A DNA stretch of 64,000 nt from Saururus chinensis (lineage: Eukaryota > Streptophyta > Magnoliopsida > Piperales > Saururaceae): assembly GCA_035235625.1 (NCBI GenBank), contig CP141149.1, positions 33,969,753 to 34,033,752 of the forward strand, read 5' to 3'. This document shows positions 1 through 64,000 of this stretch, in pieces. Every line of letters starts with the position of its first letter. Position 1 is the stretch's first letter. The position numbers and the translations under genes are program-made. The notes under the pieces are model-generated. The model searched no databases. It had not been told where the DNA came from and saw nothing but the letters and a program-made list of their open reading frames with translations.

Positions 1-276
1 TTTTATTTGGTTGAGCTATTATTGTGATACTGAGAGAATATTAACTTCTTCCTTTTTGTTAATATTGTGAGGACTCCACTAAAAAGGGCAAGACAACATA
101 CCTCTTATAGCACTATTCCCTTGCCACATGCAAATGTGCAACTGTATCAATTCTATATAGACTTAAAAAAAAATTAAATAGTTTGGGAGCCTCTTGAGTT
201 TTAAAATATTACCCTATATTATTCTACTAACATCATAATTGTGATGAATTTGTAGTATAAACATGTAAGTTCTAAT
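1..276. other. unassigned AT-rich DNA
   Basis: No open frame, repeat or known element is recognisable in this AT-rich stretch. Confidence 0.4.
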
Positions 277-497
277 TAGAGGTGGCAAAGGGTTGGGTGT
301 GAGGCCCCATAAAATTGTTGTGCCTAGGATTTAAGGCCCAATGCCTAAACTAGCCCGGTCCAACCCTTTGGGCCTATGAGATCATTTTAAAATTTATTTT
401 TCAGCAAACCTAAGGGCCATTCCATATCTATATTTAAAGACGAGGGCCAGGCCCGACCTGCACCCAAAAGGCCAAGGCTAGCCCTTTGCCACATCTG
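277..497. mobile_element. small hAT-like MITE
   Basis: The ends form an imperfect inverted repeat: TAGAGGTGGCAAAGGG on the left, and the complement of the right end reads CAGATGTGGCAAAGGG. The interior is rich in GGCCC-type blocks, as in non-autonomous hAT elements of plants. No transposase is present. The right edge overlaps the TG start of the following LTR-like element, so the exact boundary is uncertain, and I found no clear 8-bp target duplication. Confidence 0.5.
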
Positions 498-1065
498 TAA
501 TATCCGAGAATTTTCTAAATTTCCAAAGTTGGCCATGTAAAAAATATGGTGTTTGACCTTTGACCTTCTCAGTATAATAAATAACTCATAGATAAAATTT
601 AGGACTAAGACCTATATTGATAGAAAGTAGACACAAATATTTTCGCAACACCACCAAGAACACGCTAATTGGAGTTCGGAAGTGGGAGATATGACTGTTC
701 GAAATTGAACTTGGCACGTAGGGCTCGTTTACTCGCATTAGATGCACAAATTGACCATTTAAGTTGCTCTATGGAGCGGTTAATTAAAGTAATGAAACTT
801 AGTTCAAAAAGCCCAATTAAGTTGCCTAATAGAGGTTTAGTTGGCCCAAACCTTTTGGGGGACCAGGAATCCTAATCCTCTTGATTATAAAAAAAAATTG
901 GGTTTTTTTTTAGAGGGGGGGGGAGGGTTTAGGAGGAGACGAAGCCATTGGAGGCAGAGATTTACGATAACTGGTGCAAGCATGGCCGACGATGGAGGTG
1001 TGGAGGACCAAACAAAAAAAATGGATGATGAAAATGTACGATTCGTATTTTTAATTCTATTGGCT

Positions 1066-2262
1066 CTAAATATGTAAAAATTACATTATATAGGTAAAAG
1101 GATTAGGGTGGCTGCCAACTTTGATTTGCCGAGTCATGACCGACATTGTCAAAAGCCATCATGATCTCCTGGGAAATCATCACCAGACGACCAGTTGGGT
1201 TGGGTTTGGAGGGCGGCAACCACTGTAGGTTGAGCTACGACTGGCTGATTTTGGGGTAGTCGTTGAAAGGCCTCCACTTTCTTCTTCACTGGCTTATATC
1301 TTTTCTATGAAGATAGTTCTGACAAAGGCTAGACTTTTTGTGGAGAGTTGTGGGTGTGGCTAGAGGCGAGGGGAATACAAGAAGAGGTTCCCCTGCAGGC
1401 ATGGCCACTGGAGAAGTCTATTTAGGTTGGTGGCAATAGGGTATCCATGTTGCCACAGTGGCTCCAAATATGTAAAAATTACATTATATAGGTAAAAGGA
1501 TTAGGGTGGCTGCCAACTTTGATTTGCCGAGTCATGACCGACATTGTCGAAAGCCATCATGATCTCCTGGGAAATCATCACCAGACAACCCCAGTTGGGT
1601 TGGGTTTGGAGGGCGGCAGCCACTGTAGGTTGAGCTACGACTGGCTGATTTTGGGGTAGTCGTTGAAAGGCCTCCTCTTTCTTCTTCACTGGCTTATATC
1701 TCTTCTATGAAGATAGTTCTGACAAAGGCTAGACTTTTTGTGGAGAGTTGTGGGTGTGGCTAGAGGCGAGGGGAATACAAGAAGAGGTTCCCCTGCAACC
1801 ATGGCCACTGGAGAAGTCTATTTAGGTTGGTGGCAATAGGGTATCCATGTTGCCACAGTGGCTCCAAATATGTAAAAATTACATTATATAGGTAAAAGGA
1901 TTAGGGTGGCTGCCAACTTTGATTTGCCAAGTCATGACCGACATTGTCGAAAGCCATCATGATCTCCTGGGAAATCATCACCAGACGACCCCAGTTGGGT
2001 CGGGTTTGGAGGGCAGCAGCCACTGTAGGTTGAGCTACGACTGGCTGATTTTGGGGTAGTCGTTGAAAGGCCTCCTCTTTCTTCTTCACTAGCTTATATC
2101 TCTTCTATGAAGATAGTTCTGACAAAGGCTAGACTTTTTGTGGAGAGTTGTGGGTGTGGCTAGAGGCGAGGGGAATACAAGAAGAGGTTCCCCTGCAGCC
2201 ATGGCCACCAGAGAAGCCTATTTAGGTTGGTGGCAATAGGGTATCCATGTTGCCACAATGCG
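1066..2262. repeat. three tandem copies of a ~400-bp unit
   Basis: The sequence TGTAAAAATTACATTATA recurs at about 1073, 1471 and 1871, giving a period of 398-400 bp. The copies are nearly identical, which points to recent tandem duplication. Each copy carries a short minus-strand frame of about 62 codons beginning MKKKEEAFQRLPQ in the two later copies. This frame resembles no family I know and is probably not a gene. The array lies downstream of the TATA-like box of the surrounding LTR-like element and is absent from the related copy at 39447-42827. Confidence 0.85.
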
Positions 2263-3480
2263 GTACCACCCACCTGAAGGTGGGGGATTGGGCTTGTGGG
2301 ATCCAACAACATTGGAATAGAGCTGCCAGAGGAGATCTATGGAGAGGGCCAGTGGCAATGTTGTTCATAAAGAAAATGGATTGAGGAGTAGAGAGAATCG
2401 GGAGAGGGAGGAGGAGAGTGGTCGCATGGTAGGCCTTGCCACTGCCACCTAGTGGCCATCGGAGGAATTCATGGCCTCTGTTAGCATGTCTTTGGGTAAA
2501 AAAATGCATGGTGGGGCTCTGTCTCTTGCAGAGCTTCCGCCATGGCCGCATTCTAGAAACAATTAAATTCCTTGTCTGGTTCGGCAAATAAAGAGGTACT
2601 AAACTGACTCCGGTTCTTAGGCTATAAATGTCAATTTATATTACATATGGACCTCGATAGGGGAATAAATGTCATGACCAAGTTTCCCGGGAAAAATCCC
2701 AATGGCCATGAAATGACCATTTTACCTTTATAGTTAATAGTAGTATTCAATTACCCGACTTAGGGCCTTTGGTTCAAAGGCCTAGGAGTGAAGTTGAAAA
2801 TTGGAGAAAATCCCAGTGAGAGGTGAATGGGTACCTAAATTAAATATCAATGCATATGGTGGGGAAAAAATCCAGTAAGTGAATAATTAGCCATTTTGCC
2901 CCTATGGTTAAATGTGAACCGTTAAGTGAACCAGGGATGGTCAAAGGGTTCATAACCTCATTAAATGCCAAGGAAAATCACCCCGCATCCACAACATAAA
3001 GGAGTACACTTGAGCTCAGTTATTGACCTATTAGAGCTGAGGAAAGCCCCGAATAAAATAACAAAAATGTATTTATGAGCAGGCCGCCCATATTCGTGTT
3101 AATGGAAGCGCGAGTAAATTTGAGAATATAGCCTCTAGAGAGGTCAACGACTTCAAATCAATTAAAGGGTAGTGAGATGACTAAAATGACCCAAGGGCGA
3201 GTACCATACCCCCATGTTGTAGAATTACTCTAATGCCCTTAAGGGTAGTCTATCCCATTTTCACTAAAAACGGATACCCTAGCCCAAGGAGAGTTAGAGT
3301 GCCTTATAATAATAAAGGTTTTTAAATGAAAGGTGTGTGATCAATAGGTGACACGAAAAACTTTACAAATCACAATGTCATATGAAATAAGGGGAAAAAC
3401 CCTAATTCTTTATCTAATGGATATCATATGTGTTATGACTTTAAGCATGTTGTAAAAAATTTAAAGTTGTATGGAGTGTG
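2263..3480. other. non-coding interior of LTR-like element
   Basis: No coding frame of note. The part up to about 2590 is GC-richer and continues the unique block after the TATA-like box. The rest is AT-rich leader-like sequence. Confidence 0.4.
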
Positions 3481-3798
3481 ATAAATTAATAACATCGTCA
3501 TAAATTTGTAGGTCAACAATTTAGGCAAAACGACACAGTCTCATTAATCAAATAATAAAAAATATTTTTCGTACTTATTTTCATGTGATATTTATTTATA
3601 CTATAATTAAGACTATGATGTAGATATTTGTAAATTTTCATGTTGGTTGGAGTTTATTTGCTATTTTCCATAAAATGTACAAGTTACATGCTGCTATTAT
3701 GTTAAAACTACTTAAGCTAGTATGAGAATAAATGAGATATTGTATTGTTGATTGTGCTACTTTGGTACTTTTAGTATGTTTAATTTTATCAAGGATAT

Positions 3799-3820
3799 GC
3801 ATATATATATATATATAAGG
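3799..3820. repeat. (AT)n microsatellite
   Basis: Simple AT dinucleotide run inside the LTR-like element. Confidence 0.8.
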
Positions 3821-4879
3821 TTAATTTAGCAAATCAATGTTTCATGCATGTTTTAGTACATATAATCTTATCCACTGAATTATCACTTACATAAGATAAT
3901 ATAATTACTTAGGGTTGCACACATAACTATACTTATATTTCATTATTTCATGAAAATAATTTGTAAACTATGCATTAATTGTGGTTAGTGAAGGTTTCAA
4001 TGGTTGTCAGATTAGTTGTATCGAATGTTTATCAGATCAGTTTTACGTCCAAAAGGGCCAAATTTTGCGTTCAATGGACATGGTTCTATGTCCGAAATGA
4101 CATGTTATTCCTCCCATAGGCTGAGATGATTGAGATTATTTTATTTATTTGAACTTTTGGAGTTTGCTCTAGGCTCGTCATGATTGTTGTGCTCCGACGT
4201 GACTAGGGATTTTTGGTATTTTGGGTATTGAAAATACTAGGTTATAGATATGAGCAACATGTGACATGTAACATATTTTCTTAGTTACAATGGCTTTATT
4301 ATTTTGTAAGTATATTTATGAGAATTATTTACACTTGGTTTGTGTAAGGACTTTGCTTGAATGGACTTAGGTGTTTGGGTGTTAATGCAAGTATTTTTAA
4401 AACCTTATTGAGTTTATACTTACCCTAGTTTTGTTTTAGGAATTCTTCAAGATCTCATATGTGATGGTGTCACAGGTGCTAAGGATTAATTATACTGCTA
4501 ATAAGACAAGAACTAAAGATATGTTTTATCATAAGGGATAGTTATGAGTAAATAAATTAAGTAATATTAAAGAAACTTAATATAATATTAATAACATTTC
4601 ATTTTGAGTTATAATAGATTTCCTTCCATAGTTCAAAGCATATGCTTATTTCTTTGCCACGTGATTTTGAATGTAGAATGCTTAATCCTAATTATCATAA
4701 AAAGTAGTTAATTTTTTTTTATATTTATTCTCTAAATTATTTTAAAAAAAGCGATAGCTCCATTGTGCATTTCAATCTAATATAAGGTTGAGAAAAATTA
4801 TCCAAAATTGAATTACAAATTGTCGCATCCACTTTTCAATTTTGGGTCGAGGACGTGACACCAGCCTTGACGCCCTGAA

Positions 4880-4972
4880 AATTTTCAGGACATTCATAGT
4901 TGTGGCACAACAAAGCTACAAAGAAAATTTCAGGACATTCATCGCTGGGGCACAACAATGCCACAAAGAAAA
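4880..4972. repeat. two direct copies of a 45-bp unit
   Basis: The phrase TTCAGGACATTCAT occurs at 4884 and 4929, followed each time by a GGCACAACAA-type stretch, giving a period of 45 bp. Confidence 0.75.
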
Positions 4973-5863
4973 GGGAAAATGAGGAAGAAGTTGCATCTTT
5001 ATCGTGGCACATAGTGAAAGCCCCCCAAACACAACCAATTTAGGGAGTTCAAAGGTTGGGTTGAGTTGTCATGTCCATGTCGACTCAGACCCGGCCTCTG
5101 GTGCCAATACCTGGCCAGCGTTTAAACCACCTTCCTATCCCCCAGACACCACTAGTAATGGTTGGCAGCGCATTTTATTTTACTGCCAAGTCTCCTAATT
5201 ACAGAGTAAAACTGCAACTGTATTCATCTACGTAAACCTTTTTGACTATGAGCAAGTGCCTGACTTGCATTTGTAGCATTATGCTTGCATTCGTGCAGAT
5301 ACTACAACTTCTCTGTAGGAGGCAAAAGAGAGAAACCAAAATGTCCCAACACAAATAGAGTAAGAATTTTGGTGATGCCGAATGGCACCATCGCCCCAAT
5401 ATTTAGAAGTTGGGCATTTTACGTTTACTTTCAGACTAATAGAGCTGCCATGATCATTTCACTGAATACATGTAATCAAGAAACCATCAGGAGTGATCTA
5501 ATGGAACAAATTCCCTTCCATCCCCAGCGAAGCCATATTAGTTTTGAGTTTTGTATCTCTTGGTTTCTTTTGGGACAATCGACTCTGGATTCAATTTCGT
5601 TGGCCAGTGGACAAGGTCACAAGAATATCATCCATTTAACTTACAGGGGACAAGAACATCATACACTGACATTCCACGTTCAAATACACACGTTCCCCTC
5701 TCCCAAAATGTGAAGTGGCCCCGGAAAGGGCATAACAAATCATCACGAAATCAATGCTGCTTCAGCAAGCTAAACACAAAAAAGTACCCAGATTCGGATG
5801 GTCTGAATCATCTGCTCAAACCACAGTGCCCTCTCTGCTCAAACAAAATTTTGACTTCATCTC
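4973..5863. other. region 3' of the dsRBD unit, unassigned
   Basis: Open frames occur on both strands but none resembles a known protein. If the dsRBD unit is transcribed, this stretch would hold its 3' UTR and polyadenylation site. Confidence 0.35.
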
Positions 5864-6008
5864 CTAATAGCCAAGCTGCTTAAGACACCACAGTACCCCC
5901 TCTGCAGCATGCTCTGCAGCAGCCTTTTTCTTCGCCTTAGGCTCACTGACGCACTCTATCTCGTCGCATGAGGCACCCTGGACTTGAACTGTGACTTTGT
6001 AAGTAAAC
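5864..6008 (-). CDS. dsRBD unit, exon C (last)
   Basis: Acceptor CAG at 6009-6011; stop codon at 5864-5866. It encodes the second half of the dsRBD, beginning FTYKVTVQVQ, including the basic [14 protein letters not shown] helix, and ending CLKQLGY. It has the same length and phase as DCL4 exon 25. Confidence 0.75.
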
Positions 6009-6731
6009 CTGTATCAACAAAATCCATTTGCTAATGAGATATTATTTATCCTTTAACATACATTGCTATTATTAATGTAGTGATTTGATAAATTTCCCTC
6101 GGAGCAAAATTTGAAAATTTCATAGTTGAAAGGATTGTTTACAGCCATACCTTCTCAGGTGGCCTTCTCCTTCCTCCTTGCTACACTCGAACTTCGGAGG
6201 ATCCCAGCCGTAGGCGGTGCAGATTTCGTACAAGTGTGTTTTTGCCGGTCTCTTGGTAGGATCAATTAGGCCTGTTTTTGCCGGTATCTTGCTTGAATCA
6301 GTTAGGCCTGTTTTTGCCGGTCTCTTGCTTGGATCAGTTTGGCCTGTTTTTTCCGGTCTCTCGCTTGGATCAGTTTGGCCTGTTTTTGCCGATCTCTCGC
6401 TTGGACCAATGAGGCCTAAGACTAAGATGAGATTTTTGCAGCCATATAAATTAGATGCAATATATAATAATGAAGACGTACCTTTTAATTGTTCGACAGC
6501 GTTACAGTCACTGAGGTCGATGGTTTGAATGGGGGCCAATTCCAGTGGTTTCAGCGACACATTCAACTCCTTCAGCAGGGATTCAGATAAACCAATACGT
6601 TTCCTCTCAAATGAAGGCGACCCTTCGACCTGCTCAACACTCGGCTGCTCCAGCTGAACGCTTCCAGGAATATCATTCTTCTGTAAACTCCCATTTGTTT
6701 CCACAAACCCCATTTCCTGATCAAGACGTGA
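5864..6731 (-). CDS. DCL4-like dsRBD-only unit (three exons), partial tandem duplicate
   Basis: Three exons on the minus strand (6482-6731, 6151-6415, 5864-6008) join in frame and end in a double-stranded-RNA-binding domain like the C-terminal one of DCL4. Exon B carries HLYEICTAYGWDPPKFEC and exon C carries [19 protein letters not shown]4 exons 24 and 25 carry [18 protein letters not shown] and [16 protein letters not shown] at the same places. Intron phases (1, then 2) equal those after DCL4 exons 23 and 24, and exon C is 145 bp, exactly like DCL4 exon 25. The first exon shows no similarity to DCL4 exon 23. No stop or frameshift interrupts the exons. A possible first coding exon with its own ATG is at 7176-7229. 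Predicted role: dsRNA binding, either as a small stand-alone protein or as an alternative C-terminus of DCL4. An unexpressed but still open duplicate is also possible. Confidence 0.7.
6151..6415 (-). CDS. dsRBD unit, exon B with 12-residue repeats
   Basis: Bounded by acceptor TTAG and donor GTATGG. It encodes five 12-residue repeats followed by the first half of the dsRBD (HLYEIC through GEGHLRR). An alternative acceptor 6 bp upstream would add two residues in frame. Confidence 0.7.
6236..6415 (-). repeat. five tandem 36-bp (12-residue) coding repeats
   Basis: The repeat has a consensus like GQTDPSKRPAKT and occurs five times without breaking frame, ending directly at the HLYEIC start of the dsRBD. 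The last residues (AKT) correspond to the AKS before RLYEIC in DCL4 exon 24, so the array looks like a local expansion of the linker in front of the domain. Confidence 0.85.
6482..6731 (-). CDS. dsRBD unit, exon A
   Basis: Acceptor TAG before TCACGT, donor GTACGT; 250 bp, ending in phase 1. It encodes a polar stretch beginning SRLDQEMGFVETNG that I do not recognise. An acceptor CAG at about 6717 is an alternative start of the exon, and an in-frame ATG lies at 6713. Confidence 0.5.
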
Positions 6732-7175
6732 CTAATCGTCACTTACCCAAATATAACTCGTAAATCTTACTGAAAATTTAAACACGTCCACAAAATAATT
6801 TGTTTTCCTTTAAGCTTTCTCAGAAGGGAAAAAAAAAGTAGACGTTGAACACTTTCCAAAATTAACGTATAATTTTATAAAACATCATCCAAATAACAAC
6901 CCCAATGTAAAGAAACCAGTGGGCATCTAAACTGCTAGCTTTTGCCCTCAAATATCTCTTATCTCTATTTTTTTGTCTTCAAATTTGACGCAGCACCTGT
7001 TCTCTGACGCAGCCCAGGTGGTGTAATTGACCATCCAGATTAAAAGAAAGAAAATGAATGGATCGACTAAGTAAACACTCCCATCGCTTTTTTTGGGGTA
7101 TTGGACTCTAAAAAACAGGAGAAAAAAAAGCCTGCAATCAATACGGAAAGAAGAAGGGCGAGTAAACAGCTTTAC

Positions 7176-7229
7176 CTCTAGCATTGGCACATGAAAACCA
7201 CACATTGCGCTTCCCAGGCTGGCACCCAT
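7176..7229 (-). CDS. possible first exon of dsRBD unit
   Basis: ATG at 7229, then 18 codons (MGASLGSAMCGFHVPMLE) to a good donor (GAG then GTAAAG). Phase 0 fits exon A. There is no homology support; the call rests only on the splice signal and frame. Confidence 0.25.
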
Positions 7230-7489
7230 TGATAATGGGAACGGTAAAGAAGAAAGAAATGGTATCGGATACCCTACCTGTGCTACAAGCAAATGCTGGA
7301 ATTGGGTATAAAAATACAAACAGAGAAGACACACAAGACCAGTAAAGGTGCGTTGCCGAAAGGGAAGGCTGATAATGACCGCCTCCTGACACCCAGTCTC
7401 CCATTTCACGTGTTCTTAAGAAAAATCTTATCTTTTTGTCTATTTTATTTTCTGGGAGTGATCCTACTCTGCGACTGAGTGTTTTGCGC

Positions 7490-7810
7490 AAGCACCCAGT
7501 AGACTGAAGCCGGGGCTGGCTTGAACTGAGAAGGAAGCCATGGCCTGGGTGTCGACGCCGGCCTGTGAAGGGAGGACGGCCAAGAGAGGTCGTCGTCCGT
7601 GGTAATTGTGCCAAAAGGCCCCCGATGGCAGCGGACAGGGCTGGCCTGGTGGCGGTGATGGCGACAGCGTTGAAAACAAAGACTACTTGGCAATCTACGC
7701 GTTGAACCCGGGCTCCAGCTGCTTGAACCGCATTCACAAATGCGCCAACGGGTTCACCAGCAGTGCCGCGACCTTAGGCGCCACCACCATCGCCGCCGGT
7801 TAGCTCCTCC
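7490..7810. other. GC-rich, coding-like block of unknown identity
   Basis: A sharply GC- and CpG-rich island in AT-rich surroundings with long open stretches on both strands. On the minus strand one frame reads PVGAFVNAVQAAGARVQ. I do not recognise a family. It could be a promoter or first-exon region for the dsRBD unit or a captured gene fragment. Confidence 0.35.
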
Positions 7811-9032
7811 CATGGCCAGCAGTCTAATGGAAAAGACAGAAAAAGACCGCTACTTTCCCTGCTCTAGTCCAGAAAGGTATGAGAGGCTTGAAGGGCTATG
7901 GCTTCATCTCGTCTTCTAGTACGGCGGTTGCCAATGGCCGCGAGTTCTAAGAAAATGCTAGTTCCATTTCCCCGGGAAAAGGGTGGTGGAACTGATCCTT
8001 GGAAACAGATGAAGGTGCTCCCCACTCGCAATGGGGAAAGTTTTTATAAGCCCACTGTAGGGAACGCAAGTGGACTATCCACATTTGAGATGGGAAGCGT
8101 TTTTAAGAAAAAAATGGGTGCCACAAAATTGGAGGCTTGCTTATTTCCTAGGTACTGGGATAGGCCTTTGGTTTAACAATTGGCACACAAGCCACAAGCT
8201 AAAGCTAGTTCCAATGACCTAATCTCGACTAATATCATGGCTCCGAAAAATATGTTCGATAAATGAGTTACACCCCACAGAGAAACAAAGCTGCCACCAG
8301 TTTTTGCTTCACCCGGCCGAGTCAGAGATCTCTGGTTTGGACTTAGCTGTAACATTAAAAAAATGTCTTATATATACTAATCAAAATACAAGAGTTTAAA
8401 ATATATTATACAACTCACACATACATATTATCACTCCGCTCCCCGCTTATATTCAACTGAAGCCAAGCGTCGTCTTGTGGCAAAAGCGGGAGTTTTTATT
8501 TTCTATTTCCAGTGTTAAAAAGAGTCCCCCGCAGGGCTTGCGCCTGTTCCTTGAATACCAAACGAGTTCTGATCCAGTTCTTCTAACCTTTCCAGAAAAA
8601 AAAAAAAATCAGTTCAAAAGCTCCAAGTCTGAAGTGGCAGGCAAGTTCTACCATTCATTCAATCAACAAGTGTGCTCTATATCCTACAAACAGTAATTCA
8701 AGTAGGATCAAGATATTGTAACTCACTTTCACTAAATTGTTTAATATCTGATGGTTTAAATTATCCTGCCTGTTGAATGCTCCTGTTGTAATGCAATCAC
8801 TTGTCATATCTCAGTCAAAACAACGTATTTTGAACCAGGTAATGCCATCCCAAATACTTGTGGGATACCAATGCTAGTTTATAATAATCGCAGTTTTTAA
8901 CAAACCTTTTGAGTCGAATGCACCTGCAACTATCTAAAAACCCACTTTTTTTTATCGGTAACCATCCAAGCTACCTATGCGATTTAAGTACCACAATGAA
9001 AACCATACATCTTCTGCACAGTGATACTCTTC
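7811..9032. other. spacer between dsRBD unit and DCL4 stop
   Basis: A plus-strand frame at 7898-8176 (92 codons) resembles nothing I know. The rest is AT-rich. The DCL4 3' UTR should lie here; an AATAAA-type signal on the minus strand is seen only at about 8496. Confidence 0.35.
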
Positions 9033-9177
9033 CTAAAACCCTTTGTGCCGGAGGTACCACAGTGCCCCTTCCGCAGCATGCTCTGCTGCAGCTTTTTTCT
9101 TTGCTCGAGGTTCACTGAAGCATTCTAAGACCGTGGTCGTAATTTCTTCAAATTGAATAACAACCTTGTATATGAAC
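9033..9177 (-). CDS. DCL4: DCL4 exon 25, dsRBD2 end and stop
   Basis: [20 protein letters not shown], then [16 protein letters not shown] and a TAG stop after RHKGF. Confidence 0.92.
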
Positions 9178-12100
9178 CTGTATGCATGCAAAATTAAATT
9201 TAGCAAGATTAAGTATGCAATTATCATCACAATGCTAATTGAATGCAAGATTGCATAGGTGAATTTAATTTGAAACATTAAATAACGTATCAGTGGATAC
9301 ACATGCATATATCAGTTGGATCAGAAGGATACAAGAGGGTAAATCAATACACAACTTGTACCATTTTTCTGTCGTTAAAATTTTCTAAGGTATATATATA
9401 TATATATTAATTAATTAATAATTTCTTACTAATTTATTAGTCTAATATGTCTCCCTTAAAAGGTACTATTAGCTGGGCTAAAGGAACTCAAATGAAACCA
9501 AAGAATTTCAGCCCCTACCACCATGGAGACTTGAACCATGGAAGTGGACCAGGATGCCTCCTGCATTTGCCAATAGGGCATGGCGCATTTGGCAAATCAA
9601 TCTAATATATCTTTTAACAATTTACATATTTTTCAAAAATATGATTATTTAATATTTCTAAATTTCTATTACTTTCAGAATGACTCAATGCTTGAGATTG
9701 ATTAATACAAATCAAATTTCAGCATCTTATGATGTTAAAACATTGTAGTTAGTTGATGTTTCTGTCCAGCATAGTAACAAAGTTGGCATTTCCGTTTGTT
9801 TCAGTGAGGGGCCATTTCATGTTCAGTTCGTTTCATTTCAGAAAATTTTCAGGAAAGTTTCAAAGTGTTAAAAGAGGAAAAAGAAGGAAGAGGAGGAGGA
9901 AAACTTCTAAGGAAGATGGGAAACCCAAAAAAAGCCCTACTTAAAAATAACTTGCTTAAACTGTAAAAACATTTAAAATTACCTTCGCCTAAACTGTAAA
10001 AAATAAAAAAATGACCTGCCTAAAATGTGAAAAATATAAAATTACCCCTTCCTAAAATATAAAATACCGAAAATATCCTGCATAAAATGTAAACAATCGA
10101 AAATAACCTGCCTAAAATGTAATTATCGCAAAATTTCAAAATCTAGCAAAATAGACGGAATTTCGAAATAAATTTTGGTTTAGGCCCCTTTTTGTTTAAA
10201 TTATTGAAATTCGCTAAATTTTCGCAAAATTTGTTACTATGCTGTCCAGAACTCAGACAAATATAAATAACAAAATATATTGCTACTACCCTCAGACAAC
10301 TAACTTCAATTCATCAATGGAGCAGGTTCATTAGTTCTAGACAAATATATTGAACAATCATAAACATCTTTCACTCAGCTAATTATGCAGGGCAGGCATA
10401 GGACATATATCTCTAGTGAACTAAAGGGAGCCATGTGATGCTATAGTTACTTGCAGTGGTGACTTACATTTTTGAGTGACATGGTCCTGTCTCACCACAG
10501 CAAATGAATGAAGGAGGATTCCAAGAGTTGGCAGCACAAATCTCATACAAACGAGACTTTGCAGATCCTTTATAATACAAAGTACAACACAATAACCCAA
10601 TAAAAAATTAAGAGGCCATTGTATTTTAATGCCAAAAAACAAAGATGCATTGTATCTATGACCAAGGTCAAGTTTTTAAGGAGTGCATACCTGTAGTGAG
10701 TTGGCTCCTCATGTCATAAACAGATTCATATGCCCCACCATTACAATGTGACATTTGCAATGAAGTATTACTTTGAGTGGTACAAATCCTATCAGAAGTA
10801 CCTGTCGATTCTTCCCCTTCTGCATCATGCATCTCTTGCAAATGAAGAAAATCAGGTGGACCACACATTATTGGAGTTTCATCATAGCCTATAAGCTTTT
10901 CTTTCTCCTTGCGAGCTGACTGTATGATTTCTTTCAACGATCTAACCCTATGTTTGTACCCTTGGTCCTGTGCATATTTGTAATGAAGTTGTCAAACAAA
11001 ATCAACAGTTACAAATGTCTGGGTACACAGAGCAAGTTATTTGCATAAAGAACTTGTTATAATAAACTGAATTCCGTGAATAGTCATGCATATTTTGGCA
11101 GATATGAATTTATATTTACAACTGAAAAGCTCCCTACACAGATTTTCAGTATTACCTGATATAATATGCAATAAATTCGGCAATGGGATAACTATAAACT
11201 CCCTCTGTTCAGAAATGAGTGTCTGATTTCAAAAAGATTTTTGTCCTGTATTAAGTGTCCGATTTCATGGGTTCTTATGTGCATCTCCTCCTACACGTCT
11301 CCTTCTTCCTTCACCAGCCTCTGTTTCCGGTCAATTCAAATCCCCTGCCAGCTCCACCGGCACCACTGCATGACCTGACTTCCAATTAGCCCTCCTCAAA
11401 TGACCCATCTCCGTGCACATCCCCTGCAACCACCCAGAACCCAGTGAGCTAAAAATTGCACTGCCAGTGACCATCTCCATAGCTGCCTTGTGCATCTTCT
11501 CATGCCTCGCTATCATCTTCCTCTGCTGCCAGAAGACCGGGCGCCTGGAGGCGTCACAGAAGCTGGCCGTCAGCAAAAGCTCCAGGCAGCTGAGAGCCAA
11601 GGTGCCCATGAACAATGCTTCTGCCATTAGCCACCATGGAAGAGCAATGGAGCCGTCAAATCAGAGATACTGATCCAAATAGCTCATAAAGCTTCCGCTG
11701 CCACCACCGGCAATGGACCAGAGGCATGTCATCTAATCTTAATTTTCACAGGTCTTATTGGCTATGGTAGTCATGGCATTTAATCAGAGACTTGTCACTG
11801 CCGCCAACCCCGTGAATGGGAAAAGGGGACTCACTGTTGCTTTAATATGTTCATTTGCATAGAACTTCCTCAAGAAGATGCCTTTACACTGGTTCCCTTG
11901 ATGGAAAAATCGTTCAGTCCCACTCCCACCATTTGCTTTTGCTGGCACTGGGAGAGGCTGCAGAGCTGGTTGTGCAGTTCAAACCGCCATCCCCACAGAG
12001 GAGCATGAAGTCCTCTGGATGAAGCTCTGCTGCTTCTTTGGTACCAGTACATAGTTCACCCCCTACCATGATATCATGTGACTTAAAATTTTGACCTTTT

Positions 12101-15100
12101 CAAAATCAGACACTTATTTCAGGACAAAGGGAGTATAAGAAAACCTTTGAAGTAAAAGACACACCAAGTGTAAAAATTTCGAAAAAATCCCCAAAATTCA
12201 AAATTGCCAGTTATCCAATAAGGCTTAAGATAGAGGTTAGAATTGGCAAGTTGTTTTATCAACACCGGAGACATTCCAAAGCATATTAACTACAAATGTG
12301 CAAGCATCACGGGCAAGTTTAGCTATCCCATCGCGGATGAGCAATTGAAAGACATTCTCAATAATTATGAGATACTAATCAGTACAAAGTATGATGTGGC
12401 AATTGGTTTAAAACAATCAGCATGAACATTAAAATTGTCCAAGATCAAGTGCAATGGCATGATATGGTTCATGTCACTGACCCTACTTAATTGGGATGTG
12501 ACGATAATCATAACGATGATAGAATTAATCATTATATAAATATCTTAAGTCTAATCAAGACATTGACCAGTGTTAACTTAGATATTTCATTGGTGAAAAG
12601 AGCCCCCAGTAAGCAACATGATAAAAACCCTTACATTAAGAACAACAAAGATCAATGATTTTTGTGAGGCTTATTTGGAGGACTTTAAGCTAGTGGTAGT
12701 AACACCATTGTTATGGGCTTTGAATCATAAGAGAGAACAGAGATGAAGATTTCATGCTATCTTTTACTATATTTGTCTTAATTCAAATATATATAAATAC
12801 CCACAGCAAGTCCAAAGTTGCATTACTAATCATAACCTTTGGCATACAACACTCACACACTAACTGCCAACAGATACAGTTTAAGCAGATAAGAAGGTTT
12901 CTGCATTATTTGTTACAAAATCAACTTGCATAATCCAATTTTTTCAATTTATTTATGAAAGGCTTAACCAATAAAAAAAATAGATGGGAGCATATACTGT
13001 GAATTAGCAATACTGCTGACTGTTCACTACTGTACATTATGAAATGATCCTCGATTCTACTGTTATCTTGACGTTAAGAATGCAAAGTACTAATCTCTTT
13101 TGCACTACAAAATGTAATTTACGTTAGTATATTGTATTTACATGGTGTTATAATTGTTTTAGATTAATACTAGGGCTTAAATCGTAAAAACATTTTTTGG
13201 TTGCCAATAATTTTTGTCCCATTAACTCCGATATATTTTATCTTTAGGTCACCGATATATCTCCAATAAAAGATATTGCGAACCATGGAAAGAAGAAATA
13301 TTTCTGCTAATAAAACAGATGATAGAATTACAAAGCTTATGTAATTATTTGGGACTCACACCTAGTTTTACTATGCATTTATATCATTACAAAACTATGC
13401 TGGTTTTTCGCATACTGAAGCTTACAAAAATGAAAATATTTATGTTCCACAGTATCCACCATCTACTCAGGTCTAGTCTCAGGTTAAGATTTTACCGGAA
13501 TAAATTTGCCGATGGAACATACCAAAAATTTGTAAAGTGAATAGGTCCAGACAATACCTTATTTCCTGTTCTATTATGTACATAAATAAAGGCCATAAAA
13601 GTTATACCTTCAATTTTAGTAGTAAATCCTGGGATGCAAATCTTTCAGCTGTTTTTTTTCTCGAATTGCTTGCATGGCCACTGAAGCAGCTTCCATGAAT
13701 GCTCACTTCCGCTTTAGTGGAAAATACCCCTATATCTGTCCTTGAATTTTCAAACCTCAATATGAAATTGGCAGATTGGCAAAGTTCCTGAAGTTCTCTA
13801 AATGGATTCAACTGCACACGTGAGAAACTGACGACCGGACACAATAAGGGCAACATTATTGTCCAAACACACTGTAAATTTAAACCACTGTCTAGAAGTA
13901 TGGCTCCAGCGCAAGACTCTACTAAATCACCCAATACCTGAATCAATAAAGAAGAGTCAACATTTGATGTAGAGATTTCATATTATGAATTCAATTCAAA
14001 ACTCAGATTACTAATACATAAGAAGCATTAAAATATCAACAATAGGAAAAAAAAAACAATAAGTTACCCCCACATCGATGAAAGAAACAGATCTGGTGTA
14101 ATGGAAGCTGTTCCTTTGGATCCCATGAGGTTTCTATTTTGAACTGAGGATTCATAATATAAAATTTACCAGATCTTATCAATAGTTTATTGAGCGAAAA
14201 GTTAAACCTATGGGTTGCATTAAGATACGAAGGCTTGTAGACACCAGATAAATCAGTGGGGTATCAGAATCAATTTTTTCTCTACTGCTGAGTCATATCC
14301 CTGCCATTCCACTCCCTCTCCACCCCCCCCCACCCCCCACACCACACACACACACACAAAAAGAAAAAAAAAGGAGAATGTAATGACTAATGGGGTTTGT
14401 TGCACATACTGACATTACGTTAGATAACTATTTCTAAAAGTTTACACTGAAAGTCAAAGGAAATGTATCTTGAAGCCATTGCAAATAATGGCTGAATTAG
14501 ATAGTGTTTGCCTTCATGTGACTACGAAGGACATTACATAAAAGCTTACATAATAATTCAGCCCTTTTGAGGTAAAAATTTCTAGATTGTATTTACTGCA
14601 GGTTGATCAATCTGAATTCACCTTTTTGGGGCCGACAACATGCATTCAACATTGCAACACAACCTTTTCTATACTGCATTTCATAAAATTAATACAAGTC
14701 CAAAAAGATGATGTGGAAGTAAACGTTAAGAATGTTTACCTTTGGGCATATTGGCTCCTCAAGCAAGTACTGTTCCTTTTCAGGTAACTGAACAAATTCT
14801 ACAAATTTATCAATTGCCATGGAGAGATATTTCGAATCACTAATGAGGTATGACTGAAACGAGTGTGACACAGCCAACCGGGCAAATGAATTATTATTTA
14901 CAGCAATGGATCTCAAATCAGTCAGCTGACCAGGTGTAAGATCAGGAAAAACTGAGAAAAGATATGACGTAATTAAGTAGTCAATGACAGCATCCCCCAG
15001 AAACTCCAGCCTCTACAAAAATTAAGCAATGTCAGCAAGATAATTAAACATCACATTCTCTACGAGACAGATAAAAAATATTATCTCTGTAGCTGCAAGC

Positions 15101-18100
15101 AGTCTCAACATTCAGGTACATGGACAAGCACAAACTATACACTTTTCACTCTGTTATGCGACTAAGACCATGGTAGAACAACCTAGGTGCAGTCAGTGAA
15201 AGTGCAAAGTTCGCAACAATCATAATCAAGAAGTGCCTTTGTAGTTAGTGGCATGGATCTTACCTCCACTCTAGCATAGCCATTTGCTGGACTGGGCCTA
15301 TAGCTCAGCATTGGGTACCAGCGGCTCTTGTGGCCCGCGGCCCAACATGAGGGCCTGGCCCACGCTCTTCGACCCCTATCATTTAAAAAAAAGCTGGTTT
15401 GAGGGGGGGGGATTAAAAAATTGTCACCCCTCCTCAAAAAGTCAACTTTAACCCTATTAACATTCAAATAACGGCAATTTTCAAGGATCTAAGAGGTAGT
15501 TGTCACATTTGAAAATCTATTAATTAGGGGAAGTTTAGCCTTCTCCTCACCCTTTCTTCTACTCTCTAATACTCTCTTTCTCCTCTCCTCCATACTCTCA
15601 AGCTCTTAATCACTTTAATTTTATTTTTAATTAGAGTTTAAAATTAAACTCTCACAATCTCAAGCCTCAATATTAAAAAACAAAGTTCTCAATTCTCAAG
15701 CTTCCTCCATCATTAAGTGGGCAACTCAAGGAATTCCCAAAATGGATGAAGTCGACTACAAAGGAAGTATTCCACCAATGCCTTTGGCAGTTGAGGAAAA
15801 AAGTGGCAACCTTCCATGTGGTGCCATATGAAGAAAGTTTGGGTGGACGACCCAACAAGCCTAGAATATTCCTCGTAAGAACCAAATGCAATTATTACAA
15901 AGCAATTCTAAGTGTGGGAACCGGGGGAGGGGGGTATGAAACATCTTCTCTGACATGTTAGAGCATGCTCTGCCAAGCATGGACCGAAAGACCCCAAACA
16001 AGTACAACTAAGTGCTATGAGAGCCTCTTCCACCTCTCTTAGTACTTTTAATTTTAATCAAGATACAAATTAGAGAGAGCTCGTGAAGTACGTTGTGCGC
16101 ACTTAGCAACCGTTTTCCTTCACTGATGTTGAATTGTTCAAGACTTATGTGAGGCAAGCTCTCAACCTGGTCTTCCACAAAATCTAACGCAACACTTTAA
16201 AAAAGGATATTTGAAACTACACAACGAGTATAAGGTACAACTTATGAACACCCTACTTACACTTCCAGTTAAGATTTCTTTAACTTCCAATATTTGGACT
16301 AGTAACTAAGATATCGAACATGCATGTGTTACAACTCATTTTATTGATGAAACATGGAGATTAAATAAGAGAATTATTTACTTTAACATGATAGATTATC
16401 CTCATTCTGCCTCAATTATTGAAAAATCATGGATTTCTATTTTAAATAAATACAACATTAAAAATAAAATTGTCTATTACTTTAAATAATGCCTCTGATA
16501 ATAATTTAAAGGTAAAACCTTTAGAAACTCATTGTGATAACATTGGTACAATAGAGTCTCTTACATTTCATATTAGATGTGCATGTCACAAAATTAATTT
16601 TTTTGTTTAAGGTGGTTTAAATATAGTTAAACCTCATCTTCAATTAATTAAAAATACTTTGTTACATATCACTTCTTCACCCTCTAAAACACAAGAATTT
16701 AGAGACTTGTATAAATTGTATAGTAACAAATATAAAAGATTTAGGCTACAGGATTAGAAAGCTTGTTTAGGGGTTGAAATACTTTGACACATTTAATGTT
16801 GAAATCTTGTAAAGGATTAGAAAGCTTAATCATAATTTGGGCTACAGGAAAGTTAGCTAATATAGGACTTAATGAAGGTTATTTTGACATTTTTATTTGT
16901 TTGATGTATTTTCTATCTAATTTTTATAATGTTACTAAAGATTTATCTGGAATTTCCTATACTACTTTTTGTTAAATTCTAAACCACTTGTATGATATAA
17001 CTTACGCATTTGAAAGTTAAAGATATAATGAAACTTTTGCACATCTTGTAATAGAAATGGAAACAAAATTCAATAACTATTTGTCTCTTATCCTTTCAAT
17101 TTGTTATTTAGGGGTTGTAATGGATCCTAGGGTTAGATTACTTGTCCAAATTTTAATAGATGGTACACATAAAAAAATGAGTCCCTATGCTGATGATAAT
17201 GATAATCTATATGAAACCATAGAAACTACTTTGCGTTCTTTATATAATGCATTTGAAATAACCTATGGGTCAAGACGAAATGAATCAACTTCTACTACTA
17301 CTATGCATCCTCCTCCACAAAAACTAAGCCTTAGTTCTAAACAAATGAATTAGCTATATATTTACAAACTAATTTTGGATTTTCTCTTACTGAGGAAAAA
17401 CTTGGTAATTTGAATATTTTAACTTGGTAGACACATGGAAAGAACTATCCTGTGTTATTTGCCTTAGCTTGTGATTTCCTTATCCCCCATGTCCACAACA
17501 GCATCGAAATATACTTTGTGTAGGAGGTAGGGCGTTAGACGATAGGCGAAGTCGACTAACGCCTAATGTGGTGGAGGCATGCATTTGTTTGAAGGAGTAG
17601 TTGGATGCAGAAAAAAAGGCACAAACTCCCAAGTTTGAAGAGGAAATGAGAGAAGATTTATAAGACTTGACAATCAATTAATTAATATTGTAATTTTTAT
17701 TTATTTTTGTATTTGAGGTTTTAGATTATAATTGCAAATAATAGATAGGTAAGTGAGTGCCAACCTAGTTGGGATGCACTCATTCTATAGTGATGCAATT
17801 ATTGCCTCTAATTTGTAAGTTTTTAAAATTGCAATAAATATTTTTTTAGAATTTCTAACCATTTTTATAAATTTCTTCTTTTTGGGGAAAAAAAGTGGGG
17901 AGGGCGGGCCGGCCCACAACCCCTCTTCAGGGGCCTCAGGTTGGGCAGGCCCAGCCCTGGCCCGTTGCCGCCTTTACTTGTGCTAACTCCTTTGTAAGAG
18001 ATAGCATAATAAAATAAAAAGTGTATAGCTTTTGCTTGTCCATATATCTAAATGATTATACACTTGACGCATGGAAAATGATTAAACAAATGTTGAAAAA

Positions 18101-21100
18101 AAAACACTGCATAGGAATAGGGTGTATTTAATCTACAAATATAGCTACAACAATACAACCAGATATATTTATCAAGTATGAGGAAGATAAGCATACACAA
18201 GAGACCGTTAATAAGTGAGATATTTCCTGGACTGAATAGAGGTCCTGTATCCATGTCATCATAGAGGATAGAAAAGGAATTTTGATACAAGCCAATAGAA
18301 CAAATAGAGTACATGGAAACAAATACCCTTAAATGTAATCCATTGCCTAATCTAGAGGCCCCTTTCGCTCATAGATTCAATGATGTTGGGCCACAAATGG
18401 CAAGTTCAAGGTTATTATTATTTAAAATGTCTCTAAGCCACTGATTTGATATACATCATACAGCTTGTCCATGATTTTCTTTTTTACGTATGGGTATAAA
18501 AGCTTACACTTTGTGAGTTGTTTACTATCAGAGAATGATGTTGATAGAGTGGTAATTGTGTATTCTACTAAGTAATTAAGTATGCACCCTACTATAGTTC
18601 AAGGCATTAGTATATTATGCTTATCTTTATATTAGTCATCCAGATGCAAGTGGTACGGGAAAATGGTCTTTGGAACAGTTGGTGGCCTCTCTTTCTATTA
18701 TTGCAAGAGTAATCCTCTTTCTAATGACTACAAGAACTTCGTCTTCTTCCACTCTCTCTCAGCTGCAAACCGTATTTCTCTTTCAATATGCATTTTCATG
18801 GTTTCTTTTGTCAGAATAGTTTTGCTCATTTTTGTCCGCCTTAGTGTTGTCTTTTATTAATAGAGGGTAGTTTAGTCTTTCAGATTTAATTCTTATTTCC
18901 TTTTGGTTGTCTAGGAGTGAAGGGCATTTATGTATTTTATAATAGTTGGTGGCACCCCTCTTGTTAGAAGCTTGACCAATACTTTTGTACAGTAATTCCT
19001 GCCCTTAGATTAATTGAATAGTATTCTTGCTTTTCTACCAAAAACCCTAGCCAGGTTTCTCCTAACACGGTATCGGAGTTGAGTTGAAGAATCAGAATCA
19101 CTTTCTCTGCATCTGTCTGCTTGTCTGCTGTGAAGTTGCAATTTTGGGGGGAGGTTCCTGCGCCAAGATTGCTGCTTTCTGCCTGCTGCTGGCCACCATT
19201 TTCAGTTGCCGCCAGAACTGATTTTTTATGTCTGGGGCTGTTATTGCCCTATTTCGATCTAAACTGCTGCTGTATCACTCCTTGACTGAGCAAAACTATT
19301 CTAACATCTTTATGTTAATTTGGTGCATTGTCAGATGTCATCAAAAGATGACTTGCACTGCTTAATTGTAATTAGTGCAAAAATCATCATCTAAAGAAAT
19401 AGAAAGATCAAGCAAGTTCATAAACTAGATTATGCCTGGAAAGTAACATTTGCCACTTTCAGAAGGGTCCACCTGATAGCAGCCTCCAGGATGCTTTCCA
19501 TATGAAGGGTGTGTGAATGCCTGGAGAAGAAGACCTTTAAACTGGAACTTGTACCCCAATAAATTTTCTAAATCATCAATACCTATACTCTCTATGAGGG
19601 GCATATTTCTCTTGCTTGCATTATAAACTTCGTGAACATGAGAAACTTGGAAGTCTACGGATATCCCAATCCATCCGAGAAATGAAATTGCAGCTTTAAA
19701 TCCACTGTCCACTATGTATGCCCCCACAAGGGCTTCAACCACATCAGCAATAGTTTTCCTGTATAGCCAATGGTGGCATTTACTGCACCTTACATTCACA
19801 GGATCACCGTCCTTTAACTGCCCATTTACTTCTTGAAAGTGCAAGGAGTATTCCTTATCTTTATCACAGTTTACTGTACAAGGACGGCCGAGTGCATAAT
19901 AATGGGTTGGATCAAACCAACAGTCACGTATAAATACCTGAAGAAACAAAAAGATTATCAAATTATGAAAAGAACAGAGAAGACACTCAAAGAAACAGAA
20001 GCCACTAAGGAAAAAGAGGAAACAAAATGTGTCACTTGATGAAAACTACTGCTTTACATAAAATTGAGATTTCAGAGGAAACAAGGACAGCAGGAAGAGC
20101 GATTCAATATATTGTTAGGTGTAAGTGCAGTCATATAATGGTATCTAAGATTTCTGCGCTGGACAAAATTAACTGATTGACCCACTATGCTCCTGAAGCC
20201 AAAAGTCGGCTTGTTGAAAGATATTTGCAAATTATTGAAGCCATTGTTTGCAATAATGATTAGAGTCCATTAACAAAAAAAGGAAATCACTAATTACCTG
20301 TAAATTGTTCTGGACAGCCAGCTCATAGAGATGTAAATTATTTATAATACTTGAGCGTTTTTGAGTCAGTTTCCCTTCATCAAGAGATTGTTGTGAAAGA
20401 AATACATGCCTTCCTACCACATATTTTAGAAAAGCATCACCAAGTACTTCTAGCCGCTCAAGAGAAAATGACTCTAAACATCTCTCAGTTGTGAGTGCTT
20501 CCAATATCTGCATTCAAGCTTTTTGCCGTCATAAGAGCAATATATTTTAATGTTTAAAAAAGTAGACAATGTACTTTGACACTCGTCAAGCCAGTTGATG
20601 AACATTGCATTCAAGCCATGAACATGTGTTTATTTTAAAAATTAAACCTTCTAACACAATTTTATTTCATACATTTATATTAAAGTTGAAATTGCCAAGT
20701 CAATAAGTTTAATACATCTTTAGAACACAGAATGAAACACAAATATTATCATCACCATTGTTATATGAGTTTCATCAATAAACAAGGAAAAGACATGCCT
20801 CGGCTCCAACCCAGTTCATATCAAAGTCATCAGGCTTTGACCAATTTATCTGGATTGAAAATTGTCCATACATCTAAATCTAAATAGGTGAGATTTGACT
20901 ATTTATACTTTTATGTTTAAAGATATAGATGTCCCTAATGAACAAAAGATGACAAAGATGGAAAAGGGAGTGTAACATGTTGATAAAACTGAAACTCGAT
21001 TGGTTATCAAGGTGGTCCTCTATCAAAATTTCTCAGTCCCCCCTACTCCATTCCCATCGCCAAAAACAGAGAGCACCTTTCTTGGGCCCCGTCATAAAGC

Positions 21101-24100
21101 ATACACGTATTAAAGGAGGAAACAAAGCACGTGATTCGCCATATACAAATGTTTGTGCTAGGGCCACTAGTAAAATAGTTTTAAGCTAACTTTTTTGTTA
21201 ACAAGTAACTTTCTTCACCGTATTTGTGAACAAAGGTTACATATTAATTAATGTGCGTCAAGCAAATTATTAGCAGAAAGATCACCATAGGGATGCTTCC
21301 ATACTCACTCTTCATAGAAGGTAACAATGCCCTGCATATGTAGACTTACAGTACGTACTCAACTTCCACATTTGCTCTTCTATTTTACCACATTTTATTA
21401 GATGCCACATTTGATGGAGAATCACTTAAATTATACCGAATTAAAGCCTACAGCAATTGCACAAGTCACGTCTCTACCACAATTACTTATATAAGTTTTC
21501 CCCTTGTTGACAGGTATTTAGAGGCTGCTTGGGTGTGAAATTTTTTAGAAAAAGGAAGTAGAATTTTTTGGAATTAATTCCATTGATTCACGGTCGAATA
21601 AGAATTAAGGTTGGTCATGTAATTTTTTAGAATAAATTTGGATGTTGCGTCAAACCCATTTCTAAAACTTTAGGTCTGACTCAAAAAGTGATACTAGACC
21701 AATTTCAGATCAGTTTAGATCGAGTCATGGTTTTTTTCTTCTGAATAACAATTAAAAATGGATTTTACCACATATATATATTGTCACTTAATCAATTCTT
21801 CTAAAAGATCAAATTGTTAGAGAAGGAACTAACTATTAATATTATAGGTTTATATTCATAACACTGCTGCATATGCAAACACCACTGAACATTGCACATG
21901 AACACATACACATGTAGGAGGCACAAGATGCAACTCAGAACACTGCTTTCCTAGGATATGAACGAAAAACATTTCGCTCAGACACCATGTTAGTTGAAGA
22001 CTTCTTTTCACAGCTCAAGTTGTTAGGGAAAGGGCTAATCATTTATATTTTACACTACATACATTAAACACACAAACAAGTGTAAACAAACATACAAGAT
22101 TTACTCATGATTAGAATATAGATATATGTGTATGTGAGTGCCTGTGCGTGTGGGTGTGCAAGTGTGTGGGATAGGGGGATGTACGTGTGTATGTGCCTGT
22201 GTGTGTATCTGCACATGTTCATACTTCTGTGTCTGTGCGTATCCTTTTTTTGGGGGGGGTCGGGGGGGTTAAAAACTTTGTACATATTGTTCAATCTCCC
22301 ACTTTGATACATTGCATTTTGGAAGTCAAATAAATTGCTTAGGGTTCCCATTTTATATCATACAAGACACATTCGACTCAAACAAAGATTGCTAGGATAT
22401 CTTTCCTAACATTGGATCAATTATACATAAACACTAGCCTTTTTTATGACATTAGGATTTAATCACTTGACCTTTGATGCTGGACACTACCACCAATGCA
22501 ACTGTGATCCAGCAAACGTTTTGTGCAATCCAATTAATACTAGAAAATGAAAGCTAACTAATAAATGCAATAAATAGTTTAAACAAGGAATCAGGTCACA
22601 ACCCAAATGGTTAACCATGATTTGGTGGCATCCAGAATTTACAACCAGCTAAACCAGATTGCTAAGATTTTTTTCTTTATAGTGTACAACTCCTGCCATG
22701 GCTAAATCTGCAGGCAATCAATTATTTAAAAATGAAAAATCCTTACGCGAGCGGCAGGAACTTGGGATCCCTCAGGGAAAGAATCTGACAGCAAACCCTT
22801 CAATTCAATTGCCACAAGCAAATTTTCAAGTCGATGCATTACAGAAGGCAACAAGGATAGAGTGCTCGCCACTTCTTTAGAGAAAGATAATATCTTCAGT
22901 GAACAAAGTTCTGGTGGTAACTCTACAAAGTGCTCTGAAATACCATGGCTCGCTGATTGCAAACACCATGCACTTGATTAGATTTCCTTTCAGATGTGGA
23001 AAAAGTTCCAAACAACTAAATAGCAGTTTGAGCAAACAAATTGGAGTTTAAATTTGAGACCGATATAGTTTTAATCTACTTACTTCCATCTCTCTTTGCA
23101 TTTATCTCTTCGTCCAGCCAACTCAAATAAATGGAACTTTTTTTCTACTTCAACTAATTAAGGCTTATATTCATATGAAATAATCCTAAAAAATCCACAT
23201 AAGTTTCATCGACATAAGGAAGCTATCCTTTGGAAAGAATATTAAAGAGTTTATGATGATTCTTTATCCGTAGTATCTGGCTCCTATTATTTAACAAGGT
23301 CAAATTTCTTCATTATTTTATCATTCAGTCTGTAACATAGCCTGATCTATTAAAGAAATCAGTGTAACTAAATTGGAATTTCATCTACATAGTAATACTG
23401 GATGGCTATTAAGTCCACATCATATAATTTGAAGTGTCACTAATTGTTGATAATTAAAAAACATGTAAGAACATACATGTGTCTGTCTGACGTCGATTTT
23501 GCAATAAATTTTTCAGTTTGAAGAGTTGTTTAACCTTCAAAAGAGGTTGCTCCGGGTGCAACAAATCAATGTTCCTAAATTGAAGTACAAAACAAAGATT
23601 GTCAAGAAGAGAGTTAGGTAGTTTAAATTAGAGAGTTAGGTAGCAATAAACATTTACACTAACAAGCACTTATGTAGATAAACACAATGAAAAATAGCTT
23701 AGGCCCCACATAGTACCTATAAGAAAAGGACAAGAGACATGGGCATGGTTGCACACACATAGACACACACGCATCCCATGTCTTTACCACTTACAGCAAG
23801 ACTGCATGCTAATCTATAATTGAGGTTATATGTATAAGTATGTAAATGCAATTAATTGTGTAACGAGCCCTCTCTTAATTCTTTATATTCTGGCCGCACA
23901 GGTAATTATTGGTGGGATGGGACAAGGGAAACTGTTGAAAGAAAGGTGTTAAAAACTAAGGGCCCACAAATTCTGGTTTCTTTCTTGGATGTGAGCTCTC
24001 TTGCTTTCTTCCTGTGACATTTCTGTCTAGTTAGATAGATTATCTCTGTTTTAAAAAGTGGCTCATGCATGCCTCAGGCCTGAGGTGCACGCCTCATGCA

Positions 24101-27100
24101 TGAGGCACACCTCAAGCTCCTAGGTGAGGCATTTTTCCTGTCTTTTTTTTCCCTAAATTTATTTACTCTTTCATGTTTTCTTTTCATACTTTTATACCTT
24201 TTCACTGGTTTATTATATTTTATAAATTAAACACAATAGAAATTGAGAGGCAGAAAGAGAGTAAATCGTTGATGGAGGCTGGTGGGCGAGTGGGAACTTA
24301 AACACAGATTCAATTTCAACTTACCCATATATTGCAATATATAAACTTATTTTTATCAAATTATACAATTAAAAGCAAAACTAAGCCCATATATTCTTCA
24401 GCATTCCAGTCATCCACCTCAACATCCTCATTTCGCTACACCCACCTTATCTACGTAAGAACCTCACAGGAGCCTAGAAACCCCAGCTCCATATGTCTTA
24501 TCCTGCTTAACTGCCATCTCATAAAACATCCACTTCACTTTTATTGACATATGTACGTCACAAAGTGCCTTGAATGCTTCATTCCATTTGAATTGAACAA
24601 TCTTAATTCTATGGACCACATCTGCCATCCATTTCCCAATCCACGTTAATCATTAAACCAAGGAACCTGCACCCATTCTGCCAAGATAACTCCTGATTAT
24701 TCAACTAAATTATTTTTTTCCTAGCTATTTTCGTTTCTTACAAGCATTCAATCTTATATACTCAGTTGTAGTCCTTATTTTGGAATTCTGACTTGAAAGC
24801 ATCCCTCCATAGCATCAAATTGGTATCTTGTTTATAATTTTTATCCACCATCACTACATCATCAAGAAGTAAGATGCAACATAGCACACTTCTTTATATT
24901 GCAGTTGTTTCTTTTGATCAAAGATATTTGCAGTCAACATTTCAGTAAAACATGCAACAGGATGAGGCACAATGTTGATCCTGGTATAAACCTATTATGA
25001 GCCAAATGTCTGTCTTCTCGCAAGATGAAGGCATGATATCTCAAAACAAGCTCAATGACTACAATAAGATACATACTAAATAACACTAAAAACACCACAA
25101 AGCAGAAACCTTTAATTTCAACAATTCGTTAAATATTAACACTCATCTGATTGATGAGATTTTGAGCCACATCAACACCCATGCGATGATAAATTGTTAC
25201 AAGGACTTGTGTAGTTGTTCTTATCACCAGGAGCATTTTAGTCATTTTCCTAGGCAGTATTAATCTCTAGAAAATATCTTTCCCACAGACTAAATAAATC
25301 TTACTGCATGTTACCTTCTACTATGGAAACTCAAATTTTAGTATTATATTTATAAAGGATTCTGAGTTAGTAGCATGCAAATCATTCTTTTGATTTATGT
25401 TCTATATAGTACTTCATGATGTAGCTGATAAATCACTGTGTTATGAGATCAAGTGGATCATCTCTACACTAACTTTTTTCCGCCACACTATAACAGTATC
25501 CTCATCACTATCACACATACAAACACATGCCAGATGACAGAATGCAACTACGTGTAAGGTAAATTGCACAACTATACACACACAAAAATATACAAATGTA
25601 GAGGCATTCATTACACGTGGGTATGAAAGATGAAAGAGTAGAGATCAATTACTGTTTTCTGAAGTGCTCCACATAGGTTTCAGTAGGTGAGCTAGATTGT
25701 AGGTTGCTGTAACCATTTACATTATGCAGAATATCAACAACACAGAACACACGGTTGTTGTGAGGAGTGACCACTATACTGTTTGGAATGTCTCTTACAT
25801 CAAAATCCCCATTAACAAATTTCAAAGCCCATATCCCACAACAGGCATCTTTTTCAGCACTGTCACATGCTGCATATTTAAAAAGTGGTGAAGATAAATA
25901 AGCTCTTATAGTGGCCCAGTCAATAACAATTTTATCCTGTCTCTCATCCATTCTGACTGGGAGCAAAAGGTAAAAAGTTGTGCCCTCAATTTGGGATGAT
26001 CCCCTCATCCCCAAGGAAACAGAGTCAGAGTACAATACTTGTCTGTCTAAGATGACCTTGAGCCACATTTCTTGAAAATTTTGTGCGTGGATTATCTGTG
26101 CACATAACTTATAGTAAGCGATATTTATGATTGAGAATTGCAGAAAGGTAGGAAAACTATTAAAAGAATTCCATGTACTTTACACAGTTATTACAACGCA
26201 CCTCTTCCCTATCAAATGTGATGATCCCTGACGGAACTAGCTCAACTTCAACCATTCTACTATGAGTTAGAAAAAGATTAACATGCATCCTTTCAGCTTC
26301 TTTTGGAAGAGGGGATTTGATAAAAAGACCAAAGCTTTGGTACGATCTATCATCTGGAATTGGGACTAGTTTTATGAAGTAGAAGTTCAGACAAACAAAG
26401 CCTTCTCTGTCTGACCATGGGACTCGAAGTAAAGAAGGAATTAGCATTTCACATAGCTCTCTCCGGGAACATTCATCTGCCAACAAACAAGTGCTGGTGC
26501 CATTATGATCAATTCCATAAATATGGTTGGATAAAAAATATAACCAATTTATATCACAATGTAACCATGCAAGAAGGCACCCTAAAATATATTACAGAAT
26601 GGACAAGCGTAGAAAATCTCATTCAAATGCCAATTCATGTAATGTTATTGATAATAGAATTATATCCTATTAGAGAGACTTCAGACCTCATTCAGGGAAA
26701 GACAACCCAAGAACACAATAAATTCATGCACTCTAAAATAAGCAAACCTTCTAATTCAATCGATGTAGTAATATTTCCAGCTATTTTTTTGTTTTCTTCA
26801 TCTGCACTAGGCAAAAGATAGTCTGTGAGACAACCAAGCTTATGCAATTCCATGCAAGTTTTAAGGCATGCAGCTCTCCTTGCTTCATCTTTGGAAAGGC
26901 ATGGTGGACCATCTATTTGACGAATGGCAGAATTTGGCGGAAGAATTATACGGCAGACAGTTCCTCTTAAATCATCTAAATAAAAGATCGACAGCTTAGG
27001 AGTGAAAAATCTGCAAAACAAAAATCATTAATTTAGAAGATAAAGAATAGCCTTGATGTCAAAGTTTCTGCAAAGTCAAAGTAAGAGGAAAACACATCAC

Positions 27101-30100
27101 ATACTCATCTCGAGGGAGCTTTGCACAGTAGTGATGAAGTAATTGAACACTGGACACAGCACTGATGGAGGCACCTGTCTTGTTTACTTCATACCTCTTA
27201 TCTTCTAAGTTGTCAAGTTTCTCACTTGATGTTCTGCATTTGATTTCATCGTTTATATGACATTCACTGGAGGCAAAATCCTTTATCAAGTTGAGCTCGT
27301 GTTGGTTTTCCCTGAAGGATGATAAATCGGATGAGGGGTAGCATAAAATGAAATAAGCTATTAATTCAGATATTTTAGATCATGATTCCATAAAAAAAGG
27401 TATAACACAGCATTGCTGAGAATCAGGATCGTCCATGTTAGATAAGAAAAGAAATGGGTATAGTTGCTCAATAACTTGCACTAAACTTCTCCGTAGAGTA
27501 TTAGTGCAGCCACCATAGAAGCCAATATCTCACATTTCTTTTTTCTTTTTAAAAAACATTCTTTACGAGCACATAAATGTCCTCCCCAAACCCAAGTCGC
27601 CCAGAAACAACTAGAATAAGATATCATAATCATAACCATAATCAAGTAGTGCCGACGACATGGATCTTACGCCTATATTCTAGCATGTTTTGTGCCAACT
27701 CTTTTGTAAGAGAGAATAGTCATATACTTCCATATTAATTCCATCTAAATTCTCTTACGTCTCCTTCTCCCTCTTTTGCCATTATTTACATACAACCCTT
27801 CTAACCTTCTTACCGGGGCATCCATTGCTCAACAAGTAGCATCCATAAGATATACAAATGGTTAAACCAACTATCAATCAACTAGTATGTGAGCTACATC
27901 ATGGAATGCCTTATGGGCAATAAATCAACAATATCTCTATCCGAGAGAAACCTGATAAACAATATAAGGTACATTGTGTTGCAGAGTAGATCTCAAATAT
28001 CTTCGATATTGGCCATACATTGCCAATAAATTCTGGCATATCATCAATTTCTCACTTGAAAATATTTTTTACTATTCTCAAGTCTTCAAAAGAGATCATG
28101 TACCTTACTGCTCACTGATAGGTTTCACTAAATTACTTTTGATTCAAACCCAGAGATTCACTTTTCATTAACTTTTTCATTTTTTAATAAAAAGTAAATA
28201 AACCCCCACCTCTTTGAGATAATTCCAAATGAGTCAAAAGTTTTCCATGCTTATTATGATGGTGGGCCACACTGCCATTCTATGTCATCCCAAAGTCCCA
28301 ACACAGCCCAGATAATGTCCGAAACAATGCGAGATTAATCTTGGGTCGGATGAAGACCTTCCCTTATCCAAGATGAGGGAGAACTGGCCGACCTTGCAGC
28401 AGCCAAGGCATAACATGCACCTAAACTATCTCCAGATCATCACTTGATGTGTTACATATAATAAACTAATATATTTTTATGATTAGAATTTGGTCAGATC
28501 CTCAAACGGTAAGCAGGCCAGCCAACATATATTACATGATTTAATGTTGCCGACCTCATTGTTGGGAAAAGGAGCTACTTGATTATGATTATGATTATGA
28601 TTATGTTTATTTAAGATTAATATTATTGTGTCTAAATGTGAATATACATTTTTACTTGTTGAATGCCATATTAAATCACCGATATCATAAGTTATGTTAG
28701 TATATATATAATCTCATAATCCTATGCTTGTATAAGATTAGTATAAATGCAGATAGATGTTATAATGTGAAAATGCATGTTAAAAATCCTTTTATAAACC
28801 ACTGATGTCATTTTACCCAATATATCTGATATCTCTCCTGTTAGAGGAGTATTTTCTTGTACGTGGTCGAAGTAATTAGTATTGTTTCTTTCTATTTGTA
28901 GAGGGCAGTTAAGTCATAGCTTTGTAATTTTATTTTTTATTGGTCAACCCTTTCTTAAGTGAAGGGCATATTAGTCTTTTGATTATAAGGGATGACTTGA
29001 GCCTATTAGAGGCTAGTGGATTCCTCTCTTCTGTATTATTTTCTTCTTCATTATTCAATAAAGGTTTTTTCTTCCTCTCAAAAACACTAGCTTAGGTAAT
29101 TCTATCATCTCTGATATTTTATCTCTGGCCGACCAATCTACCTCCAATATCCCATACAGCAATCTTTGAGCTACATATATTCGTTATAAAGCTCTTGCAA
29201 GAATTAGTGTTGGTCGAATTGTGATCATCTTGTAAGTGATAGCTACAACATTTGGAATTTGATAGTGTTCATATTTCTAACAAGGTGTCAAAGCCAAATG
29301 TTTTGGGATCAAATTCCATGGGAACTAGTGTTCCTCGTTGTATATGTGCCGTTTTTGTGTTTACTTGCAATGCCAGGGGAGTGTTGACATTAAATAGGTA
29401 GTCTCTTCTCAAAAAGCTTGAGCTTTTCAAGTGGCGAGGTTAACTAACAGCATTGTTCCTAATGACATTTAACTATTTGCTCTATCTTTATAAGTCCATG
29501 TAGTAAGTAGTTTCCTTCATTTAGAAATTTCTTTTATAGCTACCTGTTTGTACTAAACATGTATCTAACACAACAAATTTCAGAGATATCAAACATTGGA
29601 TTTCCTTTCCATATACCTTAACCTTCTTCGTTTTCTAAATTCAAAACCACTATATCTCTCATACAACAACAGGTAACCAATTGTTAAATGATGAGACCTT
29701 TAGTCATTTGTACATCAAGGGAAGCCTATAATCATCATCTAAATAGTTCCCACCATGAATGTATTAGAATAATATAATCACCTCTCCACCAAAAAAGCAT
29801 ATTCAGATTGTCGCATACGAGCTCGTCCTCTAGACTGTATGAAACTGGCAACAGTTTCAGGCAGGTCAAACCGTATGACAAGGCAGCAGGTTTGAATATC
29901 AAGTCCCTCTTCAGCCACATTAGTGGCAACAAGTAAATTACTCTGCCCAAGTCAAAGAGTGAAATAAGTTAGCAGTTTAGTAGTCTCAAGCCTTTCATTT
30001 AAGAAGTGGAAATTTGTCCGGAGTAGAAATTGAATAGGCCAAAAAAATATTTTATTCATTGACTTAGCATTCAGTAAGAATAAATGGCATGCACATGTAC

Positions 30101-31602
30101 AAGTCAATTAAAGCTGATTACCATCTACATATAATTGATACAATAAAAAATGTGTTCGAAGTGCATAATAACAGTTAATTGACCATTGGAATCAACTTCA
30201 CAGAGTAAATGGTTATCTGTTACCATAAGACTTAAATGTGCAGAATGCATTCTGAATGACCCCATTAGTAGCTGTTTTATTCTTAGCTGAATTGCACATG
30301 AAAAAGAGTAACTTGTTTAAATGCATGTTTTTCAGAATTTCTCCTGCAACCATCATCTCATGAAACCATCAAAAAATAATTGGGAGTGGCATATGATCAC
30401 AATGATGATGATAGCGGAGAATCTTTGATTCATTCTCACCCAAAGGGTTGCATTAGAAAGGGCATCAAGAACAAATTTCTTGCTACAGTGATTTCACATT
30501 AATTTTGCATAATCAGTTTGAATATGAGAAGTCAAATGGTGTTCAGAGTCCATGTTGGCAACCCCAAACAGCTGGCATAATGTTAGATGATGGTAATGAT
30601 GATGATGATAATGTGTTTGTCAACTTATCTGTTATATATTTCTTATGTTTTTCACCGTAGAACTAGACAAATTTCCATGAGGAATATGTTACGAATTTTC
30701 AAAGATTAGTACTTTAGGGCTGAAGAAAGTGGGACGAAGGAGATGAAGGCTCAACTGGTTCAAAGCCGAACCAGTTGATGGACAAAAGAGAACGGAGGAA
30801 GAAGACAATGAGGAGAGAGAATTAGTTAGGGCTAAACTTCTTCATTAATTCCCAAATCAAGGCTCTAAGCCTGTTACATAATTCTGCCTATAATGGACCT
30901 GGGCTTATTTGCCTATCTAACAATGCAAAAGACTATCAAGGCCTTATGGGCCACCTAAATAACAATGCAAAAGACCTACAATAGCCTTATGGGCTAGATA
31001 AAAGGAAACCACTGATCTGAAATGAAATTACTGATCTGAAAGGTGGACGATTCATAACAGAATAGAAACAATTTAAAGTGCAGAAAGAGGATGGGGTAAT
31101 CTTTAGTGCCAAGATGGAGAGAGAGAGATTGAAGAAAAGAAATACCCATGGCATCTGCACATTAAGGCACAATGGCTGAAATATGTAAACATCCTATAGC
31201 ATCAGTGGAAAAACTAGCTAACTGATTATAATTAAGAAGAGGAATTCCATACTTCTTTGCCACGTTGTCAAACCAACAGTTTACAGGATTTCCAATGGAT
31301 TCCCAACATGTAAAGGACTTACAAAGGGTATGACTTGGGACCAACTGTGTATAACTCATTATCTCATTCACTCACTGTTCCCGCATCTAAGTTTCTCTCA
31401 TATGTTGAGCAAATACAGCAACTTGGATTCAGAGAAGCAACTGCATTACACTTTTGTTGAACATTCAATAAATGATATTAAATTACTGAACTGTCACATC
31501 CAGCCTCATGAATTTAATAGCAGCTTCCAGTTTAGTCTCACACTCAAGTCATCTTTAAATTTATTTTCTTGTTTTACAGTGATTGTTGGGTAGTTATTTA
31601 TT

Positions 31603-31634
<32 letters not shown>

Positions 31635-34600
31635 CATAGTACTAGCATATTTTACTGAGTGCTTTTGTTGGGTAAATTCTTAATGTTCCAGCCATTATGA
31701 GTATGAGAGGGGGTGTTAAATTAGTACTAGTACATTTATAGAGGTTAGTGTAGTAAATGATATTAAATTATTTATATCATCAATAAATAAATTAATTATA
31801 TCAGATCCCAACTCGTGTGGAGGACATTACTGTGGTTTTTCTACGGTTGGAATAATACAACAACTTCAGGATCTTGTTCTTTCTCTTTGTGTCAAACCTA
31901 ACTCTTTGCGTGTGTGTATTTGCATGGATTATTTGTGTTATTTGGCGAGTTAATAGTTATTCAGTATTAGATCAGAAAAATCAGCATGCTTCAAAGATCT
32001 TCTATTACTATTAAGGAATTATAGGACTTTGATCTGCCAGATGTACACAAGAACTGATCACAAAATAAAATTTACTCATACCTTGCCTGACCGAAAATTC
32101 TCAACAATTTTGTTCATTTTTTTCCGTGACATAGTCTTCAACCCAGATTGAAAACCAACAAGAAATTCACACTTCCATAAATGAAGAGATTCTAAGTTTC
32201 CAAGTATGAATGCCAATGATCTTGCAGCAGTGATTCTCTTCACAAAAATTATACATTTCGTGCCTTCTTGCTGCCTAACAATGCAAGAATTTAACATCTT
32301 AGTAAGAACATAAGAACAAAGGAGAATGACAGAATCATAACAAGATCACTTTCGAGTTGGAGTCTAAACTTTCAATGTGTTGTCATTCGTAAACTTAAAA
32401 CAAGTCCTAGGGAGCAGTTTAATGTGGACCAGATTGAGCATAAAACAATAATCACGAATATTTTGGTTATTTAAGGATGTGGGATGCCTACCTTTTTGTA
32501 ATACCCCAGATTTTCTTTGCATCTATTTAATATGTTAATTAAAATTAGGTACAAAAACTAAAGATATAAAAATACATATTGGTAGCAAACCCAAATTGAA
32601 CTTGCCATCAATTTGTGGCTAAAAGAGTCAAGGCTCATCTAAGTTGGTGCCACAGTCATGAAGGTCAACAAATTTTTCCTCCTTGATTAAAAAGTCGAAT
32701 TGGAAGTTAGAACTGAAATGGAGATGTTGGGAATTTGTGACTATACACAGGGGTAGTTAGGGAAATTGAGTGACAAAGTGGGTGGGATTCCATAATTTCC
32801 AACCCATCCCCATATATTTCTAACTTCCCAAATTACACACACCCCTCTCTCTTTCTTCTCCATTTGACCCCATCTCCTTCCCCTTGCTTTCCCACAAACA
32901 GAACCATCCTTCTCCCCTTGCTCCTTCAAAACCTGCACTCCACCTGTTCCCTTGTTTCCCCTACGAACAGCACCAGTTTCCCTCTTGCTTCTCTGCAACC
33001 GGCACAACCCCCTTCCGCTGCTCCATTTCGAACTTGTACTAGTCCCCTTGCATCCATCACAACCAGCGCCAACCTTCTCCTGGCATCCATCACGACCAGC
33101 ACAGTCCCTCCTCCTTCAAAAACCTGCAACCAGACCCTCTTCCCTGCTCCTTCAAGACTTGCAACCAGACCAGCCATCCTCTTTGCTCCTTACAATCCAC
33201 ACCCAGCCCCCTTCTTCTCTACTTTCTTCAAGGACCATGATGATCTCCCTTTGACAACACCTTGAACCAGTCCCTCTATTGCTCACAATTAACACTTTGT
33301 TCCTGAATCCTTCAAACCCATTCTTTTATACCTAGAGATGATGATAAATTGAAATTATAATTTTATTTACCCTACAAACCATGTTCAGTGTGAGAAGTGC
33401 AGTCCCATCTTCATGTTGCCACAGCCATGACTTGAGCCAGTCAAACCTTCACTGACTTTTCTTGAACTTGCAGAAAATTGTCCCCAGCCTTATAGTTTAT
33501 AAAGCTAATCACCCCCCACAAGTTCTGTTTAGCCACGCCTAGGACGGGTGATGATCATCTTGGACAGCCCTTTGTTCAGTAAAATTAGGCAACCAAGGAA
33601 GGAAATTTGGAAGCCGCCAAGATCTGAGTTTGACTTTAGATTGACCGTACGTCATAGGAGTTCAACATCCAGTAAGAGGTAAGGGGAATTAGCATATGCT
33701 ACATATGTAGAAATGCATGTACACATATTTATATCAAAATCATAATCAAGTAGTGCCTTTTCCTAACAATTTGGGGTCAGTGACACAGATCTTACGCCTC
33801 CATTCCAGCTTGTTTTGTGCCAACTCTTTTGTAAGAGATAGCATAGTCATATCCTTATTAATTCCATCTAAGTTCTCTTAGGTCTCCCTCTCCCTCTTTT
33901 GGCATCATTTATATACAACCCTTCAAACCTTCTTATCGGGGCATCTATTAGTTTTCTTTGTACATATATTTATATATTCTAAGAAATTCCAACCTGTAGA
34001 TGCAAGGGTTTATTGAGTTTTTGTTGCAAGTAGGTGTAAAACAATCATGGTAGATATGTCTTGAAATAACTCTACACTGTTTATGTAATTGGTGGTAAGA
34101 CCATGTTCAGATATAGCATGCTGAGATGTTGATAATGATCAGTTATAATTACATAATTAAATAACCTCATTTCAGTCCAATAATTTCCTTGTTTGATAGT
34201 TCCTTGTGTAAATTATGGCATGCTCTCATGTACGTTAATGTACATTGCTTAGTATCTGCTCGAGCTCTTATATTTTAATCAATATAGTTAGGTATATAGT
34301 TATTTGTTATGTTTCAAATGATTTTTGTCACTAAAAGTTACATTTTTAAATTTTGGGGTTGATCTCTCTTGCATCAAGTTGTGAATATTGGAATATTGTA
34401 GAGAGTAATGCTGTTGAGGCCGCCCTTGGCACAAGTTGAAAGCCCCGAATGTGGGCAAGGCCATTGAGACCATAGATGGTGGTTAATGGCAAGTTTTTAG
34501 TCTCACTTCTACTATTGGCAAAATCTGAATACAGTTGTTTATAGATGAAACAGAACAATATATGAAAAGTATCCATATACTTATGGAGGAATTCTACACT

Positions 34601-37600
34601 AGCATAAAAGCTATTCAGTAACGAAAATATGGTCTTTATATATTTACAAGTCAAGGGCATTTTCATGATTTGTTCGAATATGAGAAATCATCGCTACATA
34701 CATTTTTGTTTTTTATGAAAGTTGATATGATAAGCATGTTTAGAATATAATTCACTATATTCATGATCATATTATATAACTATATTGATATCAATTAGTT
34801 CAAGGCTTGAGTGCTATTACAAATATGTACATGGCGAAGGTATGCATGTACGTATATATTGTTGGATAATATGTCTGTCTGCACGTGCCTATTTGGGCCG
34901 ATCTAGGCTTAATACACATTGTTAGGCTGTTCCTTGATAGCTTAAGCTTTTAAGGCAACTTGGTTTCAAACATGGTATCAAAGCCAGAAGGTCCCCGTTT
35001 TGATCCTCGCCCCTGCCCTGTATTTTGTGCACATTCAAGTATTTGCATCCTTTAAATCATGGTTGCCTATGCAAGGGGTGTTGGATAATTTGTCTATTTA
35101 CATGTATCGGTTTAGGCCGCTATGGGCTCGATGTACATTATTAGGTCGTTCCTAGACAACTTAAGCTTTTAAGGCAACTTGGTTTCTAGCATATATGACA
35201 TGTCGCATGTGGTATTGCATGCATGAAGATATGTATTGATGATTGCCATTATCTGATCACTCTTGAGTAGGTGAGTGAGATCATGTATAGCACGTAATAA
35301 GATAACAAGTGGAAGTCTATAAGAGTGTAGTAAAGATTGATGGCACAAAAGTGAAGTTTGACACCCTGATGAGTGTTGTGTATGAGTTCACATAACAATA
35401 AGATGCCGAGGAATGCTATGCGTTTATAGTGGATTGAGGGAAACTCCAAATGGGAAGGTCATGAAGCCCTCTGTCCATTTTACATTTGGGTCTTATTGTG
35501 TGCATGGGGCAGACCTAATCGGTGCCCTTGTGCATATGGCACTATTATGTAACAAGTGGAAAAATTTACGTGATGCATTTGTCTATCATATGTATGATGA
35601 TATGAAAATGTTAAGACATTCCAGAAGGTGGAACACTGGAACTATGTTAATGAGTTAAAAGATATGTCAATTAAGACCACCAAATGTTAGTTTCATGACT
35701 GGATGATCCTGAACTATTTACAGTTCTGAATCTAGATAATGAGCATGCTACTTATGTTAATATATTATAGTCATTATACGGCCTCAAATTAGTGCATTTG
35801 CAGACATGCTCTTCAGGTGAATGATGCTTAATATCATATCATGAATTTATGTATAAAGGGAAGTACAACTTACATGTAGTGTGAATCAATTTTTCCTTAG
35901 TGGGCATACGAAGTGCTCACTCTTAGGAAACCGTGTTATCCCAGTATGCATACATTGCATATGACAATTTTTTTCAGGTTTGACCCACACAACAGAAGAA
36001 TTGGAAAGGGCAATTGCTAGCATACAACTACTTCTGACAATGAGAACGAAGTTCGAGTGATGGCCTGTATATTCTCCCGAATTAATCATACATTGTGATA
36101 AAATTATAATTATAATTGTTATTATTGAAACTGTAAATTTCATTGTATTAAATCCCAGGGGAAAAGAATTCAGGTCATTACATTTTTATTGCCATCAAAG
36201 TCAGCAATGAGTATATTTGCTCTCTGTTTTTATCTGAAGTGTTTATATTAGTCTTCATATTATAGAGGGTAGTTTAGTCATTCTAGATTAGTTTCTATTA
36301 TCTTCTTTGTAAACCCTCACTTAAGTGAAGGGCAATTAAGACTTTTTTTTCTTTAATTTTCTGGATCTATCTCTCTTAATGTGAGGATCGTTCCTCTTTT
36401 TGTGTATGATTCCATCCCGAGAAATAGAGGGCTCTTCTTTTTCTATTGTCCAGAACCCTAGTTCTGATTTTGCTATCATGGTATCAGAGCTTAGGTTTCA
36501 ATCCTCTGTATGTGATCCGAACATGTTTTGCGATGGTACTGTTCATTACACTGTTCACCAATACGGTTCATAGGTGTTATTCACATGCACTGTTCATCAA
36601 TACTGTTCATCACACTGTTCACCGTGCTGTTCATAAGTATTGTTCATCAACTTTGTTACTATGGATTTGTTGAATGAGCAACCTGTTATGCAAGAGGATG
36701 TCAAATCGGCAGAGTTTTCACAACAATGTTCTGTATGGCGTATGTATAATGCCAAAATATACTCTAACAATCGTGATTCTCTTTTTAAGGTTGTTTTAAT
36801 CCAGCACTATCAACTATTGCCTCTATACCTACTCATGAATATACATTAAATACAAAAAAAGAAGACATTTTCTCACTCATACCTTGAACAACAAAATTAG
36901 ACACTTACATCTCGTCCTTACTGATAGAATTGCAAGAACTAAGGTTTTCAAGAAAAAAGGGGAAAACCCCTTATTGCTGAAATGAAGACTAGAGAAGTCG
37001 AGCCATCCTCTATTAGTGGTCGGGCTTCCAATTGCACACTAATAACACAAACACCCTTCACTTAAGTGAGGGCTAACCAAACACTAAAAAATAAACATAA
37101 ATTGTCCAAACTACATTCTATAGCATAAAGCATACTACAGAACACTTGGACAAATACAAAGACCAAGCAATAATACTCTTAACAGTTACTATTATAATTT
37201 GAAATCATCATAGTGGACCTTGCTTACCCACAAAATTTTCAAAGATCCCATTTTTATATAGATATATATTATCTGTGGAGTCTTGCCCTAAAGGCTGAAG
37301 CTAATGGACCTTGTTATCTAGTCCATTTGAACATTATAGAGAAAAGGACCCGTAATTTTCAACTCAACATAAATTAAGAAAATGTCTACTAATTATGCTG
37401 AATACAAAGAGTAACTAATCTCGCTGTTTGGTCCCCAAAGTTAGACGAGATACTACATGGGTTACAAAACAATAAGAAAACTAGCATTTCTTTTTTAGTA
37501 GATGAATAAAATCAAATTCATGGTACCAAACTGCTATGACCTGACTATCATGGCCTATAAAGGCCTATGCCCAGTTATTAGCTTATTTGCTTAGCTGCTT

Positions 37601-40600
37601 AGCTAGTATTTCCTTGCTTTGTTTCTTAGTTATTGCTTGGATTAAGATAGATGGTGCAGATTAGATTGTATGGTCAATGGCAACACCGAAAGGCTTATTT
37701 TGAATATAAGTGCATTGTTCCTCTCATTTAGTAAAGAAGTTATCAACCTAATCCTCACCCCCATCCTCCCTCGCTCCACCAATTTCCTCTTTCCTCCTCT
37801 TCCTTCCTATTACCCCCTTCTACCTTCTCTAATCCCTCACCTATCTTTTCCCAATCTCTCAACATTCCTCCTCCAAATTTACCTGAACCTCACCTACTTC
37901 CCTGTGCCAACATTGTGAACTTGCTGGTTCACATCACAAATAAATCAGGAGCTAAAAATGGCACCTATTGTCTTTGGAGAAGCTAGAGTTAAAACAAAGG
38001 ATATATGCAAATCAAACATTAAAAATAAGTAATTAGCACTTCCATAATGCAGGAATCAGAAATAAACCTGCGAGTGGAAAGAATTCTTATAAGAAGCAAT
38101 AACTTTTTTGAGAAAAATGGTTCTTCTAAGGCCTCGGGATGAAAAGAAATAGATCCAGTGCCATCTGGGAAAAGGAAGAGCATATAATGTTAGCAATGTC
38201 TTAATTCTCCACAAAAAATGATAATAATATCTTTTGTGATTTCCAGATCCATTAAAGCTTGCATACATGGTCATGACCAAGGTACACACATAACTTTGCG
38301 CTTGCCAAATAATAACAGCCAATTCTTAAAAAATATCATAACCACATTTCTAAAGCTGTAGGACTTTGTTTTAGACTTCGAGTAAGAACACCAAAAACCA
38401 TTACTTTTATATTATGGCTTGTTAGAGTTTATTGAAATGTCATTGGTTTGGGATTGGCATGGAAAAGTGATGTCCATCATGCATCCTCTTTTGAAATTAT
38501 AGCTAACTACCTGAAGTAAACCTCTTTAATCCAGGCTATGGACCAGAAGTAAGCAAGGTGCGCAAACCTTGGATCTCTGTCTAGTCTCAATTGGCCCAAC
38601 AGACAAGATCTCAGAGAGTCTGGGTAAAAGTTTTTGGTGATCAGAGAAAAAAGTTTCGCATGCATGTATATTTAAAGGATGCTGATAACCCTACACTACT
38701 TTATGTCCAACAAAAACTTACACCAGGTTTTGATTGGACAGCAAAAAGTGGATCTCAGTCTCTCATATGACAATAGGAGCACCCACTTTTCTCTGTCCAA
38801 TCAGAACCTAATGTACTCTTTTGTTGGTCAAAAAGTGACGTAGGAAAATCATTATCCATATTTCAACATCTAGGAGCACTAATATTAATGTAAAATATTC
38901 ATAAAATCATGAGATTACACACATATTAACAAAAATTACTCTGAATGGGGCACCTTTTTCACATCATGTCAAGAGAGGATTGTGTTGTGAACTTAGATAT
39001 TATTCACAACAATTACTAGTAACTATATTTTGTTATCACCTAGCTTCTTTAAGGAATAATGTCGTGTATTATGACTTGTTGATTATGCCATATGATGTGG
39101 TCATTGAGATTCCTCAGAATTGAGTTATTGACAACAAATTCAAGCTCACGCAGTTGCCAGCATACAACTACTGCTTATGCATGCATGCAGGTGCTGCAAC
39201 ATGTACCTTTTTTTCAAAATTTTGCTAGATGCCATCATGCAATAGCTGCTTTGCAGTACAACAGCTACAGCATGCTGCCTTTTTTTTACTGTTAGATGCT
39301 AGAGCATGCTGCACGCAGAAATGTTTATCAAAGCCCATCTTGCCCCATTCCATGAAGATCTCGGCAAGGTGCACAATATCTTACTGAGATGGTGTAAAAA
39401 TCATCTCTACACTATCTCGATTTCACTTTTCCAACAAGATGCGAGATGTAAGATATGAGAATTTCCTAATTCTCAAATAGATGACATGTTAAAATTTAGG
39501 GAGTTTGACCCTTTAAACTTATTAGTTGAATAACTCCCTAAGAAGGTTCAATTTAGGGTAAGACTAGTATAGTTAAAAATTAGACAAAAAGAGCTTTAAA
39601 ACGACACTAAGAATACACAAATCAGAATTCAGGTGAGTGAGATATGACCCGTTGAATTTAAAATAGATATGCTAGACCTGATTACCCAAATTAGACCTAA
39701 CATTAAGCTTTTACTTAGCCTTTTGGGCCCATTTAAGTTAAGTTACAGAAATAGTAATTTAAGAGCAAATTTGGGTTGTCAAAGGATAATCCCAAGTCCT
39801 AGGGGGATTAAGAACCTTAATCCCTATTACCTATAAATATTTTTTAAGAATCTTAAATAAGAGTTTTAGAACTTTTTCAAATTAGCTGAAATTTTGGAGC
39901 CCTAGCCTTTTTCAAGGTGAGTTAATTTGATTATTTGCTCCTTAATCTTTTAAGCTTTATTGAGGTATTGAAGGTCCTTCATGATTAATCATAATTCTCA
40001 TGTCTTCTTTTATCAAAACCCTCAAATTTATCTTCTTTCATACTTGTAGAACCCTAGAACGTTTGTTTTGAAGTAAAACCTTATGATTCATGTCTAGAAA
40101 TCATTAGACTTGATGAAGTACTTAAATTTGCATAGTTATAAGCCTCAAGTTGGTAGAGATCATGTTTTATAATTCGATCTAATGAAAAATCTTAATTTTT
40201 GAAATAGGGATCTTTTAATTTAGGAAGATTTGAGGAGTTTCTTTGCCCTACAGGTAAGGGTTTTGGTTTGATGAGGTTTTACTTATATTAACACTATGTT
40301 TGTAGGTAAAATCATGTTATTAAATAATGGATGTCATGAATTATTTTTATTTTATATTTTGGATTCACGATTATGTTTCAGATACTTTTACATTGAGTTT
40401 TGCTATAAAAATTTTTCTGGAAGTAGATTAGCTTGTCTAGATCGTATTTCTAATTTTTTTGACTCTTTCAAAATAATATATATTTATTATATTTTTGGGA
40501 ATACGTGTTGTACAATAAAACAATTATCTATTTTTGTGTTTAGGGATGAAAACATATGAATTTTGGTTTATTCATTTTATGATAGATTGATATACGTGTT

Positions 40601-43600
40601 ATGAGAATTGTATAAAAATTTCAAGTTGCTTGGAGTAGATAAGTTAGTGGCATAGTCATAAATTTGTAAGTCGAGAGTTGTGGCAAAACTGCATAGTCGC
40701 ATTAATTAAATAACAAAAATTATTTTTTAGACTTAATTTTCATATAATATTTATTTATATTATAATTAAGATTATGATGTACGTTTTTGCAAATTTTCAC
40801 ATTGATTGAAGTTTATTTGCTATTTTTTCTAAAACATACAAGTTACATGTTGTGATTATGCTAAAATATCTACTAAAGCTAAAATGAGAATAAATAAGAT
40901 ATTGTATTGTTGATAGTACTACTTTGATACTTTCAATATATTTAACTTTATTAAGAATATGCATGTATATATCTAAAGTTAATTTAACAAATCAATGTTT
41001 CATACATGTCTTAGTAGACATAAACTTATCTACTGAATTATGCCTTACATAAGATAATATGATTACTTAACGTTGCACATGTATACTCATATTTTATAAA
41101 TCATAATCGAGTAACAGTTTTTCCCAACAATTTGGGGTTAGCAACATGGATCTTACACCTCCATTCTAACTTGTTTTGTATCAACTCTTTTATAAAAGAT
41201 AGCATAGTCATATCATTTCTTATTAATTCCATCATAGTTCTCTTACACCTGCCTCTCCTTCTTTTGACATCATTTATGTAAAACCCTTCCAACCTTACCA
41301 GGGCATCCATTGGTTTTCTTTGTACATGCTTATACCAACGCAACCTACACTCTCTGAGCTTCCCCTAAAGGTATTACCCCCAAGTTCTCACATATATACT
41401 CATTTCTAATCCTATCTTTCCTAATTATTCTACACATCCACCTTAGTATCCTCATTTTAACTACATTTAGTTTATCTATGACTTTTTTTTTGTGCCCAAC
41501 ATTCTACTCCATAAAGTATTGCGGGCCTAATAGTAGTCCAAGAGAACTTACCTTCAAGCCTATTTGGGACTTGTCTATCACACAATTTCATATGCCGCTC
41601 TATTTTACCCACCCTGCATTAATTCTATATACCACATTACTAGTGATATCTCCCTCTGCGTAGATAATGGAACCCAAATATCAGAATTGCTCACATCTTG
41701 GCACTTCTTGCCCATCTATTTTAACTAAAGTTCTATCTATAGTTCTACTATCCTTATAAATTCTATATACTCCATCTTCATCATGCTTATATTAAACCTT
41801 TTTATTCTAGAATTTCCTTTCATATACTTATATTTTATGCATTATAAAAGTAATTTGTAAACTATGAATTAATTGTGGTTGGACGAAGTTTCTATGGTTG
41901 TCGGATTAGTCATATCGGAGGTTTATCGAAACGGTCTTATGTCCAAAAATGTAAGGTTTTACGTCCAATAGATGGGGTTTACATAAAAAGGACGCGTTAT
42001 TCCTCCCTAGAGCTGAGATGATTGAGATGTTTATATTATTGAGATTTCTAGAGTTAGAATCCAGGTTAGTCATGTCTGTGTGAACCGGCTTAACCAAGTA
42101 TTATTTATGCACCGGCTTGACCAAGTATTATTTATGCACCTCTAGTTTGGAATGACAAGTTCATACATTAGGTATCAAGTAAAAATATTTTTCGTTACTT
42201 TGATTTATATCATATTGAGACTTATTTTAGATGTGATTATGAGATTAAATTACACCAATATAGTTTGTATGGTTTTTGATGTACTTTTTATATATATGTA
42301 CATTAAGGTAGCTTAAGGAATTTGCTTGATTGTGACGCATGTATTTGGGTGTTAATGCAAGTGTTTACAAAACCTTACCGAGTTTATACTCACCCTTGTT
42401 TTGTTTTGGAAATCCTTTGTGATCCATTGTATGATTATGTCACGTAGGTGCTCAGGATGAATTATATTACTAGCTGGACGAGAACTAAAGATATGCTAAG
42501 CCGGGGATAGATTTCTCCTAAGGGCTAGTTAGGTGAGAATAAATCAAAGAACATTAAGGAAACTTAAGATAATATTGATAGCATTTCATTTTCATTTATG
42601 ATAGATTTTCTTCCATAGTTTGCATATGTTTATGTTATTGCCTCAAGATTTTGTATATTGAATGCTTAATCCTAGTTATCATAAAAAATAGTTAAAATTT
42701 CTTTTTATGTTTATTCTCCATATTGTTTTTGAACAAAACAATGGCTCAGTTGTGCATTCTAATCTAATCCACGGTTGGGTTAGGAGTTGTCGCGTCCTCT
42801 TTCCGGTTTTGGGTCGGGGGAGTGACATGAGATCTCAGCAAGATCTTGTCGAGATCTCATAAAATAGCAAACCATGACACAAATGCAACAATAGCAATGT
42901 TTTAAAACCTAGACTAGCCCAACCTATCGAACCAGGTTCAAGCATATCCAGGATTAAAAGCAAGCCGGTTCGTCCAGGTTACCATGATAGTTTGACCCTG
43001 CTGGATCACACTGACCCGGCCAGATCACTCTAACCCAGCCGGTTGATCTGGTAATCCAGCAGTCCAGACCAGTATAGTTTGAATTTTGAATGGTGATGAG
43101 TACATAAAAAAATTTGGTAGCTAGAGGGATTCGAAGAACACTCCTTTCATATACTTTGCATGGACCTTCACCAAGTGGGCTACACGATGAGTCGGTGATA
43201 TTATGTTTAGCCAGATATTTATATATTATTAGATATGCTTTTGTCTCGAACAAATGATGCAACTTTACCAACAAGGCTACCATCATTTTGTGATACATTT
43301 AATATCCAAGCATCACTAAATTAGAGTTTATGTGGGATGTAACTTATTTTAATCAATGACATCATAAACAAGTCATCCCACAGTTGGACCCAGGTGACCC
43401 AGCCCGGCAACCAATCCAAGTCAGTGGCTGAGCTGAACAATAGACTACTCGCTTTGCAAGACCAGCTTTTTGTATTATACATGTATGTTCTGAGCATAAA
43501 GTAATACCAGTGTCATTCTTTTAGATTGAGAAAATAAACAAAATAAAATGGTGTTTTCCACCCCCAAAGTACTCGCCATTAAGTTAGCACCAATATAATG

Positions 43601-46600
43601 TGATCACTAGGAGAAACTCAGAAAGCAACTAGAAGTAAATAATAATACCCTTGTGTAAGCTTACTATCGCTATCTATTTAGCATATAAATTCATTGACAA
43701 ATTGACTGATATATCTTTCCCTGTTCCCAATGAAACACTCTCACATTGGACACCCACAAGCTGTTCAACAAAATTCCATACTCTAACTTTGCCAATATTT
43801 CCATTCTACCCAACCTACTTTATCCCACAAGTACAGCCCACTCAACCCTTGGTGTTAAGCTTCATAAATGGCCTCAAGGACTATCAATAAACTGAGAAGG
43901 TACATCAGTTCATGAAAAAGAAGCTCCATCTTGAAGCTTTTTCTTCCAACATTGCATAGAATGCACAGAATCTGCCAGAAGGGAGGACAAGAAAAAAGTC
44001 AAGGAAGCCTTCCACATTCACAAAGACCACAGCACGAGGTGGTAGTATATACACCTGAGTAGTGCCAAGGGAGGTTGGCCAACCAGCTAACAGAACAAGG
44101 AAGCCCAATATAATGTGATCCCAAAGTACTCTTGGAGTTTTGTGCCCCCAAAGTACCCCTCATTAGTTAGGTGGTGCCTCCAAAGTGCTCCACATGGAGT
44201 CAAAATAAAAGAACTCTTTAACATATCCGAGGAGGTGATTTGAATGCACATAGCACATATAAATGAACTGGATGGCTGAGGTGGGAGATGGCCAAGAGAA
44301 GGAAAAAGAGGTTGAGAGTGCTGGCAAGACATGCAGGTTGCACAATGCAGCAGCACTCGTCCAGGTGGAATAAGCCACCCATAGAGTCGGATAGGCAATG
44401 ATGGTGAGCGCACAGAGGACCTGTCATTGCCATGAAGTGTATGAGAAAAGAGGAGACAACCAAGACGAGGAAAATGATGTCAAGAGTGCAGACAACTATG
44501 CGGGGAAGCATGCAGGTTACGAAATAATTTAAGTACAGTAAACTAAAATAATCTTAGCTCAAGCTCTGAACTAGCCTGAAATTCAGCATCGACCCAACCC
44601 AACCCAGCCCAGCCAAAAACTCACAAGCGGGCTCACATTGTTAGTCTCACTCTTTCCATGGTTGTTGAACTTTACTTAATTTTATTCCAAATTCTTCTCA
44701 TTAACAACTTCATGGAGAATCAAACTCATTCTTAATCATTTGTTTTCAAATCCCAATCCACTATGTTCCACATCTTATTTGCCTTGGTAATGGATGTCCT
44801 AACAGTGTATGCTCAAAATTATGCAACATGGTGCATGCTTTTTGCTGACAATGTCATTTTAGTGGCCAGCTCAACCTTTGATACTACTGCTTTGTTAGCC
44901 AATTCTATAGATAGAAGATCAAGTGTGCTAAAATAAATAGTTCTCCCTTCCCTAACAGCTTAAGCTCTTTGGTAAAGTGGTTAAATAACATGGTATCAAT
45001 GCAAATGTTTTGTGCTTGATCCCCACAAGACATTTTCCCCCTGTTATGTGTGTGCCCTTGTGTCTGTTTGTTCATGTGAAATGCTTAATATTGTAGTTCT
45101 TGAACATGAGGGAGAGTGATAGTGTGCTTATAGAAATATTTATCCTTTCCCTAATAACTTAGATTTTTAAGTATATTACTTCAACTAACAAAAATTCTAG
45201 GAGATAGTGAAAGTTTGTCTCATAAATTCTCAATAAAGTCAAATCAAGTTGACCTCAAGAACTTGTAAGATGTGAAAAGCATGATAAGAACTCAAGCACA
45301 TAACATTCAGGAAGCAAAGATGGGAACAAATAGAGAAAGTAAAGCATTTGCAAATTAAGAACAAATTGATAAAATAGCTTAAACAATATACCATTTGTGA
45401 AAAGAGAATTAAAAGCGGATGCAGCTTGAGTAAGGTACAGATCTCTTATCGAACTACCATTTGAGTTGCCTTTTCCTTCCGTTTCTTTCTGCTGAAATTT
45501 GCTGTCATCTAAAAGGATTTGAGCAGCCTGCATGGTAGGTATATGACTAACTTATCCAAAACAGATTATGAGACAACTTTTCAAAGGAAAAAGAGAGGTC
45601 AAGGACCGCTCCTGACTCAGACCACTAGCTTTATATAAGAGAGTGGCAATTGATCTCTAGCATGCTTTGAACACTAAAGTTTTACTTTTTTATGCACAAT
45701 TCTGACAGAAAATCATAGAAGAGCGAAAAAATCATGATCCACGTTCTAAAATGAAAACAAGAGGCTTGTAAATTGTAACACCCTAATAATCCAAAAGTAA
45801 ATAAAAATGCAAGTTTTCTATGGGGATTCAGTAGAAGCCCACTTGTGCGCCACCCCAAAGACCAAGGTTTTCTGAACAAAATTGCACATTCTCATGTAAC
45901 CTCCATAACAGCTTCATCTTCTTTTGAAGCTCCTCAGGATCATCAGTCTTGTGTTTGGCCATCAACATACACTGATAATCACAGTAAAATTATGAGCAAA
46001 ATCTGCGGAAGGAATAAAGTGATTATAAAAAATGGAAACTGCATAGTAGCAATACCTGGTCTTTTACTTCCTCAAGTTTTTTAAGAATAACTAGATTAGA
46101 AAGGGAACCACTCTTAAGAACTGGACCATAAGTATAAATTCTCATATTTGGAGAAGCCATCAGACTTTCTAGTTCTTCCCTGTCACTGACCGTGCAAACC
46201 TATAAAATTGGCAAAAGAAAAACGACATAATTAGAAGAACTGAAAAAAGAAAGTAAGAACACAAGAAGAAAAAACATTTTTATAAAAAAGGCAAAAAAAA
46301 AGTGGTACTGAAGGTTGCTTATGCTAGGATTATCCTTCTTTCTAGGGCAGGTTGCTCTCTCTTGCTTGACACAGGATTCAAAACACTTACAACAGAAGAG
46401 AGTAAGAATGTTTGCAGCACTCACTAACTAGACTACTAAACTAGAGAATAAAACTGATAGGACAGTTTTTCCCAATCCTTAGTTCGACAGGAACTATTCT
46501 ACAGAGAAATAGGTTTCCTGGCCTCTTATAACAAAAAATTGTGCATGTTTGACCTTGGCATCAAGCAAATCCTCTAAACTGTTAATGCATTTGGAGTAAT

Positions 46601-47941
46601 GAACTTGCTTGGATCGACCTGAAACAAATTATAAATATAAAATTAAGTCAGATCATCAAATTTTCTTTTTCCTGTACGAAATTATCCCCATGATAAACAA
46701 GCATATAGTAACTTTTATATTTACTTGTTTCAGTGCTGGTGCATATTTTATACAAGAAAATAAATGGACAAGTAGGGGAGAGGAAGGAAATCCACTGTGA
46801 GAATGTGCAGTCACTTTGTCTTTTTCTTCTAAACTATATCAGACTTCTAGATCTTGTTGAATTACATGACATATAAATTGGAACTTATATGTGAAGAAAT
46901 TGCATTACCTTTTCCAATGATAGGAGATGCAGTCATGCCAAATATTCGAGGAAGCTTGCCAGAGCTAGTTTTGTAGAAGTCCTGCACAAATGCTTATCTG
47001 ATTAACTTACATATCCTGCAAAGCAGTTTTATTGGATCCAAATTTTCAAAGTAAAGCATTAGCATGTAAACCTTCATAATGATTCCATAAGGATGCCTAT
47101 TTTGTGTCTGTGCATGATGACACTCATCAAGGATCAAAAGAGCAACCTCCTCCATCCTGATGAAACAATGCTCTAAATTACGAAGAAATATCTGAGGGGT
47201 CATAACAAGAACCTGCACAGGTTGACAAGTATTAAGTTTTGAATTTGTTTTCTTAATTAGTCGCTGAGAGAGACATGTAACGAGGAACAAACTAATATAG
47301 CACCTATATCAAAATTGTAGATTGTCAACTGGAATAGCTAGTTGCAAGGGTTTTAAATTTTGGCCAACTCTCCACCAAAGCCAGGCAATTATAGCGTTTA
47401 ACAACTACTTTACCTAAAAGCTCAAGTTATTAGGGAAATAGACTAACTATTTATATTAGCCACAATAACACTCTTGCAGTGTTGCGCATATGCCAGTACC
47501 ACTAACGATGGTGCTTGAACACACACAGAAAGAGACACACATGCAGCAGGGGGCACTACTTCACCCAGAACGTGAACTCAAACCTGGGCTCTAATACCAT
47601 TTAGCATCAGAGTCATCATTCACAATATCTTTTATCGAGGATAATATCAGTAACCTAAAGATAGGATATATCGGAGATATATCAGAGATATTAGGGGAAA
47701 AAATATCAGCAAATGTATTCACAAGCATCCTGTTGATCTAAGCATATACTAACATCTAAAACCCCTAATACTAATCTCAAACAATCATAACACCATGTGA
47801 ATACACTATACTAACATAAATTATATTTATCATGTGGAAAACATGACCAATAATGATAAAAAGCAAGCTTGAAGGTTATATCAATGATTAAATTAAGTTG
47901 AGAACATGCTGGTGTGTATCTAAACAAAGCTTAAAGTCAAA

Positions 47942-47983
<42 letters not shown>

Positions 47984-49366
47984 TGTATAAAATGGTGAAC
48001 ATGACAATGTATTGGTCACCAGTGTCAAAGAAGATCACCGGGTGCTTGGAAGGGCATCGGAAAGTAGTAGTAGCAGGCCAAAGATATCAGCAAATATCTC
48101 TAATATATTGCCAATATCTGAGATATCAATCTTCCCCCATATCTTGTATTGGCCAAGCAAAAGATACAGATACATGTAAGATATATGAGATATTGCAAAC
48201 CATGATTAGAGCCCAAGGTTCCTTAAGCTTTCAAAACAATTGGTTACTACAAGTGTATTCCATACAATGCTTAGTGGTGTTTGCACATATAGGGAGTGTT
48301 AGTATGGTTAAAAAATAATTATGCCCTTTCCTATCAGTTTGCGCTTTTACATCAACTTTTAAATCCTAGACAAGGCTGGTTAGAGCCACTATTAAATATT
48401 GTTACTGTCGCTTTACAAAAAAGAAACAAAGACGATCTCCAGAACAAGTAACCTGTATAAAGTAACCTAACCTCGTGCTGTTTAACCTCGTTTTCCCAGT
48501 CAATGTGGTTCTTTGGTCTATCGCCACTGCCAACATAGCTTCCAACCTTGAAATCGGTTGAGTGTTCTATAACCACAGATTGCTACAGGAGTTAAAAACA
48601 ATGCACTTGGTTATATACTTCAGCAGTGCCATCATTAAACACCGATCTTACAGCAGAAAAAAATCATAATAAATATCACGAAATATCGAATAGCTGCCAG
48701 CTTTTTGTCTGGCAGCTATCAAATGGAGCATATTTCTTTGCAATTAGTAACTTGGAGACTTGACAAAGTGCTCTTTGAGCATCAAATAATTGTTTGAAGA
48801 TGTCTAGCACAAATTCCATTATAATCAAGTCAAACTACGTAATACAACAGGCACTTTGAAACAACATAACGAGCAGGAAAGTGGCCAAAAAAGTGAACGC
48901 AATTCGCGCACACTGGATTATCTTCAACCACGCCCGAACTCTAAGCTCTCTGAACTATTAGAATATAGAAAAAACGAGTGCAGCGTCTACCAGTAGGACT
49001 TGTAATCCCAGCTTACCTGTTGAACCAGGTGCACGGTGGGAGCAAGAAAGACGCACAAATTTTTCTGCGGTTTTCTGATCAGGTGTCCTAATTCGCATAT
49101 AAGAAGCACAGCTATATGCGTTTTCCCACACCCAGTTTCCAAGTAAACTATTATGTTCTCTTGGATCGCCCTTCTGCAGAGTTCCAACTGGTACCTGGTA
49201 GCAGCACAGCCATCAATCAGTAAAATAAACCAATTTCATTTTTTTTTTAAAAACACTGAAAGACCCTGACACGAATAGTGATATAAGAAACGAACTTTCT
49301 AGCTATTTTTCTCGGATCTTTAGCTTGGTTGCCAGTGGCCGAACTTGGACCAGGTTGGTCTGCCAT
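9033..49366 (-). CDS. DCL4: Dicer-like 4 endoribonuclease, 25 coding exons
   Basis: A plant Dicer of the DCL4 class. In plants DCL4 cuts long dsRNA into 21-nt siRNAs, acting with RDR6 and a DRB partner in trans-acting siRNA production, RNA silencing and antiviral defence. Residues of the 1594-residue model: DExH helicase with TGCGKT (44-49) and DECH (149-152); helicase C with QSRGRAR (about 482); DUF283 (about 530-630); PAZ (about 750-930); RNase IIIa with E1015, D1019, D1130 and E1133; RNase IIIb with E1223, D1227, D1315 and E1318; dsRBD1 (about 1355-1421); dsRBD2 (about 1515-1592). All catalytic acids are present. MADQ is the first in-frame ATG, giving a much shorter N-terminus than Arabidopsis DCL4. 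Phases agree at every junction except 12/13. Introns hold many transposons. DCL4 is favoured over DCL2 because of the second dsRBD and the close match throughout. Confidence 0.93.
9178..10467. other. DCL4 intron 24
   Basis: AT-rich intron with an (AT)n run at about 9391-9410 and the tandem array at 9945-10130. Confidence 0.6.
9945..10130. repeat. degenerate ~30-bp AT-rich tandem array
   Basis: About six imperfect units of the type CCTGCCTAAAATGTAAAAA, with units spaced roughly 30 bp apart. Confidence 0.75.
10468..10567 (-). CDS. DCL4: DCL4 exon 24, dsRBD2 first half
   Basis: [20 protein letters not shown] onward. Donor GTAAGT, phase 2. Confidence 0.9.
10691..10967 (-). CDS. DCL4: DCL4 exon 23, linker
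   Basis: [20 protein letters not shown] then a low-complexity linker between the two dsRBDs. Donor GTATGC, phase 1. Confidence 0.88.
11199..12133. mobile_element. mariner/Stowaway-like element with coding-like cargo
   Basis: The left end CTCCCTCTGTTCAGAAATG and the complement of the right end CTCCCTTTGTCCTGAAATA form a terminal inverted repeat of about 32 bp, the classic CTCCCTC end of plant Tc1/mariner elements. The 3' flank is TA; the 5' flank is TATAAA, so the TA duplication is blurred. The 935-bp interior is GC-richer than the surrounding intron and holds open stretches on both strands (for example [20 protein letters not shown], membrane-like, plus strand about 11470-11530), as expected for captured host sequence. 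No transposase is seen. Confidence 0.65.
12134..13607. other. rest of DCL4 intron 22
   Basis: AT-rich. The part at about 13100-13290, ending GATATTGCGAACCATGG, belongs to an ATATC-rich repeat family also seen near 28640-28850 and 47620-48210. Confidence 0.4.
13608..13937 (-). CDS. DCL4: DCL4 exon 22, RNase IIIb end and dsRBD1
   Basis: [20 protein letters not shown] supplies the last two catalytic acids; the rest is the divergent first dsRBD. Donor GTATAA, phase 0. Confidence 0.93.
14318..14358. repeat. C-run and (CA)n microsatellite
   Basis: Poly-C/CCCCAC stretch followed by ACACACAC in intron 21. Confidence 0.85.
14740..15012 (-). CDS. DCL4: DCL4 exon 21, RNase IIIb signature
   Basis: [20 protein letters not shown] through [14 protein letters not shown]. 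Donor GTAAAC. Confidence 0.95.
15215..15280 (-). mobile_element. LINE 3' tail, left part
   Basis: ATCATAATCAAGAAGTGCC and GGCATGGATCTTACCTCCA match the LINE tails at 27610-27840, 33735-33960 and 41097-41340. The missing remainder continues at about 17979, after the hAT element. Confidence 0.6.
15281..17977 (+). mobile_element. degenerate hAT transposon in intron 20
   Basis: Ends are GGCCC-rich and roughly inverted (right end complement AAGGCGGCAACGGGCC), as in hAT elements. The plus-strand interior from about 16320 to 17680 is a decayed hAT transposase: [43 protein letters not shown] and the C-terminal dimerisation motif [19 protein letters not shown] (about 17530), with many stops and shifts. 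It splits a LINE tail, so it inserted after the LINE. Confidence 0.7.
16050..17665 (+). pseudogene. hAT transposase pseudogene
   Basis: BED/RICESLEEPER-type hAT transposase remnants in several frames. The DNA-binding N-terminus is not recognisable; the catalytic region and the dimerisation domain are. Stops are frequent, so it cannot act. Confidence 0.75.
17978..18012 (-). mobile_element. LINE 3' tail, right part
   Basis: GTGCTAACTCCTTTGTAAGA continues the LINE tail interrupted at 15280. Confidence 0.5.
18535..19067 (+). mobile_element. copia-type LTR followed by primer-binding site
   Basis: Shares AGAGGGTAGTTTAGTC and GTGAAGGGCAT with the LTRs at 28850 and 36195. It ends CCTAACA, followed by CGGTATCGGAG (19068), a decayed copy of the TGGTATCAGAGC initiator-tRNA binding site. 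The 5' edge is approximate. Internal coding sequence is missing. Confidence 0.55.
19473..19937 (-). CDS. DCL4: DCL4 exon 20, RNase IIIa end and IIIb start
   Basis: Carries [18 protein letters not shown] (second acidic pair of RNase IIIa) and [20 protein letters not shown] (start of IIIb). Donor GTGGAC. Confidence 0.94.
20298..20507 (-). CDS. DCL4: DCL4 exon 19, RNase IIIa signature
   Basis: [10 protein letters not shown] and [15 protein letters not shown]; the RNase III signature with E and D. Donor GTAATT. Confidence 0.95.
20508..21781. other. DCL4 intron 18, left part
   Basis: AT-rich, nothing recognised. Confidence 0.4.
21782..22059 (-). mobile_element. TRIM-like miniature LTR element
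   Basis: Two diverged direct repeats (about 21782-21863 and 21988-22059) share TGTTAGRGAARGRRCTAA-type sequence. Reading on the minus strand, the first repeat is followed by TGGTGTCTGAGC, a tRNA-primer-like site. No coding region. Confidence 0.5.
22110..22270. repeat. TG-rich microsatellite and G-run
   Basis: Imperfect (TG)n with interruptions, then a run of G. Confidence 0.85.
22747..22952 (-). CDS. DCL4: DCL4 exon 18
   Basis: [20 protein letters not shown] and [20 protein letters not shown]; connector into RNase IIIa. Donor GTAAGG. Confidence 0.93.
23477..23574 (-). CDS. DCL4: DCL4 exon 17, end of PAZ
   Basis: [20 protein letters not shown]; conserved HPxQPLL motif. Donor GTATGT. Confidence 0.9.
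24380..25000 (-). mobile_element. LINE ORF2 fragment
   Basis: On the minus strand [31 protein letters not shown] and [20 protein letters not shown] match the end of the reverse-transcriptase region of plant LINEs (YADD-type motif decayed to LLDD). Broken by stops. Lies in intron 16. Confidence 0.7.
25653..26095 (-). CDS. DCL4: DCL4 exon 16, PAZ
   Basis: [20 protein letters not shown] and [17 protein letters not shown] region, which anchors the dsRNA 3' end. Donor GTAATT, phase 2. Confidence 0.9.
26202..26476 (-). CDS. DCL4: DCL4 exon 15
   Basis: [20 protein letters not shown] through [20 protein letters not shown]; platform region before PAZ. Confidence 0.92.
26748..27010 (-). CDS. DCL4: DCL4 exon 14, DUF283
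   Basis: [20 protein letters not shown] and [22 protein letters not shown]283 dsRBD-like fold. Donor GTTTGC, phase 1. Confidence 0.92.
27105..27313 (-). CDS. DCL4: DCL4 exon 13, DUF283 start
   Basis: In the open frame it reads [13 protein letters not shown] through [20 protein letters not shown]. Its first 18 bases look like the family's ENQHEL coding with one extra AC or CA pair. Donor GTATGT, phase 2. Confidence 0.82.
27610..27840 (-). mobile_element. 5'-truncated LINE tail
   Basis: ATAATCATAACCATAATCAA at one end and CTCTTTTGTAAGAGA match the other LINE tails in the window; (GATTAT)n-like 3' end on the minus strand. Confidence 0.65.
28530..28605 (+). mobile_element. very short LINE tail with (GATTAT)n
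   Basis: TTGTTGGGAAAAGGAGCTAC followed by repeated GATTAT is the plus-strand form of the same LINE 3' end. Confidence 0.6.
28849..29130 (+). mobile_element. copia-type LTR fragment
   Basis: GTAGAGGGCAGTTAAGTC and AAGTGAAGGGCATATTAGTC match the LTRs at 18535 and 36195. No internal part. Confidence 0.5.
29131..29735. other. rest of DCL4 intron 12
   Basis: A GGTGTCAAAGCC motif near 29284 recalls a tRNA-primer site, and AAGCTTGAGCTTTTCAA near 29417 recalls TRIM LTRs, but the repeats could not be paired. Confidence 0.3.
29790..29942 (-). CDS. DCL4: DCL4 exon 12, helicase motifs V and VI
   Basis: [16 protein letters not shown] and [19 protein letters not shown]. Two donors exist. The better-looking GTGATT would end the exon at 29782 (adding VE and part of R) but puts exon 13 out of frame. 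The upstream GTGGAG ends it at 29790 and keeps the frame. The end given is the frame-keeping one. Confidence 0.7.
30390..30620 (+). mobile_element. LINE tail fragment
   Basis: CATGTTGGCAACCCCAAACA reads HVGNPKQ, the usual end of plant LINE ORF2, followed by a GATGAT-rich tail. Confidence 0.6.
30700..31160. other. unassigned repeat in intron 11
   Basis: Contains two similar blocks (about 30910-30950 and 30957-30995) of the type AACAATGCAAAAGAC and CCTTATGGGC; probably LTR-derived. Confidence 0.35.
31593..31636. repeat. (ATTT)n/(ATT)n microsatellite
   Basis: TTTATTTATT then ATTATTATT in intron 11. Confidence 0.9.
32082..32274 (-). CDS. DCL4: DCL4 exon 11, helicase C
   Basis: [20 protein letters not shown] through [15 protein letters not shown]; helicase motif IV region. 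Donor GTATGA. Confidence 0.92.
32497..33725 (+). mobile_element. gypsy-type LTR fragment
   Basis: Starts TGTAATACCCCAGATTTTC, a standard plant gypsy LTR start, with a CATATAT box near 32811 followed by a pyrimidine-rich leader. The 3' edge was not found; a LINE tail follows. Open frames on both strands at 32.7-33.3 kb reflect its low stop density and are not genes. Confidence 0.5.
33735..33965 (-). mobile_element. 5'-truncated LINE tail
   Basis: ATCATAATCAAGTAGTGCC, CTAACAATTTGGGGTCAG and CTCTTTTGTAAGAGATAGC match the LINE end at 41097. Confidence 0.7.
33966..34859. other. unassigned part of intron 10
   Basis: AT-rich, no recognisable element. Confidence 0.4.
34860..35191 (+). mobile_element. 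complete TRIM element with perfect target duplication
   Basis: Two direct LTRs of 113 bp each (34860-34972 and 35079-35191) start TGTTGGATAAT and end in CA. After the first LTR comes TGGTATCAAAGCC, a tRNA-primer binding site; before the second comes the purine stretch GCAAGGGG. The whole 332-bp element is flanked by TATAT on both sides (34855-34859, 35192-35196). No coding capacity, so it is a non-autonomous TRIM. Confidence 0.9.
35197..36194. other. unassigned part of intron 10
   Basis: A plus-strand frame at 35413-35658 (81 codons) is not recognised; possibly a decayed retrotransposon piece. Confidence 0.35.
36195..36478 (+). mobile_element. copia-type LTR
   Basis: Contains AGAGGGTAGTTTAGTC and AAGTGAAGGGCAATTAAG and ends GCTATCA directly before a perfect primer-binding site. 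The 5' edge is approximate. Confidence 0.65.
36479..36495 (+). other. copia primer-binding site
   Basis: TGGTATCAGAGCTTAGG, complementary to the 3' end of initiator methionine tRNA, directly after the LTR. Confidence 0.85.
36535..36655. repeat. minisatellite of TACTGTTCATCA type
   Basis: About nine irregular units containing CTGTTCA, in the leader between the copia primer-binding site and a plus-strand ATG at 36661. Confidence 0.8.
36930..37170 (-). mobile_element. inverted copia-type LTR copy
   Basis: On the minus strand it carries CCTCACTTAAGTGAAGGGTG, matching the LTR at 36195, and ends ATTCTATCA. It faces the plus-strand LTR head to head. Confidence 0.55.
37171..38067. other. unassigned end of intron 10
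   Basis: AT-rich with a pyrimidine-rich tract at about 37740-37900; no gene seen. Confidence 0.4.
38068..38164 (-). CDS. DCL4: DCL4 exon 10
   Basis: Short exon: [20 protein letters not shown], the counterpart of the LKEPLFSRKL region. Acceptor CCCAG, donor GTTTAT, phase 1 in, phase 2 out. Isolated between two very long introns. Confidence 0.85.
39447..42827 (+). mobile_element. solo LTR-like element, family A copy 2, in intron 9
   Basis: Starts TGTAAGATATGAGAATTTCC and ends TTTTGGGTCGGGGGAGTGACA-type, as in copy 1 at 496-4860. Flanks are CGAGA (39442-39446) and TGAGA (42828-42832), a 5-bp duplication with one mismatch. A TATAAATA box lies at about 39833. A LINE 3' fragment is nested at 41097-41820. 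No gag or pol is present. Confidence 0.75.
41097..41820 (-). mobile_element. LINE ORF2 C-terminal fragment nested in LTR
   Basis: On the minus strand [20 protein letters not shown] and [18 protein letters not shown] match the last part of plant LINE ORF2. Further upstream the frame is broken. The copy is 5'-truncated and ends near the ATAATC-rich tail. Confidence 0.8.
42905..43480. mobile_element. putative MITE with CCGGTT-rich ends
   Basis: TTTTAAAACCTAGACTAGCC at the start and repeated CCGG/CCAGG blocks near both ends resemble a widespread class of plant non-autonomous DNA elements. The exact ends were not resolved. Confidence 0.4.
43540..44740. other. unassigned part of intron 9
   Basis: CCAATATAATGTGATC occurs at about 43591 and 44106 with CCAAAGTACTC nearby, so a diverged ~515-bp-spaced duplication is present. 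No gene seen. Confidence 0.4.
44764..44905 (+). mobile_element. LINE reverse-transcriptase fragment
   Basis: [17 protein letters not shown] and [13 protein letters not shown] match the active-site region of plant LINE reverse transcriptase (FADD changed to FADN). Short, broken copy. Confidence 0.75.
44915..45199 (+). mobile_element. decayed TRIM-like element
   Basis: A repeat pair of the type CTTCCCTAACAGCTTAAGCT and CTTTCCCTAATAACTTAG, with AACATGGTATCAATGC (primer-site-like) after the first, resembles the intact TRIM at 34860. Confidence 0.5.
45392..45527 (-). CDS. DCL4: DCL4 exon 9
   Basis: [15 protein letters not shown] through [13 protein letters not shown]. Donor GTATAT, phase 1. The next intron is 7.2 kb. 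Confidence 0.88.
45843..45971 (-). CDS. DCL4: DCL4 exon 8
   Basis: Ends [12 protein letters not shown], matching the conserved LGLWGA region. Donor GTGGGC is weak but joins in frame to AAQILL of exon 9. Confidence 0.82.
46056..46199 (-). CDS. DCL4: DCL4 exon 7
   Basis: [18 protein letters not shown] onward, helicase insert region; 48 codons, phase 0 both sides. Confidence 0.88.
46554..46618 (-). CDS. DCL4: DCL4 exon 6
   Basis: Encodes [13 protein letters not shown], as in other DCL4 proteins. Donor GTCAAA. Confidence 0.88.
46909..46981 (-). CDS. DCL4: DCL4 exon 5, motif III
   Basis: [26 protein letters not shown] is helicase motif III. Donor GTAATG, phase 1. Confidence 0.9.
47072..47212 (-). 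CDS. DCL4: DCL4 exon 4, DECH box
   Basis: [17 protein letters not shown] then [11 protein letters not shown]; helicase motif II. Confidence 0.93.
47400..47601 (-). mobile_element. TRIM-like fragment
   Basis: CTCAAGTTATTAGGGAAATAG-type LTR sequence, and GGCTCTAATACCA at about 47587 whose complement TGGTATTAGAGCC is a primer-binding site. Confidence 0.5.
47620..48210. repeat. ATATC-rich repeat with (AT)n core
   Basis: Many GATAT/ATATC motifs; contains an (AT)n run at about 47946-47980 and ends GATATTGCAAACCATG, shared with about 13274. Likely a MITE family, ends not resolved. Confidence 0.45.
48472..48582 (-). CDS. DCL4: DCL4 exon 3
   Basis: [20 protein letters not shown] onward; helicase N domain. 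Donor GTTAGG, phase 0 both sides. Confidence 0.9.
49017..49194 (-). CDS. DCL4: DCL4 exon 2, helicase motif I
   Basis: [20 protein letters not shown], then GCGKT: ATP-binding motif I and motif Ia ([11 protein letters not shown]). Donor GTAAGC. Confidence 0.92.
49296..49366 (-). CDS. DCL4: DCL4 exon 1
   Basis: Starts [20 protein letters not shown]; the DPRKIAR motif just before the helicase is typical of DCL4. Donor GTTCGT, phase 2. Confidence 0.8.
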
Positions 49367-49800
49367 TGATGGAGCAGCGACTAGTGCCCGAACGCAAATA
49401 GCTCGGAATCGTTCATCTGCAGTGAGGAAGAAGATACGCAAGTATGAGTTCTGCGATTATGCGTTTTTTGAACGCACGGAGAAACCGAAGGTAATGTCGC
49501 GTAATGCGTCAGAGAGACTCTGGGGGTGGGGAAGCAAGTCTTCTTTGCTTTTTCATACCGTAAATAAAAGTCTCCTTTGCTTTTCGCTCTCTTGCTTCCG
49601 TTGCTTTGCTCGCAAGGAAAGCAGCGGGCAAACAGGCACACGTAGATTTAAGCAAGTTTCTTCGGTTGTACCGTTTGTTTTTTGTTCTGTCGAGTGCAAT
49701 AGTCATAAGATTTGGTACTGCCGGACCGGACCCGCAATCTAGCCGGTTCGTGAGAGCTGATTTTGATTTATCCAAAAAAAAACAAACAAGTGTGCTGCTG
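49367..49800 (-). promoter_or_regulatory. DCL4 5' UTR and promoter region
   Basis: The moderately GC-rich stretch directly upstream of the DCL4 ATG has no in-frame ATG before MADQ. It should hold the 5' UTR and core promoter; I see no clear TATA box at a defined distance. Confidence 0.5.
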
Positions 49801-49813
49801 TGCTGGTGCTTGT

Positions 49814-50060
49814 TTTTAGACTATAATAGGCGTATTAAATTTTATTTGTTATATGCAATTCTTTATACGGTAATTTGAAGTATGCGATTCAATAAATAAA
49901 CACAATTCACATACGTCAAATGTTTAAAAGGTGTTTTTTTAGACTATAATAGGTGTATTAAATTTTATTTGTTATATATGATTGATTATATGGTAATTTG
50001 AAGTATCATATTCAATAAATAAACTCAATTCACATACTTTAAATGTTTAAAATTTATTTA
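49814..50060. repeat. tandem duplication with 123-bp period upstream of DCL4
   Basis: GACTATAATAGG begins at 49819 and again at 49942; the two AT-rich copies agree over about 115 bp. Confidence 0.85.
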
Positions 50061-50529
50061 AATAATAATTAAAAAATAATTACTAAATTAATCTGCATTA
50101 TGAAATATTTCCTAAAATAGTGTTAGTTTTTGTCACGTGGGCGTCAGCCAAGCACTAACGCCAGCGTAGTTTTTTTTTTAATACTATATAATTTCATCCT
50201 TCAAAAATCATGCTAGCATTGTTTTTTTATAAAAAAATTATCTGATTTCAACGAAATCAAGTTTAAGTTGTGGAAGGACAAAATCATTTAAAAAAATCAC
50301 TTGGGGGAGGAAACTACCTCTAAGATGATTTCGTCGTTTATACCCAAACTTAGTGTCCATATCAAATTGCAGCGGCCAGAAAAAATGAAACAACCTCAAC
50401 TGAAAAAAAAACAAACACCATCAAAAGCTAGTCAAGAAAAATCAACATTGGTCAACATGTAACTGATTATGACATTGTAGCTTTGACATAACTGCAGGTG
50501 GAAATCACTTAATTTTTTTTAAAACGATT
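50061..50529. other. unassigned AT-rich DNA
   Basis: No gene recognised. Confidence 0.4.
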
Positions 50530-51248
50530 TTGTCGTAACTCAGGTTTTGATGCAACTCTGTTTCATCCATGTTGAACCCTTGTTGGTGTTGGCAGTCCAT
50601 TGCAAGTCTTGCTGCTGCAAATCCTCCATATCCACCCTCCTACTCCTGCCCACCTCTAGCAAATGCACCCCCTCCAAATGCAGGCCCAGCTCCAAACATG
50701 GCAAACCCACCGTTAGCCAGAGAGTTCATCAAGTCCTAGAGGTGGGTCTCATTTTCTATGTGAGATCTCATCAATCCATCGTTCTGGAAGCTGGCTGGCG
50801 GAAAGAAGGCCGGCCTTTCAGGTTTTGGGCCTCAATACTGAAGGAGGAGCTTCTGAATCCTCTCAAGAGTGAGCCATTGTTGCTACTAGTGGTTGCACCC
50901 ATCTGAGTTGCTTTCCGAAACAGTGCAATTGCTGACATATGAGGAAGTATCGACTGGTTTTGCATGGAAGAGTTGTAGATGGAGGAGACACCAGAGCCCA
51001 TTTGATGATTAACCATAATACTGCCAGGAAAGAGAGTTGTGGCTTCTACCCTACCATTAGCATTGCAAAGCTGGTCTGGAATCAGCAAGCCAGAAGAGGC
51101 ATTGTTGATGTTCGTGCTAGTGTTGCTATTGTTAGAGAAGAAGCTCAAGTTGAAGAGATTAGTTGCTGCAGCTGAGAAAGCGGTGTTGGGGTTGGCTTGG
51201 AGGTTAGGGAGCTGGAGGAGGCCATAGAAGGGCTTGCTTTTGCATTAG
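50530..51248 (-). pseudogene. IDD-type zinc-finger protein C-terminal pseudogene fragment
   Basis: On the minus strand FYGLLQLPNLQANPN, ATNLFNLSFFSNNSN, SSGLLIPDQLCNANG, PHMSAIALFRKATQMGA, SSNNGSLLRGF and DLMNSLANGG are typical of the C-terminal part of plant INDETERMINATE-DOMAIN transcription factors. The IDD zinc-finger domain itself is absent. A stop (TAA at 51246-51248) and later stops break the frame. It joins, on the same strand, a ZAT-like zinc-finger part, so the whole is a chimera. Confidence 0.85.
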
Positions 51249-51311
51249 TCCATTGTGGGAGCTGAAGGGAGGAAGCCACCCTGCTGTTTCGACCTGTGTC
51301 GCCTCATATGC

Positions 51312-54007
51312 TGTAACAACCATGAATTTTTGGTATGATTTCTTGCCTCTAATAAAACTATTTTATGAGTTTTTAATTATTTTAAATTATTTAGAGGTAG
51401 ATATTTAAAGAATTTTTATATGGGTTAATAGAGCTCGGTGAGAAGAGCGTAACAAACCTAAGAACGCATGAAATGGAGGTCGGGAGCGAAAGTTATGACC
51501 TCGGGAAACATGCCACATGAGTGGGACCCACTTTAAAAGTGCTAGATAACCTAAACCATGTGGGGTATAGTTTCAAAGGGCTCGCCAATATGAGTCCATC
51601 AGTACCAAAAACGTGCAATTCCGACTTCGGGATAAGAAGTTATCACGTTTTAAAGTTTGAATTGTATTTGATTGAAATAATAATAAAATATTATTAAAAA
51701 AAAAGAAACGGACAAAATATTTGGTGTCATTGATGACACCAGCAGCTTACGCCGAGCCACACCGTACAAAATGATGTGCACGCGACACACATCGGATGAG
51801 CAGCAGGTCCACGCGATGCGCATCATCGCCATGCGGTTCACTCGCACCACGACAATGCGCATGCCATGCGCATGCCAAGTGCGGCGGTGTCGAGTGTTTG
51901 GTGAATAAACACGCAATGCATGTTGTGCGCATGTGCGTGCGACACGCTGTCGACTCACGGGCTTCTCCTATAAATTGAAACTTCCATTCATTCTTCCGGA
52001 TAAGTTTCTAGAGTCATTCTGAGTCCATTTTCTTCCATTCAAAAAATATTCTTAGTTAATTCGAGGATGCTCTACGCAATGGAAGCATCCATTTCTTGAG
52101 TTAGCAACCTTATATGAGGGAAATGTCCCGGGGCAAGGGGAGGTTCTGTCTACCAACTACAGGCACATGAAGGGTAAAGTGTCTCCAGGTAAGGGGAAAT
52201 TATGTTCGTCACCTACAAGCGTGTTGTGAGAAAAGTGTCCTGAGCTAAGAGGAGGTTCTGTCTATAGCCTACAGGCACGGAAAGATAAAAGTGTCCCGGG
52301 TCAAGGGGAGGTTCTGTTTGTAGCCTACGTGCACGGAAGTTTGGAGTCGATCTAAGTCTGTTTTCTTCCGTTTAAGAGGTGTTCTTACCTAAATCGAGTA
52401 TGTTGGACGTCATGGCAAGAACCCTAGAAGTGGGCATCCAATTTCGTGGTGTCCAATTTATTGGCTTCGAACTCGTGCGGAGAGCGAGGTAAGGGTTTTT
52501 ATCCTTTCTTAAGGCATGATTATGAACTTTGGTTGTGTTTTTAACTTATTATTTATATGACTCTTGCATGTTATGCATTAGAGATTACTTTCAAGTTATG
52601 ATTTATGATTCATGCACATATTTTCGATCTGTCGAATGGTTAATCATTGAGATAGAATATGATTTATATATCGCATGTTTATAATGCTATTATGTATATT
52701 CAATTAGTCGAATGATTATCCTCTATAAGCGGATATGTTTTATATACTGCATACTTTACGATTGTCTCATATATGATAGATTAATCGAATGTTTATCAGT
52801 GGAATTTGATATAAATTATACATGTTGGAGCGTGTGAGATAGAGACAAACTATCTTCGCCATTGTTTTCATTGCGAATGAATATATTACGTTTGAAAGAC
52901 GGTTTTAAATTATTTTTGACAAGACGTATATGCATGGTGATCGAGTCACTAAAGCGGGACGAAGAAGGGGTAACTGTCTCATTGGAATGAGCAACCAACC
53001 TTGCCTTTATGGTCATTGATAGTGACACTCTCATGGCTTGCAAAAGCAAAGCTAGGGTTTTTAAATAGGTAAACATTGGGATAAAATATTTTAAAAGAAA
53101 ACAATCATTTTTGGAGTCTAGGAACTCTAGGATATTTTGATGGAGTCTGGGACTCAAGAGTGTTTTGGTTGTCCGGAGCTATTGTTGGGCGCCCCGATAG
53201 AGCTCCGTTAACTAGTTAAGGGCACAATTAATCCGGTTCAAAATCAGATGCACAGTACCTATTTTAGCCTGGTGAGCCCCTAACTAAGGGCAAGATCTCT
53301 GATTAGCCCCTAATGAATGTCACATATCAAGGCTATGCGCGCTAGGGTAGAGAGTATCATGGGAAGACTCTTTACTCTCTAGATCTCGGCGCCCTATGAG
53401 CACGGGTGGCTCTTCTATCCACTAGCACGAAATGTTTTGAGATGGTCTGTGGAGGAGTAAGAGGTTGTTGCTTTGTACCCGCAATAAATTCCTATATATA
53501 TATATATATATATATATATGTCTGAGACATTAGTAGTAAGCCGTAAGAGCTTACAAACCCTATAAGCATCTTCGATACGTAGGAAGAAGCACTAGGGGTG
53601 GTTTTGGGTGAGAGGCACACCCTGTTTTCATGAAAAATACTATATAAGATATGTGTTGTGAAATTGCCATGTGTTTATTCATGCCTAATCGTATAAACTC
53701 TGGTATTGAGTATTTTAAAATACTCACCACCCCAAACTTTGCAGGACTCGATGAAGCTTAATGTGCGGGTAGAAAAGCCTACTCCGAGTTTTATCGATGT
53801 ATTTTCAAGGATTTCAACCGCACTGAAACGAGTAAGAATTCTCATTATTATTTTTCTCTTGTGTGTTTATACACAGACAGTGGTTCCTGGGGAAATGATT
53901 ATTTTATTATCGCATATAGCGAGCCGCTCCCGTTGTGGGCCCGGGTTAACTCTAATATTTTTGTAAAAAGAAAATTTTTATGCTTCCAAAAATCCCAGGG
54001 CGCGACA
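51312..54007 (+). mobile_element. solo LTR, family B, with perfect 5-bp duplication
   Basis: 2696 bp from TGTAACAACC to GGGCGCGACA, flanked by TATGC on both sides (51307-51311, 54008-54012). TATAAATT box at about 51970; tandem ~62-bp repeats at 52125-52335; (AT)n at about 53494. No gag or pol; a solo LTR left by recombination. Confidence 0.88.
52125..52335. repeat. ~62-bp tandem repeats in LTR
   Basis: Four units of the type GTGTCCCGGGGCAAGGGGAGG with CTACAGGCACG. Confidence 0.8.
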
Positions 54008-54553
54008 TATGCCCACCCAGAGCTTGCCCCATGCTAAACTTTGTCTCGCATATGGAGCACTCGTGGACTTTCTGCAAGTTGCTTCGACAGCCATGCAGGG
54101 CCCTGTCATGGTGGTCTTCAAGAACACTCACTTTTTTTTGTGGCTAGCTCGGTGGCCACCAGAGTGCCTGAAATGATTGGAACTGGCAGTTACAGGTCTT
54201 GCATTCAAAGACATGTTCCAGCGACGACTGATCGATCATGAGTGACCCTTCTTCATGATCCCCACAACATATGAGTATCAGACAGTTCACCATGTTTACG
54301 CTATCAATCTCCTCTCCTCCTCTAGCCTTCTCTTCGATCATACTACGCTTCATGGTGATGTAACAGAAATAGAAGCCAGTTTGCTTTGCTTAAACGATAG
54401 TACATAACAAGTGAACGTTACATATATGTAGAGGCTTTGCCCATTCTACCATTCACATTTCAGGTCGCACTACTAAATGGCTTACCTTGATGACTTCATT
54501 ACCCTGACTTTACAAAATTTTGCCACTATCAGAGCTACTGAGGTATGATGTGT

Positions 54554-54950
54554 TGTAACGTATGAGAATTTTCTAAATTCTTGAAGTCGACTACGGAAAA
54601 TTAGGTGTTGGACCCCTTGATTTTTTTGTGAGAATAACTTGATTATTGGTTAGAAGTGATGGTTGAATCCTATATGGATGGAAAGTAGACAGAAAGAACT
54701 TCGAAACATAACCAAGAATGTACGAATCAGAATTCGGATAAGGGAGATACAACCGTTCGAAGTTGAATATAATGCACAGGGCTCGTTTACCCAAATTGAA
54801 CACGTAAATTAGCCATTTAAGTTGGGCCAATTATCTAATATTTTAAAATTATATTTTAAAAACCCAATTAAGTAACTTAATTAGGGGAATTTTTGCCAAA
54901 GAGTTTCTAATCTTTATACTTATAAAAGGCTAATATAGCTTATGAAAAAG
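54554..54950 (+). mobile_element. truncated LTR, family A copy 3
   Basis: Starts TGTAACGTATGAGAATTTTC and matches 496-890 (for example GTTCGAAGTTGAA and AGGGCTCGTTTACCC). A TATAAAAGG box lies at 54921. About 30 bp later the sequence changes abruptly to an ascorbate-peroxidase-like coding region. Confidence 0.75.
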
Positions 54951-55870
54951 GGCCGTGCAATGGCCTCCTTTCTTCGACCGTCCTCCCTCTCTTGGCCAAG
55001 AAGTCGAAACCTTCCTCTGTTGCTCTCCTTTCTCCGCTCACCAAGTCTACTCCCCGGCTGGTGTCTGTCAGAGGAGCCGCCTCTTCGACTTTCTTCTCCC
55101 TCCATCCGAGTTCCCAGAGCGTAACAACCGGTGTCCGGTGGTCGTGCCCGGGCGGTGCACAGTCAGCCTCCTGTTTCACTTCGAGTCTGGAGCAGCTGAA
55201 AAGCGCAGAGAGGATATCTAGGAGCAGCTCAAGGCCACCTTTTGCTATCTGTTCATGGTTCGATTAGGTTGGCATGATGCAGAATTGCTCCAGTTAGCAA
55301 AGCGCTACAGCCATTCTGGAGGACCAAAAATACCGAGGAGATAGGGAAGAGTGGATGTCACGGGGCCGGAACAGTGCCCTGAAGAATGGAAGCTCCCAGA
55401 TGCTGGCCCCCCTTCACCTGTTGGCCATCTCTGTGATGTTTTCTTTAGGATGGGCCTCCGTGACAAGGAAATAGTTGCATTGTCTGGTGCACACACTCTG
55501 GGAAGGTCTAGGCCATTACGCAATGGATGGGGGAAGCCTAAAACTAAGTGCACAAAAGATGGACTTGGGGCACCAGTTAGGTAATCATGCACAGCGGAAT
55601 GGTTGAAGTTCGATAATTCGTACTTCAAAGATATCAAGGAGAAAAGAGACGAAGATCTGTTGGCTTTGCCACAGATGACGCTTTGTTTAAAGATCCTTCT
55701 TTCAAGGTCTATGCTGAAAAGTACGCAGTTGATTAAGATGCATTCGTCAAAGATTCATGCTAACCTGAGCAACCTCTGAGCCAAATTTGACACACCTGAG
55801 GGTTTCTCAAAGGACGACTTGCCCGAGAATTTGCCTCTGAACCTCTTAGCGTTCCTATGTGCACTATGGA
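54951..55870 (+). pseudogene. chloroplast ascorbate peroxidase processed pseudogene
   Basis: The plus strand carries a Ser/Pro/Arg-rich transit-peptide-like start (MASFLRPSSLSWPRSRN), SLEQLKSA, the distal haem site VRLGWHDA, then, after an internal deletion of roughly 50 residues, [58 protein letters not shown] with the proximal haem histidine, [20 protein letters not shown] and KFDTPEGFSKDDL. These match stromal or thylakoid ascorbate peroxidase, which removes hydrogen peroxide in chloroplasts. Exons run together without introns, so it looks like a reverse-transcribed copy. Frameshifts and stops (for example after GLGAPVR at about 55582) inactivate it. Confidence 0.88.
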
Positions 55871-57383
55871 GATTTTGTGTCTTATTTTGGATCGGGCAAA
55901 TATTGTTGTATTGTTAGTTGCCTATACGTAGTTATACCTAATGGCTAATACATACATGAGGGAGTTCAAAATCATATATATCAAATTACGTATATCTAAA
56001 TATTTAATTAACATTATACAAAAATCATCAAAGTCTAACAAAATCTAACAAATTAGTGGAATTACATATCTCGCTCTATTATAGGGTATAGCAAAACACA
56101 TTAACCATATCTGATTATATTAGATCATATCAAATCTCATCCGACTATATCAAATCATATCATATCATATCAAAATAGAGCATATCAGAGCTTATCAGAT
56201 CACATTAGATCAAAGCATATAAGAACACATTAAATTAAATTATAGTATATAACTTAATTAGCACATATATTTATATAATCATATATTAAATTAGAAGATC
56301 AGATACTTCCCTATAATTTTCGAAGTAGCGGTGTTCAGAATTACTCTTTCATTTAGGGCGTCCTCCCCTTTAGGTCTAGAAATGGAGGGGCAGAGCCACT
56401 TCTTGCTCCAGAACATTTCTTGCATTGTGCCCGAATACAACAAACAAACATTCCCTTTTCCTTGGGTTTTTCTCACTCTTTACGGATATAGGCGGCGGAC
56501 AATATCTCCCCTTACGCAGAGACATTTCTCACTTTTTGCACCCATAGGCTGCGAGCGAAACATCCCCTTACCCAGGGGATGCTTCTCACATTTCGCGCTC
56601 TTAGGCGGTGGATAGAACCTCCCCTTACCCAAGGATGCTTCTCTCCCATCATGGCTCATTGATGAAAGACGAATCCTCCACTTATTTTAGGCTACTTCTC
56701 TCAATGCGAGCCGGAGCCTCCTTTTACTCAGGGCCACTTTTCTTGATTTCAGCCTGAGGGCGTCAGGTAGAGCCTCCTTATGTCCCGGGTCATTTCCCTT
56801 CTCTAGAGTTGCCAACTCGAGGAATGAACGCTTCTATTACATAGAACACCATCGAATTAGTTAAAACACAACTTGAATGGATGAAACAGACTCCAAACAA
56901 GCTAGAAAACTTTCCGGGAAGATCACATGGGTTTTTTATTTATAGTGCCCATGAGCCATCGGAGTGATGCATGCATGCGCACATTGCGCATACGTGATGT
57001 GTTGGCGGTAGGCGTGCGGATCACGTGGCAATGCTACATGTACGCTATGCATCACATGGCACAGCTGAGCCGCTTGCATCATTGATGACACAAGCAATTT
57101 ATCCTTATCTTATTATTATTATTATCAAATATTATTCCAACTTCAAAAGGTGATATCTTCTTACCTCGAAGTCGGAATCGTGCATTGTATGCTTCCCGAG
57201 TTTATAATTTTCTCTCCCGACCTCCGTTTCGCGCATTCATCAATTCATTACGCTTGTTCCTTCGAGCTATACCTATATATGGGGATTTCGTCTCTTTAAA
57301 CCCCCAAAACTTATCCAAATTTCTATAATAACCCCTAACCCCTTTGGTTATATGTAATTGGAAAATGGAGCGTTAGGCAGCCT
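55871..57383 (-). mobile_element. LTR, family B, minus strand, partly truncated
   Basis: Read on the minus strand it aligns with the LTRs at 51312 and 59094: GGAGGTCGGGAG, TATAAAT box near 56940, GGGAAATGACCCGGGAC tandem units at 56330-56830, and GTATAACTACGTATAGGC near its end. The start corresponds to about 57383 (diverged). It abuts the peroxidase pseudogene. Confidence 0.7.
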
Positions 57384-58359
57384 TGCTGACATATTGCCTA
57401 CCTCATTTATTATTTTCGATGAGTTTACTGACATGTCGAACCCTACTGACAGTGGGATGATTGTCCATATGTAATGCCCGAGATTTTTCATACATTTTCC
57501 TTAAAATTCACGGAAAATTTTTGCAATATAACGTCTGTAAATCAGAGGAAAAATGACGAAATCAAAACCTAATAAAACAGTTTATACTTTAAAATACTAA
57601 ACATTAATTTTTCATCTAAATATTTTCATCATACGGTCAAACGTCGTACGGCCAAAGTAAATAACCTCAGGCACTACTCGAAAACAACCGTACAAATAAA
57701 TTGCTATGATCATAGACTTTAAATACAAATCTCTCCCAGGCATCCCTGAGTGCAAGTCCCATAACAGTCCACAGTCTAATCCAATCGAAAGTCCAAAATA
57801 TATAAACACTTGTTTTCTCATCTCACCCAATACAACAGATCGTGGTACAAATAAACTTGCAGTGAGTCAAGCATATACCTAAGTCAATGGGAATCAATCC
57901 ACCGTTGAAATGAGCATCCATCTCCAGGAGCTCTCCGACACAACCTGCAAAAGCCTCCCGTACAACAGGGCTAAAAAGTAGGGTAATAAGTATTTTCATA
58001 CTTAGTAGGAAAATACCCAGTAGGGGAATCCAAAACAGTGAACTCACTAAGTTCATAAATACATGCGTTCATGCAACTCAAACATGAAGCAGTAAACATA
58101 ATATAATCATAATAATGCACATATGCATACAATCATACCAAATGCACCATCATGCCAAAATCATATCAAATGCACCATCAAATTAAACTTACACAAACTC
58201 CCTTATTCAGGGTCTTACAAACTTACTCGTACCACTGTATGCTTACTCATATAATATACGCATACTTATACGACCTCACTCGTACAATCATACTTGTACG
58301 ACCTTACTCGTACAGCTTACACAAAATCACACTTACTGTCTTACTCAGAAATATACTCT

Positions 58360-58560
58360 CGCAATCGTACTCATACACATACTCTTACAGTCGTGCTCAT
58401 ACACATACTCTTACAGTCGTGCTCATACACACTCTTACAGTCATGCTCATACACATACGCTTACAGTCATGCTCATACTCTTACAGTCTTACTCATACTC
58501 ATACTCATATGCTTACAGTCTTACTCATACTCATATGCTTACAGTCGTACTCATACTATC
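58360..58560. repeat. tandem CTCATACACATACTCTTACAG-like array
   Basis: About eight imperfect units of 18-28 bp with CTTACAGTCGTGCTCAT. Confidence 0.85.
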
Positions 58561-58782
58561 GACCACTGAAGCTCATTACAACTAATAAGCTCCAGCGTTG
58601 AAAAGGAAAAGAATGTCACTGGGGCATCAACTTAACCTTCGGAGAGTGACTATACGCCATAAACTTTTCCGAAGGTAAGGCACACCAATGCTCATGGGGC
58701 ACTGGATCAAACAAGTAAGAGTAGATCTATGATACTACTTACCTGAGCGCACAAACATAAACACCCACACATAATGGGTCAT

Positions 58783-58965
58783 ACAGTTGCCCACCATAAT
58801 GGGTCTTATAGTACCATAGAATCGCCCACCATAATAAGTCTTATAGTGCCATAGAATTGCCCACCATAATGGGCCTTATAGTGCCATTGCCACTCTTGGG
58901 CAGAAAACATACAGTGCCACTTGGGCAAAAACATACAGTGCCACTCTTGGGCACTCAAGCATACC
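58783..58965. repeat. tandem CCACCATAATGGG array
   Basis: Four units of about 38 bp containing CACCATAATGGGTCTTATAG, then a related GTGCCACT-type repeat. Confidence 0.8.
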
Positions 58966-59093
58966 GTGCTCCACTGATCAAATTGCAGTTGAGCCCGATC
59001 CAAAACCCAAGTTCGTCAAGGCAACAGACTTTACTTAATCCATCCACATCATGATCATAACACATCGTACATCAAACACTTATAGTCTTACAT

Positions 59094-60999
59094 TGTAACA
59101 CCTCGCTTTTCAATTATGTCTAACCAAGGGGGTTAGAGGTAATTAGTAATTTTTGTAATAAATTATAGATAGTTTTAACCGTTGAAACCTTCGTATTTGA
59201 TTAGAGCTCGAAGAAACGAGCATAACAAATCAAAGAACAGGCAAAACGGAGGTCGGAACTGGAAGTTATGATATTTGGGAAACGTGCAATATAGGTGGGA
59301 CCCACTTAGAAAGAGCACGATTTATTACTTTAAGTAGGTTAGTATCGAAGGGCTCATTGATACGAGTCCAACGGTACCTAGAACGCGTGAATCCGAATCC
59401 AGGGTAGGAAGTTACGCGCGTTTGAAGATTTGTATTTAAAAAAGAAAAAGAAAATTGTGACGCGCGCACGACAGACGCGCACGGTGCGCACGATCGCGTC
59501 GCGTGTAACGTGCGGCTGTGACGCGCTGTCACCACGCGTGTTACATGCTGGTGACACGTCGTGAGAAATGGCGTGCGCCGCCATTTCTGGCGGTGCCGCA
59601 TTTCGGTGCGGCGCACGGCGGTTTGAAATTGCAGCGCGCCGCGGTTTTTGGCACGCTGGGGCCTATATATACCGCCATTTCATTCCATTCTTGACCGAGA
59701 ACTTCTCTTCTTATGTTTTTTACCGTTCTAAGGCCGATTAAGGCCGTTTAAGACCTGTTTCCTACTAAGTCGAGCATGCTCTAAGCAATAGAGTGGTCTT
59801 TTCTTCGAGTTGGAGTCCGTATAAGGAGGAAAACACCCCAAGACAAGAAGAGGTTCTGCCCGTTACCTTCGACCATCGGCCAACTTTGTTTTCTCTTTTT
59901 CTGACCATCCTAACTCCGATTTAGTCAATTCAAGAGGCGTTCTTGACTAAATCGAGTATGTTCTACGCGATGGAGGGTTCCATTTTCTGATTTGATGATC
60001 ATATGAAGAGGAAACACTCCAAGACAAGGAAAGGTTCTACCCGTACCAATCAACTTCGTTTTCTCTATTTTTGGTCATCCTAACTCCGATTTAGTCAATT
60101 CAAGAGGCGTTCTTGACTAAATTGAGTATGTTCTACGCATTGGAGGGTTCCATTTTCTGAGCTGATGATCTTATAAGGAGGAAATGCCCCGAGACTAAGA
60201 GAGGCCCTGCCCGAACACCGGAACAAGAAAAAGAGACTAGGAGCAAAACGGGGTTCTGTCTGTAAATACCGATACCGTACGAGTTATGATGGAAGTAAGC
60301 ATTTCTGATCTTCCGTTGTAATTATAGAACAACATGTGATAAGTTATGATGTGTGTTATGCTACGATTTATATGTTTGTTGTGTTATGTGCCTATATGCC
60401 ATGTTGTGTGCCTATATGCCATGATGTATGCTTATATGATGTGTGTGATCACGCTCTAGGATAGAGCGAGACGTGTAAATTATGTTTTCGGTCTCGGCTC
60501 AGTGATAGAGCGAGACGTGTATGTGTGGTTATGATCCCGCTCGGTGGTAGAGTGAGATGTACGTTTTTGGCTTATTAATTTTCGCTTGACTCCGATATAG
60601 GACAAATTTTTTGTAAATACCAGTATATACATATTTTAACGTATATGATTTTGTGATATCTGACGTATGTAGTAGCCGTTAGGCAGAACTATGTTTGGAT
60701 CCGATCATATTGGAATAACATCCAATACGTACGTAGGCAACCAACAGCAAGGCAGCATTGGCCCGATCCAAATTAATTATAAATATATGTTTTAATCTTG
60801 TTTTACACACGATGAACTATGAAGCTTCATTGTGTGTATACGTTCGTCACAACCTAAGTCTACGTACAAGGAAGCTTTGAAGCTTCGTAGTGCGTAGATG
60901 AACGTTGTACCTCTCGCACACAAACGATGATTTTTGGCTCAAGGAAAAAAAATTTTCTATTAGTAATTTTGTGGGCCCGGCTCGGTTCGGGTCATTACA
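59094..60999 (+). mobile_element. solo LTR, family B, with perfect TACAT duplication
   Basis: 1906 bp from TGTAACACCTCGC to CGGGTCATTACA, flanked by TACAT on both sides (59089-59093, 61000-61004). TATATATA box at about 59665. Internal duplication of TTTAGTCAATTCAAGAGGCG at about 59920 and 60090, and a GAGCGAGACGTGTA repeat near 60470-60560. Nested inside the family C element. Confidence 0.92.
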
Positions 61000-61394
61000 T
61001 ACATACTTCGCCATCCATCTTATGGCCAAATCATTTTACACTGACATCATCAAATGAAGCTCCTCAGAACCAACCCAGTTGTCGCCCCCTTACTTATATC
61101 TCACTTATTATGCTTACTTTCCACTTCATAATTTGTACGTTATGCTTATACAATTATGGACACTCTTACTGTCTGACAATCCTCACCCATCATACCGATA
61201 TTCTCTGTCATCCGTCATATGCTTACACATCCATATCCAAAACCATACAAACACTGATACTTCTTACCATCCATAGCTCATACCTCTGCCCACATACACA
61301 TATGCATATCCATAACATAGGCAAATAGCCATCATACATATGTATGTCCATCACACATATGTTTAACATACACATACAGTCATACATACGTAGC

Positions 61395-61600
61395 ATATAA
61401 ACATTCTCACTAGCCATCACTAGCACATACATACACATTTATACATACTTCAAACATGCACGCTAGCCATCACTAGCACATACATACATACTTCAAACAT
61501 GCACGCTAGCCATCGTTGGCACATGCATAATCCATACGTACTTCAAACATACACGCTAGTCATCACTAGCACATACATACATCCAACGTACTTATAGCCA
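61395..61600. repeat. tandem CTAGCCATCACTAGCACATACATAC-like array
   Basis: Four units of about 45 bp with ACTTCAAACATGCACG. Confidence 0.85.
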
Positions 61601-63421
61601 ACATGCATGTCATATGCATTTCAACATACCATATAATCATGCTTACATGTACATCATGCAATCGGATCGTTACTTAACATCCAAAGCATGTAATCACACA
61701 ATCCTAGCATGCTGCTACTCATTCAAAGCATGCTATCATGAAATTACGAGTTCAAAGCTCCCCTACCTCGTAATCATGACGTTTGATGGTGAGCACACGG
61801 CAGTGGCAGCATCGGCGGCGGAGTCAGTGGCCAAAAGCTTTGCCAAATGGAGAGAGCTGCTTTCCTGAGGATTTTAGGAAGTGCCAGAAACAATCACGGC
61901 CAAACAAGGTGTCAGAAGTCAATGCGGCAAAACCCACGATCCACGGCGGCACACTAGGGCAGCCGAGAGAAATGTCATGCCAACATAAGTGGCAATGCAA
62001 CCAGAAGTCGATGGTGTACTCACTGAAGATTGGCCGGTGGCTAAGACGTACTTGGCCGGCCGCAAGACATTGAAATCGGCCGTGGACAACACCCAACGAC
62101 AACGATTTCGTGTCAACATGTGCCCACATAAGGGCGGAGAGCGTGGGGTAACGCTCGAGGACAGAGGAGAGGTGGAGGGCTATGTGTCAAGTCCACTCGG
62201 TGGCAAAGCCAACCGATGGTCAGGCGGCACGAATATGGTGCCTAAACCCAAAAGCACATGCGTGGCCACAAGCACACGCGGCCAAAAAGGACCACTCTAG
62301 GGGGAGATGGGTTGGATGGTAGCGGCCCAACACCCACAAAGGGGCAACGGAGCTAGGGCCAGGAAGTGGTGGCCGATCGAAACGGTGACATCGCCAATCG
62401 CCACCCACAACCAACACCATGGTGTGGGCAGCTGTGTATCTCGCACGGTATAGGGCAATGGCAAGCGGCCCACTCTAAGCGGAGGTATAATTTGGCCAAG
62501 TGGGGCTGACCCTCATTGTTGCTGAGCCGGGGCAGAGCCCATAATGGCCAAATGGCCCACAACTCGCCGATGGCAACGACCCGAGACACACCCAAAGCAT
62601 CTAATCGGGTGGAGCAAGGCAATAGGGGCGAGGCAGGGTCGGAAACGGCAAACCCCTACCGACACCGGGTCGAGATAGGCTGGAAGGAGTCCTACCGGTG
62701 CCGGATGATGACCGAAAACATACCGTCGTCCAAAAAATCTCATGGACAGTGAGATGGAAATAGAAACAAGACCCGACCAAAGTTCCGGTAGCTCACCATG
62801 GAGCGAAGAAAGCATGGCAGCGGCTCTAGCCAGCGCCTATAGGTTTCTAGCGGCCAACTAAACATAGGTCTAGTTGAGAGCGACCACAAACGACATCAAA
62901 ATCGTACACCCATAGCTCAAAAACGGGATTAAAGGAGAGAAAAACCCGAAGAAAAGTTCGGTACCTCGTGGAGGAGCGAAAAGGCCGTGACGGCAGTCAT
63001 AGCCGGTACCTACGGACTTGTGGCGGTGAGGCAAAGCGGATCCTGACAAGAATCAATGGAATCCAATGACGGAGGAGGGAGAACAAAGCGACTGAAAATG
63101 GGCTCGTCTTTTTTTTTGGATGTTGGTTCTGGAATCTGATGGATGGATTTCTTATATATAGTTAATCTTTTTAATTTTTACATCAATGTCCCTAACACAC
63201 ATTCACCTTTCGGTTACGCGTTGTAGCTCCAAAATTTGCACCGTAAGCGCTCAGCAAGGCCCGCGGCCTGCGACTAAGCCCCACACCCGACTCTACGGGT
63301 ATAAATATGGAGAAAAATATACAAATATGAGTACGCTGAAGTGTCACATTTTCCCGCCAAAAATGACTAGAAAAATAGCAGGAAAATCACAAAAAATCGT
63401 AGAAAAATAAGGGACCTTACA

Positions 63422-64000
63422 CCATCTGCCTTCTTCATCGATACCTCACCAATGTGTCGACTTTATTATTGATGACCAAAATCTTATGCATGCCACTGCA
63501 TGCATGCATAATATTGTTCATCATTTCCTCTCATCGGTATGACCACCTACACGTCAATGGTCATACTGACGATCGAAAAATTAAGATCAACTACACAAAA
63601 TTTGATTAAAATTGTATTTTTGTTATAAAAATACAACAAGGACCTTTCCATAATGATGAATTTAGATACTTAAACAGTAATTCTAACCAAAAATAACAAA
63701 ATCCCGAATGTTCCAAAAAGATCATGTTAAACACTGGAATTCTTGTATTTCTGGAATTTTTGTAAATACAATAAAGATACAAGTTCATGGCCACAAAGGA
63801 TTTGAAGAAAATTAGAAACAAAGTTTTTCGTTTAAGATTTTAAGTTTAAAAAGCCAACCTACCTCGAAACACAATCTTCCTTCTCTCTTTGGCAAACGTT
63901 CTTCGTGAATGGCCTTAGGATGTTCTCCCATTGGTGATTGTCCTCTTTTGTGGACTCATTTTCCGACTCAGAGTCAGTTTATACTCCCTCCTTTTTAAAT
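63422..64000. other. unassigned DNA at window end
   Basis: AT-rich, nothing recognised. Confidence 0.4.

Follow-up and report, generated by a model that had tools for sequence, protein, structure and literature searches.

A copy of the DCL4 C-terminal dsRNA-binding domain directly behind DCL4 in Saururus chinensis is probably part of a separate small DRB7-type gene

Does DCL4 of Saururus chinensis have a second C-terminus at its disposal, or is a gene of its own lying behind it? In the window, a stretch of 64,000 nucleotides, three exons (A, B and C; Table 1) are found on the strand of DCL4, 2.3 kb downstream of it, and the last two carry a copy of its C-terminal dsRNA-binding domain (dsRBD). 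A first-pass annotation had offered both a second DCL4 C-terminus and a small dsRBD-only competitor as readings. We consider that the three exons probably form an independent small DRB7-type gene and not a second C-terminus of DCL4.

Table 1. Positions of the putative DRB7-like gene, the DCL4 exons and neighboring features in the window
Feature	Position	Strand	Remarks
Exon A, putative DRB7-like gene	6482..6716	-	acceptor 6716 best-scoring inside exon; ATG 6713-6711; N-terminal region
Exon B, putative DRB7-like gene	6151..6415	-	12-residue unit (LTDPSKRPAKTG type) five times in frame, followed by first half of dsRBD
36-bp x 5 tandem repeat, start of exon B	6237..6417	-	in frame, five units
Exon C, putative DRB7-like gene	5864..6008	-	second half of dsRBD and stop; 145 bp
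Stretch between DCL4 and putative DRB7-like gene	6732..9032	-	nearly single-copy in genome
Decayed partial copy of C6 gene fragment	7531..7837	-	about 76-77% identity to source over about 300 bp; frame-shifting gaps
DCL4 last exon (exon 25, first-pass numbering)	9033..9177	-	145 bp; second half of C-terminal dsRBD
DCL4 exon 24	10468..10567	-	first half of C-terminal dsRBD
DCL4 exon 23	10691..10967	-	linker; phase 0 in, phase 1 out
DCL4 exon 22	13608..13937	-	end of RNase IIIb and first dsRBD (our domain reading)

Exons B and C are open on the minus strand with AG/GT bounds, exon C closing with its own stop. The introns of the copy are in phase 1 and then phase 2, as at DCL4 exons 24 and 25, and exon C has exactly the length of the last DCL4 exon (9033-9177). 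The encoded dsRBD aligns with that of the window DCL4 over 75 codons without a gap, and 41 of the 75 residues and 139 of the 225 nucleotides are identical. The mirroring of DCL4 exons 24 and 25 described in the first-pass annotation, stop-free and with the same phases, was thus confirmed. The start that it gave to exon A, 6731, had to be revised. At this position the reading frame begins behind an in-frame TAG (ORF 6123-6731), and as an acceptor it ranks no higher than the top 59% among the region's AGs; the acceptor at 6716 ranks in the top 4.7%, is in phase 0 and stands three bases ahead of an in-frame ATG. A splice at 6769 would run into a stop codon at once. The donors of exons A and B and the acceptors of exons B and C all score well.

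The context of the ATG, GAAATGG, is favorable by the usual rules, and translation would most likely begin here (6713) and yield a product of 213 residues, which contains no catalytic domain. Over these 213 residues, only two Pfam models exceed their cut-offs, the dsRBD models PF14709 and PF00035, which overlap at 135-209; the finding of a short protein with a single dsRBD presupposes the standalone gene model. No recognized Pfam domain was found in exon A. The predicted protein most likely consists of an N-terminal portion that includes a linker of basic repeats, followed by one C-terminal dsRBD. Derivation of exon A from DCL4 exon 23 was considered and is not supported, shuffled sequences reaching the global alignment score in 126 of 2000 cases and the local score in 1206 of 2000. 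The tandem repeat of exon B was absent from the first-pass annotation. Most differences among its units fall on the first two codon positions (5/9/2 differences at the three positions), and RNA structure in the repeat is nothing special (z-score -0.36).

The copy matches Arabidopsis DCL4 dsRBD2 in a PDB sequence search (E 1.3e-22) and the Pfam model PF14709 (E 1.4e-15), thus its likeness to a dsRBD is above chance. It is 51% identical to Arabidopsis DCL4 (83 bits) and 44% identical to DRB7.2 (52 bits). KKK, H and GPxH are the usual dsRNA-binding motifs; the first two are kept in the copy, and the third reads GEGH. The predicted structure of the dsRBD (pLDDT 85) has a helix, three strands and a helix, and its top structural matches are 9k9p (Arabidopsis DCL4 dsRBD2 with the DRB4 C-terminal domain), 9kbz, 8igd (DRB7.2:DRB4) and 8z49 (DRB7.2). 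The AlphaFold prediction of the whole 213 residues, made alone and without relatives, has a pLDDT of 49.5 and is a hint only. In a dsRBD tree, the copy, the two DCL4s and DRB7.2 form one group against DCL1 and the DCL3-like rows (support 100/100). With seven rows, 77 columns and one DRB7, the best tree joins the copy to Arabidopsis DCL4 (41/0) and DRB7.2 to the window DCL4 (62/9), and forcing the copy and DRB7.2 together costs 2.2 lnL (p-AU 0.134). Judged by sequence, the dsRBD of the copy is a member of the DCL4 C-terminal subfamily, and it and the DCL4 C-terminal dsRBD are of common descent.

The DRB7 family is described as conserved in vascular plants. When the 516-Mb genome was searched with DRB7.2, five matches were obtained, of which only DCL4 (2.5e-8) and the copy (1.3e-5) fall below E 0.01. 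PF14709 has 15 genome matches; apart from DCL4 and the copy, they were read as DCL1, DCL3-like, DRBs and a C9/C11 pair whose N-terminal exon resembles a dsRBD. Among the best candidates of these searches, which were scored exon by exon, no second DRB7-like locus was found in the genome by either the DRB7.2 query or PF14709. A genome search with 6800-8950 returned the query itself and one 76% match of about 300 bp. If the DRB7-like gene is independent, its promoter must sit in the stretch between it and DCL4. A DRB4 candidate gene is located on C8 of the same genome; its candidate C-terminal exon, searched against the PDB as a whole and with its last 48 residues, gave no match up to E 10.

One rival reading is a non-functional relic, a pseudogene fragment that is open by accident. 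Between the copy and DCL4, dN is 0.35-0.39 and dS is 1.4-1.9, giving an omega of about 0.2-0.27 as an average over both lineages (LWL85, YN00 and maximum likelihood; NG86 is undefined), and unique residue changes number 10 in the copy and 8 in DCL4, that is, the copy has changed at a rate equal to that of DCL4. In neutral simulations from the DCL4 sequence, the observed protein conservation and third-position divergence occurred jointly in 0 of 3000 runs at each of seven distances. The 219 codons counted from 6731 stayed open in a fraction of 0.0765 of runs at d=0.1, 0.005 at d=0.25, 0.0005 at d=0.5 and 0 at d=0.75 and 1.0. Signs of a pseudogene (stops, frameshifts, a neutral codon pattern) were not found in the copy, and its well-scoring splice sites also speak against decay. 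On the other side, exon A lacks a recognized domain, the repeat units vary mainly at first and second codon positions, and, taken by themselves, the 75 dsRBD codons are not particularly unlikely to stay open under neutrality (0.34 falling to 0.036; 0.12 at d=0.25). A relic is, on balance, highly improbable, and the hint at selection in the first-pass annotation has gained in strength: the copy appears to be old, yet constrained at the codon level. The decayed C6-derived fragment nearby provides an internal example of neutral decay. Gene conversion between the copy and DCL4, suggested by a well-conserved 3' stretch, was not supported, 5 of 15 codons for identical residues differing inside the stretch and 13 of 26 outside (P = 0.35, Fisher's exact test).

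Two further explanations treat the exons as functional. DCL4 could have alternative 3' ends, whereby exons 23-25, 24-25 or 25 are skipped and the transcript ends with A-C, B-C or C, providing a second C-terminal dsRBD with another partner or RNA preference. The exons lie on the same strand a short way downstream, the junctions of exon 22 with A (6731 or 6716), 23 with B and 24 with C are in frame and free of stops, as the first-pass annotation had stated for 6731, and the 6716 acceptor is good and in phase 0. However, exons B and C owe their phases to the exons from which they were duplicated, and the match is hence no evidence for alternative splicing. Such a transcript must also pass the terminal exon of DCL4 itself, the acceptors at 6731 and 6769 are respectively poor and followed by a stop, and an in-frame ATG opens exon A. 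The phase match of exon A has no demonstrated homology behind it, but would arise by chance one time in three. We regard the proposal of two C-termini as unlikely. Rather unlikely, too, is a lineage-specific duplicate that arose separately from the DRB7 genes of Arabidopsis and came to a similar role, or to a different one. The copy still sits beside DCL4, it is nearer to both DCL4s than to DRB7.2, and it is not paired with DRB7.2 in the seven-row tree. Against this, its identity to the window DCL4 (53%) is close to that between the window and Arabidopsis DCL4s (55%), which together with a dS near saturation makes the duplication look about as old as the split of the two plants' DCL4s; grouping the copy with the window DCL4 is neither favored nor rejected (p-AU 0.168), and the searches of the 516-Mb genome gave no other DRB7-like candidate for the true orthologue. 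The small dsRBD-only protein is the better-supported option of the first-pass annotation, and it resembles DRB7 in the PDB search, genome search and structural matches; that it acts as a competitor is what we infer.

In the separate-gene reading, a tandem duplication of the DCL4 3' end would have given rise to a small separate gene, and its protein would most likely be a further DRB7-type member, a kind already described. According to the PDB titles of the structural matches, there are solved structures of both Arabidopsis DCL4 dsRBD2 and DRB7.2 bound to DRB4, and on this basis the protein may take the place of DCL4 by docking on the C-terminal domain of DRB4. The DRB4-DRB7 pair might then hold dsRNA and keep Dicers off it, as with inverted-repeat precursors in Arabidopsis. 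We put this docking, and the withholding of dsRNA that would follow, at about even odds. More tentatively, and with the balance leaning against it, this could be a DRB7 gene still at its birthplace, where the last exons of DCL4, encoding the domain that holds DRB4, were duplicated in tandem into a free-standing DRB4 decoy, the pair possibly being co-transcribed at times. If true, the tandem arrangement would tie the dose of the enzyme DCL4 to that of its competitor. A family link between DRB7 and the DRB4-docking domain of DCL4 was reportedly drawn by Clavel et al. in 2016, and the origin of this common domain is an evolutionary question. A DRB7-like gene that lies directly behind DCL4 and shares its intron phases suggests a direct route, the docking domain having been duplicated in tandem, and this reading predicts that DRB7 adjoins DCL4 in other plants.

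Among known systems, the C-terminal dsRBD of Arabidopsis DCL4 (9k9p, 9kby, 9kbz) is the best structural match, 51% identical and gap-free over 75 residues, whereas the copy has no helicase or RNase III part attached unless spliced to DCL4. Arabidopsis DRB7.2 (8igd, 8z49) likewise carries one dsRBD that belongs to the DCL4 subfamily; its identity to the copy is 44%, and its query-normalized TM-score to the model is 0.81-0.85. The copy differs from DRB7.2, which was compared over its dsRBD alone, in its N-terminal part with five basic repeats. It also differs in lying directly behind DCL4, whereas the Arabidopsis DRB7 genes (At4g00420 and At1g80650) and DCL4 (At5g20320) are on different chromosomes. 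In the cited passage of PMC8138440, DRB7 proteins are described as helping to choose which dsRNAs are diced and which are held back, and DRB4 together with DRB7.2 and DRB7.1 sequesters inverted-repeat dsRNA precursors processed by DCL3. DRB7.2 is placed in the epigenetically activated siRNA pathway in the cited part of PMC6356646 and in siRNA biogenesis in that of PMC7880056, in neither as an antagonist. By description, the copy would come close to Arabidopsis DRB7.1, which in the cited parts of PMC6356646 and PMC8138440 works with DRB4 against siRNA production.

The large minus-strand gene of the window is identified as DCL4 from its sequence, because its RNase III piece matches Arabidopsis DCL4 (4e-70) better than DCL3 (1.3e-47) or DCL1 (1.4e-36); annotation covered its last four exons. 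Three further exons (A, B and C, hereafter the copy) lie 2.3 kb beyond its end, and the open frames attributed to them in the first-pass annotation were found in the sequence. The start given there for exon A, 6731, was not upheld, being the mere edge of the open frame, adjoining an in-frame TAG, with a poor acceptor score. With general acceptor weights, acceptor 6731 falls in the top 59% and acceptor 6716 (gatcag/GAAATGGGG) in the top 4.7% of AGs in 5001-14500, and an in-frame ATG at 6713 comes just after the latter. The resulting A-B-C model encodes 213 aa with no internal stops. The acceptor at 6769 scores 6.71, against 6.88 for 6716, and would suit a 5' UTR intron, not a fusion to DCL4. 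Exon B opens with five in-frame units of 36 bp, which together code for a basic linker with a pI of 9.9; four of the five units finish in ACAGGC, so some could be used as alternative in-phase acceptors.

Features of the window and of the DRB4 candidate locus (contig named where outside window coordinates)
Feature	Position	Strand	Remark
Window	G000:C10:33969753-34033752		plant chromosome stretch
DCL4 exon 22	13937-13608	minus	
DCL4 exon 23	10967-10691	minus	
DCL4 exon 24	10567-10468	minus	
Tandem repeat	9944-10122		DCL4 last intron; AT-rich, units about 30 and 62 bp
DCL4 exon 25 (last)	9177-9033	minus	
Decayed partial copy of C6 gene fragment	7531-7837	minus	source C6:2299803-2300113
Copy exon A	6482-6716	minus	
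36-bp x5 tandem repeat	6237-6417	minus	in-frame
Copy exon B	6151-6415	minus	
Copy exon C	5864-6008	minus	
Tandem repeat	1061-2257		three 400-bp units, 97% matches
Peroxidase-matching open fragment	55345-55581	plus	PF00141, E 1.4e-10
DRB4 candidate, first dsRBD	C8:11114788		
DRB4 candidate, second dsRBD	C8:11115350		

The dsRBD of the copy aligns without gaps to that of DCL4 over 75 codons, starting at LYEIC and running to the C-terminus, with identity at 41/75 residues and 139/225 bases, and the two genes agree in intron phases and in a last exon of 145 bp. Exon A from 6716 and DCL4 exon 23 both begin in phase 0 and end in phase 1; a kinship search between them showed none, and no Pfam domain was recognised in exon A. 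It had been proposed that the copy exons provide a second DCL4 C-terminus by alternative splicing, and the proposed junctions are indeed in frame; however, in-frame B and C junctions are expected anyway from a duplicate of exons 24-25, and no observation made here favours this explanation, which is improbable but viable.

Read as a standalone gene, the copy would encode a short protein with a single, DCL4-type dsRBD. In the PDB its best match is Arabidopsis DCL4 dsRBD2 (1.3e-22), then DRB7.2 (8.7e-13), ahead of DCL1 (5.5e-8); the best two for the window DCL4 dsRBD are the same (6.9e-26 and 1.4e-18). A seven-row tree unites the copy, both DCL4s and DRB7.2 with 100/100 support, and its inner branches give no order among them. 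The copy is also the only DRB7 candidate in the genome (516 Mb, 11 contigs) at the sensitivity used, searches being exon by exon with only the best candidates scored, such that a very diverged DRB7 could escape. The DRB7.2 query gave five matches, with E <0.01 only for the last exons of DCL4 and the copy; the copy protein gave six, of which three are pieces of its own and two are exons of DCL4, while the sixth, on C7, is weak (E 4) and looks like DCL1. The 15 PF14709 matches, named by our reading of translations with a PDB check for two C8 genes and a tree check for DCL1, comprise DCL4 and the copy (4), DCL1 (2), DCL3-like genes (4), DRB genes (3) and a C9/C11 pair (2) with an N-terminal dsRBD-like exon. 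Given these properties and this tree, the copy is called a DRB7-type gene, possibly orthologous to DRB7. Among the papers listed in literature searches, judged by title or opening of the abstract, none dealt with a DRB7-DCL4 neighbourhood. Elsewhere, C9:26728059-26866795 (loci L012, L017, L018, L019) holds what we read as two DCL3-like 3' exon sets within about 140 kb, suggesting tandem DCL3 copies.

If a constrained gene is duplicated and one copy then drifts freely, the pairwise omega is expected to lie near or above 0.5. Between the copy and DCL4 dsRBDs, LWL85, YN00 and ML gave dN 0.35-0.39, dS 1.4-1.9 and omega 0.2-0.27, the last an average across both lineages; NG86 gave no dS (saturated). 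Differences at codon positions 1/2/3 number 25/22/39 (third-position excess, P = 0.014, one-sided binomial; P = 0.057, three-way chi-square). In free-drift simulations starting from present DCL4, with all change placed on the copy and indels ignored, the observed protein identity and third-position divergence were jointly reached in 0/3000 runs at each of seven distances. Under drift, an open frame is rare over all 219 codons (0.005 at d = 0.25) and not very rare over the 75 dsRBD codons alone (0.12 at 0.25, 0.036 at 1.0). With Arabidopsis DCL4 as reference, unique residues number 10 in the copy, 8 in the window DCL4 and 10 in Arabidopsis DCL4; because these counts form a star, the duplication seems to date from about the time when the two plant lineages separated, and by this count the copy evolves no faster than DCL4. 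A useful contrast to the intact copy is the decayed fragment between it and DCL4, which is 77% identical to its C6 source and already carries frame-shifting gaps. The open frame of that source includes MGGANEAAAAAV, and the first 100 residues from MGGANEAAAAAV have no Pfam match.

The DRB4 candidate on C8 best matches DRB4 in its first dsRBD (6.4e-29, versus 1.2e-22 for DRB2). Its candidate C-terminal exon (locus L051, 7279-7683), picked by eye, has no PDB match, and therefore its docking domain stays putative. About 7 kb upstream, a dsRBD open frame (C8:11107881-11108075; loci L011, L044) has the DRB4 second dsRBD as best PDB match (4.1e-17) and is possibly a further DRB4-related duplicate.

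Going by the structural matches given below, the copy protein may dock on DRB4 instead of DCL4 and, so docked, could withhold dsRNA. The review PMC8138440 describes DRB4, through its interaction with DRB7.2 and DRB7.1, as regulating inverted-repeat siRNAs by sequestering DCL3-processed dsRNA precursors. In PMC6356646, DRB7.1 with DRB4 antagonises siRNA production, and DRB7.2, unlike DRB7.1, is part of the epigenetically activated siRNA pathway; siRNA biogenesis engaging DRB4 and DRB7.2 is mentioned in PMC7880056. A model of the copy dsRBD, with the DCL4 sequence as sole relative, reached a pLDDT of 85, and its closest structures, by entry title, are Arabidopsis DCL4 dsRBD2 together with the C-terminal domain of DRB4 (9k9p), DCL4-DRB4CTD-dsRNA (9kbz), the DRB7.2:DRB4 minimal interaction domains (8igd) and the DRB7.2 dsRBD (8z49), in that order. 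Thus the two closest proteins, one internal to DCL4 (dsRBD2) and one free-standing (DRB7.2), have both been solved with DRB4.
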